This document shows, in pieces, positions 1 through 64,000 of a stretch of DNA of 64,000 nt. The DNA is from Desulfosudis oleivorans (GTDB lineage Bacteria > Desulfobacterota > Desulfobacteria > Desulfobacterales > SURF-7): assembly GCA_020723325.1 (NCBI GenBank), contig DYJD01000008.1, positions 62,001 through 126,000 of the forward strand, given 5' to 3'. Below the pieces are notes generated by a model. The model did not search any database and was not told where the DNA came from. It saw nothing but the letters and a program-made list of their open reading frames with translations. How positions within the stretch are numbered: position 1 is the stretch's first letter; every line of letters starts with the position of its first letter. The translations under genes and the position numbers were made by a program.

Positions 1-1678
1 GCACCCAGGAATTATGGTTGCGGATATTGGCCATTTCAAAAAGGTATTTGTTCAAGCCGGCATTGATGAGGGTCTCCTGGAACAGGGGCTCATGGGTTTT
101 GGGTGTACAGGCCGCCACCACAATCCGGTTCAGGTTTTTTTCCTTGATAAGCTGGACGATATTGGCCTGGGTATCCTGGGAACAGGCATACAAATTATCG
201 GCCGTGTATTCCACATAGGGAAGTTTGGCGGCGTATTCAGCCACACTGGGAACATCCACGGTTCCGGCGATATTGGTGCCGCAACGGCACACGAAAACGC
301 CGATGCGCGGACGTTCACCGGCAATATTGATTTCCGGCACGATTTCCGGAGTCTTGGTCAGGGTATTGCGGGCGGTTGTCAGCAATTCACCGGCGGCCTC
401 GGCTGCGGCACTGGCGTCAATGACCGACTGGGGGATATCCTTGGGGCCTTGGAAGGCGCCGCAGACAAAAATGCCTTTGCGGGAGGTCTGGACTGGTGCA
501 AAGGAGTCGGTTTGACAGAAATTGCCGCTGGTGAGTTTGATCCCCAGCTTGTCCGCCAACGCCATGGTTTGTTTGCTGGTTTCAAGGCCGATGGAGAGCA
601 CCACCATGTCAAAGACCTCGGTCTTGACTTCTCCGGCTTCGGACACATAGCGCAGTTCCAGATCATCGGTGCCCAGGACTGGTTTGATGGTATGCACCCT
701 ACTGCGCACAAAGCGGATCCCATGTTTTTCACGGGCCGCATCGTAGTAGCGCTCGAATTCCTTGCCGTGGGTGCGCATATCCATGAAAAAAATAGCGCAG
801 TCCAGATCTTCGCCTACATGTTCCTTGGCAATGACGGCTTCTTTGATGGCATACATGCAGCAGACCGATGAACAATAGGAATGATCGCATTTGTTCATAT
901 CCCGTGAACCCACACACTGGAACCAGGCGATCTTTTTTGGTTCCTTATGATCCTTGGAACGGCGGGCTACATGCCCCGCGGTGGGACCCGAAGCTGAGAG
1001 AATGCGCTCGAATTCCATGGATGTGACCACATTGGGATGGCTGGCGTAGTTGTAATTATCAAACGCCGACGGATCAAACGGAGTAAAACCCGGGGATAAA
1101 ATCACCGAGCCCACCTGTAAGCTGATGGTTTGCTCTTTTTGATCATAATCAATGGCTTCAGCCGGGCAGACTTTTTTGCAGTTGCCGCATTTCCCCTTGG
1201 TCAGATAAACGCATGCCTCGGGATCGATGCTGTATTTCAAAGGCACCGCCTGGGCGTATTCCACATAGATGGCTTTGCGTTTGGCCAGACCGCTGTTATA
1301 GGTGTCGACGATTTTTTTCGGGCATTTTTCAGCGCAGGCCCCGCAGCCCACACACTTGTTTACGTCCACATAGCGTGGGCGCTGGCGGAGTTTTACCTGG
1401 AAATTGCCCGCTTCTCCGTCAATGGATTCAATGTCACACAAGGTTTTAAGTTCAATGTTTAGATGCCGGCCGACCTCGACCAGTTTGGGCGAGATAATTC
1501 ACATGGCGCAGTCGTTGGTCGGAAAGGTCTTGTCCAATTGGGACATGACCCCGCCGATGGACGGCCCTTTTTCAACCAAGTAAACATAATAACCAGAATC
1601 GGCCAGATCCAAGGCGGATTGCATACCGGCAATTCCCCCCCCGACGACCATTACGGAGCCGATGACGTCTTTTGACAT
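1..1678 (-). CDS. hdrA: HdrA-like FAD/Fe-S heterodisulfide reductase subunit A, selenoprotein, partial (3' end outside window)
   Basis: Cytoplasmic flavin-based electron-transfer subunit of the heterodisulfide reductase family, which passes electrons between ferredoxin, thiols/disulfides and partner subunits. About 559 codons are visible. In order: an N-terminal FAD fold ([12 protein letters not shown]), the HdrA motif FPTNDCAM followed by an in-frame TGA (1499-1501, residue 60) and [12 protein letters not shown], then a CxxCxxCxxxCP ferredoxin cluster ([12 protein letters not shown]), a second cluster (CGNCKKVCP), and the FQCVGSRD and CSSVCCMYA Cys-rich stretches. The position of the TGA is Cys in ordinary HdrA, and coding continues uninterrupted for about 500 codons after it, so I read it as selenocysteine. 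An AGGAG ribosome site lies upstream of the ATG. The frame is open to base 1, so the protein is of the long sulfate-reducer type. Sec insertion is inferred, not shown. Confidence 0.9.
1465..1501 (-). promoter_or_regulatory. UGA selenocysteine codon with candidate bacterial SECIS element
   Basis: The UGA at 1499-1501 is followed by coding sequence able to form a small stem-loop. Seventeen nucleotides after the UGA comes GGUC (1481-1478), flanked by short complementary bases (CU/AG), with G/C-rich arms further out. In E. coli fdhF the bSECIS apical loop also presents GGUC at nearly the same distance from the UGA. The pairing is short and was worked out by eye, so the fold is tentative; the spacing and loop are the main support. 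Confidence 0.55.
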
Positions 1679-1766
1679 GGGTGGTTTTCTCCTGTTCTGA
1701 AATTTGCTGCAACTGATTTAAGTACTTTATTTAAATACATTGATCCTGTTTTAGTGTAAAAGTGGT

Positions 1767-1795
1767 TAAATATATAATGACCGGAAATTTGTCAA
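1767..1795 (-). promoter_or_regulatory. Candidate sigma70 promoter for hdrA
   Basis: On the minus strand TTGACA (1795-1790) is followed 15-17 nt later by TATATT/TATTTA (1774-1767), about 90 nt upstream of the hdrA start. The -35 box is perfect and the -10 box is weak. The 1679-1905 gap between the divergent hdrA and the FAD/Fe-S oxidoreductase is otherwise AT-rich with no further clear signal. Confidence 0.45.
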
Positions 1796-1905
1796 TAAAA
1801 AACCGATCGATAATCATCGTAAACCATACTGGAATAGTAGGTATCTATGGCATGGTTGCATTCACAGTTGAATTCGATTTCTGATGGGTGTAAGAAACGA
1901 ATCCT

Positions 1906-4900
1906 ATGAATTTTCCAACAACCCACGAAATACCTTATAATTATACTTCTGCGGATGATGCCAGAGTCATTCGCATACTGTTTGATTCGGCCACCTGGTA
2001 TGCCCTGGAAAAAATGCGCTTCCAGCGCAAGACCGGAAGGTTGGCCAAATTACTGATGCGCTTCATAGGCGACATATTTATGGTGCGCCGCAACCCTTTC
2101 TTATACCAAGAATTGGTGGATGACACCCACAGGCGCAACCATTTTTTATCTGAGCTGCAGTCGGACTTGAATTTCATTGCCGCCAAATCATCTGCTTCCA
2201 CCGAGCTTGCCGAAGTGTTGCAGAATTGCCGGGAATATCTCCGGGGATTGGCCGACGCCCTCAATGGCGCGCAACGCCTGCGGCAAAAGGTTATCAAGAC
2301 CCTAGGACCAATAATCGGCGAAGAGAACGTCTGCTTCGATCCTTTCAGCCTGGTCAGTCATATAACCGATGCCACGGATTGGCGCCTGCATCTGCCCTTT
2401 GCCGTGGTGCGACCGGCCCTGGAATCCCAGGTGGCGCCTTTGCTCGCCGCCATCGGCACATTGGGCTTGCAGGCCATTCCGCGCGGTGCCGGAACCGGCT
2501 TAACCGGCGGTGCCGTACCGGTCAGATCGGGTTGTGTGATGATCAATACGGAAAAATTAAACCACATCCACGGGATTGAGAAATTTTCAGCAACCGGTGA
2601 CAATGGGCAGGATCAAGAAGTGGCGGTGCTCCATCTGGAAGCCGGGGTGATTACCGGAGACGCCATGGCTTTCAGCGAGGCCCATGGCTATGTGTTTGCC
2701 ACCGACCCCACCAGTGCTTGGGCTTGCACAGTGGGCGGCAATATTGCGGAAAATGCCGGCGGGAAAACAGCCGTGCTGTGGGGAACAGCCATTGATAACC
2801 TTTGGTCCTTCCGCATCGCCATGCCCGGCGGAGCCCAGTGGGAAGTGCGGCGTATAAATCATCCCCTGCGGAAGATTTTGCCGGAGGATTGTGTTCGATT
2901 CACCCTTGTTGATCTGGAAAACGATAGGGTTCAGCATGAAATCACGCTTGCCGGAACCGAAGTTCGCAAACCCGGTCTTGGCAAGGACATCACCAACAAG
3001 GCCCTGGGAGGGCTGCCCGGAGTTCAAAAAGAGGGTACGGACGGTGTCATTACTTCGGCTAAATTCATTCTGCACCGACCCTATGCGCATACCGCTACAG
3101 CCTGCCTTGAATTTTTCGGTGATGACATGGATGAGGCTGCCAAGGTGATTTACGCGATTTCAAAGGCTTTTACAAACCAGGGGGAAGAGGCACTTATGGC
3201 CCTGGAGCATTTTGATGAGGAGTATGTGCGGGCCATCGCGTACAAGACCAAAGCCCCAAAGCGGGAAAGGCCCAAGGCGGTCCTCTTGATCGACATGGTG
3301 GCCCATGAAGCCCACCAGCTTGAACGCGCCAAAACACGGCTGCATGCATTGCTGGCAGACTACCGGAACACCAGTGTTTTTTTTGCTGCTGATAAAACCG
3401 AGGCCACCCGCTACTGGCAGGACCGCAAGAAACTCGGGGCCATCGCGGCCCGCACCAATGCTTTCAAACTCAACGAAGATATTGTTCTGCCGCTTCCTGC
3501 TCTGGCTGAATTCGCTGAATTTGTGGACAGCTATAACATCGAAGAGGAGCGGTATAACCAGAAGGCCCTGGTGTGGTCCCTGGGCACATATTTAGAAACC
3601 GCCGAGCCCCTGGCCGATCCCCAGTGGCTGGGCGCCAAAGTATCCAGAGCCAGGACCCTGGTGCGTGAAACCATCGACAAACTCACCTATGCCGGCAAAA
3701 AGCATTTGCGGGCCGAAACCCACATTCGGGTCTTGAAACAGGATTTGCTCGAATTGCTGCGCGGTTACACCAAGGTGTCCGGGGAGATTGAGAAGATGTA
3801 TGCCCATACCCGCGCCCATTTGATCGTAATCGCCACCCACATGCATGCCGGCGATGGCAACGTGCATGTGAATATCCCGGTTTTCTCAAATGACCGCGAC
3901 ATGCTGCTGCGGGCCTGGGAAACGGCTGAGGCCATCATGGCCAAGGCTGTGGAACTGGGCGGCGTGGTGAGCGGTGAACATGGTATCGGTTTTACCAAAC
4001 TGGGTTATATTGAACCGGAGCGACTGTTGGAACTATCGGCCTATCGTAAAATTATCGATCCGGACGGTTTGATGAATCCAGGGAAACTGTCCGACTTGAC
4101 GGTCCTGGAACAGGTATACACGCCATCCTTTAATCTGCTCGGTCTGGAAGCCCGGATTTTGCGGCACGCCTCCCTGCAGGAATTGGCCGGCCGCATTGCC
4201 AAATGCATCCGGTGCAGCCGTTGTAAAGCCGATTGCTGTACATTTTTTCCGGCCCGCAATCTTTTTTTTCATCCACGCAACAAAAACCTGGCCATTGCCG
4301 CATTGATAGAGGCTTTATTGTATGATACCCAGCGTTGGCGCTCGACCCAATTCGGGTTCCTGCAATATCTGGAGGAGATTGCCGATCATTGCACCATTTG
4401 TCATAAATGCGCGCCCCCCTGTCCGGTGGATATTGATACCGGCGCTGTCTCCTTATTGGAACGGCGGCTTTTGGTGGAGCGGCATTTTAAGCATACGTCC
4501 ATGTTGACCCGCCTGACCCTTGGGTATCTCGCCAGCAATTCCAATATCTACAACACCATGTTTCGGCAGGGGGTGCTAAAATGGGGTAGTCATTGCCAGC
4601 GTATGGTTTTCAGTCTGGCAGATTATTTCGGTCTTGCGGGTAAAATCCGTCTGCCTTCAGCAGCAGCGCTTTTGAACTCACCGATTACTCCTCCAGCTTC
4701 AAAAGATATGCGCGACGATCTGCCCCCTTGCAGCCAAGACCAGGCCTTGCATATTCGCCCGGATGCTGAAGAACGCTACACGGTCCTTTATTTTCCGGGA
4801 TGCGGTTCAGAGCGTTTGTTTTCCCAAGTGGGCAAAGCATCCCTTTATATACTGCTGCGAGCAGGTGCGGCGGTGGTGCTGCCGCCGCCGTATTTATGTT

Positions 4901-5529
4901 GCGGCTATCCGGCGCGGGTAAACGCCAAGATCGAGCTGGAAAATCGTTCCGTTCTCCAGGGATCGATTATTTTAAACCAAATCCGGGAAATGTTCGGCTA
5001 TCTCCCTTTTGATGCCTGTATCGTGAGTTGCGGCACGTGTAAGGAAGCGCTGAAAGAGCAAACCCTGGAAGCAATCTATGAAGCGCCGCTTATGGATGTG
5101 GCTCAATTTGTTGCCGGTAGCGGCTTCACTGCATCCTTGACCCAGGAAAATTATTATTACCATCGGCCCTGTCATGACTCCCTGGATGGGAAAGCGCTGG
5201 CCCTTTTTCCCCAAATTATCGGCAGTGAAGTAAAAGAAGTGCCCCACTGCTGCTCAGAGGCAGGGACCTTGGCTCTTAGCCGGCCGGACATTGCCGCCTC
5301 CATGCGCGCACGCAAGGAGATTGCCTTACAGGCAATTAAATTCGAAGAAATCGGACCAAACATCCTTTTAACCAATTGCCCCGCCTGCCTCCAAGGTTTG
5401 GGCCGCCATCCGCGTTTACCCTTTCGTCCACGCCATCTGGTTGAGGAGCTCGCCCGCATCAGCGGGGGGGATGATTGGGCCGAGGATTTGCGGCGAATGT
5501 TGGCGGGTGCTGAAGTGGTGACATTCTAA
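1906..5529 (+). CDS. FAD-binding and Fe-S/CCG-domain oxidoreductase (DUF3683, GlcD-GlpC-like fusion)
   Basis: A 1207-residue one-chain 2-hydroxyacid (lactate/glycolate-type) dehydrogenase. An N-terminal region of about 150 residues (DUF3683 type) is followed by an FAD_binding_4 domain (PRGAGTGLTGG near residue 193), a FAD-oxidase C-terminal domain (HMHAGDGNVHVN near 646, GEHGIGFTK near 690), a two-cluster ferredoxin unit (CIRCSRCKADC near 767, CTICHKCAPPCPVD near 829) and a C-terminal pair of CCG motifs (FPGCG, CCGYP, CGTCKE, HRPCHDS, CCSEAGT, NCPACLQG). This order equals GlcD joined to GlpC/LldE-type electron-transfer subunits. The substrate cannot be read from sequence; D-lactate is a reasonable guess. 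It is divergent from hdrA, which may point to shared redox function. miaA follows 22 nt downstream. Confidence 0.88.
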   Translation: MNFPTTHEIPYNYTSADDARVIRILFDSATWYALEKMRFQRKTGRLAKLLMRFIGDIFMVRRNPFLYQELVDDTHRRNHFLSELQSDLNFIAAKSSASTELAEVLQNCREYLRGLADALNGAQRLRQKVIKTLGPIIGEENVCFDPFSLVSHITDATDWRLHLPFAVVRPALESQVAPLLAAIGTLGLQAIPRGAGTGLTGGAVPVRSGCVMINTEKLNHIHGIEKFSATGDNGQDQEVAVLHLEAGVITGDAMAFSEAHGYVFATDPTSAWACTVGGNIAENAGGKTAVLWGTAIDNLWSFRIAMPGGAQWEVRRINHPLRKILPEDCVRFTLVDLENDRVQHEITLAGTEVRKPGLGKDITNKALGGLPGVQKEGTDGVITSAKFILHRPYAHTATACLEFFGDDMDEAAKVIYAISKAFTNQGEEALMALEHFDEEYVRAIAYKTKAPKRERPKAVLLIDMVAHEAHQLERAKTRLHALLADYRNTSVFFAADKTEATRYWQDRKKLGAIAARTNAFKLNEDIVLPLPALAEFAEFVDSYNIEEERYNQKALVWSLGTYLETAEPLADPQWLGAKVSRARTLVRETIDKLTYAGKKHLRAETHIRVLKQDLLELLRGYTKVSGEIEKMYAHTRAHLIVIATHMHAGDGNVHVNIPVFSNDRDMLLRAWETAEAIMAKAVELGGVVSGEHGIGFTKLGYIEPERLLELSAYRKIIDPDGLMNPGKLSDLTVLEQVYTPSFNLLGLEARILRHASLQELAGRIAKCIRCSRCKADCCTFFPARNLFFHPRNKNLAIAALIEALLYDTQRWRSTQFGFLQYLEEIADHCTICHKCAPPCPVDIDTGAVSLLERRLLVERHFKHTSMLTRLTLGYLASNSNIYNTMFRQGVLKWGSHCQRMVFSLADYFGLAGKIRLPSAAALLNSPITPPASKDMRDDLPPCSQDQALHIRPDAEERYTVLYFPGCGSERLFSQVGKASLYILLRAGAAVVLPPPYLCCGYPARVNAKIELENRSVLQGSIILNQIREMFGYLPFDACIVSCGTCKEALKEQTLEAIYEAPLMDVAQFVAGSGFTASLTQENYYYHRPCHDSLDGKALALFPQIIGSEVKEVPHCCSEAGTLALSRPDIAASMRARKEIALQAIKFEEIGPNILLTNCPACLQGLGRHPRLPFRPRHLVEELARISGGDDWAEDLRRMLAGAEVVTF

Positions 5530-5551
5530 ACAATTGGGATCCAACCTTTTG

Positions 5552-6505
5552 ATGAGTATGCATTCAGCAAAATCAAGCCGACCAAGGATCATCGTTATCT
5601 GCGGCCCAACCGGAGTGGGTAAAACAAAAATCGCCATTCAAATGGCCCAAGTATTTTCAGGTGAGATCATCAGTGCGGATTCCATGCAGCTTTACCAGCA
5701 GATGGATATCGGCACTGCCAAGCCGACTTTGGCAGAACAAAGCGCCGTCCGCCACCATCTCATCGATGTTATCCATCCAAAGGCTCCATGTGATGCGGCG
5801 GCTTATGCAGCAATGGCACAAAGCAAAATAGAGGAATTGGTCAAGCGTTTCGTATTGCCGTTTGTGGTGGGCGGCACAGGTTTATACATCAAGGCCCTGC
5901 TTCATGGGCTTTCCCGGGCGCGTCCTGCTGATCCGGAAGTATTGACGTATTTGAAACAGGAAGCGGAAGAAAAAGGCGCTTTGTTTGTACACCAACGTTT
6001 GCATGCGGTTGACCCGGTTTCAGCCGCTAAAATTCATCCCAAGGATGTCTTCCGTATTATTCGCGCCCTTGAAATCTATTTAAAAACCGGTAGTCCCATG
6101 TCTGCATATCAGTCTGCCCATGGCTTTGCCCAATCACGTTATCAACCCCTAAAGATCGGCCTTTACATGGACCGGAATTCGCTTTACGAGCGCATAGATA
6201 AACGTGTGGATGAAATGCTGGCTGCCGGCTTGCTGGCAGAAGTTAAGCAACTGCTGGAGCAGGGCTGCACGCCTGATCTCAAATCCATGCAATCCATTGG
6301 CTACCGCCACCTGACTGCCTATCTCTTGGGCAGAACAAACTGGGAAGAAGCGCTAGTACAATTAAAGCGCGACAGCCGCCGTTACGCCAAGCGGCAACTT
6401 ACCTGGTTCAGAGCCGATCCGGACATCAAATGGTACCAGCCTGGTCAGACAGAGGAATTGCGGAAGGAAATAGAGTTATTTCTAAAAAGCTGGGCAAGCG
6501 AATAA
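5552..6505 (+). CDS. miaA: tRNA dimethylallyltransferase MiaA
   Basis: Adds the dimethylallyl group of DMAPP to N6 of A37 in tRNAs that read UNN codons. About 317 residues, the normal size. The P-loop GPTGVGKTK lies near the start, followed by the family motifs SADSMQLYQQMDIGTAKP, HHLIDV, VVGGTGLYIKALL, and near the C terminus QSIGYRHL and the KRDSRRYAKRQLTWFR stretch. In-frame TTG (5534), ATG (5552) and ATG (5558) are all possible starts; 5552 is preferred for codon and spacing, though the ribosome site (GGGA) is weak. It probably shares a transcript with the upstream oxidoreductase. Its product is the substrate of MiaB, encoded at 41028. Confidence 0.93.
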   Translation: MSMHSAKSSRPRIIVICGPTGVGKTKIAIQMAQVFSGEIISADSMQLYQQMDIGTAKPTLAEQSAVRHHLIDVIHPKAPCDAAAYAAMAQSKIEELVKRFVLPFVVGGTGLYIKALLHGLSRARPADPEVLTYLKQEAEEKGALFVHQRLHAVDPVSAAKIHPKDVFRIIRALEIYLKTGSPMSAYQSAHGFAQSRYQPLKIGLYMDRNSLYERIDKRVDEMLAAGLLAEVKQLLEQGCTPDLKSMQSIGYRHLTAYLLGRTNWEEALVQLKRDSRRYAKRQLTWFRADPDIKWYQPGQTEELRKEIELFLKSWASE

Positions 6506-6508
6506 CCT

Positions 6509-7057
6509 TTATTTTGGACGTAATAAATCGGGTAATTCATGGGGCTCAAAGGGTAGAAAGCGGAACAGTTTTTGTTCCAGGCGGACACTGTCACGCCATA
6601 GCAATTGAATGCGCTGTCTTTTCTTATCGTCCGCGCCGTATCTCTCTTCAATGTAGCGCATGCGCTCCGCAAGGTCGGTTATTTGATCATGGAGCACGCG
6701 CTTATCCGCATAGTTGACAATTTCCGAGGGACTAGGCAGGCTGCTGTCCGAGTAGCGGGATAAGCGCACATGCTGAAGTACAACGGAGGCCACCTCCGGA
6801 TATCCAAGGCTGCGAAGAAAACGGGCGCCGGTTCGGGAGTGGCGCTCGCCGGTTTGGAGACTTCTGGTCTTGGTGATATCATGGAGCAATGCGGCCGTCT
6901 CAATCAGCTCCAGGGAGAGCGGAATCCCGGCTTGCCGCATATATTGAGCCAGCAGGATGGCCACCTTGCTGACCATGATGGAATGGACCTTGATATTATC
7001 CAGCATTTTGGTTTCTGCCATCAGCTCAAAGCACTTGGATATGGAAGGAAGATTCAT
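6509..7057 (-). CDS. HD-domain metal-dependent phosphohydrolase
   Basis: A 182-residue protein made almost entirely of one HD domain. The metal ligands are visible in order: His in NIKVHS, the HD doublet in ETAALLHDIT, His in VVLQHVRLS, and Asp in VNYADKRV. Small HD proteins of this type hydrolyse nucleotides or phosphodiesters; the substrate is not evident. The C-terminal part (after residue 130) is charged and helical. The gene converges on miaA with only 3 nt between the stop codons and is probably transcribed alone. Confidence 0.8.
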   Translation of the reverse strand: MNLPSISKCFELMAETKMLDNIKVHSIMVSKVAILLAQYMRQAGIPLSLELIETAALLHDITKTRSLQTGERHSRTGARFLRSLGYPEVASVVLQHVRLSRYSDSSLPSPSEIVNYADKRVLHDQITDLAERMRYIEERYGADDKKRQRIQLLWRDSVRLEQKLFRFLPFEPHELPDLLRPK

Positions 7058-7155
7058 GCGGCCAATTCCTTTGATTTTACTGTATCCCTGGGATATATAA
7101 TCAGGATAATTTTTTTCAGCAACTGTTAAAACGGATTCTATCTGGGAGGTTGAAT

Positions 7156-7989
7156 ATGGGACCTATGGTGTTGGGAAATCTGCCTCAGTTCATGGAAACA
7201 CTTGGTTTGGACGAAGTCCCTATGGGAATTTTTTTTACTGATACCGAACCGGTGGATGGCTTCACACCGGAATCATCGAGTCTGCCCACCCGCGAAAAAG
7301 AAATGCGCAACGAAATCGACTGGCAAAAGGTTTTCAGCGAGTTTTCATGCGCCATCGGGCACATCTGGCGGGCGCGAAAGAAACAAAAACCTGCTTTTTT
7401 TTCAGCAGAGAAATTCGGATGCCCGGGCTGCGCTTTTTGGATGGGTTTTAACAAGCCCCAAGTGGAAACCATCATTCATTATGTTTCCAGTGGAATTCCC
7501 GGCCGAATGGAGGGTGAAAAATATTGCGACTCGCCGGATAACTTGAGAAAAATCTTTGAACTTGTCGACCCCATGCCGGCCAAAGGGCGCTTTTGTGTAT
7601 TCAAACCAATCGACACATTTCAGAACGGTGAAGCGCCGGAACTGGTGTCTTTTTTTGCCCGGCCGGAAGTCTTGAGCGGGTTGCATCAATTAGCGGCTTT
7701 TGTGACCAATGACCCGGAAGTGGTGGTTTCCCCCTGGAGTGCTGCTTGCGGCAGCCTGGTGGTTTGGCCGTTTCATTATTTATCCAAGGGGCTGAACAAA
7801 GCGGTACTGGGCGGCTGGGATCCCTCAGCCAGGAAATTTTTTAAGACCGATGAACTATCATTTACAGTGCCGGTTCAAATGTTTTGTGAAATGGTCCGGC
7901 GCTATCCGGATTCTTTTCTGATGAAGGCCACCTGGCAAACTGTACACAAAAAAATCAAGCGCAGTCGCAAAGCCTGGGACGAACGATAG
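7156..7989 (+). CDS. DUF169 family protein
   Basis: About 277 residues matching the DUF169 pattern: an N-terminal LGLDEVPMGIFFTDTEP stretch, a central Cys pair (KFGCPGCAFWMGF), a glycine-rich middle part, and a conserved C-terminal region including VPVQMFCEMV. Function is unknown; in anaerobes these proteins often lie near redox or corrinoid genes. The start is set at ATG 7156 because GGGAGG sits 6 nt upstream; a TTG at 7150 lies inside that ribosome site. There is no signal peptide or membrane segment. A strong hairpin follows at 8040-8070. Confidence 0.78.
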   Translation: MGPMVLGNLPQFMETLGLDEVPMGIFFTDTEPVDGFTPESSSLPTREKEMRNEIDWQKVFSEFSCAIGHIWRARKKQKPAFFSAEKFGCPGCAFWMGFNKPQVETIIHYVSSGIPGRMEGEKYCDSPDNLRKIFELVDPMPAKGRFCVFKPIDTFQNGEAPELVSFFARPEVLSGLHQLAAFVTNDPEVVVSPWSAACGSLVVWPFHYLSKGLNKAVLGGWDPSARKFFKTDELSFTVPVQMFCEMVRRYPDSFLMKATWQTVHKKIKRSRKAWDER

Positions 7990-8039
7990 CACCATCCGCG
8001 CCTTGTGAATCAAAATCTTCTCCGCTTGATCCCAATTCG

Positions 8040-8070
8040 ACCTGGATTCGGAAGCATACCGGATCCAGGT
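8040..8070. terminator. Strong hairpin after the DUF169 gene, possible terminator
   Basis: A 12-bp inverted repeat (ACCTGGATTCGG / CCGGATCCAGGT, one G-T wobble) encloses the 7-nt loop AAGCATA. The DNA after it is T-rich (ttggtatcatttt) but has no clean T tract, so it may be a terminator or another RNA structure. The rest of the 7990-8254 gap is very AT-rich, with a TTGACA at 8146-8151 but no convincing -10 partner. Confidence 0.45.
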
Positions 8071-8254
8071 TGGTATCATTTTGGGTGTAAATCTCTCCTT
8101 TGCGTTTATTTTTTAACAATTTAAATATACATGAAAAATAATCTATTGACAAACAGTTGCAATATATCGTAACCATGGTTTTTAGAATTATATTATAAAT
8201 ATAAAAATAGTTCATAAAATGAATATTATAATTTATAATAATTAAGTTAATTAA

Positions 8255-9163
8255 ATGAATGTTGTAGTTGATAGCAGAGAGATGGATATGGTTACGCTGG
8301 CATCATATTGCGAAAAAACCGAATATTGTGATGCGGACCATCCCGATATTCAAAAGCTGGCCTATCAGATCACTTTGAATTGCGGCCATGAAAAGGAAAA
8401 AGCCATGGCCCTTTTTTATTGGGTGCGGGATAATATCATATATCGGGTCGGATTATGGAATCGGAAGGCTTCCGAAACCATATATGAACGGGAAGGCACG
8501 TGCACGAATAAAGCAAATGTTTTGGTGGCGTTGCTGCGTGCCTGTCAGATCCCGGCCGGCTATGGTCTATTAAAAGTAGATGGTCGGCGATACTGGGGGC
8601 CGGCCACCCCCCCCATGATTGCCAAACATGTGGGCAAAATCGGCATCCATCTTTATGTTGGTGTTTATTTGAATCAATGGATCCGCATTGATCCTTCCGA
8701 TGATTGTTATCTATGTAATAATATAGGATATATAAATCCAACTGCCACCCTTTTGGAATGGGATGGAAAAAAGGATGCGATTATTCCCATTGATCCCAAG
8801 CACATCTTCAGCAATCAATTCCCTTTCGCGAATATTGATCACATCATGAAAAAAGCACCGAAAAACGCCAAGGGAATTAAATTGAGCATTTGCAACGTAT
8901 TTATCAAATACTTGCGCGAGACCAAACAGCGATTCAGTGAGCCGCGTGAAGTGGAAACAGCATTTTTGGCTTTCTTGAGGGTCCATCATCCCCTTTATTT
9001 TAAAGCCTTGTTGTTGACTTCAAACACAAGGGGAATTTTGGAAAAGCTACAAAATTTGAAAAATACAATTGTTAATCCTTTGGGATTGCGGCCTTTGGGA
9101 AGATTACTGAACGAAGTCAGTATTCAAAAAACAAAAATATCAGACCGGCTAAGCAAAGAATGA
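8255..9163 (+). CDS. Transglutaminase-like domain protein
   Basis: A 302-residue soluble protein with a transglutaminase/protease-like core: the catalytic Cys in EREGTCTNKANVLVALLRA (near residue 89), the His in GIHLYVGVYLNQW, and the Asp in IRIDPSDD complete the triad order Cys-His-Asp. Proteins of this fold act as peptidases, amidases or cross-linking enzymes; which applies here is unknown. No ribosome site precedes ATG 8255; in-frame ATGs at 8282 and 8288 follow a weak AGAGAG and could be the true start. The stop overlaps the next start by 4 nt (ATGA), so it is translationally coupled to the CoaBC-like gene. Confidence 0.8.
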   Translation: MNVVVDSREMDMVTLASYCEKTEYCDADHPDIQKLAYQITLNCGHEKEKAMALFYWVRDNIIYRVGLWNRKASETIYEREGTCTNKANVLVALLRACQIPAGYGLLKVDGRRYWGPATPPMIAKHVGKIGIHLYVGVYLNQWIRIDPSDDCYLCNNIGYINPTATLLEWDGKKDAIIPIDPKHIFSNQFPFANIDHIMKKAPKNAKGIKLSICNVFIKYLRETKQRFSEPREVETAFLAFLRVHHPLYFKALLLTSNTRGILEKLQNLKNTIVNPLGLRPLGRLLNEVSIQKTKISDRLSKE

Positions 9164-10440
9164 CAATGAGTATTTGGAAGAGGCTTTTTATGAAGGATTG
9201 GGATTTTACACCACCAACGCCGTCGAGCCTGAGTGATCATGACGTGCCCATGGAAGGTCAGCATCTTGAACACAAGCGTATTGCCCTGTTGATAACCGGT
9301 GGAATCGCTGCCATTAAAGCCCCCTTTATTGCCAGGGCCTTGAGAAGACAGGGCGCTGATGTGGTTGTTTTTGCCTCGGAGGAAGCCCTGCGCTATACGA
9401 CGGTTGAGGCCTTGGAATGGAGTACCACCAATCACGTCATTACCAAATTAACTGCCAAGGCCGAACATCTCAGTGACAATGCGCCGTTTGATGCTTATTT
9501 GGTAGCACCAGCCACTTATAACACAATCAATAAAATGGCATCAGGAGTGGCGGACGGGGTGGTCACAACCACCCTGGCTTCGGCCTTGGGGCGCATGGAG
9601 CAAGGCCGAACCTCGATTCTAATCGCACCCACCATGCACCATACCCTGCATAATTCCATACTAACGGATTCTCTGCGAAAACTCCATCAATTAGGGGTGC
9701 GGTTTATCCGGCCCCGGGACGACTACGGTAAACACAACATTCCCCATGAAAGTATTTTAACAGCGGCAGTATGCCGGCAAGTAAGCCGATCCATTTTAAA
9801 GGGGGAAGCCATTCTGGTGACAGGTGGTCCTACTCCGGTAAAAATCGATAATGTCAGGCGGATAACCAATCGGTTTCGAGGTAAACTTGGTGTGGAAATC
9901 ACGAAGGAGCTTTATCTTCGCGGAGCAGATGTTTTGCTGATCCATGGGGATGGGGCTTATCGTCCACCCCAACATCTGCCCTATAAGATCGCGCGGACCT
10001 ATGACGATTATCGAAAAATGGTCAGCGAGGAGCTTGCCATGGGCAAATACAAGGCCGGTATTTTTTCCGCTGCTGTAGCAGATTATCAGCCCCGGGAAGT
10101 GCAGGAAGGGAAAATTCCCAGTGGCGTTTTAAAGCAGATTGATCTGGAGCCTACTGTAAAAGTGATTGACGAAGTGCGCGAGAAATTTCCGGACCTCACA
10201 ATGGTTAGTTTCAAGTATCAGGAAAACATCTCCCATGAGCAACTGATTTCCATTGCAGAAAGCCGACTTGGAAAAGGTGGGGCCGCCATCATTGCCAATC
10301 GTGGTGAAGAAATCGGTCCCCAAGGCGAGCAAATCGCATGGCTGGTGACGAAAGGGCAGGAACCGCAAAGTATGGTAGGAAAGCAGGGGATCGCCAGGGC
10401 CATAGCTGATTTTTTAGAAAGCATCATCAGAAACGGATGA
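9160..10440 (+). CDS. CoaBC-like flavoprotein (phosphopantothenoylcysteine synthetase/decarboxylase family)
   Basis: A 426-residue protein with both halves of the Dfp/CoaBC family. The N-terminal HFCD flavoprotein half shows ITGGIAAIKA, a His in AEHLSD, the FMN motif PATYNTINKMASGVADG and APTMHH where classic CoaC has a P-x-M-N motif. The C-terminal ligase half shows ILVTGGPTPVKIDNVRRITN, FRGKLG and SAAVADYQP. CoaBC makes 4'-phosphopantetheine; HFCD relatives also decarboxylate C-terminal cysteines of peptides. The altered motifs and its place between transglutaminase-like and saccharopine-dehydrogenase-like genes make a specialised role possible, but a divergent housekeeping CoaBC cannot be excluded. 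About 35 extra residues precede the flavoprotein domain. Confidence 0.8.
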   Translation: MTMSIWKRLFMKDWDFTPPTPSSLSDHDVPMEGQHLEHKRIALLITGGIAAIKAPFIARALRRQGADVVVFASEEALRYTTVEALEWSTTNHVITKLTAKAEHLSDNAPFDAYLVAPATYNTINKMASGVADGVVTTTLASALGRMEQGRTSILIAPTMHHTLHNSILTDSLRKLHQLGVRFIRPRDDYGKHNIPHESILTAAVCRQVSRSILKGEAILVTGGPTPVKIDNVRRITNRFRGKLGVEITKELYLRGADVLLIHGDGAYRPPQHLPYKIARTYDDYRKMVSEELAMGKYKAGIFSAAVADYQPREVQEGKIPSGVLKQIDLEPTVKVIDEVREKFPDLTMVSFKYQENISHEQLISIAESRLGKGGAAIIANRGEEIGPQGEQIAWLVTKGQEPQSMVGKQGIARAIADFLESIIRNG

Positions 10441-10444
10441 AAAT

Positions 10445-11551
10445 ATGACAATCGGGATTATTGGTGCCTATGGGGTGATCGGCAAGGTAGTAGCCGAAGG
10501 ATTAATCAAAAGCCTGGACTGCAACCTAATCATCGGCGGGCGCGATGGTCAGAAGCTTGAAAAATTATGCAACCAACTTGGTACTAAGGCAAAAGCCACG
10601 CCGGTGGATATTGACGATAGAGATTCATTGATAAGATTTTGTAGAGCCTGCAAGCTGGTTATCAATTGCGCTGGGCCATCATGGATCATCAAGGACCGTG
10701 TCATTCAGGTCGCCTCAGAATGTGGTTGCGACTATATTGACCCGGGAATTTGGGTGGATAAGGATGATACATATACCCATGTGTTTCAAAACAAGGGGTT
10801 AACCGGCATGCTGTATGCTGGTTGGATTCCAGGGATTAGTGGGTTGCTGCCCCGCCACCTTTTTCAAAAAGCCATGAAGCGAATGGACAGCATCCAATCC
10901 CTTACTGTTTATCTGGGTGATAGAAGTGTTTGGTCCCATAATGCCATGTTGGATGCTTTGTATCATTTTGTGCGCGAGGTCAACCCAGGGTATTTTCAAA
11001 ACGGCCATTGGATTTCAAGAAGCGGCACCTATGCCATGCTGGGTTCTAAAATTTACAAACATCCGGGAGATATTGGGAGATATCTTGTCACCCCGGTGGA
11101 TGCCTTTGAGCTTCAAAATTTGGCAAAAGAGACCAGGCTGCCGAGAATCGGCTGTTATGCCGGTATTGCCGGTTTGTCCACAATTCTAAAAGTGATGTAC
11201 ATTCGCTATCTGCGCATCAGCGATGATCAGGCCGTAAAAATCTTAACCAATGCCTTTGTCCAGGAATCCCGAAAACACGGGACCGGCGGGGCCGTGTCCT
11301 GTATTGCCTGTGGGAAAACCAACGGCAAAAAAGCCATCCTGTCTATGTATGTTTGTGAAAAAGATACGGTATGGCTGACAAGTATCGCCACTGTGGTGGC
11401 GGCCGGTCTATTGGTTCAAAGAAAAATGAAAACGAAGGGATTGGGCTTGTTTTGCGATATGGTTGCGCCCGATGATTTTTTTAAAGCCTTGGAAGCCTAT
11501 GGGGTAGTCTGCAATTGGATGGATGGCGTAAAAGCAAGTCCTGCAAGTTGA
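10445..11551 (+). CDS. Saccharopine dehydrogenase-like NAD(P)-binding protein
   Basis: A 368-residue oxidoreductase of the saccharopine dehydrogenase-like group. It starts with a Rossmann fold (IGIIGAYGVIGKVVAEGL), then VINCAGPSWIIKDRVIQVASECGCDYIDPG, typical of this family, and GWIPGISGLLPRHLF. Family members reduce or oxidise C-N bonds joining amino acids, or act as trans-acting enoyl reductases; the substrate here is not evident. It starts 4 nt after the CoaBC-like stop, so it belongs to the same operon (8255-11551). Confidence 0.8.
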   Translation: MTIGIIGAYGVIGKVVAEGLIKSLDCNLIIGGRDGQKLEKLCNQLGTKAKATPVDIDDRDSLIRFCRACKLVINCAGPSWIIKDRVIQVASECGCDYIDPGIWVDKDDTYTHVFQNKGLTGMLYAGWIPGISGLLPRHLFQKAMKRMDSIQSLTVYLGDRSVWSHNAMLDALYHFVREVNPGYFQNGHWISRSGTYAMLGSKIYKHPGDIGRYLVTPVDAFELQNLAKETRLPRIGCYAGIAGLSTILKVMYIRYLRISDDQAVKILTNAFVQESRKHGTGGAVSCIACGKTNGKKAILSMYVCEKDTVWLTSIATVVAAGLLVQRKMKTKGLGLFCDMVAPDDFFKALEAYGVVCNWMDGVKASPAS

Positions 11552-11603
11552 ATTGTACCACATGTCGTAACTTTATTGCGCTATATTTCATATTGGAGGA
11601 GCT

Positions 11604-12476
11604 ATGGGTTGCCAAAGCCGGTACGTGGGCGAGATGATATATAAGAAGCCGATGCGGTCTTATATTGATGCGTTTGTATTAAACACAGGTTTCAAACTGC
11701 AGGCCGATCTGCTGTTTGGGACATCCTTGAAATTGAAACATTGCCTCAAGGCCTTTTTTTCCGGCAATGGTGCCAGCCGCAAAAGTGAACCATTCAAATC
11801 CCAGCCGCTGCAGGAAGGCGACCTGGTAAAGGTCAGGCCGATTCATGAAATCGTTCAAACGTTAAATTTTCGGCAAAAGCTCGGTGGCTGCTTTTTTTTG
11901 GAAGATATGGAAAATTTTTGCGACAGAGAATTTCTTGTAGAAAAAAAAGTCGGGTATTTTTTTGATGAATTGGCCTACAAAATCTACAAAACATCGGATG
12001 TGGTTCTGCTACAGGGAGTAGGTTGCACTGGCAATTTGCCTCTGGTCAAATATACCTGCAACCGTTCTTGCTTGTATTTTTGGAAAGAAGCCTGGCTGGA
12101 AAAAATAGCTTCCCCCAAAAGTCCAGCACTTGGATTCTTATCACCGGCACCTTCCACTTCCCAACAGAAAACCACAAAAGAACGGGTTCGCGTTCGTTCT
12201 AAAAAGGAAATTCAAGCAACCCTGAATCCGGAAAATAAACTGGACGGCTGCTTATTCATGGAGGAAATGTGGGGTTATTGCGGCCGTGAATTTGTTGTGG
12301 AACAGAAGGTGGATTATTTATTCAATGAAAACAATTATACTATGGCCCAGGCCAGGGATGTGGTCATATTAAAAGATGTGCGCTGCTCGGGAACTGTTGC
12401 CGCATTTCATCACAAATGCGATCGCTACTGCTCATTATTGTGGAAAACAGCCTGGTTGGATAAGATCGCCTACTAA
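11604..12476 (+). CDS. Unknown protein with two tandem five-cysteine domains
   Basis: A 290-residue protein I cannot name. Residues 1-70 are a basic leader without a signal peptide. Two copies of one domain follow, about 72-169 and 193-290, joined by a Pro/Ser/Thr/Gln linker. Each has the pattern GCxFxExMxxxCxREFxVExKV, then DVVxLxxVxCxG, then CxRxC, then WKxAWLxKIA. Cys 96, 106, 141, 152 and 156 repeat at 216, 226, 261, 272 and 276, exactly 120 residues apart. From memory, similar single-domain hypothetical proteins occur in other bacteria, sometimes in peptide-modification clusters, but I cannot check this. Metal binding is a reasonable inference. GGAGGA precedes the ATG; the gene sits 52 nt after the saccharopine-dehydrogenase-like gene. 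Confidence 0.75.
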   Translation: MGCQSRYVGEMIYKKPMRSYIDAFVLNTGFKLQADLLFGTSLKLKHCLKAFFSGNGASRKSEPFKSQPLQEGDLVKVRPIHEIVQTLNFRQKLGGCFFLEDMENFCDREFLVEKKVGYFFDELAYKIYKTSDVVLLQGVGCTGNLPLVKYTCNRSCLYFWKEAWLEKIASPKSPALGFLSPAPSTSQQKTTKERVRVRSKKEIQATLNPENKLDGCLFMEEMWGYCGREFVVEQKVDYLFNENNYTMAQARDVVILKDVRCSGTVAAFHHKCDRYCSLLWKTAWLDKIAY

Positions 12477-12509
12477 ATTCCTCCTTGATGACCAAACCTG
12501 TTTTTCTTC

Positions 12510-12530
12510 TTGACAGAACATCCAGTCTGT
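12510..12530 (+). promoter_or_regulatory. Candidate -35 box and TetR-type operator
   Basis: TTGACA (12510-12515) overlaps an inverted repeat with arms ACAGA (12513-12517) and TCTGT (12526-12530). It lies 46 nt upstream of the TetR gene, where an autoregulatory operator would be expected. The -10 box is unclear (AT-rich 12531-12550). Binding is inferred from position and symmetry only. Confidence 0.4.
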
Positions 12531-12575
12531 GAACAAATTTAATAAAAAACTCAAAAAGTCAAATATTCAATTTTT

Positions 12576-13190
12576 ATGTTGAAAGAAGACCGAAAAATAC
12601 AACTGCTTACTGCCGCCCTGGGCTTGTTCGCGCGTTATGGTTTTAAAAAGACCACGTTGGAGGATGTGGCAGCGGCCCTGGGAATGACCAAGAGCAATAT
12701 TTATTTTTATGCACTAAATAAAAATGATCTATATGAAAAGACCGTGGCCCATGCTTTGCAGCAATGGCGCGACACGGTTGCTGCGGCAATTGAGCAAGTA
12801 GGCGATCCCGTTGGGAAATTCAAGGTGATGGTGCAGACATCCTTTGAATATATTGACCAGCATGAGGATTTGCAGGCTGTACTGATCCAGGATCCGACCA
12901 TATTCACGTTATCGACCCGGGAAGATCGTTTTTATGAGATCAACCAGAACGCCAGGCAACTATTGCGGAAGATCCTTGAAACAGGGGTTGCTGAAGGCAA
13001 ATTCTTTGCAATGGACATTGAACATGTAACGGAGTTCCTTTTTTCCATTTACATCATGTTTTTGATCAAAGCCTACGTAAAGTCGGAAAACAGTTCATTT
13101 TCCGGAATTTATCAGGAAGGCCTGGCCTTGGTACTAAGAGGCCTGTGCAAGGATCGGTCGGCATTGGAAACCATTGTCAATAGTCACTAA
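12576..13190 (+). CDS. TetR family transcriptional regulator
   Basis: A 204-residue TetR/AcrR repressor. The N-terminal helix-turn-helix is clear (AALGLFARYGFKKTTLEDVAAALGMTKSNIYFY at residues 11-43), and the remaining all-helical part would bind ligand and dimerise. It is flanked by the five-cysteine protein and a membrane protein on the same strand, and a palindrome lies in its promoter region, so it probably controls itself and the downstream gene. The ligand is unknown. No strong ribosome site is seen before ATG 12576. Confidence 0.88.
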   Translation: MLKEDRKIQLLTAALGLFARYGFKKTTLEDVAAALGMTKSNIYFYALNKNDLYEKTVAHALQQWRDTVAAAIEQVGDPVGKFKVMVQTSFEYIDQHEDLQAVLIQDPTIFTLSTREDRFYEINQNARQLLRKILETGVAEGKFFAMDIEHVTEFLFSIYIMFLIKAYVKSENSSFSGIYQEGLALVLRGLCKDRSALETIVNSH

Positions 13191-13229
13191 TCATCCATTA
13201 TTCTAAATAGATCTGCAACAGGAGGTATC

Positions 13230-13883
13230 ATGACCCCAGCATCCGTTCAAGCACTTCAAGGGCTTCGGGATTTGACCATGCTAAAATGGTATGTCATTCC
13301 ATTCCTTGCCATTGTCTTTTATATTTACACCTATGAAATGAAAAAAGCGCGTGCAACTGGAAACTGGAACGCGATCTTTGCCGGTCTGACTGTTTTTGGA
13401 ATGGATTGTATCAATGAGACCTGGAATGGGTGGGTGTTCCATTTTACCCAACGTTCTGCCTTTTGGACAGCACCTGGAGAAACCGCCCTGCGGACCATGG
13501 TGGGATGGAATATTGAAATCATTTTCATGTTCTTGATTTCCGGAATCATTTATTACAATACACTCTTGGATAATAAGGAAGACCGAATCCTGGGGGTACC
13601 TAATCGCTGGTTCTGGGCCATTATTTATTCAGCTTTTTGTGTTTTTGTTGAATGTCTCCTGAATTTGGGCGGGCATTTGGTATGGGAATATGAATTCTGG
13701 AACAGATCCTTTAAAGGTGTATGGTTGATTTTCTTTTTCGGTTATTTGCATTTTTATGTGGCGGCCCTAATCGTCATTGGCATGAAGTCGGATCGCAATA
13801 AAATTATTACCATTTGTTCCATATATTCAATTGCAATTATAGCGAATATATTCGGGTTGGGTATAATGGGCTGGAAGTATTAA
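13230..13883 (+). CDS. Polytopic membrane protein of unknown function
   Basis: A 217-residue integral membrane protein, not recognised. About six hydrophobic segments are visible: residues 18-35, 47-62, 88-106, 126-146, 163-182 and 190-213. Loops hold conserved-looking Trp/Asn/Glu residues (DCINETWNGWVFHF). AGGAGG lies 5 nt before ATG 13230. It follows the TetR gene by 39 nt and is probably its target. It converges on mtaB with 5 nt between the stops. Confidence 0.7.
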   Translation: MTPASVQALQGLRDLTMLKWYVIPFLAIVFYIYTYEMKKARATGNWNAIFAGLTVFGMDCINETWNGWVFHFTQRSAFWTAPGETALRTMVGWNIEIIFMFLISGIIYYNTLLDNKEDRILGVPNRWFWAIIYSAFCVFVECLLNLGGHLVWEYEFWNRSFKGVWLIFFFGYLHFYVAALIVIGMKSDRNKIITICSIYSIAIIANIFGLGIMGWKY

Positions 13884-13888
13884 GCGGT

Positions 13889-15214
13889 TTAATTGATCAG
13901 GATGGTGCCGGATACCGTGCCATTCGCGTTCATGCTATTTACTCGCACAATCTGAAAGGAATTCTTCAATTCATCCGGTCCATTCAATAAAACCGGGATA
14001 TAATTGGATGTGATTCCTTTGAGATGATTGGAAGCTGGTTCACGCTGGTGTTCAATGAGTACTTCCATTTTCTGACCAATGGCGTTTTTATAAAATGACT
14101 GCCTTTTTCGATTTCCCAATTCGCGTATGGAACGGCAGCGCTCTTTAATGGCATCTGCTCCGAGACGTCCTGGAAACAAGGCTGCCGGCGTCCCTGGCCT
14201 TAAAGAATATGGAAATACATGGAGATAGGCAAGGGGTAAGGATTCAACCAAAGAAAAGGTGTTTTCAAACGCTTCGTCGCTTTCTCCTGGAAAGCCGATG
14301 AGTACATCCGTGCCGATGGCTGCATCTGGAACAATCCGATGTAAGGTTTCAATAAGCTGCCGGTATTTTTCCCTTGAATATGGTCGCTGCATTTTTTTCA
14401 GGATTTCATCATCACCGCTTTGCAAGGGAATATGAAAATGGTGACAAATGGTTTTTGATCCAGCAATCAATTCAATCAGGTCCTTGTCGAATTCCATTGG
14501 TTCAACGGAGCTGAGGCGTACTCGGTCTATCAGCCGTTGGGATTCAATTGTAAAAAGGAGCTCCTTAAGGCAACCGTTTTTTTCAGATAAATCTCTGCCG
14601 TAATTGCCGAGATTAATCCCTGTTAGCACTATTTCTTTATAGCCAAGGGATTTCAGTTCAGCTATTTTTAGTAAAATGTCTTCCATAGGCATACTGCGGC
14701 TTTGGCCACGGGCAGAGGGGACTATGCAATAAGTGCAACAAGCATCACATCCATCCTGAATTTTCAGAAAAGGTCTGGTTCGATCAGATATGGCGATGCT
14801 GTGTGTTTGCTTAAAAATTTGCTCTCTGTCGATTTTCCGGACCATGGTAAGTGCAGTTTGGGTAGGGGCCTTATTCGGATGGGCAAGGAGGGCTTCTGCA
14901 ATTTTATGCTTAAATGAATGCCCGATGATTTCATGCACACCCTTTATCTGCTGAATATCTTCTGGAGCTGTCTGGGCATAGCAGCCGGTTACAATAACAC
15001 GAGCATTTGGATTATTTCGGATAGCCTGGCGAATGGCCTGGCGGGATTGCATGGCGGCTTTTTGGGTGACCGTGCAAGTATTGATGATGATAATATCGCA
15101 GGATTCCTCAATAATGGCGGGTTCCCAACCGGAATTGGTCAGACTAGCTTGAATGGACTCGGATTCAAACTGATTAACTTTGCAGCCCAATGTGAAAATC
15201 CGGAAACAAGTCAT
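13889..15214 (-). CDS. mtaB: tRNA (N6-threonylcarbamoyladenosine-37) methylthiotransferase MtaB
   Basis: Radical SAM methylthiotransferase that turns t6A37 into ms2t6A37. At 441 residues it has the full family layout: an N-terminal MTTase domain (FTLGCKVNQFESE, NTCTVTQKA, VTGCYAQ), the radical SAM core with CDACCTYC (CxxxCxxC), GINLGNYG, HFHIPLQSGDDEILKKMQRPY and IGTDVLIGFPGE, and a C-terminal TRAM domain. GCKVNQ and the t6A-type features separate it from MiaB. It follows mnmA by 31 nt in a minus-strand operon, so both products act on tRNA anticodon-loop thiolation. Confidence 0.92.
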   Translation of the reverse strand: MTCFRIFTLGCKVNQFESESIQASLTNSGWEPAIIEESCDIIIINTCTVTQKAAMQSRQAIRQAIRNNPNARVIVTGCYAQTAPEDIQQIKGVHEIIGHSFKHKIAEALLAHPNKAPTQTALTMVRKIDREQIFKQTHSIAISDRTRPFLKIQDGCDACCTYCIVPSARGQSRSMPMEDILLKIAELKSLGYKEIVLTGINLGNYGRDLSEKNGCLKELLFTIESQRLIDRVRLSSVEPMEFDKDLIELIAGSKTICHHFHIPLQSGDDEILKKMQRPYSREKYRQLIETLHRIVPDAAIGTDVLIGFPGESDEAFENTFSLVESLPLAYLHVFPYSLRPGTPAALFPGRLGADAIKERCRSIRELGNRKRQSFYKNAIGQKMEVLIEHQREPASNHLKGITSNYIPVLLNGPDELKNSFQIVRVNSMNANGTVSGTILIN

Positions 15215-15245
15215 GATGGAATAATGCCGAAGAAGTGAAAATCAA

Positions 15246-16301
15246 TCATTTGCTGATCCAGCCGCCCCCCAATATTTCATCTTCTTGATAAAAAACAGCT
15301 CCCTGGCCAGGGGTAATGGCTGATTGCGGTACATTAAATCGCACCCTGGCAGTATTAGGTCCTTCCGGGATAAGGATTGATAAGGCAGCCTTATGCTGGT
15401 AGCGGATGCGGGTCATTACGGAAATTTCTGTATTCGGCGGGGGGGTGATCCAATTTATCTTTTCGACAAGACATTCAGAGGCAAGCAGTTTGTGTTTCGG
15501 TCCAACAACCAAGCGGTTTTCCATTACATTCAGATCCAGGACATAATATGGTGTTGAAGCCGGACAATTAATCCCGCGACGCTGACCAATGGTATAATAA
15601 TGCAAGCCTTTATGTTCACCGATGATTTCCCCTTCTGTATTCACGATATCACCAGGCGTTGAAGCCAGACCAGCGTTTTCTAGAAATTCAGCATAGGAAG
15701 GAGTATTGATAAAGCAGATATCCTGGCTTTCTTCTATAAAGGCCGGGTGAAGTCCGGCTTTTTGGGCAATTTGCTTAACATCTGTTTTTCGCATTTCTCC
15801 CAATGGGAAGCAGGCCTGGACCAACTGTGACGGCTGTAAAAAGGCAAGAAAATAAGATTGATCTTTTATCGGGTCGAGTCCTTTTAGCAAATGCATGTTG
15901 TTGTTCGCATCATTCCTGATACGAACATAATGTCCGGTGGCCAGTTTTGGGGCGCCAAGGGATTTTGAAATATCCAGCAGCACACCGAATTTGATGATGG
16001 GATTACAGACTAGACAAGGATTGGGGGTGCGGCCATTGCGATAGGCATTGACAAAATAATCGATTACGTTTTTTTGAAATTGCTGCCGGCAGTCGATATA
16101 TTCAACTTGGATTCCAAGCTGTTGCGCAATGGTGGCCAGCCTTGCCCCGCTTTCATCAGAATTTATTTTGTTTGTATTACTTTTTTCATAACCGGTTATA
16201 AAATGAAGACCGATAACTTCATGGCCGGCTTGCTGTAATAAATAAGCAGAGACAAGCGAATCGATTCCTCCGCTGATGGCGACAGCAGTCATGGGCTTCA
16301 T
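15246..16301 (-). CDS. mnmA: tRNA-specific 2-thiouridylase MnmA
   Basis: Thiolates U34 of Lys, Glu and Gln tRNAs using ATP. At 351 residues it has the PP-loop SGGIDSLVSAYLL at the N terminus, the catalytic-cysteine region NPCLVCNPIIKFG, TGHYVRI, KDQSYFLAFL, the second catalytic cysteine in SQDICFI, and HKGLHYYTIGQRRG, all typical of MnmA. Its start overlaps the stop of the NIL/ferredoxin gene by 4 nt, so the two are translationally coupled, and mtaB follows. The coupled ferredoxin may supply electrons or sulfur (inference). Confidence 0.95.
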   Translation of the reverse strand: MKPMTAVAISGGIDSLVSAYLLQQAGHEVIGLHFITGYEKSNTNKINSDESGARLATIAQQLGIQVEYIDCRQQFQKNVIDYFVNAYRNGRTPNPCLVCNPIIKFGVLLDISKSLGAPKLATGHYVRIRNDANNNMHLLKGLDPIKDQSYFLAFLQPSQLVQACFPLGEMRKTDVKQIAQKAGLHPAFIEESQDICFINTPSYAEFLENAGLASTPGDIVNTEGEIIGEHKGLHYYTIGQRRGINCPASTPYYVLDLNVMENRLVVGPKHKLLASECLVEKINWITPPPNTEISVMTRIRYQHKAALSILIPEGPNTARVRFNVPQSAITPGQGAVFYQEDEILGGGWISK

Positions 16302-16726
16302 TCAAAGAAGACTTCTGAGGTTGGACGCGCTTCCATTGATCGAGTGGGGCAGGCAGGTACGCAAAGCTCACAAACGCTACATCTTTTTTGATCAAATTCA
16401 ACTTCCATGGTTTTTCGGTTTACGGAAAGGGCGCCAGATGGGCAAACCGCTGTACAGGCACCGCAATGAATGCATTTTTCTTTATTGCGAGTCACTTCCT
16501 GGGATGCATTTTGAACCAGCACCCCTTGTTCTCTTAAGTAGCTGATGCCCAGCTTGAAGTTTTTTTTGGTGCCCAGCAGTTCCAAGACCATTATGCCTTC
16601 TTTGCGCGGCAGGATCGTGGCCCTAAGAATATTAAATGACAGGTCAAAATTTTTGGCCAGATGGCAAACGGTGGGTTTGGATATCTCTGTTTTGGGAAAA
16701 CGCAGAATCAGTATTCTTGAATACAA
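16298..16726 (-). CDS. NIL-domain 4Fe-4S ferredoxin-like protein
   Basis: About 142 residues: an N-terminal NIL domain (roughly 1-75) followed by two 4Fe-4S motifs, CIHCGACTAVCP and CSVCELCVPACP. The same architecture is known in the ferredoxin partner of L-aspartate semialdehyde sulfurtransferase of methanogens, which acts in sulfur assimilation. The start is a TTG at 16724-16726: GGAGGA (16738-16733) lies 6 nt before it, while the longer ATG frame from 16750 would begin upstream of that ribosome site. It overlaps mnmA by 4 nt, which suggests a role in tRNA sulfur transfer or in supplying electrons to MnmA. Confidence 0.85.
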   Translation of the reverse strand: MYSRILILRFPKTEISKPTVCHLAKNFDLSFNILRATILPRKEGIMVLELLGTKKNFKLGISYLREQGVLVQNASQEVTRNKEKCIHCGACTAVCPSGALSVNRKTMEVEFDQKRCSVCELCVPACPTRSMEARPTSEVFFE

Positions 16727-16924
16727 TTTAGTTCCTCCATGAAAAGACATCCTTAAAATTTAGAATAAAATTATCAGAATTGTCAATACGATTTTACGTT
16801 TCATTTCAGCATATTGATAATATTAAAATTATTAATTATAATGCAAAATAATGATATCTCTGCCCTTACCAAATAAAAAAGGGGATAGAATTATTCTATT
16901 TGCCGAAATCGGCGGGAGAGGAAA

Positions 16925-19108
16925 ATGAATAAATTCGCTTATCGAACCACAGGGTTTGCCGTAAAAGCCTTTTCTGATCTTTCCAGAGCCAGAGTAACGA
17001 TCCATGGGGAAGAAAATATTCCAGAAGGTGCCATTATCTTTGCTATAAACCATTTTACGCGTATTGAGACCTTGCTGATTCCCTATCATATCAACCGCAT
17101 CATCAACAAGCCGGTATGGTCTTTGGCAGATTTCAGCTTATTTGAGGGCAATTTAGGAAAATGGTTAAACCAGGTTGGGGCCATTTCAACCCGAAGTCCG
17201 GATCGCGATCTGTTGATTGTTAAAACCCTGCTAACAGGTGAGGCCGCTTGGATCATTTTCCCAGAAGGCAGAATGGTGAAAAATAAAAAGGTCTATGAGA
17301 AAGAGCGAAAAAAGGAACGATTCATAATCGAATCTCCCGAAGGCAAACATCCACCCCATACGGGCACGGCAACACTGGCCCTCAGAACAGAATTTTACAG
17401 AAAACGCCTTGCTAAAATGCGAACGGAGAACAGCCTAGAGGCAAAACGCTTAATGGATCTTTACCAGATCGAATCCATTGAGCCGGCACTTGAAAGAGAG
17501 ACCTATATCGTTCCAGTTAATTTAACCTACTATCCCATCCGGGTTCGAGAAAATTTTTTCAGCCGGATGGCGGATCTCTTTTTCCGAGAATTGCCCGATC
17601 GAATTATTGAAGAAGTAATGACCGAAGGCACCATGTTGCTGGAGGGGGTGGATGTGGATATCCGTTTCGGAGAACCGATTCGGATCAGCCAGTACATGAA
17701 GAGCAATATCATTAAAAATGATATCAATTCCATCATGCCCATCAATTTTGATGATGAAATCCCCTCGCGTCGGATGATGAAAATGTCTGCGCAAAAAATC
17801 ATGCAACGTTACATGTCGGCCATTTATAGCCTAACAACTGTGAACCATGACCATATTTTTGCAACCTTGCTGAAATATCTGCCGGTTAATGAAATTGAAG
17901 AAGAAGATTTTCGACGCCGTGCTTTTTTGGCAACAACTGTGGATTTGGCCAAAATGACGGCTTACAGGCATCGTAGTCTGAATCAAAATCAGATTCATTT
18001 GCTAACCGATGATCGCTTTAAAAAAATAGAAAACTTTCTTGCCTTGGCCATTGAAAAAAAGGTAATCAGCCGCAAGGGTCAAATTTTGATTAAAGACCGC
18101 GGCTTTTGCGAAGCACCTGATTTTCATCGTATCCGTATAGATAATCCTGTACTGGTCATTGCAAATGAGATCGAGCCTCTCAATACTTTACAGGGCCATT
18201 TAAAGCGCCTGGCATGGCAGCCGAGCATTCGGATTAAATACTGGATCACAAAATATCTCCAAGAAAAAGCTGATTTTGAATTTGAAAAAGATTATACCCA
18301 GGCTTCTTGTCAAGATGAATACACCAAGGACAAATTTGTTGGAAGACCATTTTTAATTAAGAATGCGGCTCCGGAGATCGGCATTATTTTGGTTCATGGG
18401 TATATGGCCGCCCCGCTTGAAGTAAAGGCTTTGGCGCAATTTCTTGGGGAAAAGGGCTATTGGGTTTATGTCCCGCGCCTGAAAGGTCATGGTACTTCCC
18501 ACAAGGATCTAGCCAATAGAACTTATATGGATTGGGTGCTTTCCGTGGAAGAGGGCTATGGGATCATTAAGAATTGCTGTAAGAAAGTGGTGATGGGAGG
18601 ATTTTCCACCGGTGCCGGACTGGCTTTGGACATCTGTACGCGGGTATCTGATATCGCTGCCGTATTTGCTATTTCACCGCCGCTCAAACTACAGAATTTT
18701 TCAGCAAAATTTGTCCCGGCGGTGAGCCTATGGAATCGTTTGATGAAGAAATTGAGCCTCGAGTCCGCCCAAAAGGAATTTGTTGAGAATAATCCAGAGA
18801 ATCCGCATATCAACTACCATTTTAATCCGATCTCCGGATTGATGGAACTGGAACGGCTCATGGATGCACTTGAATCCAGATTGTCTCAAATCACGGTTCC
18901 TGCGTTAGTAATACAAGGATATGGTGATCCGGTTGTTGATCCGGAAGGCTCCAGACAAGTGTTTGAACGTTTGAGCTCCGAGGATAAGGAATATTTATTA
19001 ATTCGTTCGGATCGTCATGGCATAATTAATGGCGAGAAAGCATGGCGTATCTATCAGGCAATAGGGCTTTTTTTAGAGAGAGTGCTGGGCTTGAAGAGTG
19101 GTTGTTGA
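16925..19108 (+). CDS. Acyltransferase-alpha/beta hydrolase fusion protein
   Basis: A 727-residue two-enzyme chain. The N-terminal part (about 20-260) is a PlsC-like glycerolipid acyltransferase with NHFTRIE (HX4E instead of the usual HX4D), FPEGRMV and a PVNLTYYPIR stretch. The middle (260-470) is a helical linker of unknown function. The C-terminal part (about 480-720) is an alpha/beta hydrolase of carboxylesterase/monoacylglycerol-lipase type, with an oxyanion HGYMAAP, the nucleophile elbow GGFSTGAG (near residue 558), a late Asp in QGYGDPVVDPEG and the His in SDRHGI. It probably remodels lipids or acyl esters at the inner face of the membrane. There is no signal peptide. GAGAGG precedes the ATG. 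Confidence 0.8.
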   Translation: MNKFAYRTTGFAVKAFSDLSRARVTIHGEENIPEGAIIFAINHFTRIETLLIPYHINRIINKPVWSLADFSLFEGNLGKWLNQVGAISTRSPDRDLLIVKTLLTGEAAWIIFPEGRMVKNKKVYEKERKKERFIIESPEGKHPPHTGTATLALRTEFYRKRLAKMRTENSLEAKRLMDLYQIESIEPALERETYIVPVNLTYYPIRVRENFFSRMADLFFRELPDRIIEEVMTEGTMLLEGVDVDIRFGEPIRISQYMKSNIIKNDINSIMPINFDDEIPSRRMMKMSAQKIMQRYMSAIYSLTTVNHDHIFATLLKYLPVNEIEEEDFRRRAFLATTVDLAKMTAYRHRSLNQNQIHLLTDDRFKKIENFLALAIEKKVISRKGQILIKDRGFCEAPDFHRIRIDNPVLVIANEIEPLNTLQGHLKRLAWQPSIRIKYWITKYLQEKADFEFEKDYTQASCQDEYTKDKFVGRPFLIKNAAPEIGIILVHGYMAAPLEVKALAQFLGEKGYWVYVPRLKGHGTSHKDLANRTYMDWVLSVEEGYGIIKNCCKKVVMGGFSTGAGLALDICTRVSDIAAVFAISPPLKLQNFSAKFVPAVSLWNRLMKKLSLESAQKEFVENNPENPHINYHFNPISGLMELERLMDALESRLSQITVPALVIQGYGDPVVDPEGSRQVFERLSSEDKEYLLIRSDRHGIINGEKAWRIYQAIGLFLERVLGLKSGC

Positions 19109-19114
19109 TTTCAT

Positions 19115-21427
19115 TTATTCTTTGGCCATTTGCTTTGCGTATTCATAGAGTCTGCGCTGTGTGCATACTTCATAATATTTTTGATTCGTTAGGCGTGTAA
19201 CACTTAGATCGCTTGCCGCAAGAAGTGGAATTTGTGCCTCTCGAATCACAAGGCGCTGATATTTTCCAGATATGGTCGGGAAAATGCCGGTATGAATAAT
19301 AAACGGCTCATTCCAAAAATCAGGGAGATGGCATCTGATTTTTTTTAATTTGATTTCTTCTTTCAACTTTTCAAATCCATCGGCATTCAATTCAATCCCA
19401 TTGACATTATATCGATCAAGCAAGTCATCTGTCGTTAACGGCGAATCTTCAATCAAAGTTGTTTGGAAGACATACAGATTAAATGGGCCCTTCTGGGCCT
19501 CAAATTTTTTTCGAAATGTTTTGGAACAACCAGAAAGCCGATCCGCCTGATTTATTGCCGGTGAAATCATGATTCGGTATTCACCATCAAGGAGAAATGT
19601 CGGGGGACTACTACGATAGCAAATACCGATTCCTTGTTCCAGGATCGGGAAGCGGTGTTTCTTTGAGTTTGTATTATAGCGTTGTGTAATCATAAGCATG
19701 TTGATGGCAAGGCCGCAGGCGCGGGCAACGCTATACCAGTCTTCCGGGGTTTCTTCTTTTTCAAAAATGGAAAGAATGACGGCATCCCCTTCAATAAAAA
19801 CCTTTGTAGCGCCATATTCTGATAGAATGGCAGTGATCGGATTAAAAAAATTGTAACTGAAATAGGAAGCAGGGTTAAGACCGCGTTCTTTGATTTGATG
19901 GGTAATATCTGTTGAACCTCTAACGTCTGCTTTGATAATCACATGGTTGACGATGGGCTTTTCCTCAAATATTTGTTCCTTTGGCAGCAAGAATTCATAT
20001 AGGGTATGATTGACGCGGGAAAGACTTCTGGTTTTTTCATCCGTCACCAGATTGATGCGATTCATGGCCTCTTGCAGAATTTTATAATTTTGCAAATCAC
20101 GGTGATACCGAGCGAAATCCTTTAAAAAACGAATTAAGTAATCACTTTTTTGAGAGGTATTCATCCGGTTTATTTTACGTATAATTTTTTTAAGCGGATC
20201 TATCGGCAAAGACTTTCCGGAGCTTCCTTTAAGACGTTTCAGTTTCGCAATAATGATATTTCTTTCTTTAGGTGAAGATAAAAATTTGAGAACTTCATGG
20301 GGGAAGAGAGGGGGACAAAATTCTATATAAACCGGTTGCATTTCGTAACCCGCCACGATACCGTCGATTAAATTCTCCTTTTTTAATAGACTGTAAAATT
20401 GAATCATTCGCCATTTGCGATTTTTAATTTGATTTTTAGTTAAAGCAATTTCTTCTTTTGAATGGCGTTTGTGCTTTTGTTCACGCAACTTGGATTCTGA
20501 TTTGGCATAATTAAATATAATATCAATATTTTCAATATTTTTTATCCAGTTGTCGACATTGGAAACCATGATTTCTTGATCAGACAAGTCTTTTTCGTCG
20601 GATTCTTCGATTGAGAGTATGGGGGGCGGAAGAATTTTTTCTGCGCTGTTACCTTTATCTATTTCAAATTGTTTAAAAAAAGAATGAACCAGAGTTAATA
20701 ATACATCATATTTTAATGGATCCGCCATTCGATTGCCGAATAGGACGTACGATTCAATCATGAAAAAATCATCGGTCTCATTTTCAGCGTGGATCAAGGG
20801 ATTTGTAAAAAAATCATCCGGCAGGATGGACTCGCTTCCAAAGTTGGCTTCTCGGATTTTCCGCAATTCATTTTGCTGGCCCTCTACAATATATTGAAAC
20901 AGTTCATGGGCGACGTCACAAAGGATTTTTCTTTTATTTTTTTGAATCTCCGACAACCCTTCTTTCAGCCGAATCACATCACTGATTTCTATGCGAGGAG
21001 TGGTTTCATATTTTCGGATAATATTTTTGTTATGCTCTATCAGAACAAGAAATTGTGAGCGAATTTGCTCCAGGACCATTTTTGTCACAGCCGTTTGTAA
21101 AAGGAAATTAATCTGAATTTCCCGTTCTAATTTGGCTTTGTTAATGGCGGCAAGCATTACGTCAATACAATGCTGTCTGAATTCATCCTTAACCCTCACC
21201 CATGTACTATTCTGGGTGGATGAGTCTGGAATTGCACCGGTCTTTGCATATCTGGCAACGAGTTGTTTGGTAATACTTTCGGTTACCCGGCAGAGTCCAG
21301 GACTTAAATATACGTCGTAACGTATATTGTCTATTCCGGGAATAAGTCGATCAAGAGCAAAATCTATGGAATATGGCTTTAACAAGAGGTCATGATTATC
21401 TGGCTGAGACTTTTTAAAAAAATTCAA
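19115..21427 (-). CDS. Large protein with C-terminal class III nucleotidyl cyclase-like domain
   Basis: A 770-residue soluble protein. The C-terminal third resembles class III adenylate/guanylate cyclases: the first metal Asp in IIKADVRGSTDIT (near residue 496), the second in KVFIEGDAVILSIF (near 546), a GIGICYR strand, and INQADRLSG (near 629), with the Asn and Arg expected in the transition-state motif (NxxxR). All key residues seem present, so an active cyclase is possible. Residues 1-480 are charged and mostly helical and match no family I know; they may sense or dimerise. It converges on the acyltransferase-hydrolase gene with 6 nt between stops, and the TPR lipoprotein gene lies 61 nt upstream. 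Confidence 0.68.
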   Translation of the reverse strand: MNFFKKSQPDNHDLLLKPYSIDFALDRLIPGIDNIRYDVYLSPGLCRVTESITKQLVARYAKTGAIPDSSTQNSTWVRVKDEFRQHCIDVMLAAINKAKLEREIQINFLLQTAVTKMVLEQIRSQFLVLIEHNKNIIRKYETTPRIEISDVIRLKEGLSEIQKNKRKILCDVAHELFQYIVEGQQNELRKIREANFGSESILPDDFFTNPLIHAENETDDFFMIESYVLFGNRMADPLKYDVLLTLVHSFFKQFEIDKGNSAEKILPPPILSIEESDEKDLSDQEIMVSNVDNWIKNIENIDIIFNYAKSESKLREQKHKRHSKEEIALTKNQIKNRKWRMIQFYSLLKKENLIDGIVAGYEMQPVYIEFCPPLFPHEVLKFLSSPKERNIIIAKLKRLKGSSGKSLPIDPLKKIIRKINRMNTSQKSDYLIRFLKDFARYHRDLQNYKILQEAMNRINLVTDEKTRSLSRVNHTLYEFLLPKEQIFEEKPIVNHVIIKADVRGSTDITHQIKERGLNPASYFSYNFFNPITAILSEYGATKVFIEGDAVILSIFEKEETPEDWYSVARACGLAINMLMITQRYNTNSKKHRFPILEQGIGICYRSSPPTFLLDGEYRIMISPAINQADRLSGCSKTFRKKFEAQKGPFNLYVFQTTLIEDSPLTTDDLLDRYNVNGIELNADGFEKLKEEIKLKKIRCHLPDFWNEPFIIHTGIFPTISGKYQRLVIREAQIPLLAASDLSVTRLTNQKYYEVCTQRRLYEYAKQMAKE

Positions 21428-21488
21428 ACAGCAGCTCCTGAATTCAGCGTTGTCATAATAACGGTCTTTGAGATAGGAAAAATTTAGC

Positions 21489-22838
21489 TCACGGATTTGA
21501 ATCGTTATCTCGCCATGGCTTTTGTCGTTTGTAGGATGATAAATGCTTTTTCCCTTGAGTTAAGGCCGCTTGATCGTTCTTTTTCTCCCATATTGAATTG
21601 GCTTTTTCTTGGGTGGCCATGGCTTGGTGGAAATCTCCGGTTTCAGCATAGGCCGCGGCAAGCGTGTCCATTTTATGTGCATCCGTGCTGTCACCTAATG
21701 CTTTTTTTGCCAATTCAACAGCTTTAATGCCGTTACGGCATTCTTCATAAGGGCTTGTGGATAGAATCCATGCCAAACTGTTATTGGCTGCGGTATTATT
21801 CGGATTAATGGTAATGGCTTTATTATAATTTACGATGGCTTCCTTATATTTGCCAACATTTTTAAAAATAATTCCTCGATTGCTATATGCATCTGCATAT
21901 TCAGGATTGATTTCGATTGCTTTATCAAAATCAGCAAGGGCTGCGTCGTATTTTTTTAGCAGAAACAGAGTGATCCCACGACTGTTGTAGACTTTTACTA
22001 ATTGTGGGTTGATTTCAAGTGCTTTTGAAAAATCACTTATGGCTTTTTCATATTCATTTTTTTTATGCCAGGCGATTCCGCGGCTATAATATGCTTCTGT
22101 ATTATTTGCATTGATGGTAATGGCTTGGGTCATTTCATTTATGGCACTATCGTAGTCACCCTTCTTATAATATACGATTCCACGCCCGGTATAGGCTTCG
22201 GCCAGATTGGGGTTGAGTTTGATTGCACTTGAGAAATCGTTGATGGCTTCATCAAGAAAGCCGGCTTCCTTAAATGCAATACCACGGCAGTTATAAGCAA
22301 ACGCATAGTTGGGGTTGATTATAATTGCTCGAGTATAATCAACAATAGCTCGGTTATAATCTCCTTTGTTTTTCCAAACAATGCCGCGGCTGTTATAGGC
22401 CGATGCCAGCAATGGATTTGTAAGTTGCACAATTTTATTAAAATCCATTATTGCCAAGTCGTATTGCCCAATTATAAAATAGGCAATACCGCGACTATTT
22501 AATGCTTCGAAAAAATTTGGATTCAGTTCAATCGCTTTGCTGAGATTATCAATAGCCGGGCTCAACTCTCCTTTATTTTTCAGAGCGATGCCTTTGCCAT
22601 GATATGCAGTGGAAAGTTCTGGATTGATTTGCAAGGCTTGGTTGAATGCCTCAATAGCTTGATCATTAAGCTGAGATTGAATAAAAGATTCACCGCGTTC
22701 AACCCAATCAGAGGCGGATAGCGTGGGGGGGGGGATTTCCGTGGAAGGCTGTTCAATGTTTGTTCGGCAGGCCGCGAACATGAATATAATGGTCATCCCG
22801 GTAATAAAAAAAGATGTGATCTGATTTGTTCTGGTCAT
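21489..22838 (-). CDS. TPR-repeat lipoprotein
   Basis: About 449 residues. A short signal peptide ends in a lipobox (FMFAAC), so the mature protein should be lipid-anchored. Nine clear tetratricopeptide repeats follow (each with an xNxRGIxxxxxGxYxxAI core and AIxINPNxxxAY end) plus degenerate ones towards residue 400, and the tail is charged. TPR lipoproteins act as scaffolds for envelope complexes; the partner is unknown. ATG 22838 is preferred over an in-frame GTG at 22853 because AAGGGG lies at the right distance before it. The gene may be cotranscribed with the cyclase-like gene. Confidence 0.8.
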   Translation of the reverse strand: MTRTNQITSFFITGMTIIFMFAACRTNIEQPSTEIPPPTLSASDWVERGESFIQSQLNDQAIEAFNQALQINPELSTAYHGKGIALKNKGELSPAIDNLSKAIELNPNFFEALNSRGIAYFIIGQYDLAIMDFNKIVQLTNPLLASAYNSRGIVWKNKGDYNRAIVDYTRAIIINPNYAFAYNCRGIAFKEAGFLDEAINDFSSAIKLNPNLAEAYTGRGIVYYKKGDYDSAINEMTQAITINANNTEAYYSRGIAWHKKNEYEKAISDFSKALEINPQLVKVYNSRGITLFLLKKYDAALADFDKAIEINPEYADAYSNRGIIFKNVGKYKEAIVNYNKAITINPNNTAANNSLAWILSTSPYEECRNGIKAVELAKKALGDSTDAHKMDTLAAAYAETGDFHQAMATQEKANSIWEKKNDQAALTQGKKHLSSYKRQKPWRDNDSNP

Positions 22839-23195
22839 GCATATCCCCTTCACATGTTTCTTTTTAGGTGTACAAGTGACATGGATTATAATATTTTAAG
22901 CTAAGCGACAGAATACACAGAACAATAAAAACATCAAGCCTTTTTTATGCCCAGATTGTCGCCAGGGGTATAACGGATTGACTCTTTTAAAGCCTTTCCG
23001 ATATAATATTCACATATTGAGTCGGCAACCTTGCTGAATTGCTGCTACGATGGGGCTTTTCAATAATCAGATTTAATGATTATAAAATATACATAAAATG
23101 TACCCAATAATTAAGTATTGTCAACATGCTGCCATATGAAATAGTAATTTAGCAATTTCAGGCTGGTCGTGAACCATGGTTGAACGGAAACTCAA
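22839..23195. other. Divergent intergenic region (TPR lipoprotein / PAS-LuxR regulator)
   Basis: A 357-nt AT-rich gap between two divergent genes. It holds one good promoter reading toward the PAS-LuxR gene (22978-23007). After that promoter about 190 nt of leader remain, with no ORF or RNA gene that I recognise. No convincing promoter for the lipoprotein gene was found. Confidence 0.6.
22978..23007 (+). promoter_or_regulatory. Sigma70 promoter for the PAS-LuxR gene
   Basis: TTGACT (22978-22983), an 18-nt spacer and a perfect TATAAT (23002-23007). It lies about 190 nt upstream of the ATG at 23196, implying a long leader. This is one of the best promoter matches in the window. Confidence 0.6.
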
Positions 23196-24134
23196 ATGAA
23201 AACAGAAAAGAAAGTGAATACCAACAGACTGGTTCAAAATGCGTTGAAATCAGATGAGGAGTATCGTCTGATTTTGGAAAGCATTCAGGATGGTTACTGC
23301 GAAATGGATCTCGCCGGAAATTTCACTTTTTTTAATACGTTTATGACCAAAATCCTGGGCTACTCCCATTCCGAACTTATGCAAATGAATGGCAGGGATC
23401 TGATGGATACGGCGACCGAGGAAAAAGTGACTCAATCTTTTAATCATATTTATAATAGCGGCAACCCTTCCCATGGATTTGATTATGAGGTCATTCGAAA
23501 GGATGGAACCAGAAGACAGATCGAGGTTTCCGCCTCCCTGATAAAGGGAGAAGATGGCAAGGCTATGGGGTTCAGAAGTATTGTCAGGGATATCACTGAA
23601 CGCAAAAAAGTTGAAGGTGAGTTGCGAAAAGCCCGAGATGAGTTGGAGAGGCGCGTAGCAGAGCGCACAGCAGAGTTGGATAGGATGAATAAGGAGCTGG
23701 AGATCAAAAGCATTAAATTAGAGGAAGCAAATATCGCCTTAAAGATCTTGTTGAAAAAAAAAGATGAAAACAAGGTTGAGCTTGAACAAAAAATGCTTTT
23801 CAATGTTCGGGAACTGGTGATGCCGGTATTGGATAAACTTAGATCCAGTGGGTTGGATGAACGTCAACGGGCTTATGCAGGCATCATTGAAAACAATCTG
23901 AATGATATCATTTCACCCTTTGCCCAAGGGCTTACTTATCGTTATTTCAATCTCACGCCCACAGAAATCCAGATCGCCAATTACATCAAGCAGGGAAAAT
24001 CCACAAAGGAGATCGCCGTGCTGCTCAATCTGTCTACCAAAACTGTTGAAACACACCGCCGCAACATTCGTCGAAAAATCGGTTTGCGAAAGCGCAAAAT
24101 CAATTTGCGCACTCATTTGCAATCCATTCAATAA
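23196..24134 (+). CDS. PAS domain-LuxR-type transcriptional regulator
   Basis: A 312-residue one-component regulator. A PAS domain (about 25-145; YRLILESIQDGYCEMDLAG, GYSHSEL, ending FRSIVRDITERKK) is followed by a coiled coil (150-205) and a C-terminal LuxR/GerE helix-turn-helix (about 250-305; LTPTEIQIANYIKQGKSTKEIA, LSTKTVETHRRNIRRKIGL). There is no kinase or receiver domain, so the PAS domain probably senses a ligand or redox state directly. It lies upstream of an acyl-CoA dehydrogenase gene on the same strand (62-nt gap) and may control it. Confidence 0.85.
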   Translation: MKTEKKVNTNRLVQNALKSDEEYRLILESIQDGYCEMDLAGNFTFFNTFMTKILGYSHSELMQMNGRDLMDTATEEKVTQSFNHIYNSGNPSHGFDYEVIRKDGTRRQIEVSASLIKGEDGKAMGFRSIVRDITERKKVEGELRKARDELERRVAERTAELDRMNKELEIKSIKLEEANIALKILLKKKDENKVELEQKMLFNVRELVMPVLDKLRSSGLDERQRAYAGIIENNLNDIISPFAQGLTYRYFNLTPTEIQIANYIKQGKSTKEIAVLLNLSTKTVETHRRNIRRKIGLRKRKINLRTHLQSIQ

Positions 24135-24195
24135 CAGCAATTTGGGATTTCTTCCGTCTGTCCAATGAATAACTCAATTTAAAAGGAGATGTTAC

Positions 24196-25896
24196 ATGAT
24201 GATGTTATTAAATCCAAAAACGAATACCTACGATCAGCTTGATGATAGATCTAGACAAATCATGCTTAAAACAATTGAATTTTTTGAAAAAAATGGTAAA
24301 GCCAAACTTAAGGCAGACTATGAGGAGCGGGTATGGTATGCGGATTTTCTTGATTTTGTTAAAAAGGAAAAAATTTTTTCATCTTTGCTCACCCCTTCTC
24401 AATATGGCGGAGAACAATGTCGCTGGGATACCTTTCGAAATTGTTTTTTTAACGAAATTTTGGGTTTTTATGGGCTGCCCTATTGGTATACATGGCAGGT
24501 CAGTATTCTTGGACTTGGCCCCATATGGATGGGGAATAACGAATCTGTGAAAGAAAAAACCGCCCGTTTATTGGCCGAAGGTGGGATTTTTGCTTTCGGC
24601 CTTTCTGAAAAAGCACACGGTGCGGACCTGTACTCCAGTGAAATGGCTCTGACACCTTTGGGAAATGGGAAATATGTAGCCGATGGCGGTAAATACTATA
24701 TCGGTAATGCCAATAAAGCCGCACTTGTTTCCACTTTCGGTAAAGATACGGAAACAGACGAATATGTTTTTTTTGTTGTCGATTCACAGCACAAAAATTT
24801 TGAACTAATAAAAAATGTTGTTAATTCACAAAATTATGTTGCAGAATATGCCTTGCAGGGCTATCCCATTACAGATGCGGATATCCTTTCCCGCGGGCAG
24901 GAAGCATGGGATTCTTCATTAAATACGATTAATGTGGGTAAATACAATCTGGGTTGGGCTTCCATTGGGATTTGTACCCATGCTTTTTATGAGGCCATCA
25001 ATCATGCTGCCAATAGAAATTTGTATGGCAAATGGGTCACTGATTTTCCGCACATCCGGCAGCTTTTTGTGGATGCTTTTGCGCGCTTAACAGCCATGAA
25101 ACTGTTTGCCTTACGAAATGCCGACTATATGCGATCTGCTTCCGCAGAAGATCGTCGTTATCTGCTTTACAATCCCATGACCAAAATGAAGGTCACCACC
25201 CAGGGTGAGGAAGTGATTAATCTGCTATGGGATGTAATTGCCGCCAAAGGATTTGAAAAAGACATGTATTTTGAAATGGCCGCCCAAGATATCCGGGCCT
25301 TACCCAAGTTGGAAGGTACAGTTCATGTAAACATGGCGCTGATCATAAAATTTATGCCCAATTACTTTTTTAATCCTGATATATTCCCGGAAATCGCTAA
25401 GCAGCAGAAACCTGCAAATGACGACTTTCTTTTTCATCAGGGACCAACCCGTGGTTTGGGTAAAATCCGCTTCCACGATTATAACATTGCCTACAACAGC
25501 ATTGATTTGCCGAATTTGCGTGTTTTCAAATCTCAAATCGAAATTTTAAAAGAGTTTTTAATGACGGCGCCACCGAATAAAGATCAACAGCAGGACATAG
25601 ATTACCTATTAATTTTGGGGGAACTGTTCACTTTGGTGGCCTATGGCCAATTGATCATAGAAAATTCAAAAATTTATGGAATTGAAAACCAGCTTCTTGA
25701 TCAGATATTCGATTTTATGGTGAGGGATTTTTCCAAATTCGCCCTTCAGCTCTATTCCAAACCGAGCAGTACTGATCAGCAAATGGCAATCAGTTTGAAG
25801 ATGATTAAGAAAGCCGTAGCAGATGCAAACCGTTTTAATCATATTTGGGAAAAATATGTTTATCCGCTAAAGGGGGCATATGAGATGAACCCATAG
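24196..25896 (+). CDS. Acyl-CoA dehydrogenase family protein
   Basis: A 566-residue flavoenzyme of the acyl-CoA dehydrogenase superfamily, longer than the usual 380. The N-terminal helical domain is followed by the FAD/substrate region (GGIFAFGLSEKAHGADL, DGGKYYIGNANKAALV) and the C-terminal helices; LPKLEGTVHVN holds the likely catalytic Glu in place of the usual YEGT motif. About 150 extra residues lie at the C terminus. It oxidises acyl-CoA thioesters to enoyl-CoA; the chain length is unknown. AAAGGAGA precedes ATG 24196, and a good hairpin terminator follows. Confidence 0.85.
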   Translation: MMMLLNPKTNTYDQLDDRSRQIMLKTIEFFEKNGKAKLKADYEERVWYADFLDFVKKEKIFSSLLTPSQYGGEQCRWDTFRNCFFNEILGFYGLPYWYTWQVSILGLGPIWMGNNESVKEKTARLLAEGGIFAFGLSEKAHGADLYSSEMALTPLGNGKYVADGGKYYIGNANKAALVSTFGKDTETDEYVFFVVDSQHKNFELIKNVVNSQNYVAEYALQGYPITDADILSRGQEAWDSSLNTINVGKYNLGWASIGICTHAFYEAINHAANRNLYGKWVTDFPHIRQLFVDAFARLTAMKLFALRNADYMRSASAEDRRYLLYNPMTKMKVTTQGEEVINLLWDVIAAKGFEKDMYFEMAAQDIRALPKLEGTVHVNMALIIKFMPNYFFNPDIFPEIAKQQKPANDDFLFHQGPTRGLGKIRFHDYNIAYNSIDLPNLRVFKSQIEILKEFLMTAPPNKDQQQDIDYLLILGELFTLVAYGQLIIENSKIYGIENQLLDQIFDFMVRDFSKFALQLYSKPSSTDQQMAISLKMIKKAVADANRFNHIWEKYVYPLKGAYEMNP

Positions 25897-25927
25897 GCTT
25901 TGAAATCAGTAATTCATTTTGCATATC

Positions 25928-25971
25928 AAAAACCGGGGAGACGAAATCTTACTGAACTCCCCGGTTTTTTT
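25928..25971. terminator. Bidirectional rho-independent terminator
   Basis: The inverted repeat AAAACCGGGGAG / CTCCCCGGTTTT, with a 16-nt loop and T tracts on both strands, lies between the convergent acyl-CoA dehydrogenase (24196-25896) and acyl-CoA synthetase (26018-27793) genes. It should stop transcription in both directions. Confidence 0.9.
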
Positions 25972-26017
25972 ATGCGGTCATACCCGATGCGTCATGGCAG
26001 TAGACAACACCGGTCTT

Positions 26018-27793
26018 TTATTCCTTGTACATATTTTCGATTTCCTGAGCATATTTGGAATAAATTATGCGGCGTTTTAATTTCATTGTGGGCGTTAGTT
26101 CCTCGCCTTCAATGGATAGTTCTTGTGGTAGGATAACCCACTTTTTAATGCTTTGAACCCTGGCAAGGGTTGAGTTGACTTGATCCACTTGTTTCTGGAG
26201 GTGAGCCTTAAATTTATCACATTTTGAGGCTTCAGTTGCTGTGGCGGCAGAGCTACCGGCTGCGGCTGCCTCAGTTTTGACTTTTTCAGGATCAAGGGTA
26301 AATAAGGCGGTCATAAATTTGCGGCGATCGCCGACGACTACTGCCTGACTGATCACCGGGATAGCTTTGAGTTTCCCTTCCAGAACCTGGGGCGGAATAT
26401 TTTCGCCTCCGGCTGTAATAATCAATTCCTTTTTGCGGTCAGTGATTTTCAAGAAACCTTTTTCATCGATAATGCCGACATCGCCGGAATGGAGCCAGCC
26501 GTCCTTATCCATGGTTTCTTTGGTGGCAGCTTCGTTTTTAAAGTACCCCTTAAAAACATGACGGCCGCGCATCAAGACCTCGCCGTCATCGGCAATGGAT
26601 AGTTCCGTGCTAGGTACTTTGGGACCGGCCCAGCCGATGCGGTATTTAAAGGGATGGGGCAGGGATACAGTGGCCGGTCCGGTGCATTCACTCATGCCGT
26701 AAACTTCTGTGATGGGAACCGCCAGGCTGTGAAAAAATTCAAGTGTATCCATGGAAATCGGTGCAGCCGTTGAGATGAACAGCCGGCAACGATCAAAGCC
26801 GAGTTTTTCACGGACTTTTGAGAAGACCAGTTTTTTTGCAAGTCCATACATGAAGGGTTTGGGACCGCCTTCCTGATCCCCATAGCCGGCAGCAAGGCCT
26901 TTTTTGCGCGCCCAAGCGGCAATTTTCTTTTTCAAGGGTGGATTCTGAGCTCCGGCTGCTACCATTTTCGCCTGAATTTTTTCCCAGACCCGCGGAACAC
27001 CCACAAAGATGGTCGGCCGAACCTCTCTGAGATTATCGCCAAGAAGATCAAGGCTTTCTGCAAACCAGCACGTGGCCCCCATGATGACCGGACCATGCAT
27101 ACTCACAACTTGTTCAGCAATATGGCTGAGGGGCAGGTAGCTGACTATCTGGTCTTCATGGCTTCCATTGATGAGATCTATGACTTGGCCGGCGGTCCAG
27201 GTGATGTTGTCATGGCTGATCATAACCCCTTTGGGGTTGCCTGTCGTACCGGATGTATAGATCAAGGTGCAGCAGTCATCGGGATTTTGGGCATTGATTC
27301 TTTTATCAAGCTCGCTTTCACTTACTTTTTCCGCAAGTTTGGGCAGATCATTCCATGCGTGCACATTCGGATCTGGATCTGAGCCGTTCATCAGCACAAT
27401 GGCCTTCAGATCCGGCAGATTCTGCCGTATTTGTTTGAATTTGGCCAATTGCTCGGCATTTTCCACAACGGCGATATTCGCCTCGCTGTGTTCGGAGATA
27501 TACTGGCATTGCTCCGGACTATTGGTTGTGTATATTCCGCCCGGAACAGCCCCGGCAAAGATACCGGCCATATTGCTGACAAACCATTGAGGGCAGTTGT
27601 TCCCAAGGATGCTGACCGCTTTCCCTTTTTCCAGGCCAAGGGCCATGAAAGCCCGAGCCGTTGTCCTGATTTGGTTATGATATTCATTCCAGGTGGTTTC
27701 TTTCCATGCGCCACCGACTTTGAATTTCAAAGCAGGTTTATCCCCATACTTTGCAACTGTTTTTTTCATCGTTTCCATGACCGTTGTTTTCAT
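26018..27793 (-). CDS. Long-chain acyl-CoA synthetase (AMP-binding)
   Basis: Activates fatty acids to acyl-CoA with ATP; the entry step of beta-oxidation. At 591 residues it has the AMP-binding P-loop-like motif YTSGTTGNPKGV, the VYGMSECTGPATV motif, GWLHSGDVGIIDEKGFLKITDRKKELI and a C-terminal domain that ends in LTPTMKLKRR. It belongs to the FAA1-type long-chain group (the membrane-associated type without a signal peptide). GGAGAG lies 4-5 nt before the ATG. It stands alone on the minus strand, divergent from the MarR gene at 28062, which may regulate it. Confidence 0.93.
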   Translation of the reverse strand: MKTTVMETMKKTVAKYGDKPALKFKVGGAWKETTWNEYHNQIRTTARAFMALGLEKGKAVSILGNNCPQWFVSNMAGIFAGAVPGGIYTTNSPEQCQYISEHSEANIAVVENAEQLAKFKQIRQNLPDLKAIVLMNGSDPDPNVHAWNDLPKLAEKVSESELDKRINAQNPDDCCTLIYTSGTTGNPKGVMISHDNITWTAGQVIDLINGSHEDQIVSYLPLSHIAEQVVSMHGPVIMGATCWFAESLDLLGDNLREVRPTIFVGVPRVWEKIQAKMVAAGAQNPPLKKKIAAWARKKGLAAGYGDQEGGPKPFMYGLAKKLVFSKVREKLGFDRCRLFISTAAPISMDTLEFFHSLAVPITEVYGMSECTGPATVSLPHPFKYRIGWAGPKVPSTELSIADDGEVLMRGRHVFKGYFKNEAATKETMDKDGWLHSGDVGIIDEKGFLKITDRKKELIITAGGENIPPQVLEGKLKAIPVISQAVVVGDRRKFMTALFTLDPEKVKTEAAAAGSSAATATEASKCDKFKAHLQKQVDQVNSTLARVQSIKKWVILPQELSIEGEELTPTMKLKRRIIYSKYAQEIENMYKE

Positions 27794-27840
27794 CTACTCT
27801 CCTTTCGTTCGCGATTGAAAAAAAATCCCCTGCCGTTTTC

Positions 27841-27861
27841 GTAACTTTTTTGAAAGGTTAC
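27841..27861. promoter_or_regulatory. Inverted repeat upstream of acyl-CoA synthetase, possible operator
   Basis: GTAACTTT / AAGGTTAC (one wobble pair) with a 5-nt loop, 48 nt upstream of the synthetase start and downstream of its likely promoter. The adjacent divergent MarR gene makes a MarR-type operator plausible, but this rests only on position and symmetry. Confidence 0.3.
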
Positions 27862-27955
27862 ATGTCGCAGTGTAAGAAACCTTGTTTATTGTACCGTTCT
27901 TTGTTTTGTTTTTGAGAAATAGTGAAGCAAGCCATCTTTAAGTAAAGACCTATTT

Positions 27956-27984
27956 TGCATATCTCAGAGAAATGATTTTGTCAA
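27956..27984 (-). promoter_or_regulatory. Candidate promoter of the acyl-CoA synthetase gene
   Basis: On the minus strand TTGACA (27984-27979), a 17-nt spacer and TATGCA (27961-27956). The first 13 bases (TTGACAAAATCAT) are identical to the candidate promoter upstream of the 3-hydroxyacyl-CoA dehydrogenase operon (38142). The -10 box is weak. Confidence 0.4.
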
Positions 27985-28061
27985 AAAAAACTATTGATTG
28001 TTCTTGGCAAAATAATACGTATGGGTATATTTCTAATTAAAAAAATATATAGAGGTATTAT

Positions 28062-28547
28062 ATGGTAAAAGATAATACTGAAGGGCATAATTTAAAAATT
28101 CCCATTGAAGATCCATCCGACTGTCCCTATTTTTTAATTTCCCGTGTTGCTTTGCAGGTTTCGGCAGCCCTGAAAAGAGGCTTCGTCGGCGCCCGGGTTG
28201 AATCTGTCAAGCCGGCCTATTTGGGGGTATTGATCGCATTGTGGCGTGAAGATGGGCTAAAGGTAATTGAGTTGGGGCGATCAGCAGGCTTGGAACCCTC
28301 CACAATGACCAGTCTATTGGATCGTATGGAGAATGACGGTTTGACATACCGGGCCGCTGATCCCAAAGATCGCAGAGTGCAATTGATCTATTTAACCGAT
28401 TCCGGAAGAAAAATCCAAGGAGCCGTCTTGCAAGTAGTGGATGAAGTCCTTTCCAATGTGTTCAACGGCATTTCTTTTAAAGAAGTGTCGCAAGTAATGA
28501 ATCTGTTACGGCGGGTGCTCGCCAATGCCAATGAAAGGAGGAGATGA
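28062..28547 (+). CDS. MarR family transcriptional regulator
   Basis: A 161-residue winged-helix regulator. The recognition part is typical: LGVLIALWREDGLKVIELGRSAGLEPSTMTSLLDRMENDGLTYR, then the wing RAADPKDRRVQLIYLTDSGRK. Helices at both ends would form the dimer. The stop codon overlaps the start of a decayed HgdB-like gene (TGATG), with AAAGGAGGAG just before, so the regulator once led an operon with a 2-hydroxyacyl-CoA dehydratase-type enzyme. Today its likely targets are itself and the divergent acyl-CoA synthetase (inference). Confidence 0.88.
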   Translation: MVKDNTEGHNLKIPIEDPSDCPYFLISRVALQVSAALKRGFVGARVESVKPAYLGVLIALWREDGLKVIELGRSAGLEPSTMTSLLDRMENDGLTYRAADPKDRRVQLIYLTDSGRKIQGAVLQVVDEVLSNVFNGISFKEVSQVMNLLRRVLANANERRR

Positions 28548-28740
28548 TGCCGAACTCCAAAATGCCCGCATCGGTTTTGCCTGCGCATATACACCGCTGG
28601 CTTTGATCCATGCGGTTGGTTATACACACTATCGTATTTTACCGAACGGTGATTGGCCGGACTAGGCCGGACAATTGGGTCATGAGTCGCATAATAGCGG
28701 CAATATTGAAGGCCATGTTGACCGCAATTTTATAAAATAG
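28547..28740 (+). pseudogene. Remnant of 2-hydroxyacyl-CoA dehydratase (HgdB/BcrC-like) gene
   Basis: The ATG at 28547 overlaps the MarR stop and has a strong ribosome site, but the frame soon breaks. From 28570 another frame reads IGFACAYTPLALIHAVG and continues YTHYRILPNGDWPD, the N-terminal signature of the HgdB/BcrC family. An in-frame TAG follows at 28663-28665, and then about 24 codons of unclear match to a TAG at 28738. Intact members have roughly 400 residues, so most of the gene is deleted. One base missing between 28565 and 28570 explains the frameshift. Confidence 0.75.
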
Positions 28741-28759
28741 TAGATGGTAAGGAGCGAAA

Positions 28760-28976
28760 ATGTATTATTTCGGAATCGATATCGCTAGTCTTTCCTGCGA
28801 TGCGGGTTCAATCCTGTTGCCATGTCCGGGGGAGTGGTTAAAATGGAGGTGTCATCCGCGCCCTCAGCACTACTCTGAACCAGCAATTGTTCGTCCCTGG
28901 CCAGCCGGATAAAGTGGGTGCTTTGGGGGCGGCGTTGATTGCTAAAGAGCGCATGGAAAACAGCAAAGCAGCTTAA
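28760..28976 (+). pseudogene. Remnant of dehydratase activator ATPase (HgdC/BadF family) gene
   Basis: AAGGA precedes ATG 28760, which reads MYYFGIDIASLSCDA, the start of the ASKHA-fold activator ATPases. The sequence then jumps to their C-terminal end: AMSGGVVK in a second frame (about 28819-28842) and, after a one-base deletion in an A run, NGGVIRALSTTLNQQLFVP and GQPDKVGALGAALIAKERM in a third, ending at TAA 28974-28976. Intact activators have about 250-300 residues; some 70 codons remain in three frames. The end overlaps the convergent glycosyltransferase gene by 4 nt. Confidence 0.78.
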
Positions 28977-30103
28977 TCCTTGCTCTTTCCCCAAGGGCGG
29001 CTTGTCTTTTCCGGAAAAATGATGAATCTTCTTCCACCGAAATTAAAGATAAGTCCTAACATTGTGGCAAGGATTTTTGCGAGGGCAGGGGGGATTTGCC
29101 AGTCTAGAAAAAGTTTTGTAAAGATGAGGTCAAAGATCGACATAATTCCCACAAAAGCGGAATAGACCAATATTTCTTTCGTGGATTCCCATTTGACATT
29201 CTGCCTGAAAAGCAAAATGGTACAAAGGTGATAATTTAAAACAGCGGCCATAAAAAAAGCGGTCAGGGCCGACCAGGTGACACCGATTTCCGAGTAGTAA
29301 AGCAACAGAAAAAGGAACAGATTGATTAGAGCCGATACCCCGCCGATTGAAAAATAAACAAGGAATTGGATCGGCAAGGGTGCATGATGGGCATTATACC
29401 TGAAAATGCAATATAAGGCGCGAAATCCGTCTTTAACCCCGATTTTTTTACCTTCTGCATAGGTCCGGCCGTAATAAGAAACGCCCATCTCATATATTCT
29501 GGGGCGCAATTGAGCGATTTTGGCTACGATTTCCGGTTCTATGCCGAAGCGATCTTCTTCAATCTCCACTTTTTGAATCAGTTCCCGACGAAAGACTTTA
29601 TAGCATGTTTCCATATCCGTTAAATTCAGGTCTGTGAACATGTTGGAAAGCAAGGTAAGAAAACGGTTGCCCATATAATGCCAGAAATATATCACCCGAT
29701 GGGCTCCGGCAGATAAAAAACGTGAGCCAAAGACAACATCCGCATGATCATCCATCAGCGGAACCAAAAGTCTTTTCAGATCATTGGGATGATACTCCAA
29801 ATCCGCATCCTGAACCGCCACATAGTCCCCTGTGGCATTGCGGAACCCAGTTCTTAAAGCTGCGCCCTTACCCTGGTTTTCCTCGTGAAGGAATACTTTT
29901 ATTTCCCTGTGCTTTTCTGCTATTTTTCGGGCAATAATTAAGCTTTGATCAGAAGAGCAATCATCCACAATGATAATTTCAAGATCAAGATTCTCATCTG
30001 CGATTTGCAGCACTCTTTCAACACATTTTTCTATGGTTTTTTCCTCATTATAGCAAGGGATAACAACGCTCAGAATTCTTGCTTGTTTGGGGCCATTTTC
30101 CAT
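28973..30103 (-). CDS. GT2 glycosyltransferase-GtrA fusion (DPM1-like)
   Basis: A 376-residue membrane protein. Residues 1-240 form a family 2 glycosyltransferase of the dolichyl/undecaprenyl-phosphate mannose synthase type (SVVIPCYNEEKTIEKCV, IIIVDDCSSDQS, NQGKGAALRTGF, VAVQDADLEYHP, GSRFL). Residues 240-365 form a GtrA-like domain with four membrane segments. It likely makes a polyprenyl-phosphate sugar and flips or hands it on for cell-surface glycosylation. The gene stands alone on the minus strand between a decayed locus and an acyl-CoA dehydrogenase. Confidence 0.88.
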   Translation of the reverse strand: MENGPKQARILSVVIPCYNEEKTIEKCVERVLQIADENLDLEIIIVDDCSSDQSLIIARKIAEKHREIKVFLHEENQGKGAALRTGFRNATGDYVAVQDADLEYHPNDLKRLLVPLMDDHADVVFGSRFLSAGAHRVIYFWHYMGNRFLTLLSNMFTDLNLTDMETCYKVFRRELIQKVEIEEDRFGIEPEIVAKIAQLRPRIYEMGVSYYGRTYAEGKKIGVKDGFRALYCIFRYNAHHAPLPIQFLVYFSIGGVSALINLFLFLLLYYSEIGVTWSALTAFFMAAVLNYHLCTILLFRQNVKWESTKEILVYSAFVGIMSIFDLIFTKLFLDWQIPPALAKILATMLGLIFNFGGRRFIIFPEKTSRPWGKSKD

Positions 30104-30259
30104 TTTTTACTCCTTATGGTTTTTGCATCCGGCATAGGTATATTTGCCGGTTACCAAAAGCTTGTTTTGATAACGCGCGATCCGAAGTTTCTGTTTACAC
30201 CGAAATACAATGAAAAGGCTATTATCATTAGTGCCCAGAATTTTAAATTTTCTAGTGTC

Positions 30260-31423
30260 TTATCGGTTTGCCTTGCGATACCCCAATTGATCCATGGCAA
30301 TGATGGACTTGCAGATATTGGCCGAACCCTCCACGATCGTATAAGTCGGGATGTCGCGGTAGTAACGGGCCAGGGGGTATTCCGTGGAATAGCCATAAGC
30401 ACCCATGATGCGCATGGCGTAATTGGCGCAACGCATGGCGGTTTCGCCGGCAAAATATTTGGCCTGGGCTACTTCCAAGCCATTGTTCATGTTCCCCTGA
30501 TCTTTCTGCCAGGAGGCTTTATATACTAAAAGGCGCGCTGCCACCACTTCCGTGGTCATTTGCGCTATGAGATCCTGGTTCATCTGAAATTTCCCGATGG
30601 GCTGTCCGAATTGGTTGCGATCGTTGCAATAGCGTGTGGCGATATCTAAACAAGCCTGGGCAGAACCTACAGCACCGGCAGCGGCCGACAAACGCGTATT
30701 GTTCAGTGAGCTGAATACGATTTTGGCACCATCACCGGGTGCGCCTAGTATATTCTCTTTAGGGACTCGGGTATTATTGAAAAAGATTTCACCGGTGGGA
30801 GATGAGTGGGATCCCAGTTTCTCAAGATTGGTTGTGGTTACACCATTAAAATTTTTCGGTTCCACTATCAGGGCTGAAAGGCCTTTATTGCCTTTGGCAC
30901 GGTCCGTGTAGCAATAGCACACAAGCACGTCTGCCTGGTGGGCGTTTGAAATCCAAGTTTTAGAGCCATTCAGCACAAAATGATCACCGCCGTCGTCTGC
31001 TGTAGATTCCATGGCCATTACGTCGGAGCCGGCATTGGGTTCGGTGATGGCGAAGGCGCCTAATAATTCAGCTTGGCATAATTTGGCAAGATATTTATTT
31101 TTTACCGTTTCAGAACCATAAAGATGTATCGGAAATGCACAGCCGATGCTGATAAGGTTGATCTGAACCCGTAAAGAGCTCGATACCCTGGCAATTTCTT
31201 CTGTGATGATACTGGTGGCCAACCAATCCATTCCTTCGCCGCCGAATGCTTCGGGAATTACTGTCCCGAAAAAGCCGAGTTTGCCCATGGGTTTAAGAAC
31301 TTCCTCAATCGGCAAATAATGATTTTTATCCCACTCGTCGGCAAAAGGGGCAATATGTTTTACGGCAAATTCGCGCACTGCTTTTTGCAGCATTTCATGC
31401 TCTTTTGACAGTGAGAAATTCAT
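30260..31423 (-). CDS. Acyl-CoA dehydrogenase
   Basis: A 387-residue classic acyl-CoA dehydrogenase: LGAFAITEPNAGSDVMAMES, NGSKTWISNAHQADV, FNNTRVPKENILG, GAYGYSTEYPLARYYRD and the catalytic Glu in YTIVEGSANICK. It converts acyl-CoA to trans-2-enoyl-CoA with an ETF-type acceptor. ATG 31423 is chosen because AAGGAG lies 6-7 nt before it; the frame upstream to 31516 lacks family similarity. No ETF genes are in the window. The gap 30104-30259 holds nothing I recognise. Confidence 0.93.
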   Translation of the reverse strand: MNFSLSKEHEMLQKAVREFAVKHIAPFADEWDKNHYLPIEEVLKPMGKLGFFGTVIPEAFGGEGMDWLATSIITEEIARVSSSLRVQINLISIGCAFPIHLYGSETVKNKYLAKLCQAELLGAFAITEPNAGSDVMAMESTADDGGDHFVLNGSKTWISNAHQADVLVCYCYTDRAKGNKGLSALIVEPKNFNGVTTTNLEKLGSHSSPTGEIFFNNTRVPKENILGAPGDGAKIVFSSLNNTRLSAAAGAVGSAQACLDIATRYCNDRNQFGQPIGKFQMNQDLIAQMTTEVVAARLLVYKASWQKDQGNMNNGLEVAQAKYFAGETAMRCANYAMRIMGAYGYSTEYPLARYYRDIPTYTIVEGSANICKSIIAMDQLGYRKANR

Positions 31424-31916
31424 AGGTGGCTCCTTAAATTTTAAATAACAACCAGCCCGACCATATCGCCGGTTGTAAAAATACCAGTACACCGACCAGG
31501 TCCGATTGATCGGCATTTAGATTTCCCGAAATTGTTTGCTTCATAGTTTATGTATAAAGCCTTGGCAATAGTCAAGGCAGTGAAAAATAAAAAAAATATT
31601 GCAATCAACAGCCAAAGAACACTATATGTTGTTCAATTAAATAGAGTTATATACAATTTGTTGAGGAAAGAATTGACAATCATATTATTTTATTGCAGAT
31701 TAATAAAAAAAGACACCTTTCATCTTAAAAAGAATATAAAGAATTGGGTTGTAAAGAAAAAAAGGCTTGACATGGGCTTTAAGGCTGATAGGATTAATAG
31801 GGATCTATAATTCGTTAAGACGCTGTAAGGTGAATTGCCATCGAGCTTGTCAATATTGAGTTGCTTCTTGTAGTTTCGCTAACAGAGCAGTAGGGACCAT
31901 TATAGCAGATTGGCTT
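31424..31916. other. AT-rich intergenic region
   Basis: A 493-nt gap between divergent genes. A very AT-rich, lysine-rich frame at 31550-31810 has no ribosome site or recognisable domain and is probably not a gene. A possible promoter for the NlpC/P60 gene is TTGACA (31767-31772) with TAGGAT 16 nt later, about 120 nt upstream of the start. Confidence 0.5.
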
Positions 31917-33257
31917 ATGCAGGGAAAAGGAATAAATAAAACCGCAATTCTGATTTTCTTCGTTGTTTTGATTTTCTTGGCGCAGGCGTCCGCGGTCCAG
32001 GCGAGCAAGAAGACTGGAGTTGCCAAGAAACCTTCTGATAAGTTTTTCAAAACGAGCAAGCCTAAAAGCAACCAAAAGACTAATGAAGAAACAGCAAAAA
32101 AGAAAAAGGCCAAAGGAAACAACAATAGCCTTAAAACAGAAAAGCCCAAGTCCACTGTAGAAAAAAGAGCAAAAAATATCAATCCATATAAGCCTCAATA
32201 CTCCCAGCTAAAACGCAGCAGAGCAAAAATTACCCCGCGATCCACGAAGGACCAGGATATTGTCGAATTACGGTTAAATGAAGAAGCTGAAAGACTTGTG
32301 GGTATACCATATTGTGCCGGAGGGGCAAGCTTAAGGGGAACAGACTGCTCCGGATTGACACGACAAATCTACTCCCGCCTATTCGGCATCAATATGCCCC
32401 ATAATTCTACGGACCAAAGCCGTTTGCCCTTCTTGACGGATGTGCCGGTGGATGATTTACAAGCCGGAGACCTTATTTTTTGGGGGCCGAATAAAAAACG
32501 CATCAATCATGTCGGCATTTATTTGGCAGACGGCAAATTTATTCATGCTTCCAGAAAATCGGGTGTTACGATTTCGAGCTTTTATGAACCGTATTGGGTG
32601 GGCCGATTTATTGGTTCAAAGCGGGTCAAGGGGTTGGCAGCCTATACGGACGGTATCCGCACCGCCTCCAGAACGGACGATACCACCTATGATGTGCGCC
32701 AGGCAGTTGCATTGGGATACAACACTCCCATGTTGGGTAGTAATATGGATTTAAATTTAGGCGCTTTTATGGAATTCAATCGCAGCGAAAAAACGGCGAC
32801 CTGGAGGTATGCCGGCCTGAATCCATCTTACGGTTCATATGATATGGGTTTCCGTAAAGGAGCCTGGGTTTCAACGGATGCGAAAATATTCGACTGGCTC
32901 GCCATTACTCCAACTTTGGGATATGTAGATGGTCATTCCGCCGCATATGATAAGGACGGAGTCCGCCAGATCTTAGGGCTCGGGGCTCGGATGGCGCCTA
33001 ATAATTCAAGATGGTCTTTGGTCATGTCTGCAGCTTACAGCACCCAGCCGGACGAATCCTTGCAATGGTCCGAGCTGTCCCACAGGGATTGGAAAACATT
33101 GGACATGAGTTTTGGATTCAGCTACAGTTTCACCAACCTTCTGAAACTGTCCGTAACCGGTACCAGAACAGGCAAAGATCTCCTTGACGGTCAGGAAGAT
33201 CTGAACAAAGGCTTGAAGCTGGATGACGTGCTCTTCCGGTTTGATGTGGGCTTCTGA
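31917..33257 (+). CDS. Secreted NlpC/P60 peptidase with C-terminal beta-barrel-like domain
   Basis: A 446-residue exported protein. A signal peptide (residues 1-29, hydrophobic core ILIFFVVLIFLAQ, A-x-A site) is followed by a Lys/Ser-rich linker (30-110) and an NlpC/P60 cysteine peptidase domain (about 118-235). The catalytic residues are Cys144 in GTDCSGL, His198 in INHVGIYL and His210 in FIHAS. Residues 240-446 alternate polar and hydrophobic residues in antiparallel-strand fashion, and the protein ends in FRFDVGF with a terminal Phe, as outer-membrane barrels do. It probably cleaves peptidoglycan peptides while anchored in the outer membrane (inference). The ATG has only a weak ribosome site. 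Confidence 0.78.
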   Translation: MQGKGINKTAILIFFVVLIFLAQASAVQASKKTGVAKKPSDKFFKTSKPKSNQKTNEETAKKKKAKGNNNSLKTEKPKSTVEKRAKNINPYKPQYSQLKRSRAKITPRSTKDQDIVELRLNEEAERLVGIPYCAGGASLRGTDCSGLTRQIYSRLFGINMPHNSTDQSRLPFLTDVPVDDLQAGDLIFWGPNKKRINHVGIYLADGKFIHASRKSGVTISSFYEPYWVGRFIGSKRVKGLAAYTDGIRTASRTDDTTYDVRQAVALGYNTPMLGSNMDLNLGAFMEFNRSEKTATWRYAGLNPSYGSYDMGFRKGAWVSTDAKIFDWLAITPTLGYVDGHSAAYDKDGVRQILGLGARMAPNNSRWSLVMSAAYSTQPDESLQWSELSHRDWKTLDMSFGFSYSFTNLLKLSVTGTRTGKDLLDGQEDLNKGLKLDDVLFRFDVGF

Positions 33258-33312
33258 TTCTAGTATAAATATCTTTTAACCTCAGCAGTCGCTCTGCCAC
33301 TGAATACCTGCC

Positions 33313-34194
33313 ATGAAAGAAAGACATTTCGGACCTGTCTGGTTCATACCGGGTGAAAACAGGGGAAAGTATCCGTATTGCCATTCCGTCTTTATTCCAG
33401 ATGCCGGAATTTTGATTGATCCGGCCTCTGATCGCGGCAGATTGGAACGGCTGCGGGAAGAAAACACGGTTCGGGAAATCTGGCTCAGCCATTGGCATGA
33501 GGATCATTTCATGCATCTTGATCTTTTTGATGACTTGCCACTGGCAATTTCAGCTCCCGACACCCAGCCGCTTTCAGACCTTGATGCTTTGCTGGATGCC
33601 TATGGTTTGGATGAAGATTTTCGGGAATATTGGGTCCCCTTATATAAGGACCTTTTTCATTTTAGACCGCGGATTCCTTCCAGAATTTTAGAGCCTGGCG
33701 AGATCGTTGCATGCGATTCACTTACCATTCAGGTGATCTCTGCACCCGGCCATACTCCTGGGCACCTTGCCTTTTATTTTCAAGAACCGGAAGTCCTTTT
33801 TTTAGGCGACTATGATTTAACTTCTTTTGGACCCTGGTATGGGGATGTGCATTCCAGCATGAGCAGCACCATCGAATCTGTAAGGCGGTTGCAAAAAATA
33901 CCGGCAAAAGTCTGGCTGACTTCCCATGAAACAGGTGTATTTGAGAACGACCCCGACCAGATTTGGGACAAATACCTACAAGTGATCCAGCTCCGTGAAG
34001 AAAAATTATTGCACTTATTGGGGGAACCGCGCAGCATGGAGGAAATCATCGATGCTTGTATTATTTATCGCAAAAAAAGAGAGCCCAGAGCTTTTTTTGA
34101 ATTCGGTGAACGCGCCCACATGCGCAAGCACTTGGAAAAACTTACCCAGGAAGGGCGCGTAGTCTTGGAGAAGGGGAAATATCATCTATTATGA
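33313..34194 (+). CDS. MBL-fold metallo-hydrolase
   Basis: A 293-residue protein of the metallo-beta-lactamase superfamily. The metal motif SHWHEDH (near residue 59), a second His in APGHTPGHLAF and the Asp in FLGDYDLTSFG are present, and a further His in LTSHETG. The C-terminal 90 residues are helical, as in LACTB2-like hydrolases. The substrate is unknown. It follows the NlpC/P60 gene by 55 nt and may share its transcript. Confidence 0.85.
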   Translation: MKERHFGPVWFIPGENRGKYPYCHSVFIPDAGILIDPASDRGRLERLREENTVREIWLSHWHEDHFMHLDLFDDLPLAISAPDTQPLSDLDALLDAYGLDEDFREYWVPLYKDLFHFRPRIPSRILEPGEIVACDSLTIQVISAPGHTPGHLAFYFQEPEVLFLGDYDLTSFGPWYGDVHSSMSSTIESVRRLQKIPAKVWLTSHETGVFENDPDQIWDKYLQVIQLREEKLLHLLGEPRSMEEIIDACIIYRKKREPRAFFEFGERAHMRKHLEKLTQEGRVVLEKGKYHLL

Positions 34195-34216
34195 AATTTT
34201 ATGAAGGACTTTCCAG

Positions 34217-34987
34217 TTATTCACCCTTAAATATCGGCGCCCGTTTTTCCAAAAAAGCAGTAAAACCTTCTATGGCGTCTCTTGAATTTGCAACCACCTG
34301 ACTGCCCTCGGATTCTACTACTAGCCCTTGATCAATTCCTTCGTAAATACCGGCGGACATGGCTTTCAGGACACTGGCAACGGCCATGGGCGGACGCATC
34401 GCAAGCGTTTCGGCGAAATTTAACGTGTCTGCCATGAGCTTCTCCGGAGCTGATAATTGATTGGCCAGACCGATTTGATAGGCCTCAGCAGCACTGAGAC
34501 GCTTGCTGAACAGGATCATGTCCAGGGCTTTGGCCCTACCCACGACCCGCATCAGTCGCTGAGTTCCGCCCCAGCCGGGGATGATGCCCAAATTCAGTTC
34601 AGTTAGGCCGATTTGGAGCTTGGGTGAATCGACCAGCAGACGAAAATGGCAGCATAAAGCCAATTCCAGGCCCCCTCCCAGCGCGTGGCCGTTGATGGCG
34701 GCGATGACCGGTTTGGCAAAGCGATCCACTCTTCGGAAGAGTTCTCTGCCTTTGGGTCCGGTTTGAGCGGCGTTGGCAGCATCACTGACGTCATATCCAG
34801 CGGAAAAGCATTTGTTACCGGCACCGGTTAATACTACGACGCGTAAATTTGCATCCTGCTCAATTATATCCAAGGCTTTTTCAAAGTCCAGCATAGCAGC
34901 AAGATTCCAGGTGTTGGCCGGCGGCCGGTTGATGGTGATGACGGCAACATGCCCTTTTGTTTCAAACAGCAAGGTTTCTAATGTCAT
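34217..34987 (-). CDS. Enoyl-CoA hydratase/isomerase
   Basis: A 256-residue crotonase-fold enzyme that hydrates trans-2-enoyl-CoA. The oxyanion-hole parts (AGNKCFSAGYDVSD, INGHALGGGLELAL) and the second catalytic Glu (GLTELNLGIIPGWGGTQRLMR) are intact, so hydratase activity is likely. It is the last gene of a minus-strand operon with an acyl-CoA dehydrogenase and a 3-hydroxyacyl-CoA dehydrogenase (38024 to 34217). Confidence 0.93.
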   Translation of the reverse strand: MTLETLLFETKGHVAVITINRPPANTWNLAAMLDFEKALDIIEQDANLRVVVLTGAGNKCFSAGYDVSDAANAAQTGPKGRELFRRVDRFAKPVIAAINGHALGGGLELALCCHFRLLVDSPKLQIGLTELNLGIIPGWGGTQRLMRVVGRAKALDMILFSKRLSAAEAYQIGLANQLSAPEKLMADTLNFAETLAMRPPMAVASVLKAMSAGIYEGIDQGLVVESEGSQVVANSRDAIEGFTAFLEKRAPIFKGE

Positions 34988-35025
34988 TGGTTATCTCCGA
35001 ACTGGTATTAATGGACCGTTTTCTA

Positions 35026-36843
35026 TCAAATTCCCCCAAAAGCATCATCCTGGATTTCCATGGCTGCGGGACTCAATCCTTGAATGGCATCCAATTTCCC
35101 CATGGTGACAGGAAGCAGAGTGTGGATGAAGAATTCCGCGGTTTTAATTTGACCTTGATAAAAAACCAGGTCTTTAGCGGCAGGGCCTGCATTTAGTTTC
35201 TCAGAGGCAGTCACCGCCCTCCACAACAGCATCCAGGCCATGATCGTATCACCCATGGCTTCCAGGAAAGGGAGGGAATGGGCAAAGGCGACTTTAAAGG
35301 CAGGCGAAAGGGCGCTTTTGCCGAGATGCATGGCGATTTCAGCCAAACGGTTTGCGGCTTTTTCAACTTTGACGGCAAGGGCCGCCAGGGAACCTTTCGC
35401 CTTGGCGGCTGCGATGGTTTGCTGGATTTCACTCAGAAATAAAATAAAAACCTGCCCTTTTTTCATGCCGAGTTTACGTGCCAGAAGATCCATGGCTTGA
35501 ACACCGCTGGTGCCTTCGAAAATCGAGGTGATCTTGCAGTCCCGCGCATATTGTTCCACCGGATAATCTTGGGTATAGCCAGCGCCGCCGAAAACCTGAA
35601 TGGCCTGGATGCAGACCTCATGGCCGTGAACCGACAAGTAGTCCTTGATCAGGGGGGTCAATAATTCGAACAAATCATTATGGCGCTCACGTTCTTCGGC
35701 TGATTCGGCCAACAGCGCCTTTGTGCGGCATCTGGCCATGAAATAGAAAAAGCTGCGCATGCCGTCCACATAAGCCTTCATCCATAACAAATTGCGGCGG
35801 ACATCCGGATGCTTGATGATTGCTACTGAGGGGGCTTGGGGATTTTTGAAATCCATGAGATCCCTGCCTTGAATTCTTTCCCGGGCATAGTTGACCGCCA
35901 GCAAATAAGCGCTGGAAGCATAGGCCAGGGCTTGCAGGCCTGTGGCCATACGGGCGCCATTCATCATATTGAACATGATCTTCATGCCTTCGCGCTCCTG
36001 TCCTAGTAGATAGCCAATGCATTTGCCCTTGGCGCCCAGGGTCATGCTGCAGGTAGCGCTGGCATGGATTCCCATTTTTTCTTCAACACCGCTGCAGACG
36101 ATATCGTTGCGCTCACCAAGGGAACCATCGGCATTGACAAAGTATTTGGGAACGATGAAGATGGAAATACCCTTGGTGCCGAGGGGATCCCCTTCAATAC
36201 GGGCCAAAACCGGATGGATGATATTTTCACACAGGTCATGCTCTCCATTGGTGATGAAGATTTTATTGCCCATAAGGTTGTAAGAGCCATCGGGGTTTTT
36301 CACTGCTGTGGTAGTAAGCGCGCCCACATCCGTACCGGCATTGGGCTCGGTAAGGAGCATGGTACCGCCCCATTTGCCGGAAACGAGTTTTTTCACATAA
36401 GTCGTTTTTTGCGCATCTGTGCCGTATAACTGGATCATGTCGGCGGTGCCGTTGCCCATGGCAGCATAGGAGAAAAGCGGCCAGTTGGCGCCCATGAAAT
36501 ACTCGGTTGCCGCGGCGGCAATTAGACCCGGTGCCCCTTGTCCGCCCATTTCCGCCGGCATCTGCAAGTTTCCCCATTCCCCCGCAAGAAGAAGTTGATG
36601 GGCCCGGTGAAAGCAGGCCGGGACCTTGACGATTCCATTTTCAAACAGCACCCCCTCCCGGTCGCCCTCCTGGAAGGTGGGAAGGATTTCCTTAATGGCG
36701 AGCTTGCGGGCTTCAGTGATGATCATTTCACAGGTTTTTTTTGAGAACTCTTTGTAAATATCATATTTCAGGAGTGCTTCCCCTTGCATTTGTTCCCAGA
36801 TGACAAAATCGATATCTTTTCTGTCGGCGATTTCCTGTGCCAT
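35026..36843 (-). CDS. Acyl-CoA dehydrogenase with extended C-terminal domain
   Basis: A 605-residue acyl-CoA dehydrogenase of the long, FadE-like bacterial type. TMLLTEPNAGTDVGAL, GNKIFITNGEHDL, an Arg-rich helix and VFGGAGYTQDYPVEQYARD are present; the catalytic Glu is in ITSIFEGTSGVQAMDL. The last 130 residues are the acyl-CoA dehydrogenase C-terminal-like domain. It starts 26 nt after the 3-hydroxyacyl-CoA dehydrogenase stop, with GGAGG before the ATG, and is the middle gene of the operon. Confidence 0.93.
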   Translation of the reverse strand: MAQEIADRKDIDFVIWEQMQGEALLKYDIYKEFSKKTCEMIITEARKLAIKEILPTFQEGDREGVLFENGIVKVPACFHRAHQLLLAGEWGNLQMPAEMGGQGAPGLIAAAATEYFMGANWPLFSYAAMGNGTADMIQLYGTDAQKTTYVKKLVSGKWGGTMLLTEPNAGTDVGALTTTAVKNPDGSYNLMGNKIFITNGEHDLCENIIHPVLARIEGDPLGTKGISIFIVPKYFVNADGSLGERNDIVCSGVEEKMGIHASATCSMTLGAKGKCIGYLLGQEREGMKIMFNMMNGARMATGLQALAYASSAYLLAVNYARERIQGRDLMDFKNPQAPSVAIIKHPDVRRNLLWMKAYVDGMRSFFYFMARCRTKALLAESAEERERHNDLFELLTPLIKDYLSVHGHEVCIQAIQVFGGAGYTQDYPVEQYARDCKITSIFEGTSGVQAMDLLARKLGMKKGQVFILFLSEIQQTIAAAKAKGSLAALAVKVEKAANRLAEIAMHLGKSALSPAFKVAFAHSLPFLEAMGDTIMAWMLLWRAVTASEKLNAGPAAKDLVFYQGQIKTAEFFIHTLLPVTMGKLDAIQGLSPAAMEIQDDAFGGI

Positions 36844-36869
36844 AGTTGGCTTTCCTCCTTTGGTTGTTT

Positions 36870-38024
36870 CTAATGATATGCGCCTGCCCGGATCAAACGA
36901 CTGGGCTGAAAGATATCCTTATTGAATTTTTTAGATAAGTTTTCCAACCTGGCGCAAAGCGCTTCTGCGGAAAGGTCCTTGATAAGGGCTATCAGCCCCA
37001 TGGGGTTGCCGGTGGCGTTGCGAATGGCAAGGTCCACATCATCAAAGGAGCAGACCCCCATTTCAACGATTTTAGCAGCCTCATTGGCATTTACCGCCAC
37101 TAGGTCCATGGGATCGAATTTAGCACCCGCGGCTTTGGCAAGATTGATTTTCGGCCGGCCTTCAGACCAGTTAAAAAGCCCTTTGCCGGTTTTTTTGCCC
37201 AATTCCCCGGCCTTGAATTTGGCGGTCAAGGTCTGGCCCAGGGCAAAATCCGGATGAATTTTTTCAGCATAATAGAGGCTGGCGTGATAATTGATGTCAA
37301 TGCCGGTATAATCAATGGTTTCATAGGGCCCCATGGGCATGCCTAGCTTACGCATGACCGCATCCACAGCCTCGGGTTCGGCGATTTTTTCATCCAGGAT
37401 ACAATTCAGCAAAACACCGCTGGGAGCCTGGACACGGTTGACAATGAAGCCCGGGACATCTTTTTGAACGCGCACCGGCACCTTATTGTTCTTCAATACA
37501 AAATCGCAGCCCATCTGTATGGTGGTTGCAGAGGTGTGCTTACCGCGGATTACTTCCACCAGCTTCATTAAAACCGCCGGATTGAAATAATGCAGACCCA
37601 TGAATTGTTGTGGCCTTTTGGTTACCGCGGCGATTTCCGTGATGCTCATGGTGGAAGTGTTGGAAGCGAAAACAGCATGTGCGGGTGCGGACTGATCCAC
37701 AATTTGAAATGTTTCCTTTTTCAGATGCATGATCTCCGGGATGGCCTCGATTACAAGATCAGCGGTTTGTACGGCCTGTCTGAGATCTGTGCACGGGATC
37801 AATAATGAGGATTTGATGAGTGCATGCTGTTCAGCGCTGACTTTGCCTTTTTCCACCAGCTTGGCAAGGCTGTCATGAATTCGGGCAACACCTTTCTCCA
37901 CGAATTCTGTTTTAATGTCCCGCAAAAAGACCTTGTAACCAGCGATCAAGGCCACTTCAGCAATACCGTGACCCATATCACCGGCGCCCAGAACGGCGAC
38001 GGTTTTAATCGGATTGTCAGCCAT
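36870..38024 (-). CDS. 3-hydroxyacyl-CoA dehydrogenase
   Basis: A 384-residue NAD-dependent dehydrogenase for the third step of beta-oxidation. The Rossmann motif GAGDMGHGIAEVA opens the protein, followed by VIEAIPEIMHLK, SNTSTMSITEIA, the catalytic His in MGLHYFNPAVLMKLVEVIRG, and PGFIVNRVQAP. The C-terminal 3HCDH domain is duplicated in part (a second helical copy after residue 290), as in single-chain bacterial enzymes. First gene of the operon; a MerR gene diverges from it. Confidence 0.93.
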   Translation of the reverse strand: MADNPIKTVAVLGAGDMGHGIAEVALIAGYKVFLRDIKTEFVEKGVARIHDSLAKLVEKGKVSAEQHALIKSSLLIPCTDLRQAVQTADLVIEAIPEIMHLKKETFQIVDQSAPAHAVFASNTSTMSITEIAAVTKRPQQFMGLHYFNPAVLMKLVEVIRGKHTSATTIQMGCDFVLKNNKVPVRVQKDVPGFIVNRVQAPSGVLLNCILDEKIAEPEAVDAVMRKLGMPMGPYETIDYTGIDINYHASLYYAEKIHPDFALGQTLTAKFKAGELGKKTGKGLFNWSEGRPKINLAKAAGAKFDPMDLVAVNANEAAKIVEMGVCSFDDVDLAIRNATGNPMGLIALIKDLSAEALCARLENLSKKFNKDIFQPSRLIRAGAYH

Positions 38025-38083
38025 GGCTTTCTCCTTAATATTTAAACTCCGGGGTGAAAAATTATTTTCTTTTCGACAAAAAA

Positions 38084-38101
38084 CGTGTAGTGTTGTACAC
38101 G
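38084..38101. promoter_or_regulatory. Inverted repeat, candidate MerR-family operator
   Basis: CGTGTA (38084-38089) and TACACG (38096-38101) form a perfect 6-bp dyad with a 6-nt spacer, between the divergent 3-hydroxyacyl-CoA dehydrogenase and MerR genes. If the minus-strand promoter starting at 38142 is right, the dyad lies just downstream of the transcription start of the beta-oxidation operon, fitting repression. This is inferred from position. Confidence 0.45.
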
Positions 38102-38113
38102 CTATATAAATTT

Positions 38114-38142
38114 ATATTTAAATATTCATATGATTTTGTCAA
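38114..38142 (-). promoter_or_regulatory. Candidate promoter of the beta-oxidation operon
   Basis: TTGACA (38142-38137) on the minus strand with an AT-rich -10 region about 17 nt later (AAATAT, 38119-38114). Its first 13 bases equal those of the promoter proposed for the acyl-CoA synthetase gene. The -10 box is poor. Confidence 0.35.
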
Positions 38143-38150
38143 GGTGAAAA

Positions 38151-38870
38151 ATGAAGATCGCTGAACTAATCAAAAAAACAGGTGTTTCAAAGGAGACCAT
38201 CCATTATTACATCCGGGAAGGGGTGCTGCGGAAGCCGAAAAAGACCGGAAAAAATTCGGCTGATTATGAAGAAGTGTTTGTGGAACAGATCCGGATCATC
38301 AAGGCCTTGCGGGAGAATTATTTTTTACCCATTCCGGTGATTAAGAAATTGATAAAAAAACATCAAAAACAGTCGCCTTCAGAACAATCCTCGTTTCAGT
38401 TTCTCAGCGAATATTTCAGACCCCTGGACCGTCTTTCCGCAATGGAGGTGGCCGGGGAACAGGCATTCATGGCAGCCACAGGGATCAGCGCAGAATGGCT
38501 GGAAAAGATGGAGGAATGGCGCATCATCACCGCCGAGGTGCGTGATGGTAAGCGGATCTATTCCCCGGATGATGTTATTATCGGAAAATTATTAGTGGAT
38601 ATGGACTGTATCGGCATCGGGCCCCGGGATGGTTTCAATCCAGAGGAATTGCGCTTTTTTACAGAGTGGTTTCGCGAGTTTGTTGCCAAAAATGTGGAAA
38701 GGTTCATCCATATCGGCTTAAAGCAGATGGAACAAGGGGAAATTAGAAAAAAGGGAAGCCAAGCCACCGAGGTCATGAGCCTCTTTTTCTATCACATTTA
38801 TCGAAAACTAGTAAAAGAGGAATATCGGGCTTATCTCCGCTCTGTGGATAAGGATGCATCAAACCGATAG
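38151..38870 (+). CDS. MerR family transcriptional regulator
   Basis: A 239-residue regulator. The first 70 residues are a MerR winged helix-turn-helix (MKIAELIKKTGVSKETIHYYIREGVLRKP, YEEVFVEQIRIIKALRENYFLPIPVIKKLI). After a short linker comes a second region (about 100-150) that also looks like a winged-helix fold (ATGISAEWLEKMEEWRIITAE), and then a helical C-terminal effector part. It diverges from the beta-oxidation operon, with a dyad between them, so it likely controls that operon in response to an acyl-CoA or fatty acid (inference). It converges on recJ. Confidence 0.86.
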   Translation: MKIAELIKKTGVSKETIHYYIREGVLRKPKKTGKNSADYEEVFVEQIRIIKALRENYFLPIPVIKKLIKKHQKQSPSEQSSFQFLSEYFRPLDRLSAMEVAGEQAFMAATGISAEWLEKMEEWRIITAEVRDGKRIYSPDDVIIGKLLVDMDCIGIGPRDGFNPEELRFFTEWFREFVAKNVERFIHIGLKQMEQGEIRKKGSQATEVMSLFFYHIYRKLVKEEYRAYLRSVDKDASNR

Positions 38871-38892
38871 ATCCGCGGAACCTAAAAGCCCT

Positions 38893-40647
38893 TTATGTGT
38901 CGCTGGGTTGCTTCAGCATTCCCATCGGCCGTATGTCTTCAATGATCATCTGGGGGCTTTTGCGTCCATTCCAATGATTCCAGCGCAGCCGAAAAACCAA
39001 TTCATGCAATTGGTCGGATGAAAGATCAGTGGTACCGGCATTGAACAGGATCGCGTTGTAGCTGTTTTCCATGGGGCGATTATTTTGGGAGATGCGCAAG
39101 CGGCGGTGACTGCCGCCGCCCACTTCCACAGCATCATGGATGGCCACGTTTCGAGCCATGAAGCACGGTTCCGTATTATCCACACCGAAAGGCTGAAGAA
39201 CATTCAGTTCATCAAGCAACTGGGAGGAAATGTATTGAAAGGCAAGTTCGCAGTCAACCAGCAGGGTGGGTAATAGCGCCTGGGGATGAAGCGTTTCGGC
39301 CACGGTGCTTTCAAATTGGGTTTGAAAATCCTCGATGTTTTCAGGCCGAATGCTGAGCCCGGCAGCCATCTGGTGTCCGCCAAAGCCCTCCAGCAGTCCT
39401 GAACAGGCTGCCAAACCTTGGTACAAATCAAAGCCGGGTATGCTGCGGGCCGAGCCTTTGCAAAAGCCTTCCTGGATGGAAATCAGAATTGTGGGGCGAC
39501 CATATTGTTCAACCAGTTTGGCGGCCACGATACCAAGAACCCCTAAATGCCAGCCGTGGTGCGCCAGTACAATGGCCTTTTTTTCCAGCAGGTGGGGATT
39601 ATCCCATAGAAGGTTGCGAATGGATGCCATGATTTTTTTTTCAGCGACCTGTCTGGCATCGTTCAATTCGCATAGCCGTAGGGTAATTTGCTCAGCTTCA
39701 TGGGCTTGCCGGGTAAGGAACAATTTTACCGCCAAGTCGGCATGGTCCATGCGACCGGCGGCATTCAGGCGGGGTGCCAATCGAAAAGCCACATCATCGG
39801 AGCCAAGGTTGTTTCTTCCGATCCGGCTTGCGTTGATAAGCGCTTTCAGCCCCGGTCGATTGCCGGCACCAATGAGTTCCAGGCCGATTTTGCTTAAAAT
39901 CCTGTTTTCATGGATCAGGGGCACCATATCGGCAATGGTGCCGAGGCTGATCAAATCACACATGGCCTTTAAATTCGGTTCTGAACGGGATTGCCAATGC
40001 CGGCGGTCTCGCAAATGTTTTCGTAGGGCCATGATCAGATAAAAAGTCACTCCCACGCCGGAAAGGTGGGCAAGACCGGCGGAGCAGTCTAAGCGTTTGG
40101 GATTGACCACCGCCGCCGCATCCGGAATATCGGCCGGAATCTGGTGGTGATCGGTGATGATGACCTGAATTCCGGCGGCATTGGCGACAGCCACTGCTGC
40201 ATGGTCGGTGGACCCGCAATCCACGGTGATGATCAGCTTGATCCCCCGGGGGGCAGCCAGCTCCATGATATGCCGCGCCCTCAGTCCATAACCGTCATGG
40301 AGCCGGTGGGGGATGAAATAATCCACCAGGGCACCGGCATGTTGGAGAAATTCAAGCAGAATCACCGTGGCTGTGACCCCATCCACATCATAATCGCCGA
40401 AAATTAAAATTTTTTGTTTTGATTCAATGGCTGCGCTGATTCGCTCCACGGCTTTCTGAATATCCTGCAAGGCAAAGGGCGGGCGCAGGGCCTGCAGGGA
40501 GGGTGACCAGAAATCGCGGATGCCCGCCGGATTCAGCCGGTCCCGATTGGCCAGCACGGCAGCGGTGATTGGATGGCAACCCAGGGTCTTACGAATGGTG
40601 TTTTGGATTTCAGGGTCCGGGCGCAAAATTTCCCATCTTTTTTTCAT
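38893..40647 (-). CDS. recJ: Single-stranded-DNA-specific exonuclease RecJ
   Basis: A 5'-3' ssDNA exonuclease for recombination and repair. At 584 residues it has the DHH motifs in order: FGDYDVDGVTATVILLEFL, TVDCGSTDHA, ITDHHQIP, GVGVTFYLIMALRK, and the DHHA1 part with GWHLGVLGIVAAKLVE, GSARSIPGFDLY and GGHQMAAGLSI. The C-terminal OB-like domain contains FGVDNTEPCF. The size is normal. The gene stands alone on the minus strand. Confidence 0.94.
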   Translation of the reverse strand: MKKRWEILRPDPEIQNTIRKTLGCHPITAAVLANRDRLNPAGIRDFWSPSLQALRPPFALQDIQKAVERISAAIESKQKILIFGDYDVDGVTATVILLEFLQHAGALVDYFIPHRLHDGYGLRARHIMELAAPRGIKLIITVDCGSTDHAAVAVANAAGIQVIITDHHQIPADIPDAAAVVNPKRLDCSAGLAHLSGVGVTFYLIMALRKHLRDRRHWQSRSEPNLKAMCDLISLGTIADMVPLIHENRILSKIGLELIGAGNRPGLKALINASRIGRNNLGSDDVAFRLAPRLNAAGRMDHADLAVKLFLTRQAHEAEQITLRLCELNDARQVAEKKIMASIRNLLWDNPHLLEKKAIVLAHHGWHLGVLGIVAAKLVEQYGRPTILISIQEGFCKGSARSIPGFDLYQGLAACSGLLEGFGGHQMAAGLSIRPENIEDFQTQFESTVAETLHPQALLPTLLVDCELAFQYISSQLLDELNVLQPFGVDNTEPCFMARNVAIHDAVEVGGGSHRRLRISQNNRPMENSYNAILFNAGTTDLSSDQLHELVFRLRWNHWNGRKSPQMIIEDIRPMGMLKQPSDT

Positions 40648-40762
40648 GGGAGGGAGATAGCCTATTCATTGGATTTGGACAAGTTTATTTTGCTGACCGG
40701 TTAGGTGAACTGAAGCGCTTTTTTATTGATCCCAAAAGAAAAGGGATGGTATCTTTTTTCTT

Positions 40763-41035
40763 GTGAAAACCGTTATCAAATATTTGCGCATCAACCGCAA
40801 GGACATTTCGTTCCTGAAATATGTCTTTGAAGCCTGGGAAGGGCTGGCCGTGATTTCCACTGTGAATGCAAAGGCAGGCATCGTTGCGGTGATCATGGCA
40901 CCGGATTGCATTCATGAAACCGAAATGGTGCTTACGGAACTTGCCGGCAAAATCATGCTTGCGGAACTCACATTGCCGGAATTCAGGGATGTCGCTTCCA
41001 GGCTTGATTTATTTGATCCAGACCGCTATGAGTAA
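40763..41035 (+). CDS. DUF4911 domain protein
   Basis: A 90-residue protein with a GTG start. It matches the small DUF4911 family found in deltaproteobacteria, which is commonly next to miaB: a beta-strand start (KTVIKYLRINRKDISFLKYVFEAWEG), then AVISTVNAKAGIVAVI and a helical end. Its function is unknown. The stop codon lies within the first codons of miaB (8-nt overlap), so the two are translationally coupled and a role in tRNA modification is possible. Confidence 0.7.
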   Translation: MKTVIKYLRINRKDISFLKYVFEAWEGLAVISTVNAKAGIVAVIMAPDCIHETEMVLTELAGKIMLAELTLPEFRDVASRLDLFDPDRYE

Positions 41036-42458
41036 TATTCAAATGGAATCAAAACATCTTTACCTATATACCATCGGCTGCCAGATGAATGTGAATGATT
41101 CAGAACTGATGGCCGCAAAGCTTAGAGATTGTGATTATATTCAAACAGATGATATCCGGCAGGCGGATCTTATTCTGGTCAATACGTGTTCGGTGCGGGC
41201 AAAGGCCGAGCAGAAAGTGTTCAGCTTTTTGGGGCGATTGGCCGGCCTGAAACGTAAAAATCCGGAACTGATCATCGGCGTGGGCGGCTGTGTGGCCCAG
41301 CAAGAGGGGGAGCATATCTTGAAACGCGCGCCGATGGTGGATTTGGTTTTCGGTACCCGCGCCATCGGCCGTCTGCCGCGCCTGGTAGAGGAAGTCCAAC
41401 GTACCGGGTGCCGGCTGGTGGATATTGATATGGCCGGAAACGGCCGGATGGATCTCGATTTTTCCAAGGACGTCGCCAAAGAGGCTGTATCCGGCTTTGT
41501 TACCATCATGCGGGGCTGCGATAATTTTTGTACATATTGTGTTGTTCCTTATGTGCGGGGCAGGGAAACCAGCCGCACTCCGGAAGAGATCCTTGCGGAA
41601 ATCCGCTCACGGGCTGCGGCCGGCATGCGTGAGGCCACCCTTTTGGGCCAAAACGTGAACAGTTATGGGAAAAAAGAAGGCCTTTGCACATTCAGCGAAT
41701 TATTGGCCCGCGCTGATCAGGTTGAGGATCTATGGCGCCTGCGTTTTACCACTTCCCATCCCAAGGATCTTTCCGAAGCTTTGATTGGGGCGTTCGGCGA
41801 ATTGCAGAAATTATGTCATCATATTCATTTGCCGGTTCAATCCGGTTCCAACCGGATTTTACAAAAAATGAACCGCGATTATACCCGGGAGGAGTATCGT
41901 GAGAAAGTCCGAAAATTGCGAAATATTTGCCCGGATATTGCCATCACTTCCGATATGATCGTGGGATTCCCAGGTGAGAGCCGGGAGGATTTTGAGGATA
42001 CCTTGGACTTGGTCCGGGAGATTGAATTTGACGGTCTGTTTGCCTTTGCCTATTCAGACCGCCCCAATGCCCCGGCCGCCCGATTCAAGGATAAGATACC
42101 TGAAGAAGAGCGCCATCAGCGCCTGTTGGAGCTGCTTGCGCTCCAGGAAAAATATACCAGCGCAAAAAATCAGAAATACATCGGCAAAATAGTACCGGTG
42201 CTAGTGGAAGGTTTTGGTAAAAAACAGGAAAAGGGCGCAAAGACAGAAGAATTGCCGTTGCCCCAATGGACTGGACGGACTTCGACCAATAAAATTGTAC
42301 ATTTTTCGGCAGAGGATGGCTGGCGTGAAAAAGATCTGACCGGCGTCCTTGTAGACGTGCGGATCGAGACAGGGTATTCGCATTCGTTGCGGGGAAGGCC
42401 CATACGGATAACCACTTCAGACTTCATCAAGGAAGGAGATGAAACCCATGTTACATGA
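41028..42458 (+). CDS. miaB: tRNA-2-methylthio-N6-dimethylallyladenosine synthase MiaB
   Basis: Radical SAM methylthiotransferase that makes ms2i6A37 from the MiaA product. At 476 residues it has the MTTase domain (YTIGCQMNVNDSE, NTCSVRAKAEQKVFS, GVGGCVAQQEG), the radical SAM core (GCDNFCTYCVVPYVRGRE, LLGQNVNSYG, HHIHLPVQSGSNRIL, DMIVGFPGE) and a C-terminal TRAM domain. ATG 41028 overlaps the DUF4911 stop; ATG 41043 is an alternative. The sequence GCQMNVNDSE separates MiaB from MtaB (13889). Confidence 0.95.
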   Translation: MSNIQMESKHLYLYTIGCQMNVNDSELMAAKLRDCDYIQTDDIRQADLILVNTCSVRAKAEQKVFSFLGRLAGLKRKNPELIIGVGGCVAQQEGEHILKRAPMVDLVFGTRAIGRLPRLVEEVQRTGCRLVDIDMAGNGRMDLDFSKDVAKEAVSGFVTIMRGCDNFCTYCVVPYVRGRETSRTPEEILAEIRSRAAAGMREATLLGQNVNSYGKKEGLCTFSELLARADQVEDLWRLRFTTSHPKDLSEALIGAFGELQKLCHHIHLPVQSGSNRILQKMNRDYTREEYREKVRKLRNICPDIAITSDMIVGFPGESREDFEDTLDLVREIEFDGLFAFAYSDRPNAPAARFKDKIPEEERHQRLLELLALQEKYTSAKNQKYIGKIVPVLVEGFGKKQEKGAKTEELPLPQWTGRTSTNKIVHFSAEDGWREKDLTGVLVDVRIETGYSHSLRGRPIRITTSDFIKEGDETHVT

Positions 42459-42945
42459 AGTGAATGTTGCGGGATTGACTCTGGATCAGGCCTCCAATAC
42501 ACCGATCCTGATATTGAAGGCCGTTGACAATGATGATTCGATTCCCATCTGGATCGGCCTTTTAGAAGCCACTTCGATTGCCTCGGTGCTTCAGGAAATC
42601 AATTTCGACCGTCCCATGACCCATGATCTGTTCAAGAATTTCATCGGTGAAATGGAGGTGAGTCTGGAGAAAGTGGCGGTTTGCGATTTACTGGATAACA
42701 CTTTTTTTGCGCGGATTTATTTTAAGGCCCAGGAGCGTTCCTTTTCCATGGATGCAAGGCCCAGTGACGCAATTGCCATGGCCTTGCGTTTCAAGGCGCC
42801 GATCTTTGTGGATGACAAGGTATTGCAAAAATTCAAGTCCGGCGATGTGAGCGGTGAGTTGCTGGATACCACGGATGAGGGCAAACGCTGGGCCGAATAT
42901 CTTGAAAAACTGAATCCGGATGATTTCGGAAAATACAAGGTCTGA
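42448..42945 (+). CDS. Bifunctional nuclease family protein (DUF151)
   Basis: About 165 residues of the BFN/DUF151 family: LHEVNVAGLTLDQASNTPILILKA, the IPIWIGLLEATSIA stretch, PMTHDLFKNFI, and ARPSDAIAMALRFKAPIFV, which carries the family signature SDAIAxALR. Plant members have RNase/DNase activity; the bacterial role is unknown. ATG 42448 lies 9 nt after GGAAGGAG; ATG 42439 is too close to it. It overlaps the end of miaB, so it belongs to the same operon. Confidence 0.87.
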   Translation: MLHEVNVAGLTLDQASNTPILILKAVDNDDSIPIWIGLLEATSIASVLQEINFDRPMTHDLFKNFIGEMEVSLEKVAVCDLLDNTFFARIYFKAQERSFSMDARPSDAIAMALRFKAPIFVDDKVLQKFKSGDVSGELLDTTDEGKRWAEYLEKLNPDDFGKYKV

Positions 42946-42946
42946 C

Positions 42947-43588
42947 ATGATTGATTTGCATATGCATACCCTTTTCAGCGACGGCGAACTGATTCCCTCC
43001 GAGCTTGTCCGGCGGGCGGAAAGTAAAGGCCTCACCGGTATCGGTCTCACCGATCATGGTGATACCTCCAACATGGCCTTCATTATTCCCAGGATCGTGG
43101 CCGTGGCAGAAGAACTGAATAGGGTGCTCGATATTCAAGTAATACCTGGAATTGAAATCACCCATGTACCGCCGGCTTTGATTGCCGATGCAGTGCGAAA
43201 GGCCCGGGCTTTGGGCGCCAAGTTGATCATCGTGCATGGTGAAACCATAGTGGAGCCGGTGGCGCCGGGAACCAATCGCGCGGCCCTGGAAGCGGACATT
43301 GACATTCTTGCCCACCCGGGCCTGATCAGTGTAGAAGAGGTCGGTCTTGCCATGGAAAAAGGAATCTGTTTGGAAATATCGGCCAGAAAAGGGCATTCCC
43401 TCACCAACGGGCATGTGGCGCGTCTGGCCGAGAAAATCGGTGCCAAAATGGTGATCGACACAGATGCCCATTCCCCAAATGATTTGATTACCGCCGATCA
43501 AGCCCGGCAGGTGGTGCTGGGAGCCGGGCTGCCCCAGTCCTTTTTTGACATTATGCAGACAAATGCCGCCGGGCTTTTGCACAAATAG
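42947..43588 (+). CDS. PHP-domain phosphoesterase-like protein
   Basis: A 213-residue single PHP domain. Metal ligands are in MIDLHMHTLFSDGE (HxH), GLTDHGDTS, GIEITHVPP, LIIVHGE, DILAHPGLI and IDTDAHSPND. Family members hydrolyse phosphate esters or act in nucleotide metabolism (histidinol phosphatase type). ATG 42947 begins one base after the previous stop (42945), and an in-frame upstream frame lacks similarity. It closes the miaB operon (40763-43588). Confidence 0.85.
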   Translation: MIDLHMHTLFSDGELIPSELVRRAESKGLTGIGLTDHGDTSNMAFIIPRIVAVAEELNRVLDIQVIPGIEITHVPPALIADAVRKARALGAKLIIVHGETIVEPVAPGTNRAALEADIDILAHPGLISVEEVGLAMEKGICLEISARKGHSLTNGHVARLAEKIGAKMVIDTDAHSPNDLITADQARQVVLGAGLPQSFFDIMQTNAAGLLHK

Positions 43589-43709
43589 TTGTGGCTTTGA
43601 GTGGCAATCCCTACAATATATTGTTGACATGTGCATTAGGGTATGCCATAGGAAAAACGAATAAAAATGTTTCATGATAATGCCGGTCAGGTGAGGAAAT
43701 TGACTGCAA

Positions 43710-44069
43710 ATGGGTAAGATTCTGGTTATCGAAGACGAAGCCATGGTGCAGCGCATGATCAAAGAGGTATTGACGCGCTTTGGTTTTAATGTGGACGTGG
43801 CAAACAACGGCAGTGAAGGCATTTGTAAATTTGATAGTGGCTCCTATGATTTGGTGATTACCGATATCCTGATGCCCGGCATTGATGGAAATCGGATAGC
43901 CTCTCATATCCGCAATTCAACCAAAAGGACCACACCCATCATCGGCATGTCTGGAACACCCTGGCTGCTGGAGAGAGGGCATTTTGACAAAGTCATTTCC
44001 AAACCGTTTCATATTAAAACATTGATGAAGAACATCACAGAGTTGACGACAGAATATTCAGCGGTTTGA
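43710..44069 (+). CDS. Stand-alone response regulator receiver protein
   Basis: A 119-residue receiver domain without an output domain, like CheY/Spo0F. The acidic pair is in VIEDEA, the phosphorylated Asp is Asp52 in VITDILMPGIDG, the Thr/Ser switch lies in IIGMSGTP, and Lys98 is in VISKPFH. It passes on a phosphate or binds a partner; the kinase is unknown. A possible -35 (TTGACA, 43624-43629) lies upstream but no clear -10 box was found. Confidence 0.88.
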   Translation: MGKILVIEDEAMVQRMIKEVLTRFGFNVDVANNGSEGICKFDSGSYDLVITDILMPGIDGNRIASHIRNSTKRTTPIIGMSGTPWLLERGHFDKVISKPFHIKTLMKNITELTTEYSAV

Positions 44070-44113
44070 GCCATGGCAGGTCAATCCGGCCGAAAAATAC
44101 TGCAGGGGAAGGT

Positions 44114-44557
44114 ATGAGCAAGATTCGATTGGAAGATGGAACTATCGAATACCAGGGTCAATGGCTTACTTCCGAGGCTTTGGCCAAGATGATTCAGGAC
44201 AGAATCCAGGCCGGCGACTTGAAGGTCGCCGAGTTGGCGGTTGCATTGGAGCAACTGAATTCGGCCATAGAGAATACGCATATCCTGGAAGAATCCCTGG
44301 TTCTTTCAAAAGAAGATTATACCCGGCTGCTTCAAACAGGCGGCGGTGATGAGAAGGAGAGTGTGCGGCAAGCCATAATGGCCTTTATTGGAAAAAAGGA
44401 GGCCCAAGCGAGTCCCATGCCTTTCACCCCAAAAAACGAGCAAAAAACACTCATCCGGTGCTCCAACTGCAATCAACAGGTGGAGGTCCCTTCAAATGAA
44501 AGGCCCATTGTTGTGGAATGCTCCGGCTGTGGAACCAGTTGTCGTTTGACGCTATAA
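44114..44557 (+). CDS. Hypothetical protein with C-terminal zinc ribbon
   Basis: A 147-residue protein that I do not recognise. The N-terminal half is helical and acidic with a strand-like start (KIRLEDGTIEYQGQWLT). The end has two CxxC pairs (IRCSNCNQQVEVP and VECSGCGTSC), a zinc ribbon. GGGAAGG precedes ATG 44114. It follows the receiver gene by 44 nt and may work with it. Confidence 0.7.
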   Translation: MSKIRLEDGTIEYQGQWLTSEALAKMIQDRIQAGDLKVAELAVALEQLNSAIENTHILEESLVLSKEDYTRLLQTGGGDEKESVRQAIMAFIGKKEAQASPMPFTPKNEQKTLIRCSNCNQQVEVPSNERPIVVECSGCGTSCRLTL

Positions 44558-44591
44558 GAAAGAATCTGCGGTAAAAGCTAAAGCTGAATTT

Positions 44592-45290
44592 TTAATAGTA
44601 TTCCATTAAGGATTTCCAGCGGTTGAATTCCGTTTCAATGGGCAGGCCTTTGCTGGCAAGCCCGGCCACGAGCTTGGCATCGTTAAAGCGCACATAGGGA
44701 TTGACCTTCAGTTCATCGGCAAGGGTGGAGCGCACAAGCCGGGGGTTATAGCCCTTGAGGAATTCATCTATATCCGCATTGTCCGGTTCGATACTGCGGG
44801 CAAAACTCATGGCATATTGAACATAATCATGGCCGGCATAGATCTTGGTATCAGCGGGGAACTCAAGGAGCATTTTAATCGAGGTGTAGAACGCTTTTAA
44901 GTCACCTGAAAAACAATTGCCCACCGTTCCGTTGAAGAGCGTGTCGCCGGTTATCAGCATTTTTCCGGCTTGAAAAGTAAGGGAGTCTTCTGTATGGCCG
45001 GGAGTATGTAAAATTGTAATGCTTGTTTCTCCCATGGAGATTGCCTGCATGCGGCGCAGATTTTGGTTGTCGATGAATACGGCTTTGGTGCGCTCGATGA
45101 TTTCGCGATTGCCCGGCGTATGATCAGGATGCATATGGGTATTTACCACATAGGCCAGCTTGAGATCCGCCTGTTCTAAAAAGGATAATATTTCCTGCAC
45201 CGCACCCGGGTCGATGGCAATGGCCGAGGTTCGGTCATGGACAAGATAACTGAAATTGTCCGCGCTGTAACGAAACTGTTGTATTTGCAT
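44592..45290 (-). CDS. Glyoxalase II-like MBL-fold hydrolase
   Basis: A 232-residue metallo-beta-lactamase-fold hydrolase of the hydroxyacylglutathione-hydrolase/persulfide-dioxygenase-like group. Metal ligands: NTHMHPDHTPGN (THxHxDH), LHTPGHTEDSLTF, ITGDTLFNGTVGNCF, and IYAGHDYV. The C-terminal helical part is short. It hydrolyses a thioester or similar substrate; which one is not evident. The gap 45291-45539 upstream has only the candidate promoter listed next. Confidence 0.88.
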   Translation of the reverse strand: MQIQQFRYSADNFSYLVHDRTSAIAIDPGAVQEILSFLEQADLKLAYVVNTHMHPDHTPGNREIIERTKAVFIDNQNLRRMQAISMGETSITILHTPGHTEDSLTFQAGKMLITGDTLFNGTVGNCFSGDLKAFYTSIKMLLEFPADTKIYAGHDYVQYAMSFARSIEPDNADIDEFLKGYNPRLVRSTLADELKVNPYVRFNDAKLVAGLASKGLPIETEFNRWKSLMEYY

Positions 45291-45420
45291 GCTGGTTGCT
45301 TTCTGCTGTTATAATTAAGAACAGTAGGGGTTTGATGTTGGAATACTTCATTCATGCTAACAACAGAACCAATGGCTTGTCAAGCCGCCAGGACGGGCGC
45401 TTGTCATCAGCGGATTTCGC

Positions 45421-45448
45421 TTGTCGATTTAAAAAAAACTGATAAGAT
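45421..45448 (+). promoter_or_regulatory. Candidate promoter of the lipoprotein gene
   Basis: TTGTCG (45421-45426), a 16-nt spacer and TAAGAT (45443-45448), 92 nt upstream of ATG 45540. Both boxes match the sigma70 consensus at 4 of 6 positions. Confidence 0.35.
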
Positions 45449-45539
45449 ACGCCTCTTCCATGGCAGGGGGAATAATAGACCGCGGCTTCGGAAGGCGGCA
45501 GTAAATTAGATTCAACATCATAAGAAGAGGAGAAGGATT

Positions 45540-46160
45540 ATGAAAACAATAGAGCGATCTTATGTATACGCATGTATAATGTTGGTGTTTTGTTTGGGGG
45601 CGCTTTCCTGCGCCAGCAAGCGTGATCTCTATATTTATTACCAATTGCCCCAGTCCACCCTCGGTTTGAAAGGAGTTTCCGTGGGGGTGGATTTTCAGGA
45701 TCAACGGCCAGACACCTATTTTTTGACCATGGCGGCTGCCCAGGAATTTTATACTTTTTCCGGTAAATTTTCGTTTACCGTCACCCAGGGAACAGAAAAT
45801 GAGACCACCGGGATTCTTGATTTGCCGCGGGTAGTGACCATAACTCTAATGAAACGGTTGGAAAACCTGGGCGCCACCGTGGTTGCGCATCCGGCTCCGG
45901 AGCATTCCATTGTTCGTTTGGTTTTTCACGATTTTAAATTGGACTATGCTGATCGGAAATGGAAAATTCAAATGAATTATGAGGCCCAATTGGTCTCGGG
46001 CGGTGAAATTCGCGCCCGTGAAATCATCAAAGGCAGTGCCGAACGCGTACAGATCATCGGCACCGGTGACGCGGATAAGGTCGTCTCGGAATTGTACAAT
46101 GATATGATCAATCAGCTTAATATAGAAAAGCTATTCCAAAAGGCAGGCTACGCTCTATAG
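45540..46160 (+). CDS. Lipoprotein, YajG-like
   Basis: A 206-residue predicted lipoprotein: signal peptide (CIMLVFCLGALS) with a lipobox ending at LSC. The mature part has alternating strands and a helix as in YajG/LptE-like outer-membrane-facing lipoproteins (VSVGVDFQDQRPDTYF; ETTGILDLPRVVTITLMKRLENLG). I infer an envelope role without assigning a function. GGAGAAGG precedes the ATG. Confidence 0.7.
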   Translation: MKTIERSYVYACIMLVFCLGALSCASKRDLYIYYQLPQSTLGLKGVSVGVDFQDQRPDTYFLTMAAAQEFYTFSGKFSFTVTQGTENETTGILDLPRVVTITLMKRLENLGATVVAHPAPEHSIVRLVFHDFKLDYADRKWKIQMNYEAQLVSGGEIRAREIIKGSAERVQIIGTGDADKVVSELYNDMINQLNIEKLFQKAGYAL

Positions 46161-46202
46161 GAAACTTCATGGCTGTATATCGGGTAATAGCAATTTGAGA
46201 TT

Positions 46203-46967
46203 TCAGATTTGAAATTTCAAATCTCGATTGATGGTTGCAGCCATATAACCGGCGCCGAAACCGTTGTCGATGTTGACTACGGCCACATTGGAGCTGCAAC
46301 TGTTCAGCATGGCAAAGAGGGCTGTAAGGCCGCCCAGACTGGCCCCGTAGCCGATGCTGGTGGGAACGGCGATGACCGGACGGTCCACCAGGCCGGCCAC
46401 CACACTGGGCAGGGCACCCTCCATGCCGGCCACAACAATTATAACCGCCGCTTGATCAAGCAGTGCTTTATGGCTGAGCAGCCTATGAATACCGGCTACG
46501 CCCACATCATGTACGGCTTCAACCTGGTTTCCCATATAGCGGGCTGTCAAGAAAGCTTCCCGGGCCACGGGTATGTCGGAGGTGCCGGCACATAGGACCA
46601 GAATCAGGCCCCTGCCGGTGATGGTGATTTCCTGTTTGGAACAGACCAGCATCCGGGCATCATCAAAATATTGGGATTCCGGAAAGCGTGGGAGGATTTT
46701 AACCGCCTTTTCGCCTGAAAGTCTGGTTACCAATACGGTATTTTCCTGGGGCAGCATGTGCTCCAATATGCCGATGGTTTGCTCCGCGGTTTTACCTTCC
46801 CCGAAAATAACTTCCGGAAAACCCTTGCGCAGGGAGCGATGATGGTCTATATGGGCAAAATCAATATCCTGGAACGCTAAATGTTTGAGCTGATCAGCGG
46901 CCTCGGTGACAGAGGTGCCGCCCAAGGCCACTTGCTCCAAGATTTTTTTCAGTGTGGTATTGTTCAT
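46203..46967 (-). CDS. larB: Nickel-pincer cofactor biosynthesis protein LarB
   Basis: Carboxylates and hydrolyses nicotinic acid adenine dinucleotide in the first step of nickel-pincer nucleotide synthesis for lactate racemase-type enzymes. At 254 residues it has an N-terminal helical part and an AIR-carboxylase-like core (LCAGTSDIPVAREAFLTAR, HDVGVAGIHRLL, VVAGMEGALPSVVAGLV, VPTSIGYGASLGGLTALFAML). No larC or larE is in the window, so larB is isolated here. An 18-bp palindrome covers its last codons. Confidence 0.9.
   Translation of the reverse strand: MNNTTLKKILEQVALGGTSVTEAADQLKHLAFQDIDFAHIDHHRSLRKGFPEVIFGEGKTAEQTIGILEHMLPQENTVLVTRLSGEKAVKILPRFPESQYFDDARMLVCSKQEITITGRGLILVLCAGTSDIPVAREAFLTARYMGNQVEAVHDVGVAGIHRLLSHKALLDQAAVIIVVAGMEGALPSVVAGLVDRPVIAVPTSIGYGASLGGLTALFAMLNSCSSNVAVVNIDNGFGAGYMAATINRDLKFQI
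46206..46223. repeat. Perfect 18-bp palindrome at the larB 3' end
   Basis: GATTTGAAATTTCAAATC is fully self-complementary and lies within the last codons of larB, extended by an imperfect outer arm (GAGATTT / AAATCTC, 46197-46225). No T tract follows, so it is a poor terminator; it could be a binding site or an mRNA end structure shared by convergent genes. Confidence 0.45.
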
Positions 46968-47070
46968 TCGGCCTTCCCTGTCTGGCTGTTGTGTAAAGCA
47001 TATGACTCATACTCTAAAAACAGGCGGCGGTCAATGTATGTATGGACTAAATTGAATAAAGTGACCGGAT

Positions 47071-47820
47071 ATGAAAACAGTAGTGATTATTCCTTCAAGA
47101 TATGGTTCCAGCCGTTTTGACGGCAAACCACTGGCTAAAATTCTGGGGCGGGCCATGATTGAAAGGGTTTATCAGAATGCCCGGGCTGCAAAAAAGGTCA
47201 CGGAGGTGGTAGTGGCCACCGATGACCAGCGCATTATCCGTGCCGTGGAGAGTTTCGGCGGCAGGGCGGTGCTCACCTCGGCCGACAATCCATCCGGAAC
47301 GGATCGGGTGGGGGAAGCCGCGGAGAAACTGGGTTTGGCCGCCACTGATCTGGTTGTGAATGTGCAGGGAGATCAGCCCCTGATTGATCCACGCTGTCTG
47401 GATGCGGTGATCGAACCGCTTTTGATCGAGCCGGAAATTGGAATGACCACCTTGGCCTTTGCCATTGTTCGTAAGGAAGAAATCACAGACCCCAAGGATG
47501 TAAAGGTCACTTTTGATCAGAAGGGCTTTGCCTTGTATTTTTCACGCGCCACCATCCCCCATGATCGCGACGGTAATATGGTGTTTAACACTTACAAGCA
47601 TTTGGGAGTGTATGCCTATACCCGGCATTTTTTAGATCTTTTCAGGGCTCTGCCGGAAGGAAATCTGGAACGGATAGAAAAGCTGGAGCAATTGCGCGCC
47701 CTGGAACACGGCCTGCGCATCAAGGTAGTGATTACGGAATATGATTCTCCAGAAGTTGATCTGCCCAGTGATATTCCCAGAATCGAACAACTGTTGCGGG
47801 CAGGTGCGGTTTATTCATAA
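47071..47820 (+). CDS. kdsB: 3-deoxy-manno-octulosonate cytidylyltransferase KdsB
   Basis: Activates KDO with CTP for lipopolysaccharide core synthesis, showing a Gram-negative outer membrane. At 249 residues it has IPSRYGSSRFDGKPLAKILGRAMIERVYQ, VATDDQRI, SGTDRVGEA, NVQGDQPLI and KHLGVYAYTRHFL. Its stop overlaps the end of the convergent helicase gene by 10 nt. The ribosome site is weak. Confidence 0.95.
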   Translation: MKTVVIIPSRYGSSRFDGKPLAKILGRAMIERVYQNARAAKKVTEVVVATDDQRIIRAVESFGGRAVLTSADNPSGTDRVGEAAEKLGLAATDLVVNVQGDQPLIDPRCLDAVIEPLLIEPEIGMTTLAFAIVRKEEITDPKDVKVTFDQKGFALYFSRATIPHDRDGNMVFNTYKHLGVYAYTRHFLDLFRALPEGNLERIEKLEQLRALEHGLRIKVVITEYDSPEVDLPSDIPRIEQLLRAGAVYS

Positions 47821-49928
47821 AAGGAGATCAGGGGTTCGCGCATGACGGCCTCAATGGCTGCCTGGGCATTCCGGGCGATTTCCGGAAACACTTCTTCCAG
47901 ATTGCGGATATGACGCAAATTATCGGTGGTCCGCAGGATCAAACGCGCCAGATCCCCCTCTGACAACCCTGAAATGCGCAGGCAATCCTCCCAGGGTCGA
48001 CCCTCGGCCCAGGCGTGCAGCGTCACCACCGGCTGCAGGCAGAGCGGCCTGGCTTCAAAGCCATGGGAGGTCAGTTGTTTGGCAAAGGGTCGCAGGGATT
48101 TTTTTACAGATAGAAAGTGATGCAAGACCGTCTTGGGGATAAGATTTGAATCCAGGTCTTCGTCAGCAGTTTCCCTTTCATTGACAAAGGCGGCAATGAG
48201 ACCGGCAAGCAGGGACGCATCCGCATCCGGGAAGATATTGCGCCTGAAACCCTCGGCAATCAGCAGCGGTTGATCAATGCGCAGCCTGGCAGTCCAGCGC
48301 CCGTCATCGGTCAATTCATCCCTTGGATTTACGAATTTATAAGCTTTTAAAAAATTCAGGTGCTGTAGGAAATCGCGCCAGAGATAACTGCGGTCCTCGA
48401 TGAAGATTCGGCTGTTTTTGCGTTTTCCGGATTTTGCCAGTTGAAAGGCGGCAAAGGATTTGGCCAGCAGTTCTTCGATTTGCGGAGGTGTATGGGACAT
48501 GAGCAGATTCAGCACCATGGAAAAGTTGATACGGATCTGGCTGTTCACGTCCGAGGGCGGGGATTGGATCAGGTCCGTCACCAGGCGCAAATTCATGAAT
48601 TTGCCGGGCAACATGACGGCGAAACCGATCTTATCCTTGCCCCGCCGCCCGCAACGGCCGGTCATCTGATGGAATTCCGTGGGGGAGAGGGGCTGGAATT
48701 CCGTACCGTTAAAACGGTCTGAATTCAGGATGACAACGCTTCTGGCCGGAAAATTCACACCGGCGGCAACCGTGGAGGTGGCAAAAACAGCATCCAGCAA
48801 GCCCTCGGTCATCAGGGTTTCAATGACGATTTTCCAGGCCGGTAACTGGCCGCTGTGATGGGCGCCCACGGCAAGATGTTCCAACTGCCAGCGCTGCTTG
48901 TGCTTGGCCACATGCGGACTTTGGGCCACCAGGGCCTCGATTCGGCTGTTTAATGCCGCCTTTCGATCCGGGTCGTTTTGCAAATTTTCTTCGGTACAAA
49001 GGTCCAAGGCCTGGTCGCAATCCGCCCTGGATTTCATGAAAAAGATGGCCGGCAGAAGGTCATAGCGATTCAATACGCGGATGATATCCCCCAAGGGGGG
49101 AAGCTTGCCGCTCTTGCCGCCAGACTGGGATTCATGATCATGTAAATAGGTCACCACCTTTTTATGGATGAATTTTTTGGCATTTTTTTCACTGTCGGCC
49201 AATAAAGGCAACAGAGTGCCGGAAGGATGGAAAAAAAGCGGATAGAGCGGCACAGGCCGCTGGGTCTCTTCCACGATAATACATTTGCGTTTGCGGATGG
49301 ACTTCAACCAGCCGGCGATTTGAGCGGCATTGCCGATGGTGGCGGAAAGCATTAACAAGGGGATACGATAGGGCAGGTAGATCATGATCTCCTCCCAAAC
49401 CACCCCGCGATCCTCGTCCCCTAGAAAATGGGCTTCGTCCAGGATCACAAAATCCGTTGCCAGATCTTCGCCGCTGACCATGGCATCGTACAGGTGATTG
49501 CGCAGGATTTCGGTGGTGCCCACAATAATCGGCGCCTCGGGATTTTCCTTGCGATCACCGGTGAGAATGCCCACATTTCCCCGGCCGAATTTGGCACAGA
49601 AGATTGAATAAATACCGTTTGTCAGGGCTTTCAAAGGCGAGGCGTACCAGGCCTTGCCTTGTCTTTCAAAAATATGGGCAACGGCGGTTTCAGCAATCCA
49701 GGTTTTTCCAGCGCCAGTGGGCGCCGTGACCAGACAATCCGCGGTTTGAATGGCCGAGAGGGCTTCCAATTGGAAGGGGTCGGGCTGAAAAAATGTTTCT
49801 TCCGGTTTGCCGATTTCGGCAAAGACTTTTTCAAGTTGTCCGTCCCGACCGGGGCGAATTTTTAAAGGCTTCCTTTTTCGAAACGTTGGCCGCCCCCCCT
49901 TTTTGTGTTTGTGAAATGATTTCATCAT
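47811..49928 (-). CDS. Ski2-like DEAD/DEAH-box helicase
   Basis: A 705-residue superfamily 2 RNA/DNA helicase. A basic N terminus is followed by the Q-like motif DPFQLEAL, Walker A TAPTGAGKTWIAE, Ia SPLKALTN, DEAH-type Walker B VILDEAHFLGD, SAT (MLSATIG), motif IV, V (FATSTVAAGVNFPA) and VI (HQMTGRCGRRGKD). The C-terminal helical region fits the Ski2/Mtr4 or SftH-like bacterial helicases. Its start overlaps the CooC-like stop by 4 nt. The role (RNA turnover or repair) is unknown. Confidence 0.87.
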   Translation of the reverse strand: MMKSFHKHKKGGRPTFRKRKPLKIRPGRDGQLEKVFAEIGKPEETFFQPDPFQLEALSAIQTADCLVTAPTGAGKTWIAETAVAHIFERQGKAWYASPLKALTNGIYSIFCAKFGRGNVGILTGDRKENPEAPIIVGTTEILRNHLYDAMVSGEDLATDFVILDEAHFLGDEDRGVVWEEIMIYLPYRIPLLMLSATIGNAAQIAGWLKSIRKRKCIIVEETQRPVPLYPLFFHPSGTLLPLLADSEKNAKKFIHKKVVTYLHDHESQSGGKSGKLPPLGDIIRVLNRYDLLPAIFFMKSRADCDQALDLCTEENLQNDPDRKAALNSRIEALVAQSPHVAKHKQRWQLEHLAVGAHHSGQLPAWKIVIETLMTEGLLDAVFATSTVAAGVNFPARSVVILNSDRFNGTEFQPLSPTEFHQMTGRCGRRGKDKIGFAVMLPGKFMNLRLVTDLIQSPPSDVNSQIRINFSMVLNLLMSHTPPQIEELLAKSFAAFQLAKSGKRKNSRIFIEDRSYLWRDFLQHLNFLKAYKFVNPRDELTDDGRWTARLRIDQPLLIAEGFRRNIFPDADASLLAGLIAAFVNERETADEDLDSNLIPKTVLHHFLSVKKSLRPFAKQLTSHGFEARPLCLQPVVTLHAWAEGRPWEDCLRISGLSEGDLARLILRTTDNLRHIRNLEEVFPEIARNAQAAIEAVMREPLISFYE

Positions 49929-50692
49929 GCAGGTTGATATAGCTTGTTGATGAGTTCCAGAATCCGTGCTTTGGCGGTCGACTCCACATCATAAGGTGAT
50001 CCGCCCTTCAGGTCGGCTTCAATCAAATGATCGTCATAGGGCAGGAAACCCAGGAATTCAAAACCGGTTAAATTTTCTCTTAAGAACGCTTCGTCCTGGG
50101 GACTGCGGATTTTATTGCCGACAATGGCAATGGCGTTCAAGCGGATTTCGGAAGCCAGCTTCCGGATATGATTTGCCGTATCAATGCTGCGGCGGCCGGG
50201 CTCCACCACCACGATGAGTTTGTCCACCGACTGGGCCGTGCCGCGACCCAAATGTTCAATGCCGGCCTCCATATCCATTACCACAACCTCGTTCCGGGCA
50301 AGGACCACATGGGTGACCAGGGCCTTGAGCAGGGTGCTTTCCGGACAGATGCAGCCGGCGCCGCCTTTTTTGACCCCTCCCAGGCGCATCAATTTGATAT
50401 TGCCCAGACGTTTGGACAATGCCTCCGGCAAATCATCCACCTTGGGGTTAAGTTTGAAAAATCCGCCGATGGAACCGGGTTTCGCCTCCGTGCGCTCAAA
50501 AATCAGTTCCTTCATTTCAGATATGGGGATGATCTGGTCGGCCGCGGGAATGCCTACAGCCGCAGCCAAGTTGGCGTCCGGATCAGCGTCAATGGCCAGT
50601 ACGTGCTTGCCTTGATCATTAAACGTGCGGATGAGTAAGGCGGAAAATGTGGTTTTGCCGACGCCGCCCTTGCCGCTGACTGCTATTTTCAT
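49925..50692 (-). CDS. CooC-like P-loop ATPase (nickel insertion / CODH maturation type)
   Basis: A 255-residue MinD/ParA-type ATPase. The deviant Walker A SGKGGVGKTTFSALL opens it, followed by AIDADPDANLA, the CooC metal motif GGAGCICPES (CxC), VMDMEAGIEHLGRG and VVVEPGRRSIDTA. CooC loads nickel into carbon monoxide dehydrogenase. ATG 50692 with GGAGA upstream is chosen; upstream sequence has no similarity. No CODH gene is in the window, and the gene is coupled to a helicase by a 4-nt overlap. Confidence 0.9.
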   Translation of the reverse strand: MKIAVSGKGGVGKTTFSALLIRTFNDQGKHVLAIDADPDANLAAAVGIPAADQIIPISEMKELIFERTEAKPGSIGGFFKLNPKVDDLPEALSKRLGNIKLMRLGGVKKGGAGCICPESTLLKALVTHVVLARNEVVVMDMEAGIEHLGRGTAQSVDKLIVVVEPGRRSIDTANHIRKLASEIRLNAIAIVGNKIRSPQDEAFLRENLTGFEFLGFLPYDDHLIEADLKGGSPYDVESTAKARILELINKLYQPA

Positions 50693-50829
50693 TGAAATCT
50701 CCTTTTCAGTATTGCAACAGACTCGGGGATAATATAACCATCCGGCCATAAAGTGCAAGCGATACCGGCAGAATCGTGTCCCCTGGATTCGCATTGCAAC
50801 CGATTATCTGATTTGATAGGTTTCAGTTC

Positions 50830-52824
50830 ATGGAAAACAGAATTCCAAATATCCAGCAAGCCAAGCAGCCGATGATTTTAGCGCCGGCCGGCGGCAAAGA
50901 TGCTTTTTTGGCAGCCCTTGCCGCCGGGGCGGATGCAATCTATTGCGGACTGAAATTGTTTTCAGCGCGAATGGCGGCGGACAACTTCACAGTTGCGGAT
51001 TTGGCACGCTTGACATCCCTGGCCCATGCAATGGGGGTAAAGGTATATGTGGCTTTCAACACCCTGTTGAAGCCGGGCGAGATGGATACTGCCGCCGGTT
51101 TGTTGGAGCAGGTCAGCCGTTATGTTTTGCCGGATGCCTTTATTTTTCAAGATCTGGCTTTTATCGACCTTGCCCGTCGAATCGGATTTGAGGGTGAGCT
51201 GCATGTCTCGACCCTGGCCAATGTCAGTTTCCCCGGCGCGCTTCATTTTATCAGACGTCTTAGGGGCGTTACCCGGGTGGTTATTCCGCGGGAGTTGGGC
51301 ATTGATGAAATCAAAAGCATGACAGCGGCCTGTCCGGACGGTCTGTCCCTTGAGGTTTTTGTGCATGGTGCCTTGTGTTACGGCGTTTCCGGCCGCTGCT
51401 ATTGGAGCAGTTTCCTGGGCGGGCGCAGCGGCCTTAGGGGGCGTTGTGTCCAGCCCTGCAGGCGGATATATCAGTTCGGCGGCGCGGCGCAGCGCTATTT
51501 CTCCTGCCAGGATTTCAGCCTGGATGTTTTGGCTAAAATCCTCCTCTCTGAAGAGAAAATCAGCGCCTGGAAGATCGAAGGTCGCAAGAAAGGCCCCCAT
51601 TATGTATATGCCGTGGTAAGGGCTTATCGGTTGTTCCGTGACCACAGCCATGAACCGGATGCGAAAAAAGAAGCCCTGGGATTGCTGGCCGATGCCCTGG
51701 GACGGCCGGGAACCCATTATCGTTTTTTAGATCAACGGCCGCAAGTGCCGGTGCGCACCGATATCCAAACCGGTTCCGGCCGATTGCTGGGCAAAGTTCA
51801 AGGTGGAACCAAGGAATTGTATTTTCGGCCCAGCCTGGAATTATTGGCCGGGGATATCTTGCGATTCGGCTATGAAGATGAGGCCGGCCATCAAACTTTG
51901 CGTGTCAAGCGGCCAATCCCCAAGAAGGGCAGGCTGGTACTGGGACCAGGCAGCGGGATATCCTTGCGGCCGGGAGCGGCGGTATTTTTGATTGATCGTC
52001 GCGAGTCCATCTTGACCGAACCGCTGCTGGACTTGGAAAAACAACTGGCGAGCATCAAGGCTCCGGCAGTCGCCTCCGTTGTCCATCCCCCGGCAATGCA
52101 GCGCCGGCAGAAAGCCCGAAAAGCAGCAGCCTGGGAAATGACGGTTTTTCGCCGGCCCGGCAAACATCAGGGGGCTGGATCAAAGGGTCTTTGGCTGTCG
52201 CTTGACCGCCTGCCATCGTTTTCCCGGAGGGATTCAGCCGCCCTTTGGTGGTGGTTGCCGCCGGTGATATGGCCGGCAAAGGAAACGGTGCTGAAGGAAA
52301 CTCTGGGGCAATTGCGGCGCATGGGCGCCCGTCGTTTTGTGTTGAATGCACCCTGGCAGGCGGCCCTGCTGGAAAACGAAAAATCCCTTGAGCTTTGGGC
52401 CGGCCCTTTTTGCAATATCGGCAATCCACAGGCCGTGGAGCAATTGGCGGGATTCGGCTTTCAAGGGGTGATTGTCAGTCCGGAACTCAGTGCCCGGGAT
52501 TATGAACAGATGGCGGCCGGCAGTTGTTTGCCGCTGGGGATAGTTTTAGCCGGCAATTGGCCTTTGTGTGTTTCCCGCACAATTGAAAAAGAAATCCCCA
52601 TGAACCGCCTTTTCACCAGCCCCAAAGGCGAACAGGCCTGGGTGCGCGAATATGATGGGGACTACTGGGTTTATCCCAATTGGCGCTTGGACATTAGTCC
52701 GCACCGGGACTGGCTGATCAAAGCCGGCTTTCAATTATTGGTGCATCTGGCGGAACCGGAGCCGAAAGGCATTGAGATGAAAAAAAGACCCGGATTATGG
52801 AACTGGGATCTGGAATTGCTATAG
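50830..52824 (+). CDS. Peptidase U32 family protein
   Basis: A 664-residue U32 protein. The N-terminal domain has ILAPAGGKDAFLAALAAGADAIYCGL, KVYVAFNTLLKPGE, LHVSTLANV, RVVIPRELGIDEI, LEVFVHGALCYGVSGRCYWSS and LRGRCVQPCRR, the Cys-rich signature of the family. The rest resembles the DUF3656/C-terminal extension. Known members act as collagenase-like peptidases or, as RlhA/UbiU/TrhP, in hydroxylation of RNA or quinones using prephenate-linked chemistry. The exact role here is not evident. It is divergent from the CooC-like gene. Confidence 0.88.
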   Translation: MENRIPNIQQAKQPMILAPAGGKDAFLAALAAGADAIYCGLKLFSARMAADNFTVADLARLTSLAHAMGVKVYVAFNTLLKPGEMDTAAGLLEQVSRYVLPDAFIFQDLAFIDLARRIGFEGELHVSTLANVSFPGALHFIRRLRGVTRVVIPRELGIDEIKSMTAACPDGLSLEVFVHGALCYGVSGRCYWSSFLGGRSGLRGRCVQPCRRIYQFGGAAQRYFSCQDFSLDVLAKILLSEEKISAWKIEGRKKGPHYVYAVVRAYRLFRDHSHEPDAKKEALGLLADALGRPGTHYRFLDQRPQVPVRTDIQTGSGRLLGKVQGGTKELYFRPSLELLAGDILRFGYEDEAGHQTLRVKRPIPKKGRLVLGPGSGISLRPGAAVFLIDRRESILTEPLLDLEKQLASIKAPAVASVVHPPAMQRRQKARKAAAWEMTVFRRPGKHQGAGSKGLWLSLDRLPSFSRRDSAALWWWLPPVIWPAKETVLKETLGQLRRMGARRFVLNAPWQAALLENEKSLELWAGPFCNIGNPQAVEQLAGFGFQGVIVSPELSARDYEQMAAGSCLPLGIVLAGNWPLCVSRTIEKEIPMNRLFTSPKGEQAWVREYDGDYWVYPNWRLDISPHRDWLIKAGFQLLVHLAEPEPKGIEMKKRPGLWNWDLELL

Positions 52825-52846
52825 CAACGATAGGCAAGGAGCAGGT

Positions 52847-53140
52847 ATGGAGCAGCGTATTAAGAATGAAGACTGGGTATGGGTTCTCATCCAGGATCCG
52901 GAACGTGATGAACAAATCCTGGGACAGCGGGATGACGCCCAGGGCATTTTCTATATTCCCGCCTTTTTGACCAAGGAAGAGGCTTTCCAAGGCCTGCCTG
53001 CATTGGTGCGCCAGCCGGATAAAAAGTATGAAGCCCAGGCAATCATTTATGAAGACCTTGTGCGTTATGCAGTTGAAAACAGCGCAATGATTTATTTACT
53101 AAACGGTGCCGGTCAAGTGCAGGAGAAAATATTCACCTGA
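52847..53140 (+). CDS. Hypothetical small protein
   Basis: A 97-residue acidic soluble protein, not recognised. It starts with ATG after AAGGAGCAGGT (good ribosome site) 22 nt behind the U32 stop, so it is likely cotranscribed. Predicted alternation of strand and helix (WVWVLIQDPERDEQILGQRD; VRYAVENSAMIYLLN). It converges on mazG with the stops adjacent. Confidence 0.65.
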   Translation: MEQRIKNEDWVWVLIQDPERDEQILGQRDDAQGIFYIPAFLTKEEAFQGLPALVRQPDKKYEAQAIIYEDLVRYAVENSAMIYLLNGAGQVQEKIFT

Positions 53141-53488
53141 TCAGGGCGGCGCCAGCTTGGGATTGGAATGATGGCGGTGCTTGTCCCGTTCGGTTTTTTT
53201 CGCAAGGTTAGCCTGGACGGCCTGGGTCAGATCCACGCCGGTTTGGTTGGCAATACAGACCAATACAAAGAGAACATCCGCCAGTTCATCGGCCAAATCA
53301 ACATGGGGCAACGGCCGCTTGAAGCTCTGTTCGCCGTATAGGCGCGCCATAATGCGCGCCAATTCCCCGACCTCCTCCATGAGCACGGCCAGGTTGGTCA
53401 TCTCTGAAAAATAGCGCACGCCATAGGTTTTTACCCAGGCATCGATGCTCTTTTGCAATTCCTGAAGACCCAGGCCAGAGGCCGGCAT
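53141..53488 (-). CDS. MazG-like nucleotide pyrophosphohydrolase
   Basis: A 115-residue single MazG domain. The metal-binding helices EEVGELARIMARL and DLADELADVLFVLVCIANQ carry the ExxE...ExxD pattern. It hydrolyses nucleoside triphosphates (housecleaning) as a dimer. The gene follows the coiled-coil gene by 9 nt. Confidence 0.9.
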   Translation of the reverse strand: MPASGLGLQELQKSIDAWVKTYGVRYFSEMTNLAVLMEEVGELARIMARLYGEQSFKRPLPHVDLADELADVLFVLVCIANQTGVDLTQAVQANLAKKTERDKHRHHSNPKLAPP

Positions 53489-53497
53489 GGATTCACC

Positions 53498-54418
53498 TCA
53501 CTCGATATTCTGTTCGACAATGTCGCTGGAACGACTGCCGGCGGGTTTCTGGACCGGCGCTTGAACCTTTGGTATGGGCCCAGGGGACGGTGAGGTCGTA
53601 ACCGGCATTTTGTTCAGGCTGCTGGCTGCCGGTGGTTTGGTTGCCGGGACCGGTGCTGGTTCGCTCTTGCGATCCATGGTGCGGATTTTACTTTCCAGGG
53701 ACTGGGATAATTTTTGCAGCTCTTCCCGGTATTGGGCTTGTTGTTTTTCAAGGGCGGCTTTTAACGTTCCTTGATCAATGCGGTTCTTGGCCTGATCATT
53801 CAATTCTTTCTGCAACCGGTCGTTTTCCGAGTCCAGGACCCGGATACGCTGGGTGAACACACCCAGTTCGCGGGCTAATTTTTCATCCAGGGCTTTGATT
53901 TCCCCGGTGCCGGCCTGAAGGGAATTGTGGATGGATTCGATTTTTTTGTTCAATTCGGCAGCGGCGGCGTTCAAGGATTTCTTGTCCACAGCTTCTGCCG
54001 CCACGCTGCGCATTTCCGTGGATTCCTTCTCCAGTTTTTTGGAAAGTGAATTGATTTGTTTGGTAACAGCCTCAATTTCCTTGCCAAGGCGTTCGTTCAG
54101 CTTGGCGCTTTCTTCTTTGAGCTGTTCCCCTTGCTGGGAAAGAGCGGAAATACTTGCACTGAGCTGGCTGGAAAGCTTTTCCACATCGGTTTGGCCGCTG
54201 TTTTGAAGGGCGGCCAGTTTCTGTTTCAAATCGTAATAGCCCAAACCGGCCACAAGACCGGTAAACACAAGCAGGAGAAGGGCCAGGATCGTGATGCGGC
54301 GGTTGACTTTGCGGATATGGTTGCCGGCTTTTTCAGTCGCTTCCTTTTGCGGCTCGATCGGTTCGATTTCATCTTCATCCAAGCGGATTTTAAATCTGGC
54401 TGAATCGTTTTCTTGCAT
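53498..54418 (-). CDS. Coiled-coil membrane-anchored protein
   Basis: A 306-residue protein, no named family. A charged cytoplasmic N terminus (1-40, Glu/Asp/Lys-rich) is followed by one membrane segment (about 42-62, TILALLLLVFTGLVAGLGYY), a long coiled coil (65-255) and a Pro-rich tail (255-306, with PVPATKPPA and TTSPSPGPIPK). It resembles envelope-spanning structural or cell-division-type proteins. It lies between mazG and guaA on the same strand, 6 nt after the guaA stop. Confidence 0.72.
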   Translation of the reverse strand: MQENDSARFKIRLDEDEIEPIEPQKEATEKAGNHIRKVNRRITILALLLLVFTGLVAGLGYYDLKQKLAALQNSGQTDVEKLSSQLSASISALSQQGEQLKEESAKLNERLGKEIEAVTKQINSLSKKLEKESTEMRSVAAEAVDKKSLNAAAAELNKKIESIHNSLQAGTGEIKALDEKLARELGVFTQRIRVLDSENDRLQKELNDQAKNRIDQGTLKAALEKQQAQYREELQKLSQSLESKIRTMDRKSEPAPVPATKPPAASSLNKMPVTTSPSPGPIPKVQAPVQKPAGSRSSDIVEQNIE

Positions 54419-54424
54419 GTTGAA

Positions 54425-55954
54425 TTACTCCCATTCAATGGTGCTGGGGGGTTTTGAGCTGATATCGTAGACCACCCGGTTTACGCCGCGAACTTCATTG
54501 ATGATCCGATTGGAAATTTTGGCCAGCAACTTCTGCGGCAAACGCGCCCAGTCCGCTGTCATGGCGTCCTTGCTGGTTACGGCCCTGATGGCTACGATAT
54601 TTTCATAGGTTCTTTGATCGCCCATGATGCCCACACTTTTAATCGGCAGCAGCACGGCGAAAGACTGCCATAATTTCCGGTAGAAGCCGCCGGCGCGGAT
54701 TTCTTCTAGAAGCACGGCATCCACTTCCCGTAGAATAGCCAGTCTTTTGGGGGTGATTTCACCGATGACCCGGATGGCCAGCCCCGGACCTGGAAAAGGT
54801 TGGCGCCAGATCAGATTGTCTTCAAGCCCCAGGGCTTTTCCCAGCAGGCGGACTTCATCCTTGAACAAATATTTCAGCGGTTCCACCAGTTTTAATTTCA
54901 TGGTCAGGGGCAGGCCGCCCACATTGTGGTGGGACTTGATCACTGCGGTGGGTCCGCCAAAGGCGGATTGGGATTCGATAATATCCGGGTAAAGGGTTCC
55001 CTGGGCCAGGAATTCCGCATCTTTCAATTTGCGGGCCTCGGCTTCAAACACATCCATGAAGACTTTGCCGATGATTTTGCGTTTTTTTTCCGGATCCACC
55101 ACGCCCTTGAGGGTTTCCAGAAAGGCCTTGGCCGCATTGACAAAGCGGATATTCAGTTGCAGGTGCTGCTGAAAAACCTTTTTCAGTTGTTCCGCTTCAT
55201 TTTTGCGCAACAATCCATTATCAACGAAAATACAGGTCAGGTTGCGTCCGATGGCCTTGTGGATCAAGAGGGCTGTCACTGAGGAATCAACCCCGCCGCT
55301 CAAGCCCAGGATCACCTTTTTATCGCCCACCTGCTCCTGAATGGAACGGATGGCGTCTTTGGCAAAGTTTTTCATGGTCCAGTTGCGCTTGCAACCGCAA
55401 ACATCAAATAAAAAACGCTGCAACATGAGCTTGCCTTTGGGGGTGTGTTGCACCTCAGGATGGAACTGGACGCCATAAAATTGTTTGTGCTTGTTGATGA
55501 TGGCGGCAATGGGGGTGTTCGCGGTGGCGGCGGTGATGCGAAAACCGGGGGGCAGACCGACAATGGAATCACCATGACTCATCCAGCAAATCGTTTTTCC
55601 TTGAATATCCTGGAAAAGACCGGCGCGCTCCTGAATCAGCAATTCGGCAAATCCATATTCGCGTTTGTTCGCTTGTTGAACCTGGCCCCCCAGGGAATGG
55701 ACCATATACTGCATGCCATAACAAATACCCAGGATGGGGATTTGCAAATCAAATACCCCAGGATCCATTTTGGGGCTGTTTTTTTCATAAATACTGGATG
55801 GTCCGCCCGACAGGATGATTCCTTCAGGCTTGAGGGCATTGAGCTCCGTAAGGGGGATGTGGGGCGGAACGATTTGACAATACACACGGCATTCTCTTAC
55901 CCGCCGCGCAATGAGTTGATTGAATTGAGAGCCGAAATCAATGATCAGTATCAT
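54425..55954 (-). CDS. guaA: GMP synthase (glutamine-hydrolysing) GuaA
   Basis: Converts XMP to GMP with glutamine and ATP. At 509 residues: class I glutaminase domain with nucleophile Cys in GICYGMQYM, QFHPEV; ATP-pyrophosphatase domain with GLSGGVDSSVTALLIH; and the C-terminal dimer domain ending NRVVYDISSKPPSTIEWE. All are canonical. It leads a minus-strand operon with the coiled-coil gene and mazG. No guaB precedes it. Confidence 0.97.
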   Translation of the reverse strand: MILIIDFGSQFNQLIARRVRECRVYCQIVPPHIPLTELNALKPEGIILSGGPSSIYEKNSPKMDPGVFDLQIPILGICYGMQYMVHSLGGQVQQANKREYGFAELLIQERAGLFQDIQGKTICWMSHGDSIVGLPPGFRITAATANTPIAAIINKHKQFYGVQFHPEVQHTPKGKLMLQRFLFDVCGCKRNWTMKNFAKDAIRSIQEQVGDKKVILGLSGGVDSSVTALLIHKAIGRNLTCIFVDNGLLRKNEAEQLKKVFQQHLQLNIRFVNAAKAFLETLKGVVDPEKKRKIIGKVFMDVFEAEARKLKDAEFLAQGTLYPDIIESQSAFGGPTAVIKSHHNVGGLPLTMKLKLVEPLKYLFKDEVRLLGKALGLEDNLIWRQPFPGPGLAIRVIGEITPKRLAILREVDAVLLEEIRAGGFYRKLWQSFAVLLPIKSVGIMGDQRTYENIVAIRAVTSKDAMTADWARLPQKLLAKISNRIINEVRGVNRVVYDISSKPPSTIEWE

Positions 55955-56124
55955 GCCGAATCCTTAGCTGTTGAATCTGCAAGCTTTCATCTTGAATTTC
56001 GAAATTTGGTATCTCCGGAAGCAAATACCTGTAAATCCAATGAAAATCAAGATTTTTAAATAATTTGCCAAAAAATAGTGAATATGGTAGAGCCTGCTGG
56101 AAAAGTCAACCGCCTTTTTGATTT

Positions 56125-56154
56125 GGCTTGGGATGCTGATTTGCCAAGCCTTTT
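56125..56154 (+). terminator. Hairpin with T run in the leader of the TrpF-like gene
   Basis: GGCTTGG (56125-56131) and CCAAGCC (56144-56150) pair around a 12-nt loop and are followed by TTTT (56151-56154). It lies 29 nt upstream of the GTG at 56183 and could end transcripts entering from upstream or act as an attenuator. No leader peptide is evident. The rest of 55955-56182 shows nothing I recognise. Confidence 0.45.
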
Positions 56155-56182
56155 ATAACCAAAGACTAGTCGCAGAATAAAA

Positions 56183-56968
56183 GTGAACAAAATAATTATT
56201 CAAATCTACGAGATCCAGGAGCCGTCAGAAGCTGCCCAATTGATCGAAATGGGTGTGGATCATATCGGCAGCGTGGTGGTTTCCGAAAGCGAATGGCGGA
56301 TGCCGGGGATACGAGACACCATTGAATTGGTGCGCAGGTCGGGCAGTCAAAGCAGCTTGATTCTGTTGTTCAATCAGCCGGAAATGGTCTATCGCTCCCT
56401 GGATTATTATCAACCGAACCTGTTGCATTTTTGCCAAGTATTGCAGCATGCGGGCGGTGCGTTAAGCGACGGCTGCAAACAACTGCTCGAATTGCAGGTG
56501 GAGGTCAAGGAGCGCTATCCAGGTCTAAAGATCATGCGCTCCATACCGATTCCGCCGGCCGGAAGGAGGATGGATTTCCCGTTTCTTGAAATCGCCGCCC
56601 GGTTTGAGCCGGTGAGTGATTTTTTTTTAACGGATACGATTCTGGTTGCGGACGAGCATTCTTCCGGCCAACAACAGCCGGTTCAGGGATTTGTGGGAAT
56701 CACCGGCAAGACATGCGATTGGCAGTCGGCCGGCAACCTGGTCAGGGCCAGTCGTATCCCGGTTATTTTGGCCGGCGGATTATCGCCTGAAAATGTGGCG
56801 GATGGGATCGGCCAGGTCAATCCCGCCGGAGTGGACAGTTGCACTTTGACCAACTACTGCGCTGGGAACGGAAAACCGGTCCGTTTCAAAAAGGATATGG
56901 GAAAAGTAGCCCGATTCGTACAGGCGGCGCGGTCGGCAGTTGAATCAAGTTGTGGAATCGAGAAATAA
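56183..56968 (+). CDS. Phosphoribosylanthranilate isomerase (TrpF)-like protein
   Basis: A 261-residue TIM-barrel-type protein of the TrpF group, longer than the usual 200-220. GVDHIGSVV, GITGKTCDW, VILAGGLSPENVADGI and NPAGVDSCTLTNY match TrpF motifs, and an Asp lies in FFLTDT. The N-terminal KxCG motif that holds the general-base Cys of TrpF is replaced by IIQIYE, so it may not be a tryptophan enzyme. No other trp genes are near. GTG start with a weak ribosome site; a hairpin lies upstream. Confidence 0.7.
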   Translation: MNKIIIQIYEIQEPSEAAQLIEMGVDHIGSVVVSESEWRMPGIRDTIELVRRSGSQSSLILLFNQPEMVYRSLDYYQPNLLHFCQVLQHAGGALSDGCKQLLELQVEVKERYPGLKIMRSIPIPPAGRRMDFPFLEIAARFEPVSDFFLTDTILVADEHSSGQQQPVQGFVGITGKTCDWQSAGNLVRASRIPVILAGGLSPENVADGIGQVNPAGVDSCTLTNYCAGNGKPVRFKKDMGKVARFVQAARSAVESSCGIEK

Positions 56969-57083
56969 TTTTTAAAATGGAACATTTGCCATGGATATGG
57001 TAATATCAGCACAAAATACGGCCTAGTCAAAAAAAGCACCGGTCCGATGAAAAAAGGTATAATTCAAGGAGGATATTTTCGTC

Positions 57084-57647
57084 ATGTATGAATGCAGTGA
57101 TTTAAAAAAAGGGCTTAAAATCGAAATAGACAACGAGCCCTATGTGGTTATTCAATTCCAGTTTGTGAAACCGGGCAAGGGCCAGGCGCTTTACAAATGC
57201 AGGCTGAAAAACATGGTAACCGGCTCCCAGTTTGATCGTACTTTTCGATCCGGCGATAAATTCAATGAAGCCAAATTGGAAGAACACGAAATGGAATATT
57301 TGTATTCAGATGGGGACACCTACTGCTTCATGAACACATCGACTTATGGACAGGAATTTCTCACCCAGGATCAGGTGGGCGAGGTCAAGGATCTGCTCAA
57401 GGAGAACACGGTCTGTCAGATTCTGTTTTATGAAGGCAAAGCCATCGGACTTACCCTGCCGAATTTCATCGAACTGAAGGTGGTTCAATCCGATCCTTGG
57501 GTCAAAGGCGATACGGCTTCAGGCAGTACCAAGCCCGCAACCCTTGAAACCGGTTATACCATCCAAGTCCCCCCCTTTATCGAAGAGGGCGAGATCCTGC
57601 GCATCGACACCCGGACCAGAGAATATGTAGAGCGCGTCAAGAAATAG
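57084..57647 (+). CDS. efp: Elongation factor P
   Basis: Rescues ribosomes stalled at polyproline stretches. 187 residues in the three-domain order: KOW-like N domain with the loop FVKPGKGQAL (modifiable Lys32), the middle OB domain and the C-terminal OB domain ending in VPPFIEEGEILRIDTRTREYVERV. Length is normal. AAGGAGG precedes ATG 57084. No EpmA/EpmB-type modification genes are in the window. Followed by the hybrid kinase gene after 84 nt. Confidence 0.96.
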   Translation: MYECSDLKKGLKIEIDNEPYVVIQFQFVKPGKGQALYKCRLKNMVTGSQFDRTFRSGDKFNEAKLEEHEMEYLYSDGDTYCFMNTSTYGQEFLTQDQVGEVKDLLKENTVCQILFYEGKAIGLTLPNFIELKVVQSDPWVKGDTASGSTKPATLETGYTIQVPPFIEEGEILRIDTRTREYVERVKK

Positions 57648-57731
57648 AAGCGATTGCTGTTGCCCGGCAGGTCACCCGGCGATTTTTGCATCAGATGGTT
57701 CGCTAGGGCTTGTCTTCCAAAGGGAGGTGAA

Positions 57732-59813
57732 GTGAGTTCCCGGATTGCGGTTGCTATGGAAAACAGTGCCATAAAAAATATTCTGGTGGCCGATGACGAT
57801 GACCAGTTTCGTCAATCTCTTGTGTCTATTCTCAATCAGAAAGGCTATCGTTGTTTTTCTGTTGGGGATGCAAAAACAGCCTTGGAAATCATTCAGCAAG
57901 AAGAGTGTGATCTGATCATTTCGGATGTCAATATGCCCGGAATGGACGGTGTTGAATTGATGCGTACTGCCAAGGCCGGCAAGCCGGATCTGGATTTTAT
58001 CATCATGACCGGATTTTCATCGGAATATACCTACGGCGACATTATCAGTGCCGGTGCTTCCGACTATATGAGCAAACCCTTCGGCATGGTTGAGCTCCTG
58101 GCCAGAATCGAACGGGTGGACCGCGAAAAACGCATCATGCAAGAACTGAAGGCCGTCAACCAGGAACTGGCCGCCACCATCGAACAGGCCAATAAAATGG
58201 CCCAAAAGGCGGAGATGGCCTCCCTTGCCAAAACGGAATTTCTCGCCAGTATTTCCCACGAGATCCGAACACCTTTAAATGCCATCATCGGCTTTACCGA
58301 TATCCTCATTGATACGCGTCTTGATCGCGAGCAGCGTGACTATATCAAGACCATCAAGGTTAGCAGTGAAGCGCTTTTGGCATTGATCAACGATGTGCTG
58401 GATGCCTCTAAGATCGAGGCCGGCAAAATGAATTTAGAGAATATTTACTTTGATCCGGAAGTGCTGTGTTATGATGTTTGTGATTTGATTCGGCCGCGGG
58501 TTCATGACAAACCGGTTGAGATCCGCTGCCGCATCGGCGACGGCGTCCCATCCAAGATCTGCGGAGATCCCTTTCGTTTTCGCCAGGTATTGCTGAACCT
58601 GATGAGCAATGCCACCAAGTTCACGGAATATGGCTTTATTGATCTGCAATTGGATGTGGAAGAGGAAAAAGGTGATCAGGTTAAGCTGGTCACTGTTGTG
58701 CGCGATACCGGGATCGGAATCGCTCCACACAAACTCGAATTGATTTTTGAACCTTTTCAACAAGCCATTGGTTCCACGGCCAGGGAATACGGCGGAACCG
58801 GCCTGGGGCTATCCATTTGCCGCAAGATCGTGGCCCTGATGGGCGGCGAAATCTGGGTGGAGAGTGTGCCTGGCAAAGGAAGTAGTTTTTTCTTTACCGC
58901 TGTGATGGGCAAGGCGGAAAGCAGCGACGTCAAGCGTTCAAGCCCGGTGAAACTGAAAGGCAAACGGGTGATGATCGTCGGCGCCAATTACACCAACCTG
59001 AATATTCTAAAGCAGGCCCTAACCGCCAAGGGCATGAGTGTGGTGGCTAAAAGCCGCATCCAAGATGTAATTCCAACCTTGCAGAAAGATGCAAAAGCAT
59101 TAAAGCCGTATCATCTTTGTATTATCGACACCATCATGCTTGGACCGGATGGATTTGATTTGGCCCGTGATATTCGAAACCAGACATTGCCCATGGCCCG
59201 CATAGCCTTGCTGGCCATGGCCTCGCCTTTACAGGGCGGCGCCAAGGAATGCGAAAACGCCGGCTTTGACGGATTCATTTCCAAGCCCATTCGGCGACCC
59301 CGATTATATCAAATGGTCCAGCAGTTGATCGGAGAACAGGCCCTGCCGGAAGAGACCAGCTTGGACCGACAGATCATGACCCAATATTCCATTCGGGAGG
59401 ACATGAAACGTTCGGTACGGATTCTGGTGGCGGAAGACAATCCGGTCAACCAACAACTTGTGAAAGTTATGCTGGAAAAGGCCGGCTACCAAGTAACCAT
59501 TGCCCAGAACGGGATCGAAACAGTTGAGAAGTTCATTGCCGATCCGGCTCAATTTGATATCATATTGATGGACATTCAGATGCCTAAAATGGACGGCATT
59601 ACCGCCACCATGGAAATTCGGAAGTGGGAAAAGGATCAGTCTGTTGCCGCCAATGACAGGTCCCCTGTCCCGATTATCGCCGTCACTGCCAATGCAATGA
59701 AAGAGGACCGGGGCAAATGCTTGGAGATCGGTATGAACGATTATCTTGCCAAACCGATTAAAAGAGAGATGGTATTTGAGGTGATTGAGAGGTGGGTGCT
59801 GAAGCAGCCATGA
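57732..59813 (+). CDS. Soluble hybrid histidine kinase (REC-HisKA-HATPase-REC-REC)
   Basis: About 693 residues without membrane segments. Domains in order: N-terminal receiver ([10 protein letters not shown], Asp in [11 protein letters not shown]), a coiled coil, HisKA with [21 protein letters not shown] (phospho-His), HATPase (N, G1 and G2 boxes: [34 protein letters not shown]), a degenerate receiver (about 405-525; [11 protein letters not shown]) and a complete receiver (about 560-690; [28 protein letters not shown]). GTG 57732 is chosen because AGGGAGG precedes it; ATG 57756 has no ribosome site. The N-terminal receiver suggests input from another kinase, perhaps the membrane kinase 36 nt downstream. 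Confidence 0.88.
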
Positions 59814-59849
59814 TGACGGATTGAAGGGCGCCTGTACCTGGATGATGAA

Positions 59850-61766
59850 ATGTTGATGCAACGGAAACTAAAAATATCGACAAAGATATGGTTAAGCCTG
59901 AGCATTCTGGTTATTGGTTATTTCATTTCCATGCTCTTCGGTTTCATTCTCGGTCAACAAGCCGAATTGCGCCTGCACATTGTTTCCGAATCGCTGTTTA
60001 CCGCGGCCAAACAAAGTCAATTGGCCCAGATGGCCTTCAAAGAGCAAATTAAAAATTTTAATGACGGGGTTTTACTAGGTGAACTGGCTTTTATCGAATC
60101 AGCGGAAATGAAAGCCAATGAAGTCAGCAATGCGCTCACCATTATCCTCTCCCTTAAACATATCGATCCGTTCAATCTCGAGCGGGTGCGCATGATCGAA
60201 AAAAACTTGAAGGAATTCAATACTGCCGCTTGGCCGGTTTATTCAAGGCTGAGTGCTTTTCTAGACTATGTTTCCGAGATTGAGGCCGAGGATGTTTTTA
60301 AGGAAAGAGAGAAATTAGAAAATCAAGCCTTTGCCCTGGCAAAGAAAACGGATTATTTGGGCAAGGAGCTGGATGATCTATCCGCTGACTTGTCGGAGAA
60401 CTTGAAAAAGGAATTGGCGGAAATCGGCAATTTGACCTTGCGTCAGCGCTATTTGAATTTGATTGTTTTTTTTGTGGTGGTGATCAGTGCCGTAAGTCTC
60501 ATCATTTTGATTGTAACCCGTTCCATCAACCGGCCGCTGGAAAAGACCTTTATGCTGGAAAGCGCCGTGGAACAATCCGGTGACGGTATTTCCGTTTCGG
60601 ATATGAACGGTCGCATCCAGTTCGTGAACAGCGCCTGGGCCAATATGCATGGCTATGAACCAAACGAATTGATCGGGGGCAATATTCAGTCCTGCCATAA
60701 TCAGAAGCAAGTCGAGGAAGAGTTGAATCCTTTTATCGAGACAGTTAAGAAGAAGGGAGCCAATACCGGGGAAGTGGGCCATATGCGCAAGGATGAGAGT
60801 GTTTTTGTTTCCATGATGACCATGACCTTGCTGCGGGATGATTATGATGAGGAGAAAATCCGCATCGTCAGCATTGCCCGGGACATTACCCAGCAGAAGG
60901 AAAATGAACGCGAGCTGCGTAAGGCCAAGGAAACAGCCGAGGAGGCCAATCGCGCCTTGCAGGAATCGTTAAAAATATTAAAACAGACCCAGTATCAATT
61001 GATCCAGTCGGAAAAAATGGCCTCCCTCGGCGGCCTGGTGGCCGGGATAGCCCATGAGATCAATACACCAGTGGGCGTGGGGGTGACAGCCTCTTCCTTT
61101 CTTGAGGAAAAAACAAAGGAGTATTCCAAGCGCTTGACCTTCAATGAAATGACCAAGTCGGATGTGCGCAAATATATGAATATCGCCGCCGAGGCTTCCA
61201 CCATTATCCTGAACAATCTGAATCGAGCCGCTGATCTGATTCGCAGTTTCAAGCAGGTGGCTGTGGATCAATCCGGCGAGGCCCGGCGAAAATTCATGCT
61301 CAAGGAATATATAGACGAGCTGCTCATCAGTTTGCGGCCGAAATACAAACGCACGCCCCACAAGGTCACGGTGACCTGTCCGGACAACATTGAGATCGAC
61401 AGTTATCCAGGGGTATTTTCTCAGGTAATCACGAATTTTTTGGTAAATTCCCTGACCCATGGGCTTGAAGGGCATCCCCCCGGTGAAATTACCATCGATA
61501 TCCGCGTGGATGGTTCATATTTGTATCTGGTTCATAAGGACAACGGCAAAGGCATGGATTCAGAGACCTTGAAAAAAATCTTTGATCCCTTTTTCACCAC
61601 AAGGCGCGCCCAAGGAGGAACCGGATTGGGCTTGAATATTGTCTACAATTTGGTCACAAGAACCTTGGGCGGGCAAATCGAGTGCCAGAGCAGTCCCGGC
61701 AATGGCGCCACCTTTACGGTGATTGTGCCCTTGACTGTTCAAGAAGAAGAAACTGAACAAAACTGA
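59850..61766 (+). CDS. Membrane PAS histidine kinase
   Basis: A 638-residue sensor kinase. Two membrane segments (about 14-33 and 205-228) enclose a helical periplasmic sensor of about 170 residues. A PAS domain follows (about 235-350; SGDGISVSDMNGRIQFVN, GYEPNELIGG, IVSIARDITQQKE), then a coiled coil, the HisKA-type region with LGGLVAGIAHEINTPVGVG (phospho-His) and HATPase (NFLVNSLTHGLEG, DNGKGMD, FTTRRAQGGTGLGLNIVYNLV). It has no receiver domain. It overlaps no gene but follows the hybrid kinase closely, so the two may form a relay. Confidence 0.88.
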   Translation: MLMQRKLKISTKIWLSLSILVIGYFISMLFGFILGQQAELRLHIVSESLFTAAKQSQLAQMAFKEQIKNFNDGVLLGELAFIESAEMKANEVSNALTIILSLKHIDPFNLERVRMIEKNLKEFNTAAWPVYSRLSAFLDYVSEIEAEDVFKEREKLENQAFALAKKTDYLGKELDDLSADLSENLKKELAEIGNLTLRQRYLNLIVFFVVVISAVSLIILIVTRSINRPLEKTFMLESAVEQSGDGISVSDMNGRIQFVNSAWANMHGYEPNELIGGNIQSCHNQKQVEEELNPFIETVKKKGANTGEVGHMRKDESVFVSMMTMTLLRDDYDEEKIRIVSIARDITQQKENERELRKAKETAEEANRALQESLKILKQTQYQLIQSEKMASLGGLVAGIAHEINTPVGVGVTASSFLEEKTKEYSKRLTFNEMTKSDVRKYMNIAAEASTIILNNLNRAADLIRSFKQVAVDQSGEARRKFMLKEYIDELLISLRPKYKRTPHKVTVTCPDNIEIDSYPGVFSQVITNFLVNSLTHGLEGHPPGEITIDIRVDGSYLYLVHKDNGKGMDSETLKKIFDPFFTTRRAQGGTGLGLNIVYNLVTRTLGGQIECQSSPGNGATFTVIVPLTVQEEETEQN

Positions 61767-61778
61767 TTTTATAACCCA

Positions 61779-63506
61779 ATGGAAAATGGAAAAATGAATA
61801 CACAACCGACAGCCGAACCCCATGGTGGTTCATTGGTGAATGTGGTCGTGGGAGAAACCAGGGCCTCGGTTTTAAAAGAAATGGCCATGGGGCTGCCGGA
61901 TATTTCCCTGAACAACCGACAATTGTGTGATTTTGAGCTTATCGCCTCAGGCGCCTTTTCGCCCCTCAATGGTTTTTTGACCCGGGCCGATTATGAAGCG
62001 GTTTTGGACCATATGCGTCTGGCCGATGGCACCTTCTGGCCCATACCCATTTGTCTGGATATTTCAGCGCTTGCGGCGAGCAAGCTGGAAAAAGGTCCAT
62101 CGGTGGCCATTCGAGACCCGGAGGGGTACTTGCTGGCCGTCATGTATATCGAAGATATTTGGCCGGCGGATCGAGCCAGGGAAGCCCGGATGGTTTACGG
62201 TACAACGGATACGGATCATCCAGGGGTCCATTATTTATTTCATGGCACGGCGGATTATTATGTGGGCGGCAGGCTGGAAGTGATTAGTCTGCCGTTGCAT
62301 TCGGATTTTAAACAAATTCGTTTGACTCCGATGGAAGTAAGACATGTCTACCGGAAGCTCGGCTGGCAACGCATAGTAGGCTTTCAAACCAGCCAACCCA
62401 TTCATCGCCCTCAGTTTGAAATGACCATCCGCGCCATGCGCAAGGCCGGCGCCAATCTGCTGATTCTGCCGGTGGCCGGCATGACCAAACCAGGGGATTT
62501 TGATCATTACATCCGGGTACGCTGCTATCGCAAGGTGGTTCAACATTATCCGCCGGATTCATATATCTTGAACCTGCTTCCCCTGGCCATGCGTATGGCC
62601 GGTCCCAGGGATGCCTTGTTGGACGCCATTGTGGGCAAGAATTACGGCTGCACCCATTTTATCATCGGTCCTGATCATGCCAGCCCCGAGGGCAACCAGG
62701 GTCGAAGCTACTATAGCATTGATGAGGCCGGTGCCGCTGCCATCCGTTTTTCAGAAGAGCTGGGGATTGTGATATTGCCCCTTAAGCAAATGGTTTATCT
62801 GCCCTTTGAGGATGAATATCGTTTCGCCGATCAAGTGCCGGCCGGATCTCAAACTATTTGCATGTCCGGATCGGAAATTCGCGCCCGGGTTCGTTCTGGA
62901 CGAAATATTCCAGACTGGGCCACATTTGATGATGTGGCCGAAGAATTGCGCAAGGCCTATCCGCCGCCACGCAAGCAGGGTTTTACAATATTTTTAACCG
63001 GGCTATCAGGTGCGGGAAAATCGACCATAGCCAAAATATTATATTCCCGTTTTTTGGAAATCGGCGAGCGTCCGGTTTCCCTTTTGGATGGCGACATTGT
63101 TCGTCACAATTTGTCAAGTGAATTGTCTTTTTCCAAGGAGCACCGGGATATCAATGTGCGCAGAATCGGTTTTGTGGCCGGGGAGATCACCAAGAATCGC
63201 GGCATTGCCATTTGCGCCCCCATTGCCCCCTATGCTGCCACCCGTTTGGAAATCCGCAAAAATATCGAAAATTACGGCGGCTTTATTGAGGTTCATGTGG
63301 CCACACCCATTGAAGAATGCGAAAGAAGAGACCGTAAAGGTATGTATGCCAAAGCCCGGGCCGGATTGATCAAGGGGTTTACCGGCGTGGATGATCCTTA
63401 TGAAGTCCCGTCCTTTCCGGAAGTCCGTATCAATACAACGGACTTGACGCCGGATGAAGCGGCCCAGGAGATCTTGTTATATCTCGGTCAAAAGGGTTAT
63501 CTGTAA
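61779..63506 (+). CDS. Fused sulfate adenylyltransferase / adenylylsulfate kinase
   Basis: A 575-residue bifunctional protein. Residues 1-390 are an ATP sulfurylase (SAT) domain, with LILPVAGMTKPGDFDHYIRV, LLPLAMRMAGPRDALLDAI and MSGSEIRARV. Its ATP motifs are altered: QTSQPIHR (near 204) replaces QTRNPxHR and GPDHASPEG (near 296) replaces GRDHAGPG, so two conserved Args are missing. Residues 395-575 are an APS kinase with intact P-loop GLSGAGKST and DGDIVRHNLS, INVRRIGFVA. It makes PAPS if the SAT half works. galE follows, suggesting a sulfated polysaccharide pathway. ATG 61779 is used; ATG 61794 is possible. Confidence 0.88.
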   Translation: MENGKMNTQPTAEPHGGSLVNVVVGETRASVLKEMAMGLPDISLNNRQLCDFELIASGAFSPLNGFLTRADYEAVLDHMRLADGTFWPIPICLDISALAASKLEKGPSVAIRDPEGYLLAVMYIEDIWPADRAREARMVYGTTDTDHPGVHYLFHGTADYYVGGRLEVISLPLHSDFKQIRLTPMEVRHVYRKLGWQRIVGFQTSQPIHRPQFEMTIRAMRKAGANLLILPVAGMTKPGDFDHYIRVRCYRKVVQHYPPDSYILNLLPLAMRMAGPRDALLDAIVGKNYGCTHFIIGPDHASPEGNQGRSYYSIDEAGAAAIRFSEELGIVILPLKQMVYLPFEDEYRFADQVPAGSQTICMSGSEIRARVRSGRNIPDWATFDDVAEELRKAYPPPRKQGFTIFLTGLSGAGKSTIAKILYSRFLEIGERPVSLLDGDIVRHNLSSELSFSKEHRDINVRRIGFVAGEITKNRGIAICAPIAPYAATRLEIRKNIENYGGFIEVHVATPIEECERRDRKGMYAKARAGLIKGFTGVDDPYEVPSFPEVRINTTDLTPDEAAQEILLYLGQKGYL

Positions 63507-63574
63507 AGCCAGTAGGAAGGGCTGAAGCGTCTCGTGAGAATATCTCGGTGTTCAGCCTTTCAGCCTGCTTTTAG

Positions 63575-64000
<426 letters not shown>

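Follow-up and report, generated by a model that had tools for sequence, protein, structure and literature searches.

A conserved in-frame UGA, very probably a selenocysteine codon of a known type, in an HdrA-type gene

The HdrA-type gene and its neighbours

The DNA analysed here (the window) is a stretch of 64,000 nucleotides, C78:62001-126000, from a genome that totals 7.2 Mb in 113 contigs. At its left edge, on the minus strand, the window contains the 5' portion (1..1678; codons 1-559 of 1014) of an HdrA-type gene, recognised from its translation, its extension into the flanking stretch L009 and its match to a solved methanogen HdrA (5odc_A). The reading frame starts with the ATG at 1678, exits the window at base 1 and closes in L009 with no further stop; the whole gene occupies C78:60634-63678, its remainder (C78:60634-62000) being located outside the window. 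As claimed in the original prediction, the frame contains a TGA (1499..1501, read 1501-1499) and is open on either side of it. This TGA is codon 60, the sole internal stop among the 1014 codons, and it occupies the last position of the CxxU motif DCAMU. Regarding the length of the coding sequence past the UGA, the earlier figure of about 500 codons must be replaced by 954: the gene is about twice as long, the window edge having cut it.

The expected FAD and Fe-S motifs are both present in the frame: (i) GGGIAG (1625..1642, minus strand), upstream of the UGA, which we take to be the FAD-binding motif and which is accompanied by Pfam FAD-fold matches from residue 9 onwards; and (ii) a ferredoxin CxxCxxCxxxC motif (1322..1354, minus strand), downstream of the UGA, with a Fer4 match at residues 103-122. 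A codon-usage scan of the window for further UGA-interrupted genes returned zero but, as it missed hdrA itself too, it is uninformative.

The encoded protein matches 5odc_A with 620 bits in three stretches whose order is changed: residues 455-613, 10-329 and 827-1010 match residues 2-160, 147-458 and 466-649 of 5odc_A, respectively. From its N-terminus, this two-lobe protein comprises an FAD lobe that carries the CxxU motif, a ferredoxin domain, a domain of the HdrA N-terminal type, another FAD lobe, which has no CxxC motif, and a further ferredoxin domain. Codon 60 aligns with Cys197 of 5odc_A (offset counted by hand). In the first lobe, E224 (codon at 1007..1009, minus strand) and K279 (842..844, minus strand) align with E356 and K409 of the Methanothermococcus thermolithotrophicus HdrA, two residues that have been tied to bifurcation (PMC12054007); the equivalents near FAD by which a bifurcating-type HdrA is recognised are, then, found in lobe 1, and lobe 2 has D and E at those positions (aligned by eye). 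The scores obtained with the three NCBIfam HdrA families are below their cut-offs (NF040770, 959.1 vs 1100; NF041778, 738.9 vs 1400; NF041891, 719.5 vs 1300) and, in consequence, the protein is filed here as HdrA-type, not as the CoB-CoM enzyme.

The gene after hdrA (L009 14137-14568 = C78:60137-60568, minus strand) is of the MvhD type (FlpD domain, 181 bits) and has an in-frame UGA of its own at codon 67 (U67), together with a conserved hairpin. Its motif was found in 56 distinct sequences (43 TGA and 13 Cys). A 6-bp stem located after this codon (ATTACC-TGGAA-GGTAAT in the gene itself) is whole in the 42 TGA sequences that are long enough (42/42) and in one of the 13 Cys sequences, while the exact stem sequence of the gene itself is present in 36/43 TGA and 0/13 Cys sequences. 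The three genes past mvhD encode a 4Fe-4S protein, an AsrA/HydB-like protein and an AsrB/HydG-like protein, which presumably correspond to FlxC, FlxB and FlxA. The order hdrA-mvhD-flxC-flxB-flxA on one strand occurs in 43 of the best 80 of 187 loci, 56 of those 80 reaching more than 3.5 kb past hdrA; the 43 include two Lokiarchaeota contigs (L155 and L156), with Cys in HdrA.

On the other side of hdrA, 227 bases away, a divergent gene (1906-5529, plus strand) encodes a 1207-residue GlcD-type FAD oxidase with a C-terminal Fe-S/CCG part; a match to this oxidase stands beside hdrA in 2 of the 107 loci searched (L064 and L065), many of which have short flanks. Near the opposite end of the window, a plus-strand frame (61779-63506) resembles, by eye, a sulfate adenylyltransferase joined to an APS kinase.

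Codon 60, its hairpin and the selenocysteine machinery

The motif around codon 60 was located at 108 places, which carry TGA (66), TGT (22) or TGC (20), some of them recurring in overlapping loci. After removal of one spurious TGT (leaving 107 places) and of one place too near the end of its locus, 93 distinct 54-base sequences were left: 59 with TGA and 34 with a Cys codon. The motif pattern admitted only stop, C, A, S, G, T or W at this position, and none of TAA, TAG, A, S, G, T or W was found at the 107 places. The original prediction was right in placing the TGA where HdrA proteins normally have Cys, which is the known CxxU position of HdrA: as in other selenoproteins, an in-frame UGA stands where homologues carry Cys. 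The 80 loci are the best 80 of 187 and were found partly via a Cys-coded peptide pattern, so that the Sec/Cys ratio is no survey; likewise, the 59 UGA homologues are related and do not amount to 59 independent events. Among those best 80 of 187 loci, the closest relatives that bear a name belong to the Desulfobacteraceae and other Desulfobacterales. The same UGA is present in a cultured relative, Desulfoluna (L098 and L139). In the source genome, six of the eight HdrA copies with the motif have TGA and two have TGC. The 30 loci from 15 genomes with a second SelB (see below) provide 19 distinct sequences, 10 with TGA and 9 with Cys.

Other arrangements were observed as well. In L112 (1628-7784), HdrA is split after approximately residue 115: its N-terminal part, which has the UGA, is linked to ferredoxin-like parts and is separated from the remainder of HdrA by a formate-dehydrogenase-like gene that contains a UGA as well (names by eye). 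In-frame TAG codons were seen in HdrA-like frames of several genomes; we assume that they end one of two adjacent genes (QmoA/QmoB).

Folding of the region downstream of the UGA yielded the predicted stem-loop, a putative bacterial selenocysteine insertion element (bSECIS; 1466..1483, minus strand). Its 7-bp stem (CUGGUCG/CGGCCGG) begins 15 nt past the UGA and has a calculated energy of -10.2 kcal/mol; its apical loop, AGGU (1473..1476, minus strand), comprises nt 23-26 and is 22 nt from the UGA. The published constraints for bSECIS elements are a loop of 3-9 nt, a stem of 4-16 bp, a G in the first two loop positions, a spacing of 16-37 nt and a minimum free energy of -7.5 or lower (PMC13188914), and the hairpin agrees with all of them (4-nt loop, 7 bp, G in second place, 22 nt, -10.2 kcal/mol). 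The GGUC that had been proposed 17 nt past the UGA does exist, but it sits in the 5' arm of the stem, where it is paired; it was therefore rejected as the bSECIS loop, which uses the next GGU instead.

The pairing is conserved. All seven pairs are formed in 53 of the 59 distinct UGA homologues, five pairs in 5 and four in 1, whereas none of the 34 distinct Cys homologues forms seven (six pairs in 13, five in 12, four in 8 and three in 1). Of the six UGA exceptions, four have a hairpin of about -10 kcal/mol that is displaced downstream by a few bases; the other two (L080 and L081; 2/59) lack a comparable hairpin (-2.5 kcal/mol). L027, one of the 53 fully paired sequences, also folds best in a shifted register. 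Among the 10 TGA sequences from second-SelB genomes, seven pairs are formed in 8, six in 1 and five in 1. When synonymous codons were re-dealt within the UGA set, the observed pairing was reached in 16/200 trials; when they were re-dealt from the UGA and Cys sequences together, it was reached in 0/200. Covariation is nearly absent, because the stem hardly varies among UGA homologues and, in consequence, the case for the hairpin rests on frozen synonymous sites: against each of five orthologues, the hairpin codons are identical in 6/6 positions, while other codons for the same residue are identical in 40-49%. Judged by these comparisons, the hairpin is selectively kept, its codons being frozen where the homologue has UGA and free where it has Cys. 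Such a clear sign of selection on the hairpin is unusual.

With respect to the protein, comparison with the five orthologues gave pN values of 0.015-0.081 before the UGA and 0.159-0.215 after it, with pS values of 0.54-0.83; by this measure, purifying selection acts both before and after the UGA. A decayed gene or a sequencing error, in which the UGA would be a true premature stop, is for these reasons rejected as practically negligible: purifying selection persists after the UGA and 59 distinct homologous sequences share it, 53 of them with the same hairpin, and nothing was found in favour of decay or error other than the fact that standard reading halts at this codon. Programmed termination, in which the UGA would mostly stop translation for the sake of regulation and a second product would start downstream, is very improbable too. 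A frame with 480 codons inside the window could begin at the TTG at 1441; however, its product would lack the GGGIAG motif, which precedes the UGA, and the fact that homologues swap UGA for Cys speaks in favour of a residue at this position.

The genome encodes the machinery required to insert selenocysteine (Sec): selA (contig C106, 605 bits), canonical selB (C92:43990-45882, 385 bits), selD (contig C52, 368 bits), which likewise contains one in-frame TGA, and a canonical tRNA-Sec (selC). The latter is a contig-edge fragment, since contig C15 starts inside it; 71 bases were matched with 49.7 bits (cut-off 47), and it has G73. A total absence of the machinery, which would have spoken against the original prediction, is thus refuted, and its claim that this cell uses Sec is supported by the machinery genes and by the selectively kept hairpin.

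With an estimated probability of roughly 0.9, the hdrA UGA is a Sec codon. Codon 60 would be read as Sec by tRNA-Sec and canonical SelB, the latter binding the hairpin right after the codon. The Sec residue would stand where the HdrA CxxC motif has its second Cys, in the FAD lobe (the first) that keeps E224 and K279. This HdrA probably works with the MvhD-type protein (U67) and with three Fe-S/flavin subunits, which we take to be Flx-type and which are similar to AsrA, AsrB and other Fe-S proteins. We infer that the complex performs a bifurcation reaction, with its corresponding electron carriers, and that Sec offers it a benefit over Cys. In any case, judging from the sequence data, codon 60 is very probably a real, conserved Sec codon of an already known type; residue 60 is most likely Sec and, possibly, Cys at times.

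A second SelB and a possible second meaning of UGA

The sole complete tRNA-Sec match over the cut-off in the source genome (C1:59802, 51.9 bits) has A1:U72, U73 and a UCA anticodon. It was rejected as the canonical selC: A1:U72 and U73 fit selC*, and the true tRNA-Sec is the fragment on contig C15. The selC* tRNA-Cys of Desulfobacterales has been described with A1:U72, U73, a UCA anticodon and a second selB (selB*) downstream (PMC7609411). Directly downstream of the C1:59802 tRNA there is, indeed, a second SelB gene (SelB*; 7851-9890 of L010, minus strand, L010 being C1:50000-69000), whose product is 31% identical to canonical SelB. With the tRNA-Sec-like type, the three marks and the second selB all present, C1:59802 looks like a selC*-type tRNA-Cys(UCA) and, given this tRNA and the second SelB, Sec may not be the sole possible residue at the hdrA UGA. 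Through the selC*/CysRS* system, Cys is placed at UGA codons for Sec, and the system has been posited to serve selenoproteins when selenium is scarce (PMC9437257); both PMC7609411 and PMC9437257 review Mukai 2017 on selC*/SelB*/CysRS*.

In that system, the tRNA has an 8/4 fold with the A51a bulge, and cysS*, which encodes a CysRS without the anticodon-binding domain, lies downstream of selB*. Within the 19-kb stretch L010, no CysRS gene was found near selB*, and a CysRS match was obtained in only 1 of 28 loci (L217), many of which have short flanks. The second CysRS of the genome (L229; C5:20297-21661 and upstream) matches positions 1-458 of the 466 of the CysRS model and is encoded in the same 773-residue frame as a cysteine-synthase-like part that precedes it (by eye). 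Its KMSKS loop looks altered (by eye).

SelB* was found in 12 of the 116 genomes of the order (11 with a match of at least 40% identity, plus G024, with 34%, included on account of its tRNA; G083, with a partial match of 39%, was not counted), and 11 of these 12 also have a canonical SelB elsewhere. A tRNA-Sec-like UCA tRNA adjoins SelB* in all 11 loci that reach upstream, the twelfth locus starting inside the gene. At the level of the phylum, 17/297 genomes match the second SelB at E <=1e-110; the 15 new loci have a UCA tRNA in 6 cases, a GCA tRNA of the same long type in 6 and none in 3. The GCA tRNAs, which are long, tRNA-Sec-like and carry a Cys anticodon, lie close to SelB-type genes in L218, L219, L220, L221, L222 and L224. 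Among the 23 tRNAs of these order and phylum loci, position 73 is U in 22 and A in one. In a SelB tree of 43 rows, a clade of 19 comprises the SelB* rows and three GCA-linked rows; the other 24 are canonical SelBs and three other GCA-linked rows. L182 (from G024) forms a long branch.

It is possible, though rather doubtful, that the UGA has two meanings, being read as Sec via tRNA-Sec and SelB, and as Cys via selC* and SelB* when selenium is short, which would result in two HdrA versions. The selC* marks of the C1:59802 tRNA (PMC7609411), the second SelB directly downstream and the role posited for selC* under selenium scarcity (PMC9437257) all point that way. So does the finding of a complete canonical tRNA-Sec, always with G73, in 18 of the 21 genomes picked for a second-SelB match, the other three being the source genome (with its fragment) and two drafts, 86% and 74% complete. 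Against it stand the lack of a CysRS gene near SelB* within L010 and the mRNA-reading helix of SelB*. Among the rows of the order, to which this comparison was confined, the helix sequence RK[YF] occurs in 19/19 canonical rows and in 0 of the 10 SelB* rows that reach the helix, its Arg being kept; these read GYGR (9) or GNSR (1), and the SelB* of the source genome has GYGR in place of SRKY. One of these ten, L174, looks disturbed after the helix. With a helix so changed, SelB* may not bind the hdrA hairpin or, the difference being conserved, may read only part of the UGA set.

A further argument against two meanings comes from the surroundings of SelB*, where a separate Cys-coded hdrA-mvhD pair could serve instead. 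Divergent beside selC*-selB* lie a CCG-type gene (HdrB/D-like, by eye), a Cys-coded hdrA and a Cys-coded mvhD (L010 10423-15313, plus strand), the latter two being 64% and 73% identical, respectively, to their counterparts at the window locus. An Hdr cluster stands beside the second SelB in at least 5 of 13 loci, source genome included, a lower count since the loci differ in length; HdrA is Cys-coded in 5/5. Besides L010, Hdr genes adjoin the second SelB in L203, L208, L209 and L210. A more speculative proposal, which we consider unlikely, is that (i) the hdrA and mvhD UGAs are two-way, giving Sec with selenium and Cys without it; and (ii) selC*-selB*, which adjoins a Cys-coded Hdr cluster in this genome as well as in several relatives, would be the hub of a switch from selenium to sulfur in the electron-bifurcating Hdr complex. 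Given the changed SelB* helix and the separate Cys-coded hdr genes, other roles are conceivable. A search of the literature for a second bacterial SelB by name found no such paper among those listed; likewise, a limited search, in which the cluster itself was not named, found no paper tying selC*/selB* to a neighbouring Cys-coded Hdr cluster.

Comparison with known systems

Reading codon 60 as Sec would add one more Sec site to those known, here in an HdrA-type enzyme, within its bifurcating lobe, from an anaerobic bacterium that is likely a sulfate reducer. The same cell has parts of a second system, which is believed to decode such UGA codons as Cys; HdrA-60 and MvhD-67 are named codons at which the posited Sec-or-Cys double decoding could be tested directly.

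The original prediction was correct in considering Sec-containing HdrA as known from methanogens and deltaproteobacteria; for the latter, a Sec-HdrA with a neighbouring MvhD/FrhD selenoprotein has been published (PMC1794560; PMC2702500). The present gene resembles the Sec-HdrA of Deltaproteobacteria and methanogens in that (i) UGA replaces the second Cys of the motif (PMC1794560; CxxU entry in PMC13188914); and (ii) it clusters with an frhD/mvhD-type selenoprotein gene (PMC1794560). It differs in its gene order, which continues with AsrA/AsrB-like genes, not with frhG-frhA, and the near-invariance of the hairpin is a measurement of the present analysis.

In Desulfobacterium autotrophicum HRM2 (PMC2702500), the Sec-coded hdrA1 and hdrA2 are each followed by mvhD, of which there are several Sec copies; Sec and Cys paralogues coexist in one genome and selA-D are present, as in the source genome. 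The listing of selA-D in PMC2702500 does not mention a second SelB, whereas the source genome has one beside a selC*-type tRNA. With the selC*/SelB*/CysRS* system of Desulfobacterales, the source genome shares the tRNA-Sec-like UCA tRNA with A1:U72 and U73 and the second selB directly downstream of it; it differs in the surroundings of selB*, where L010 contains no CysRS gene, and in its second CysRS, which shares its frame with the cysteine-synthase-like part. Finally, the HdrA of M. thermolithotrophicus (5odc_A) has three homologous stretches in common with the present protein, which keeps E356 and K409 as E224 and K279, but the domain order is rearranged, with the FAD lobe first and a second FAD lobe devoid of CxxC, and the position of Cys197 is occupied by the UGA.
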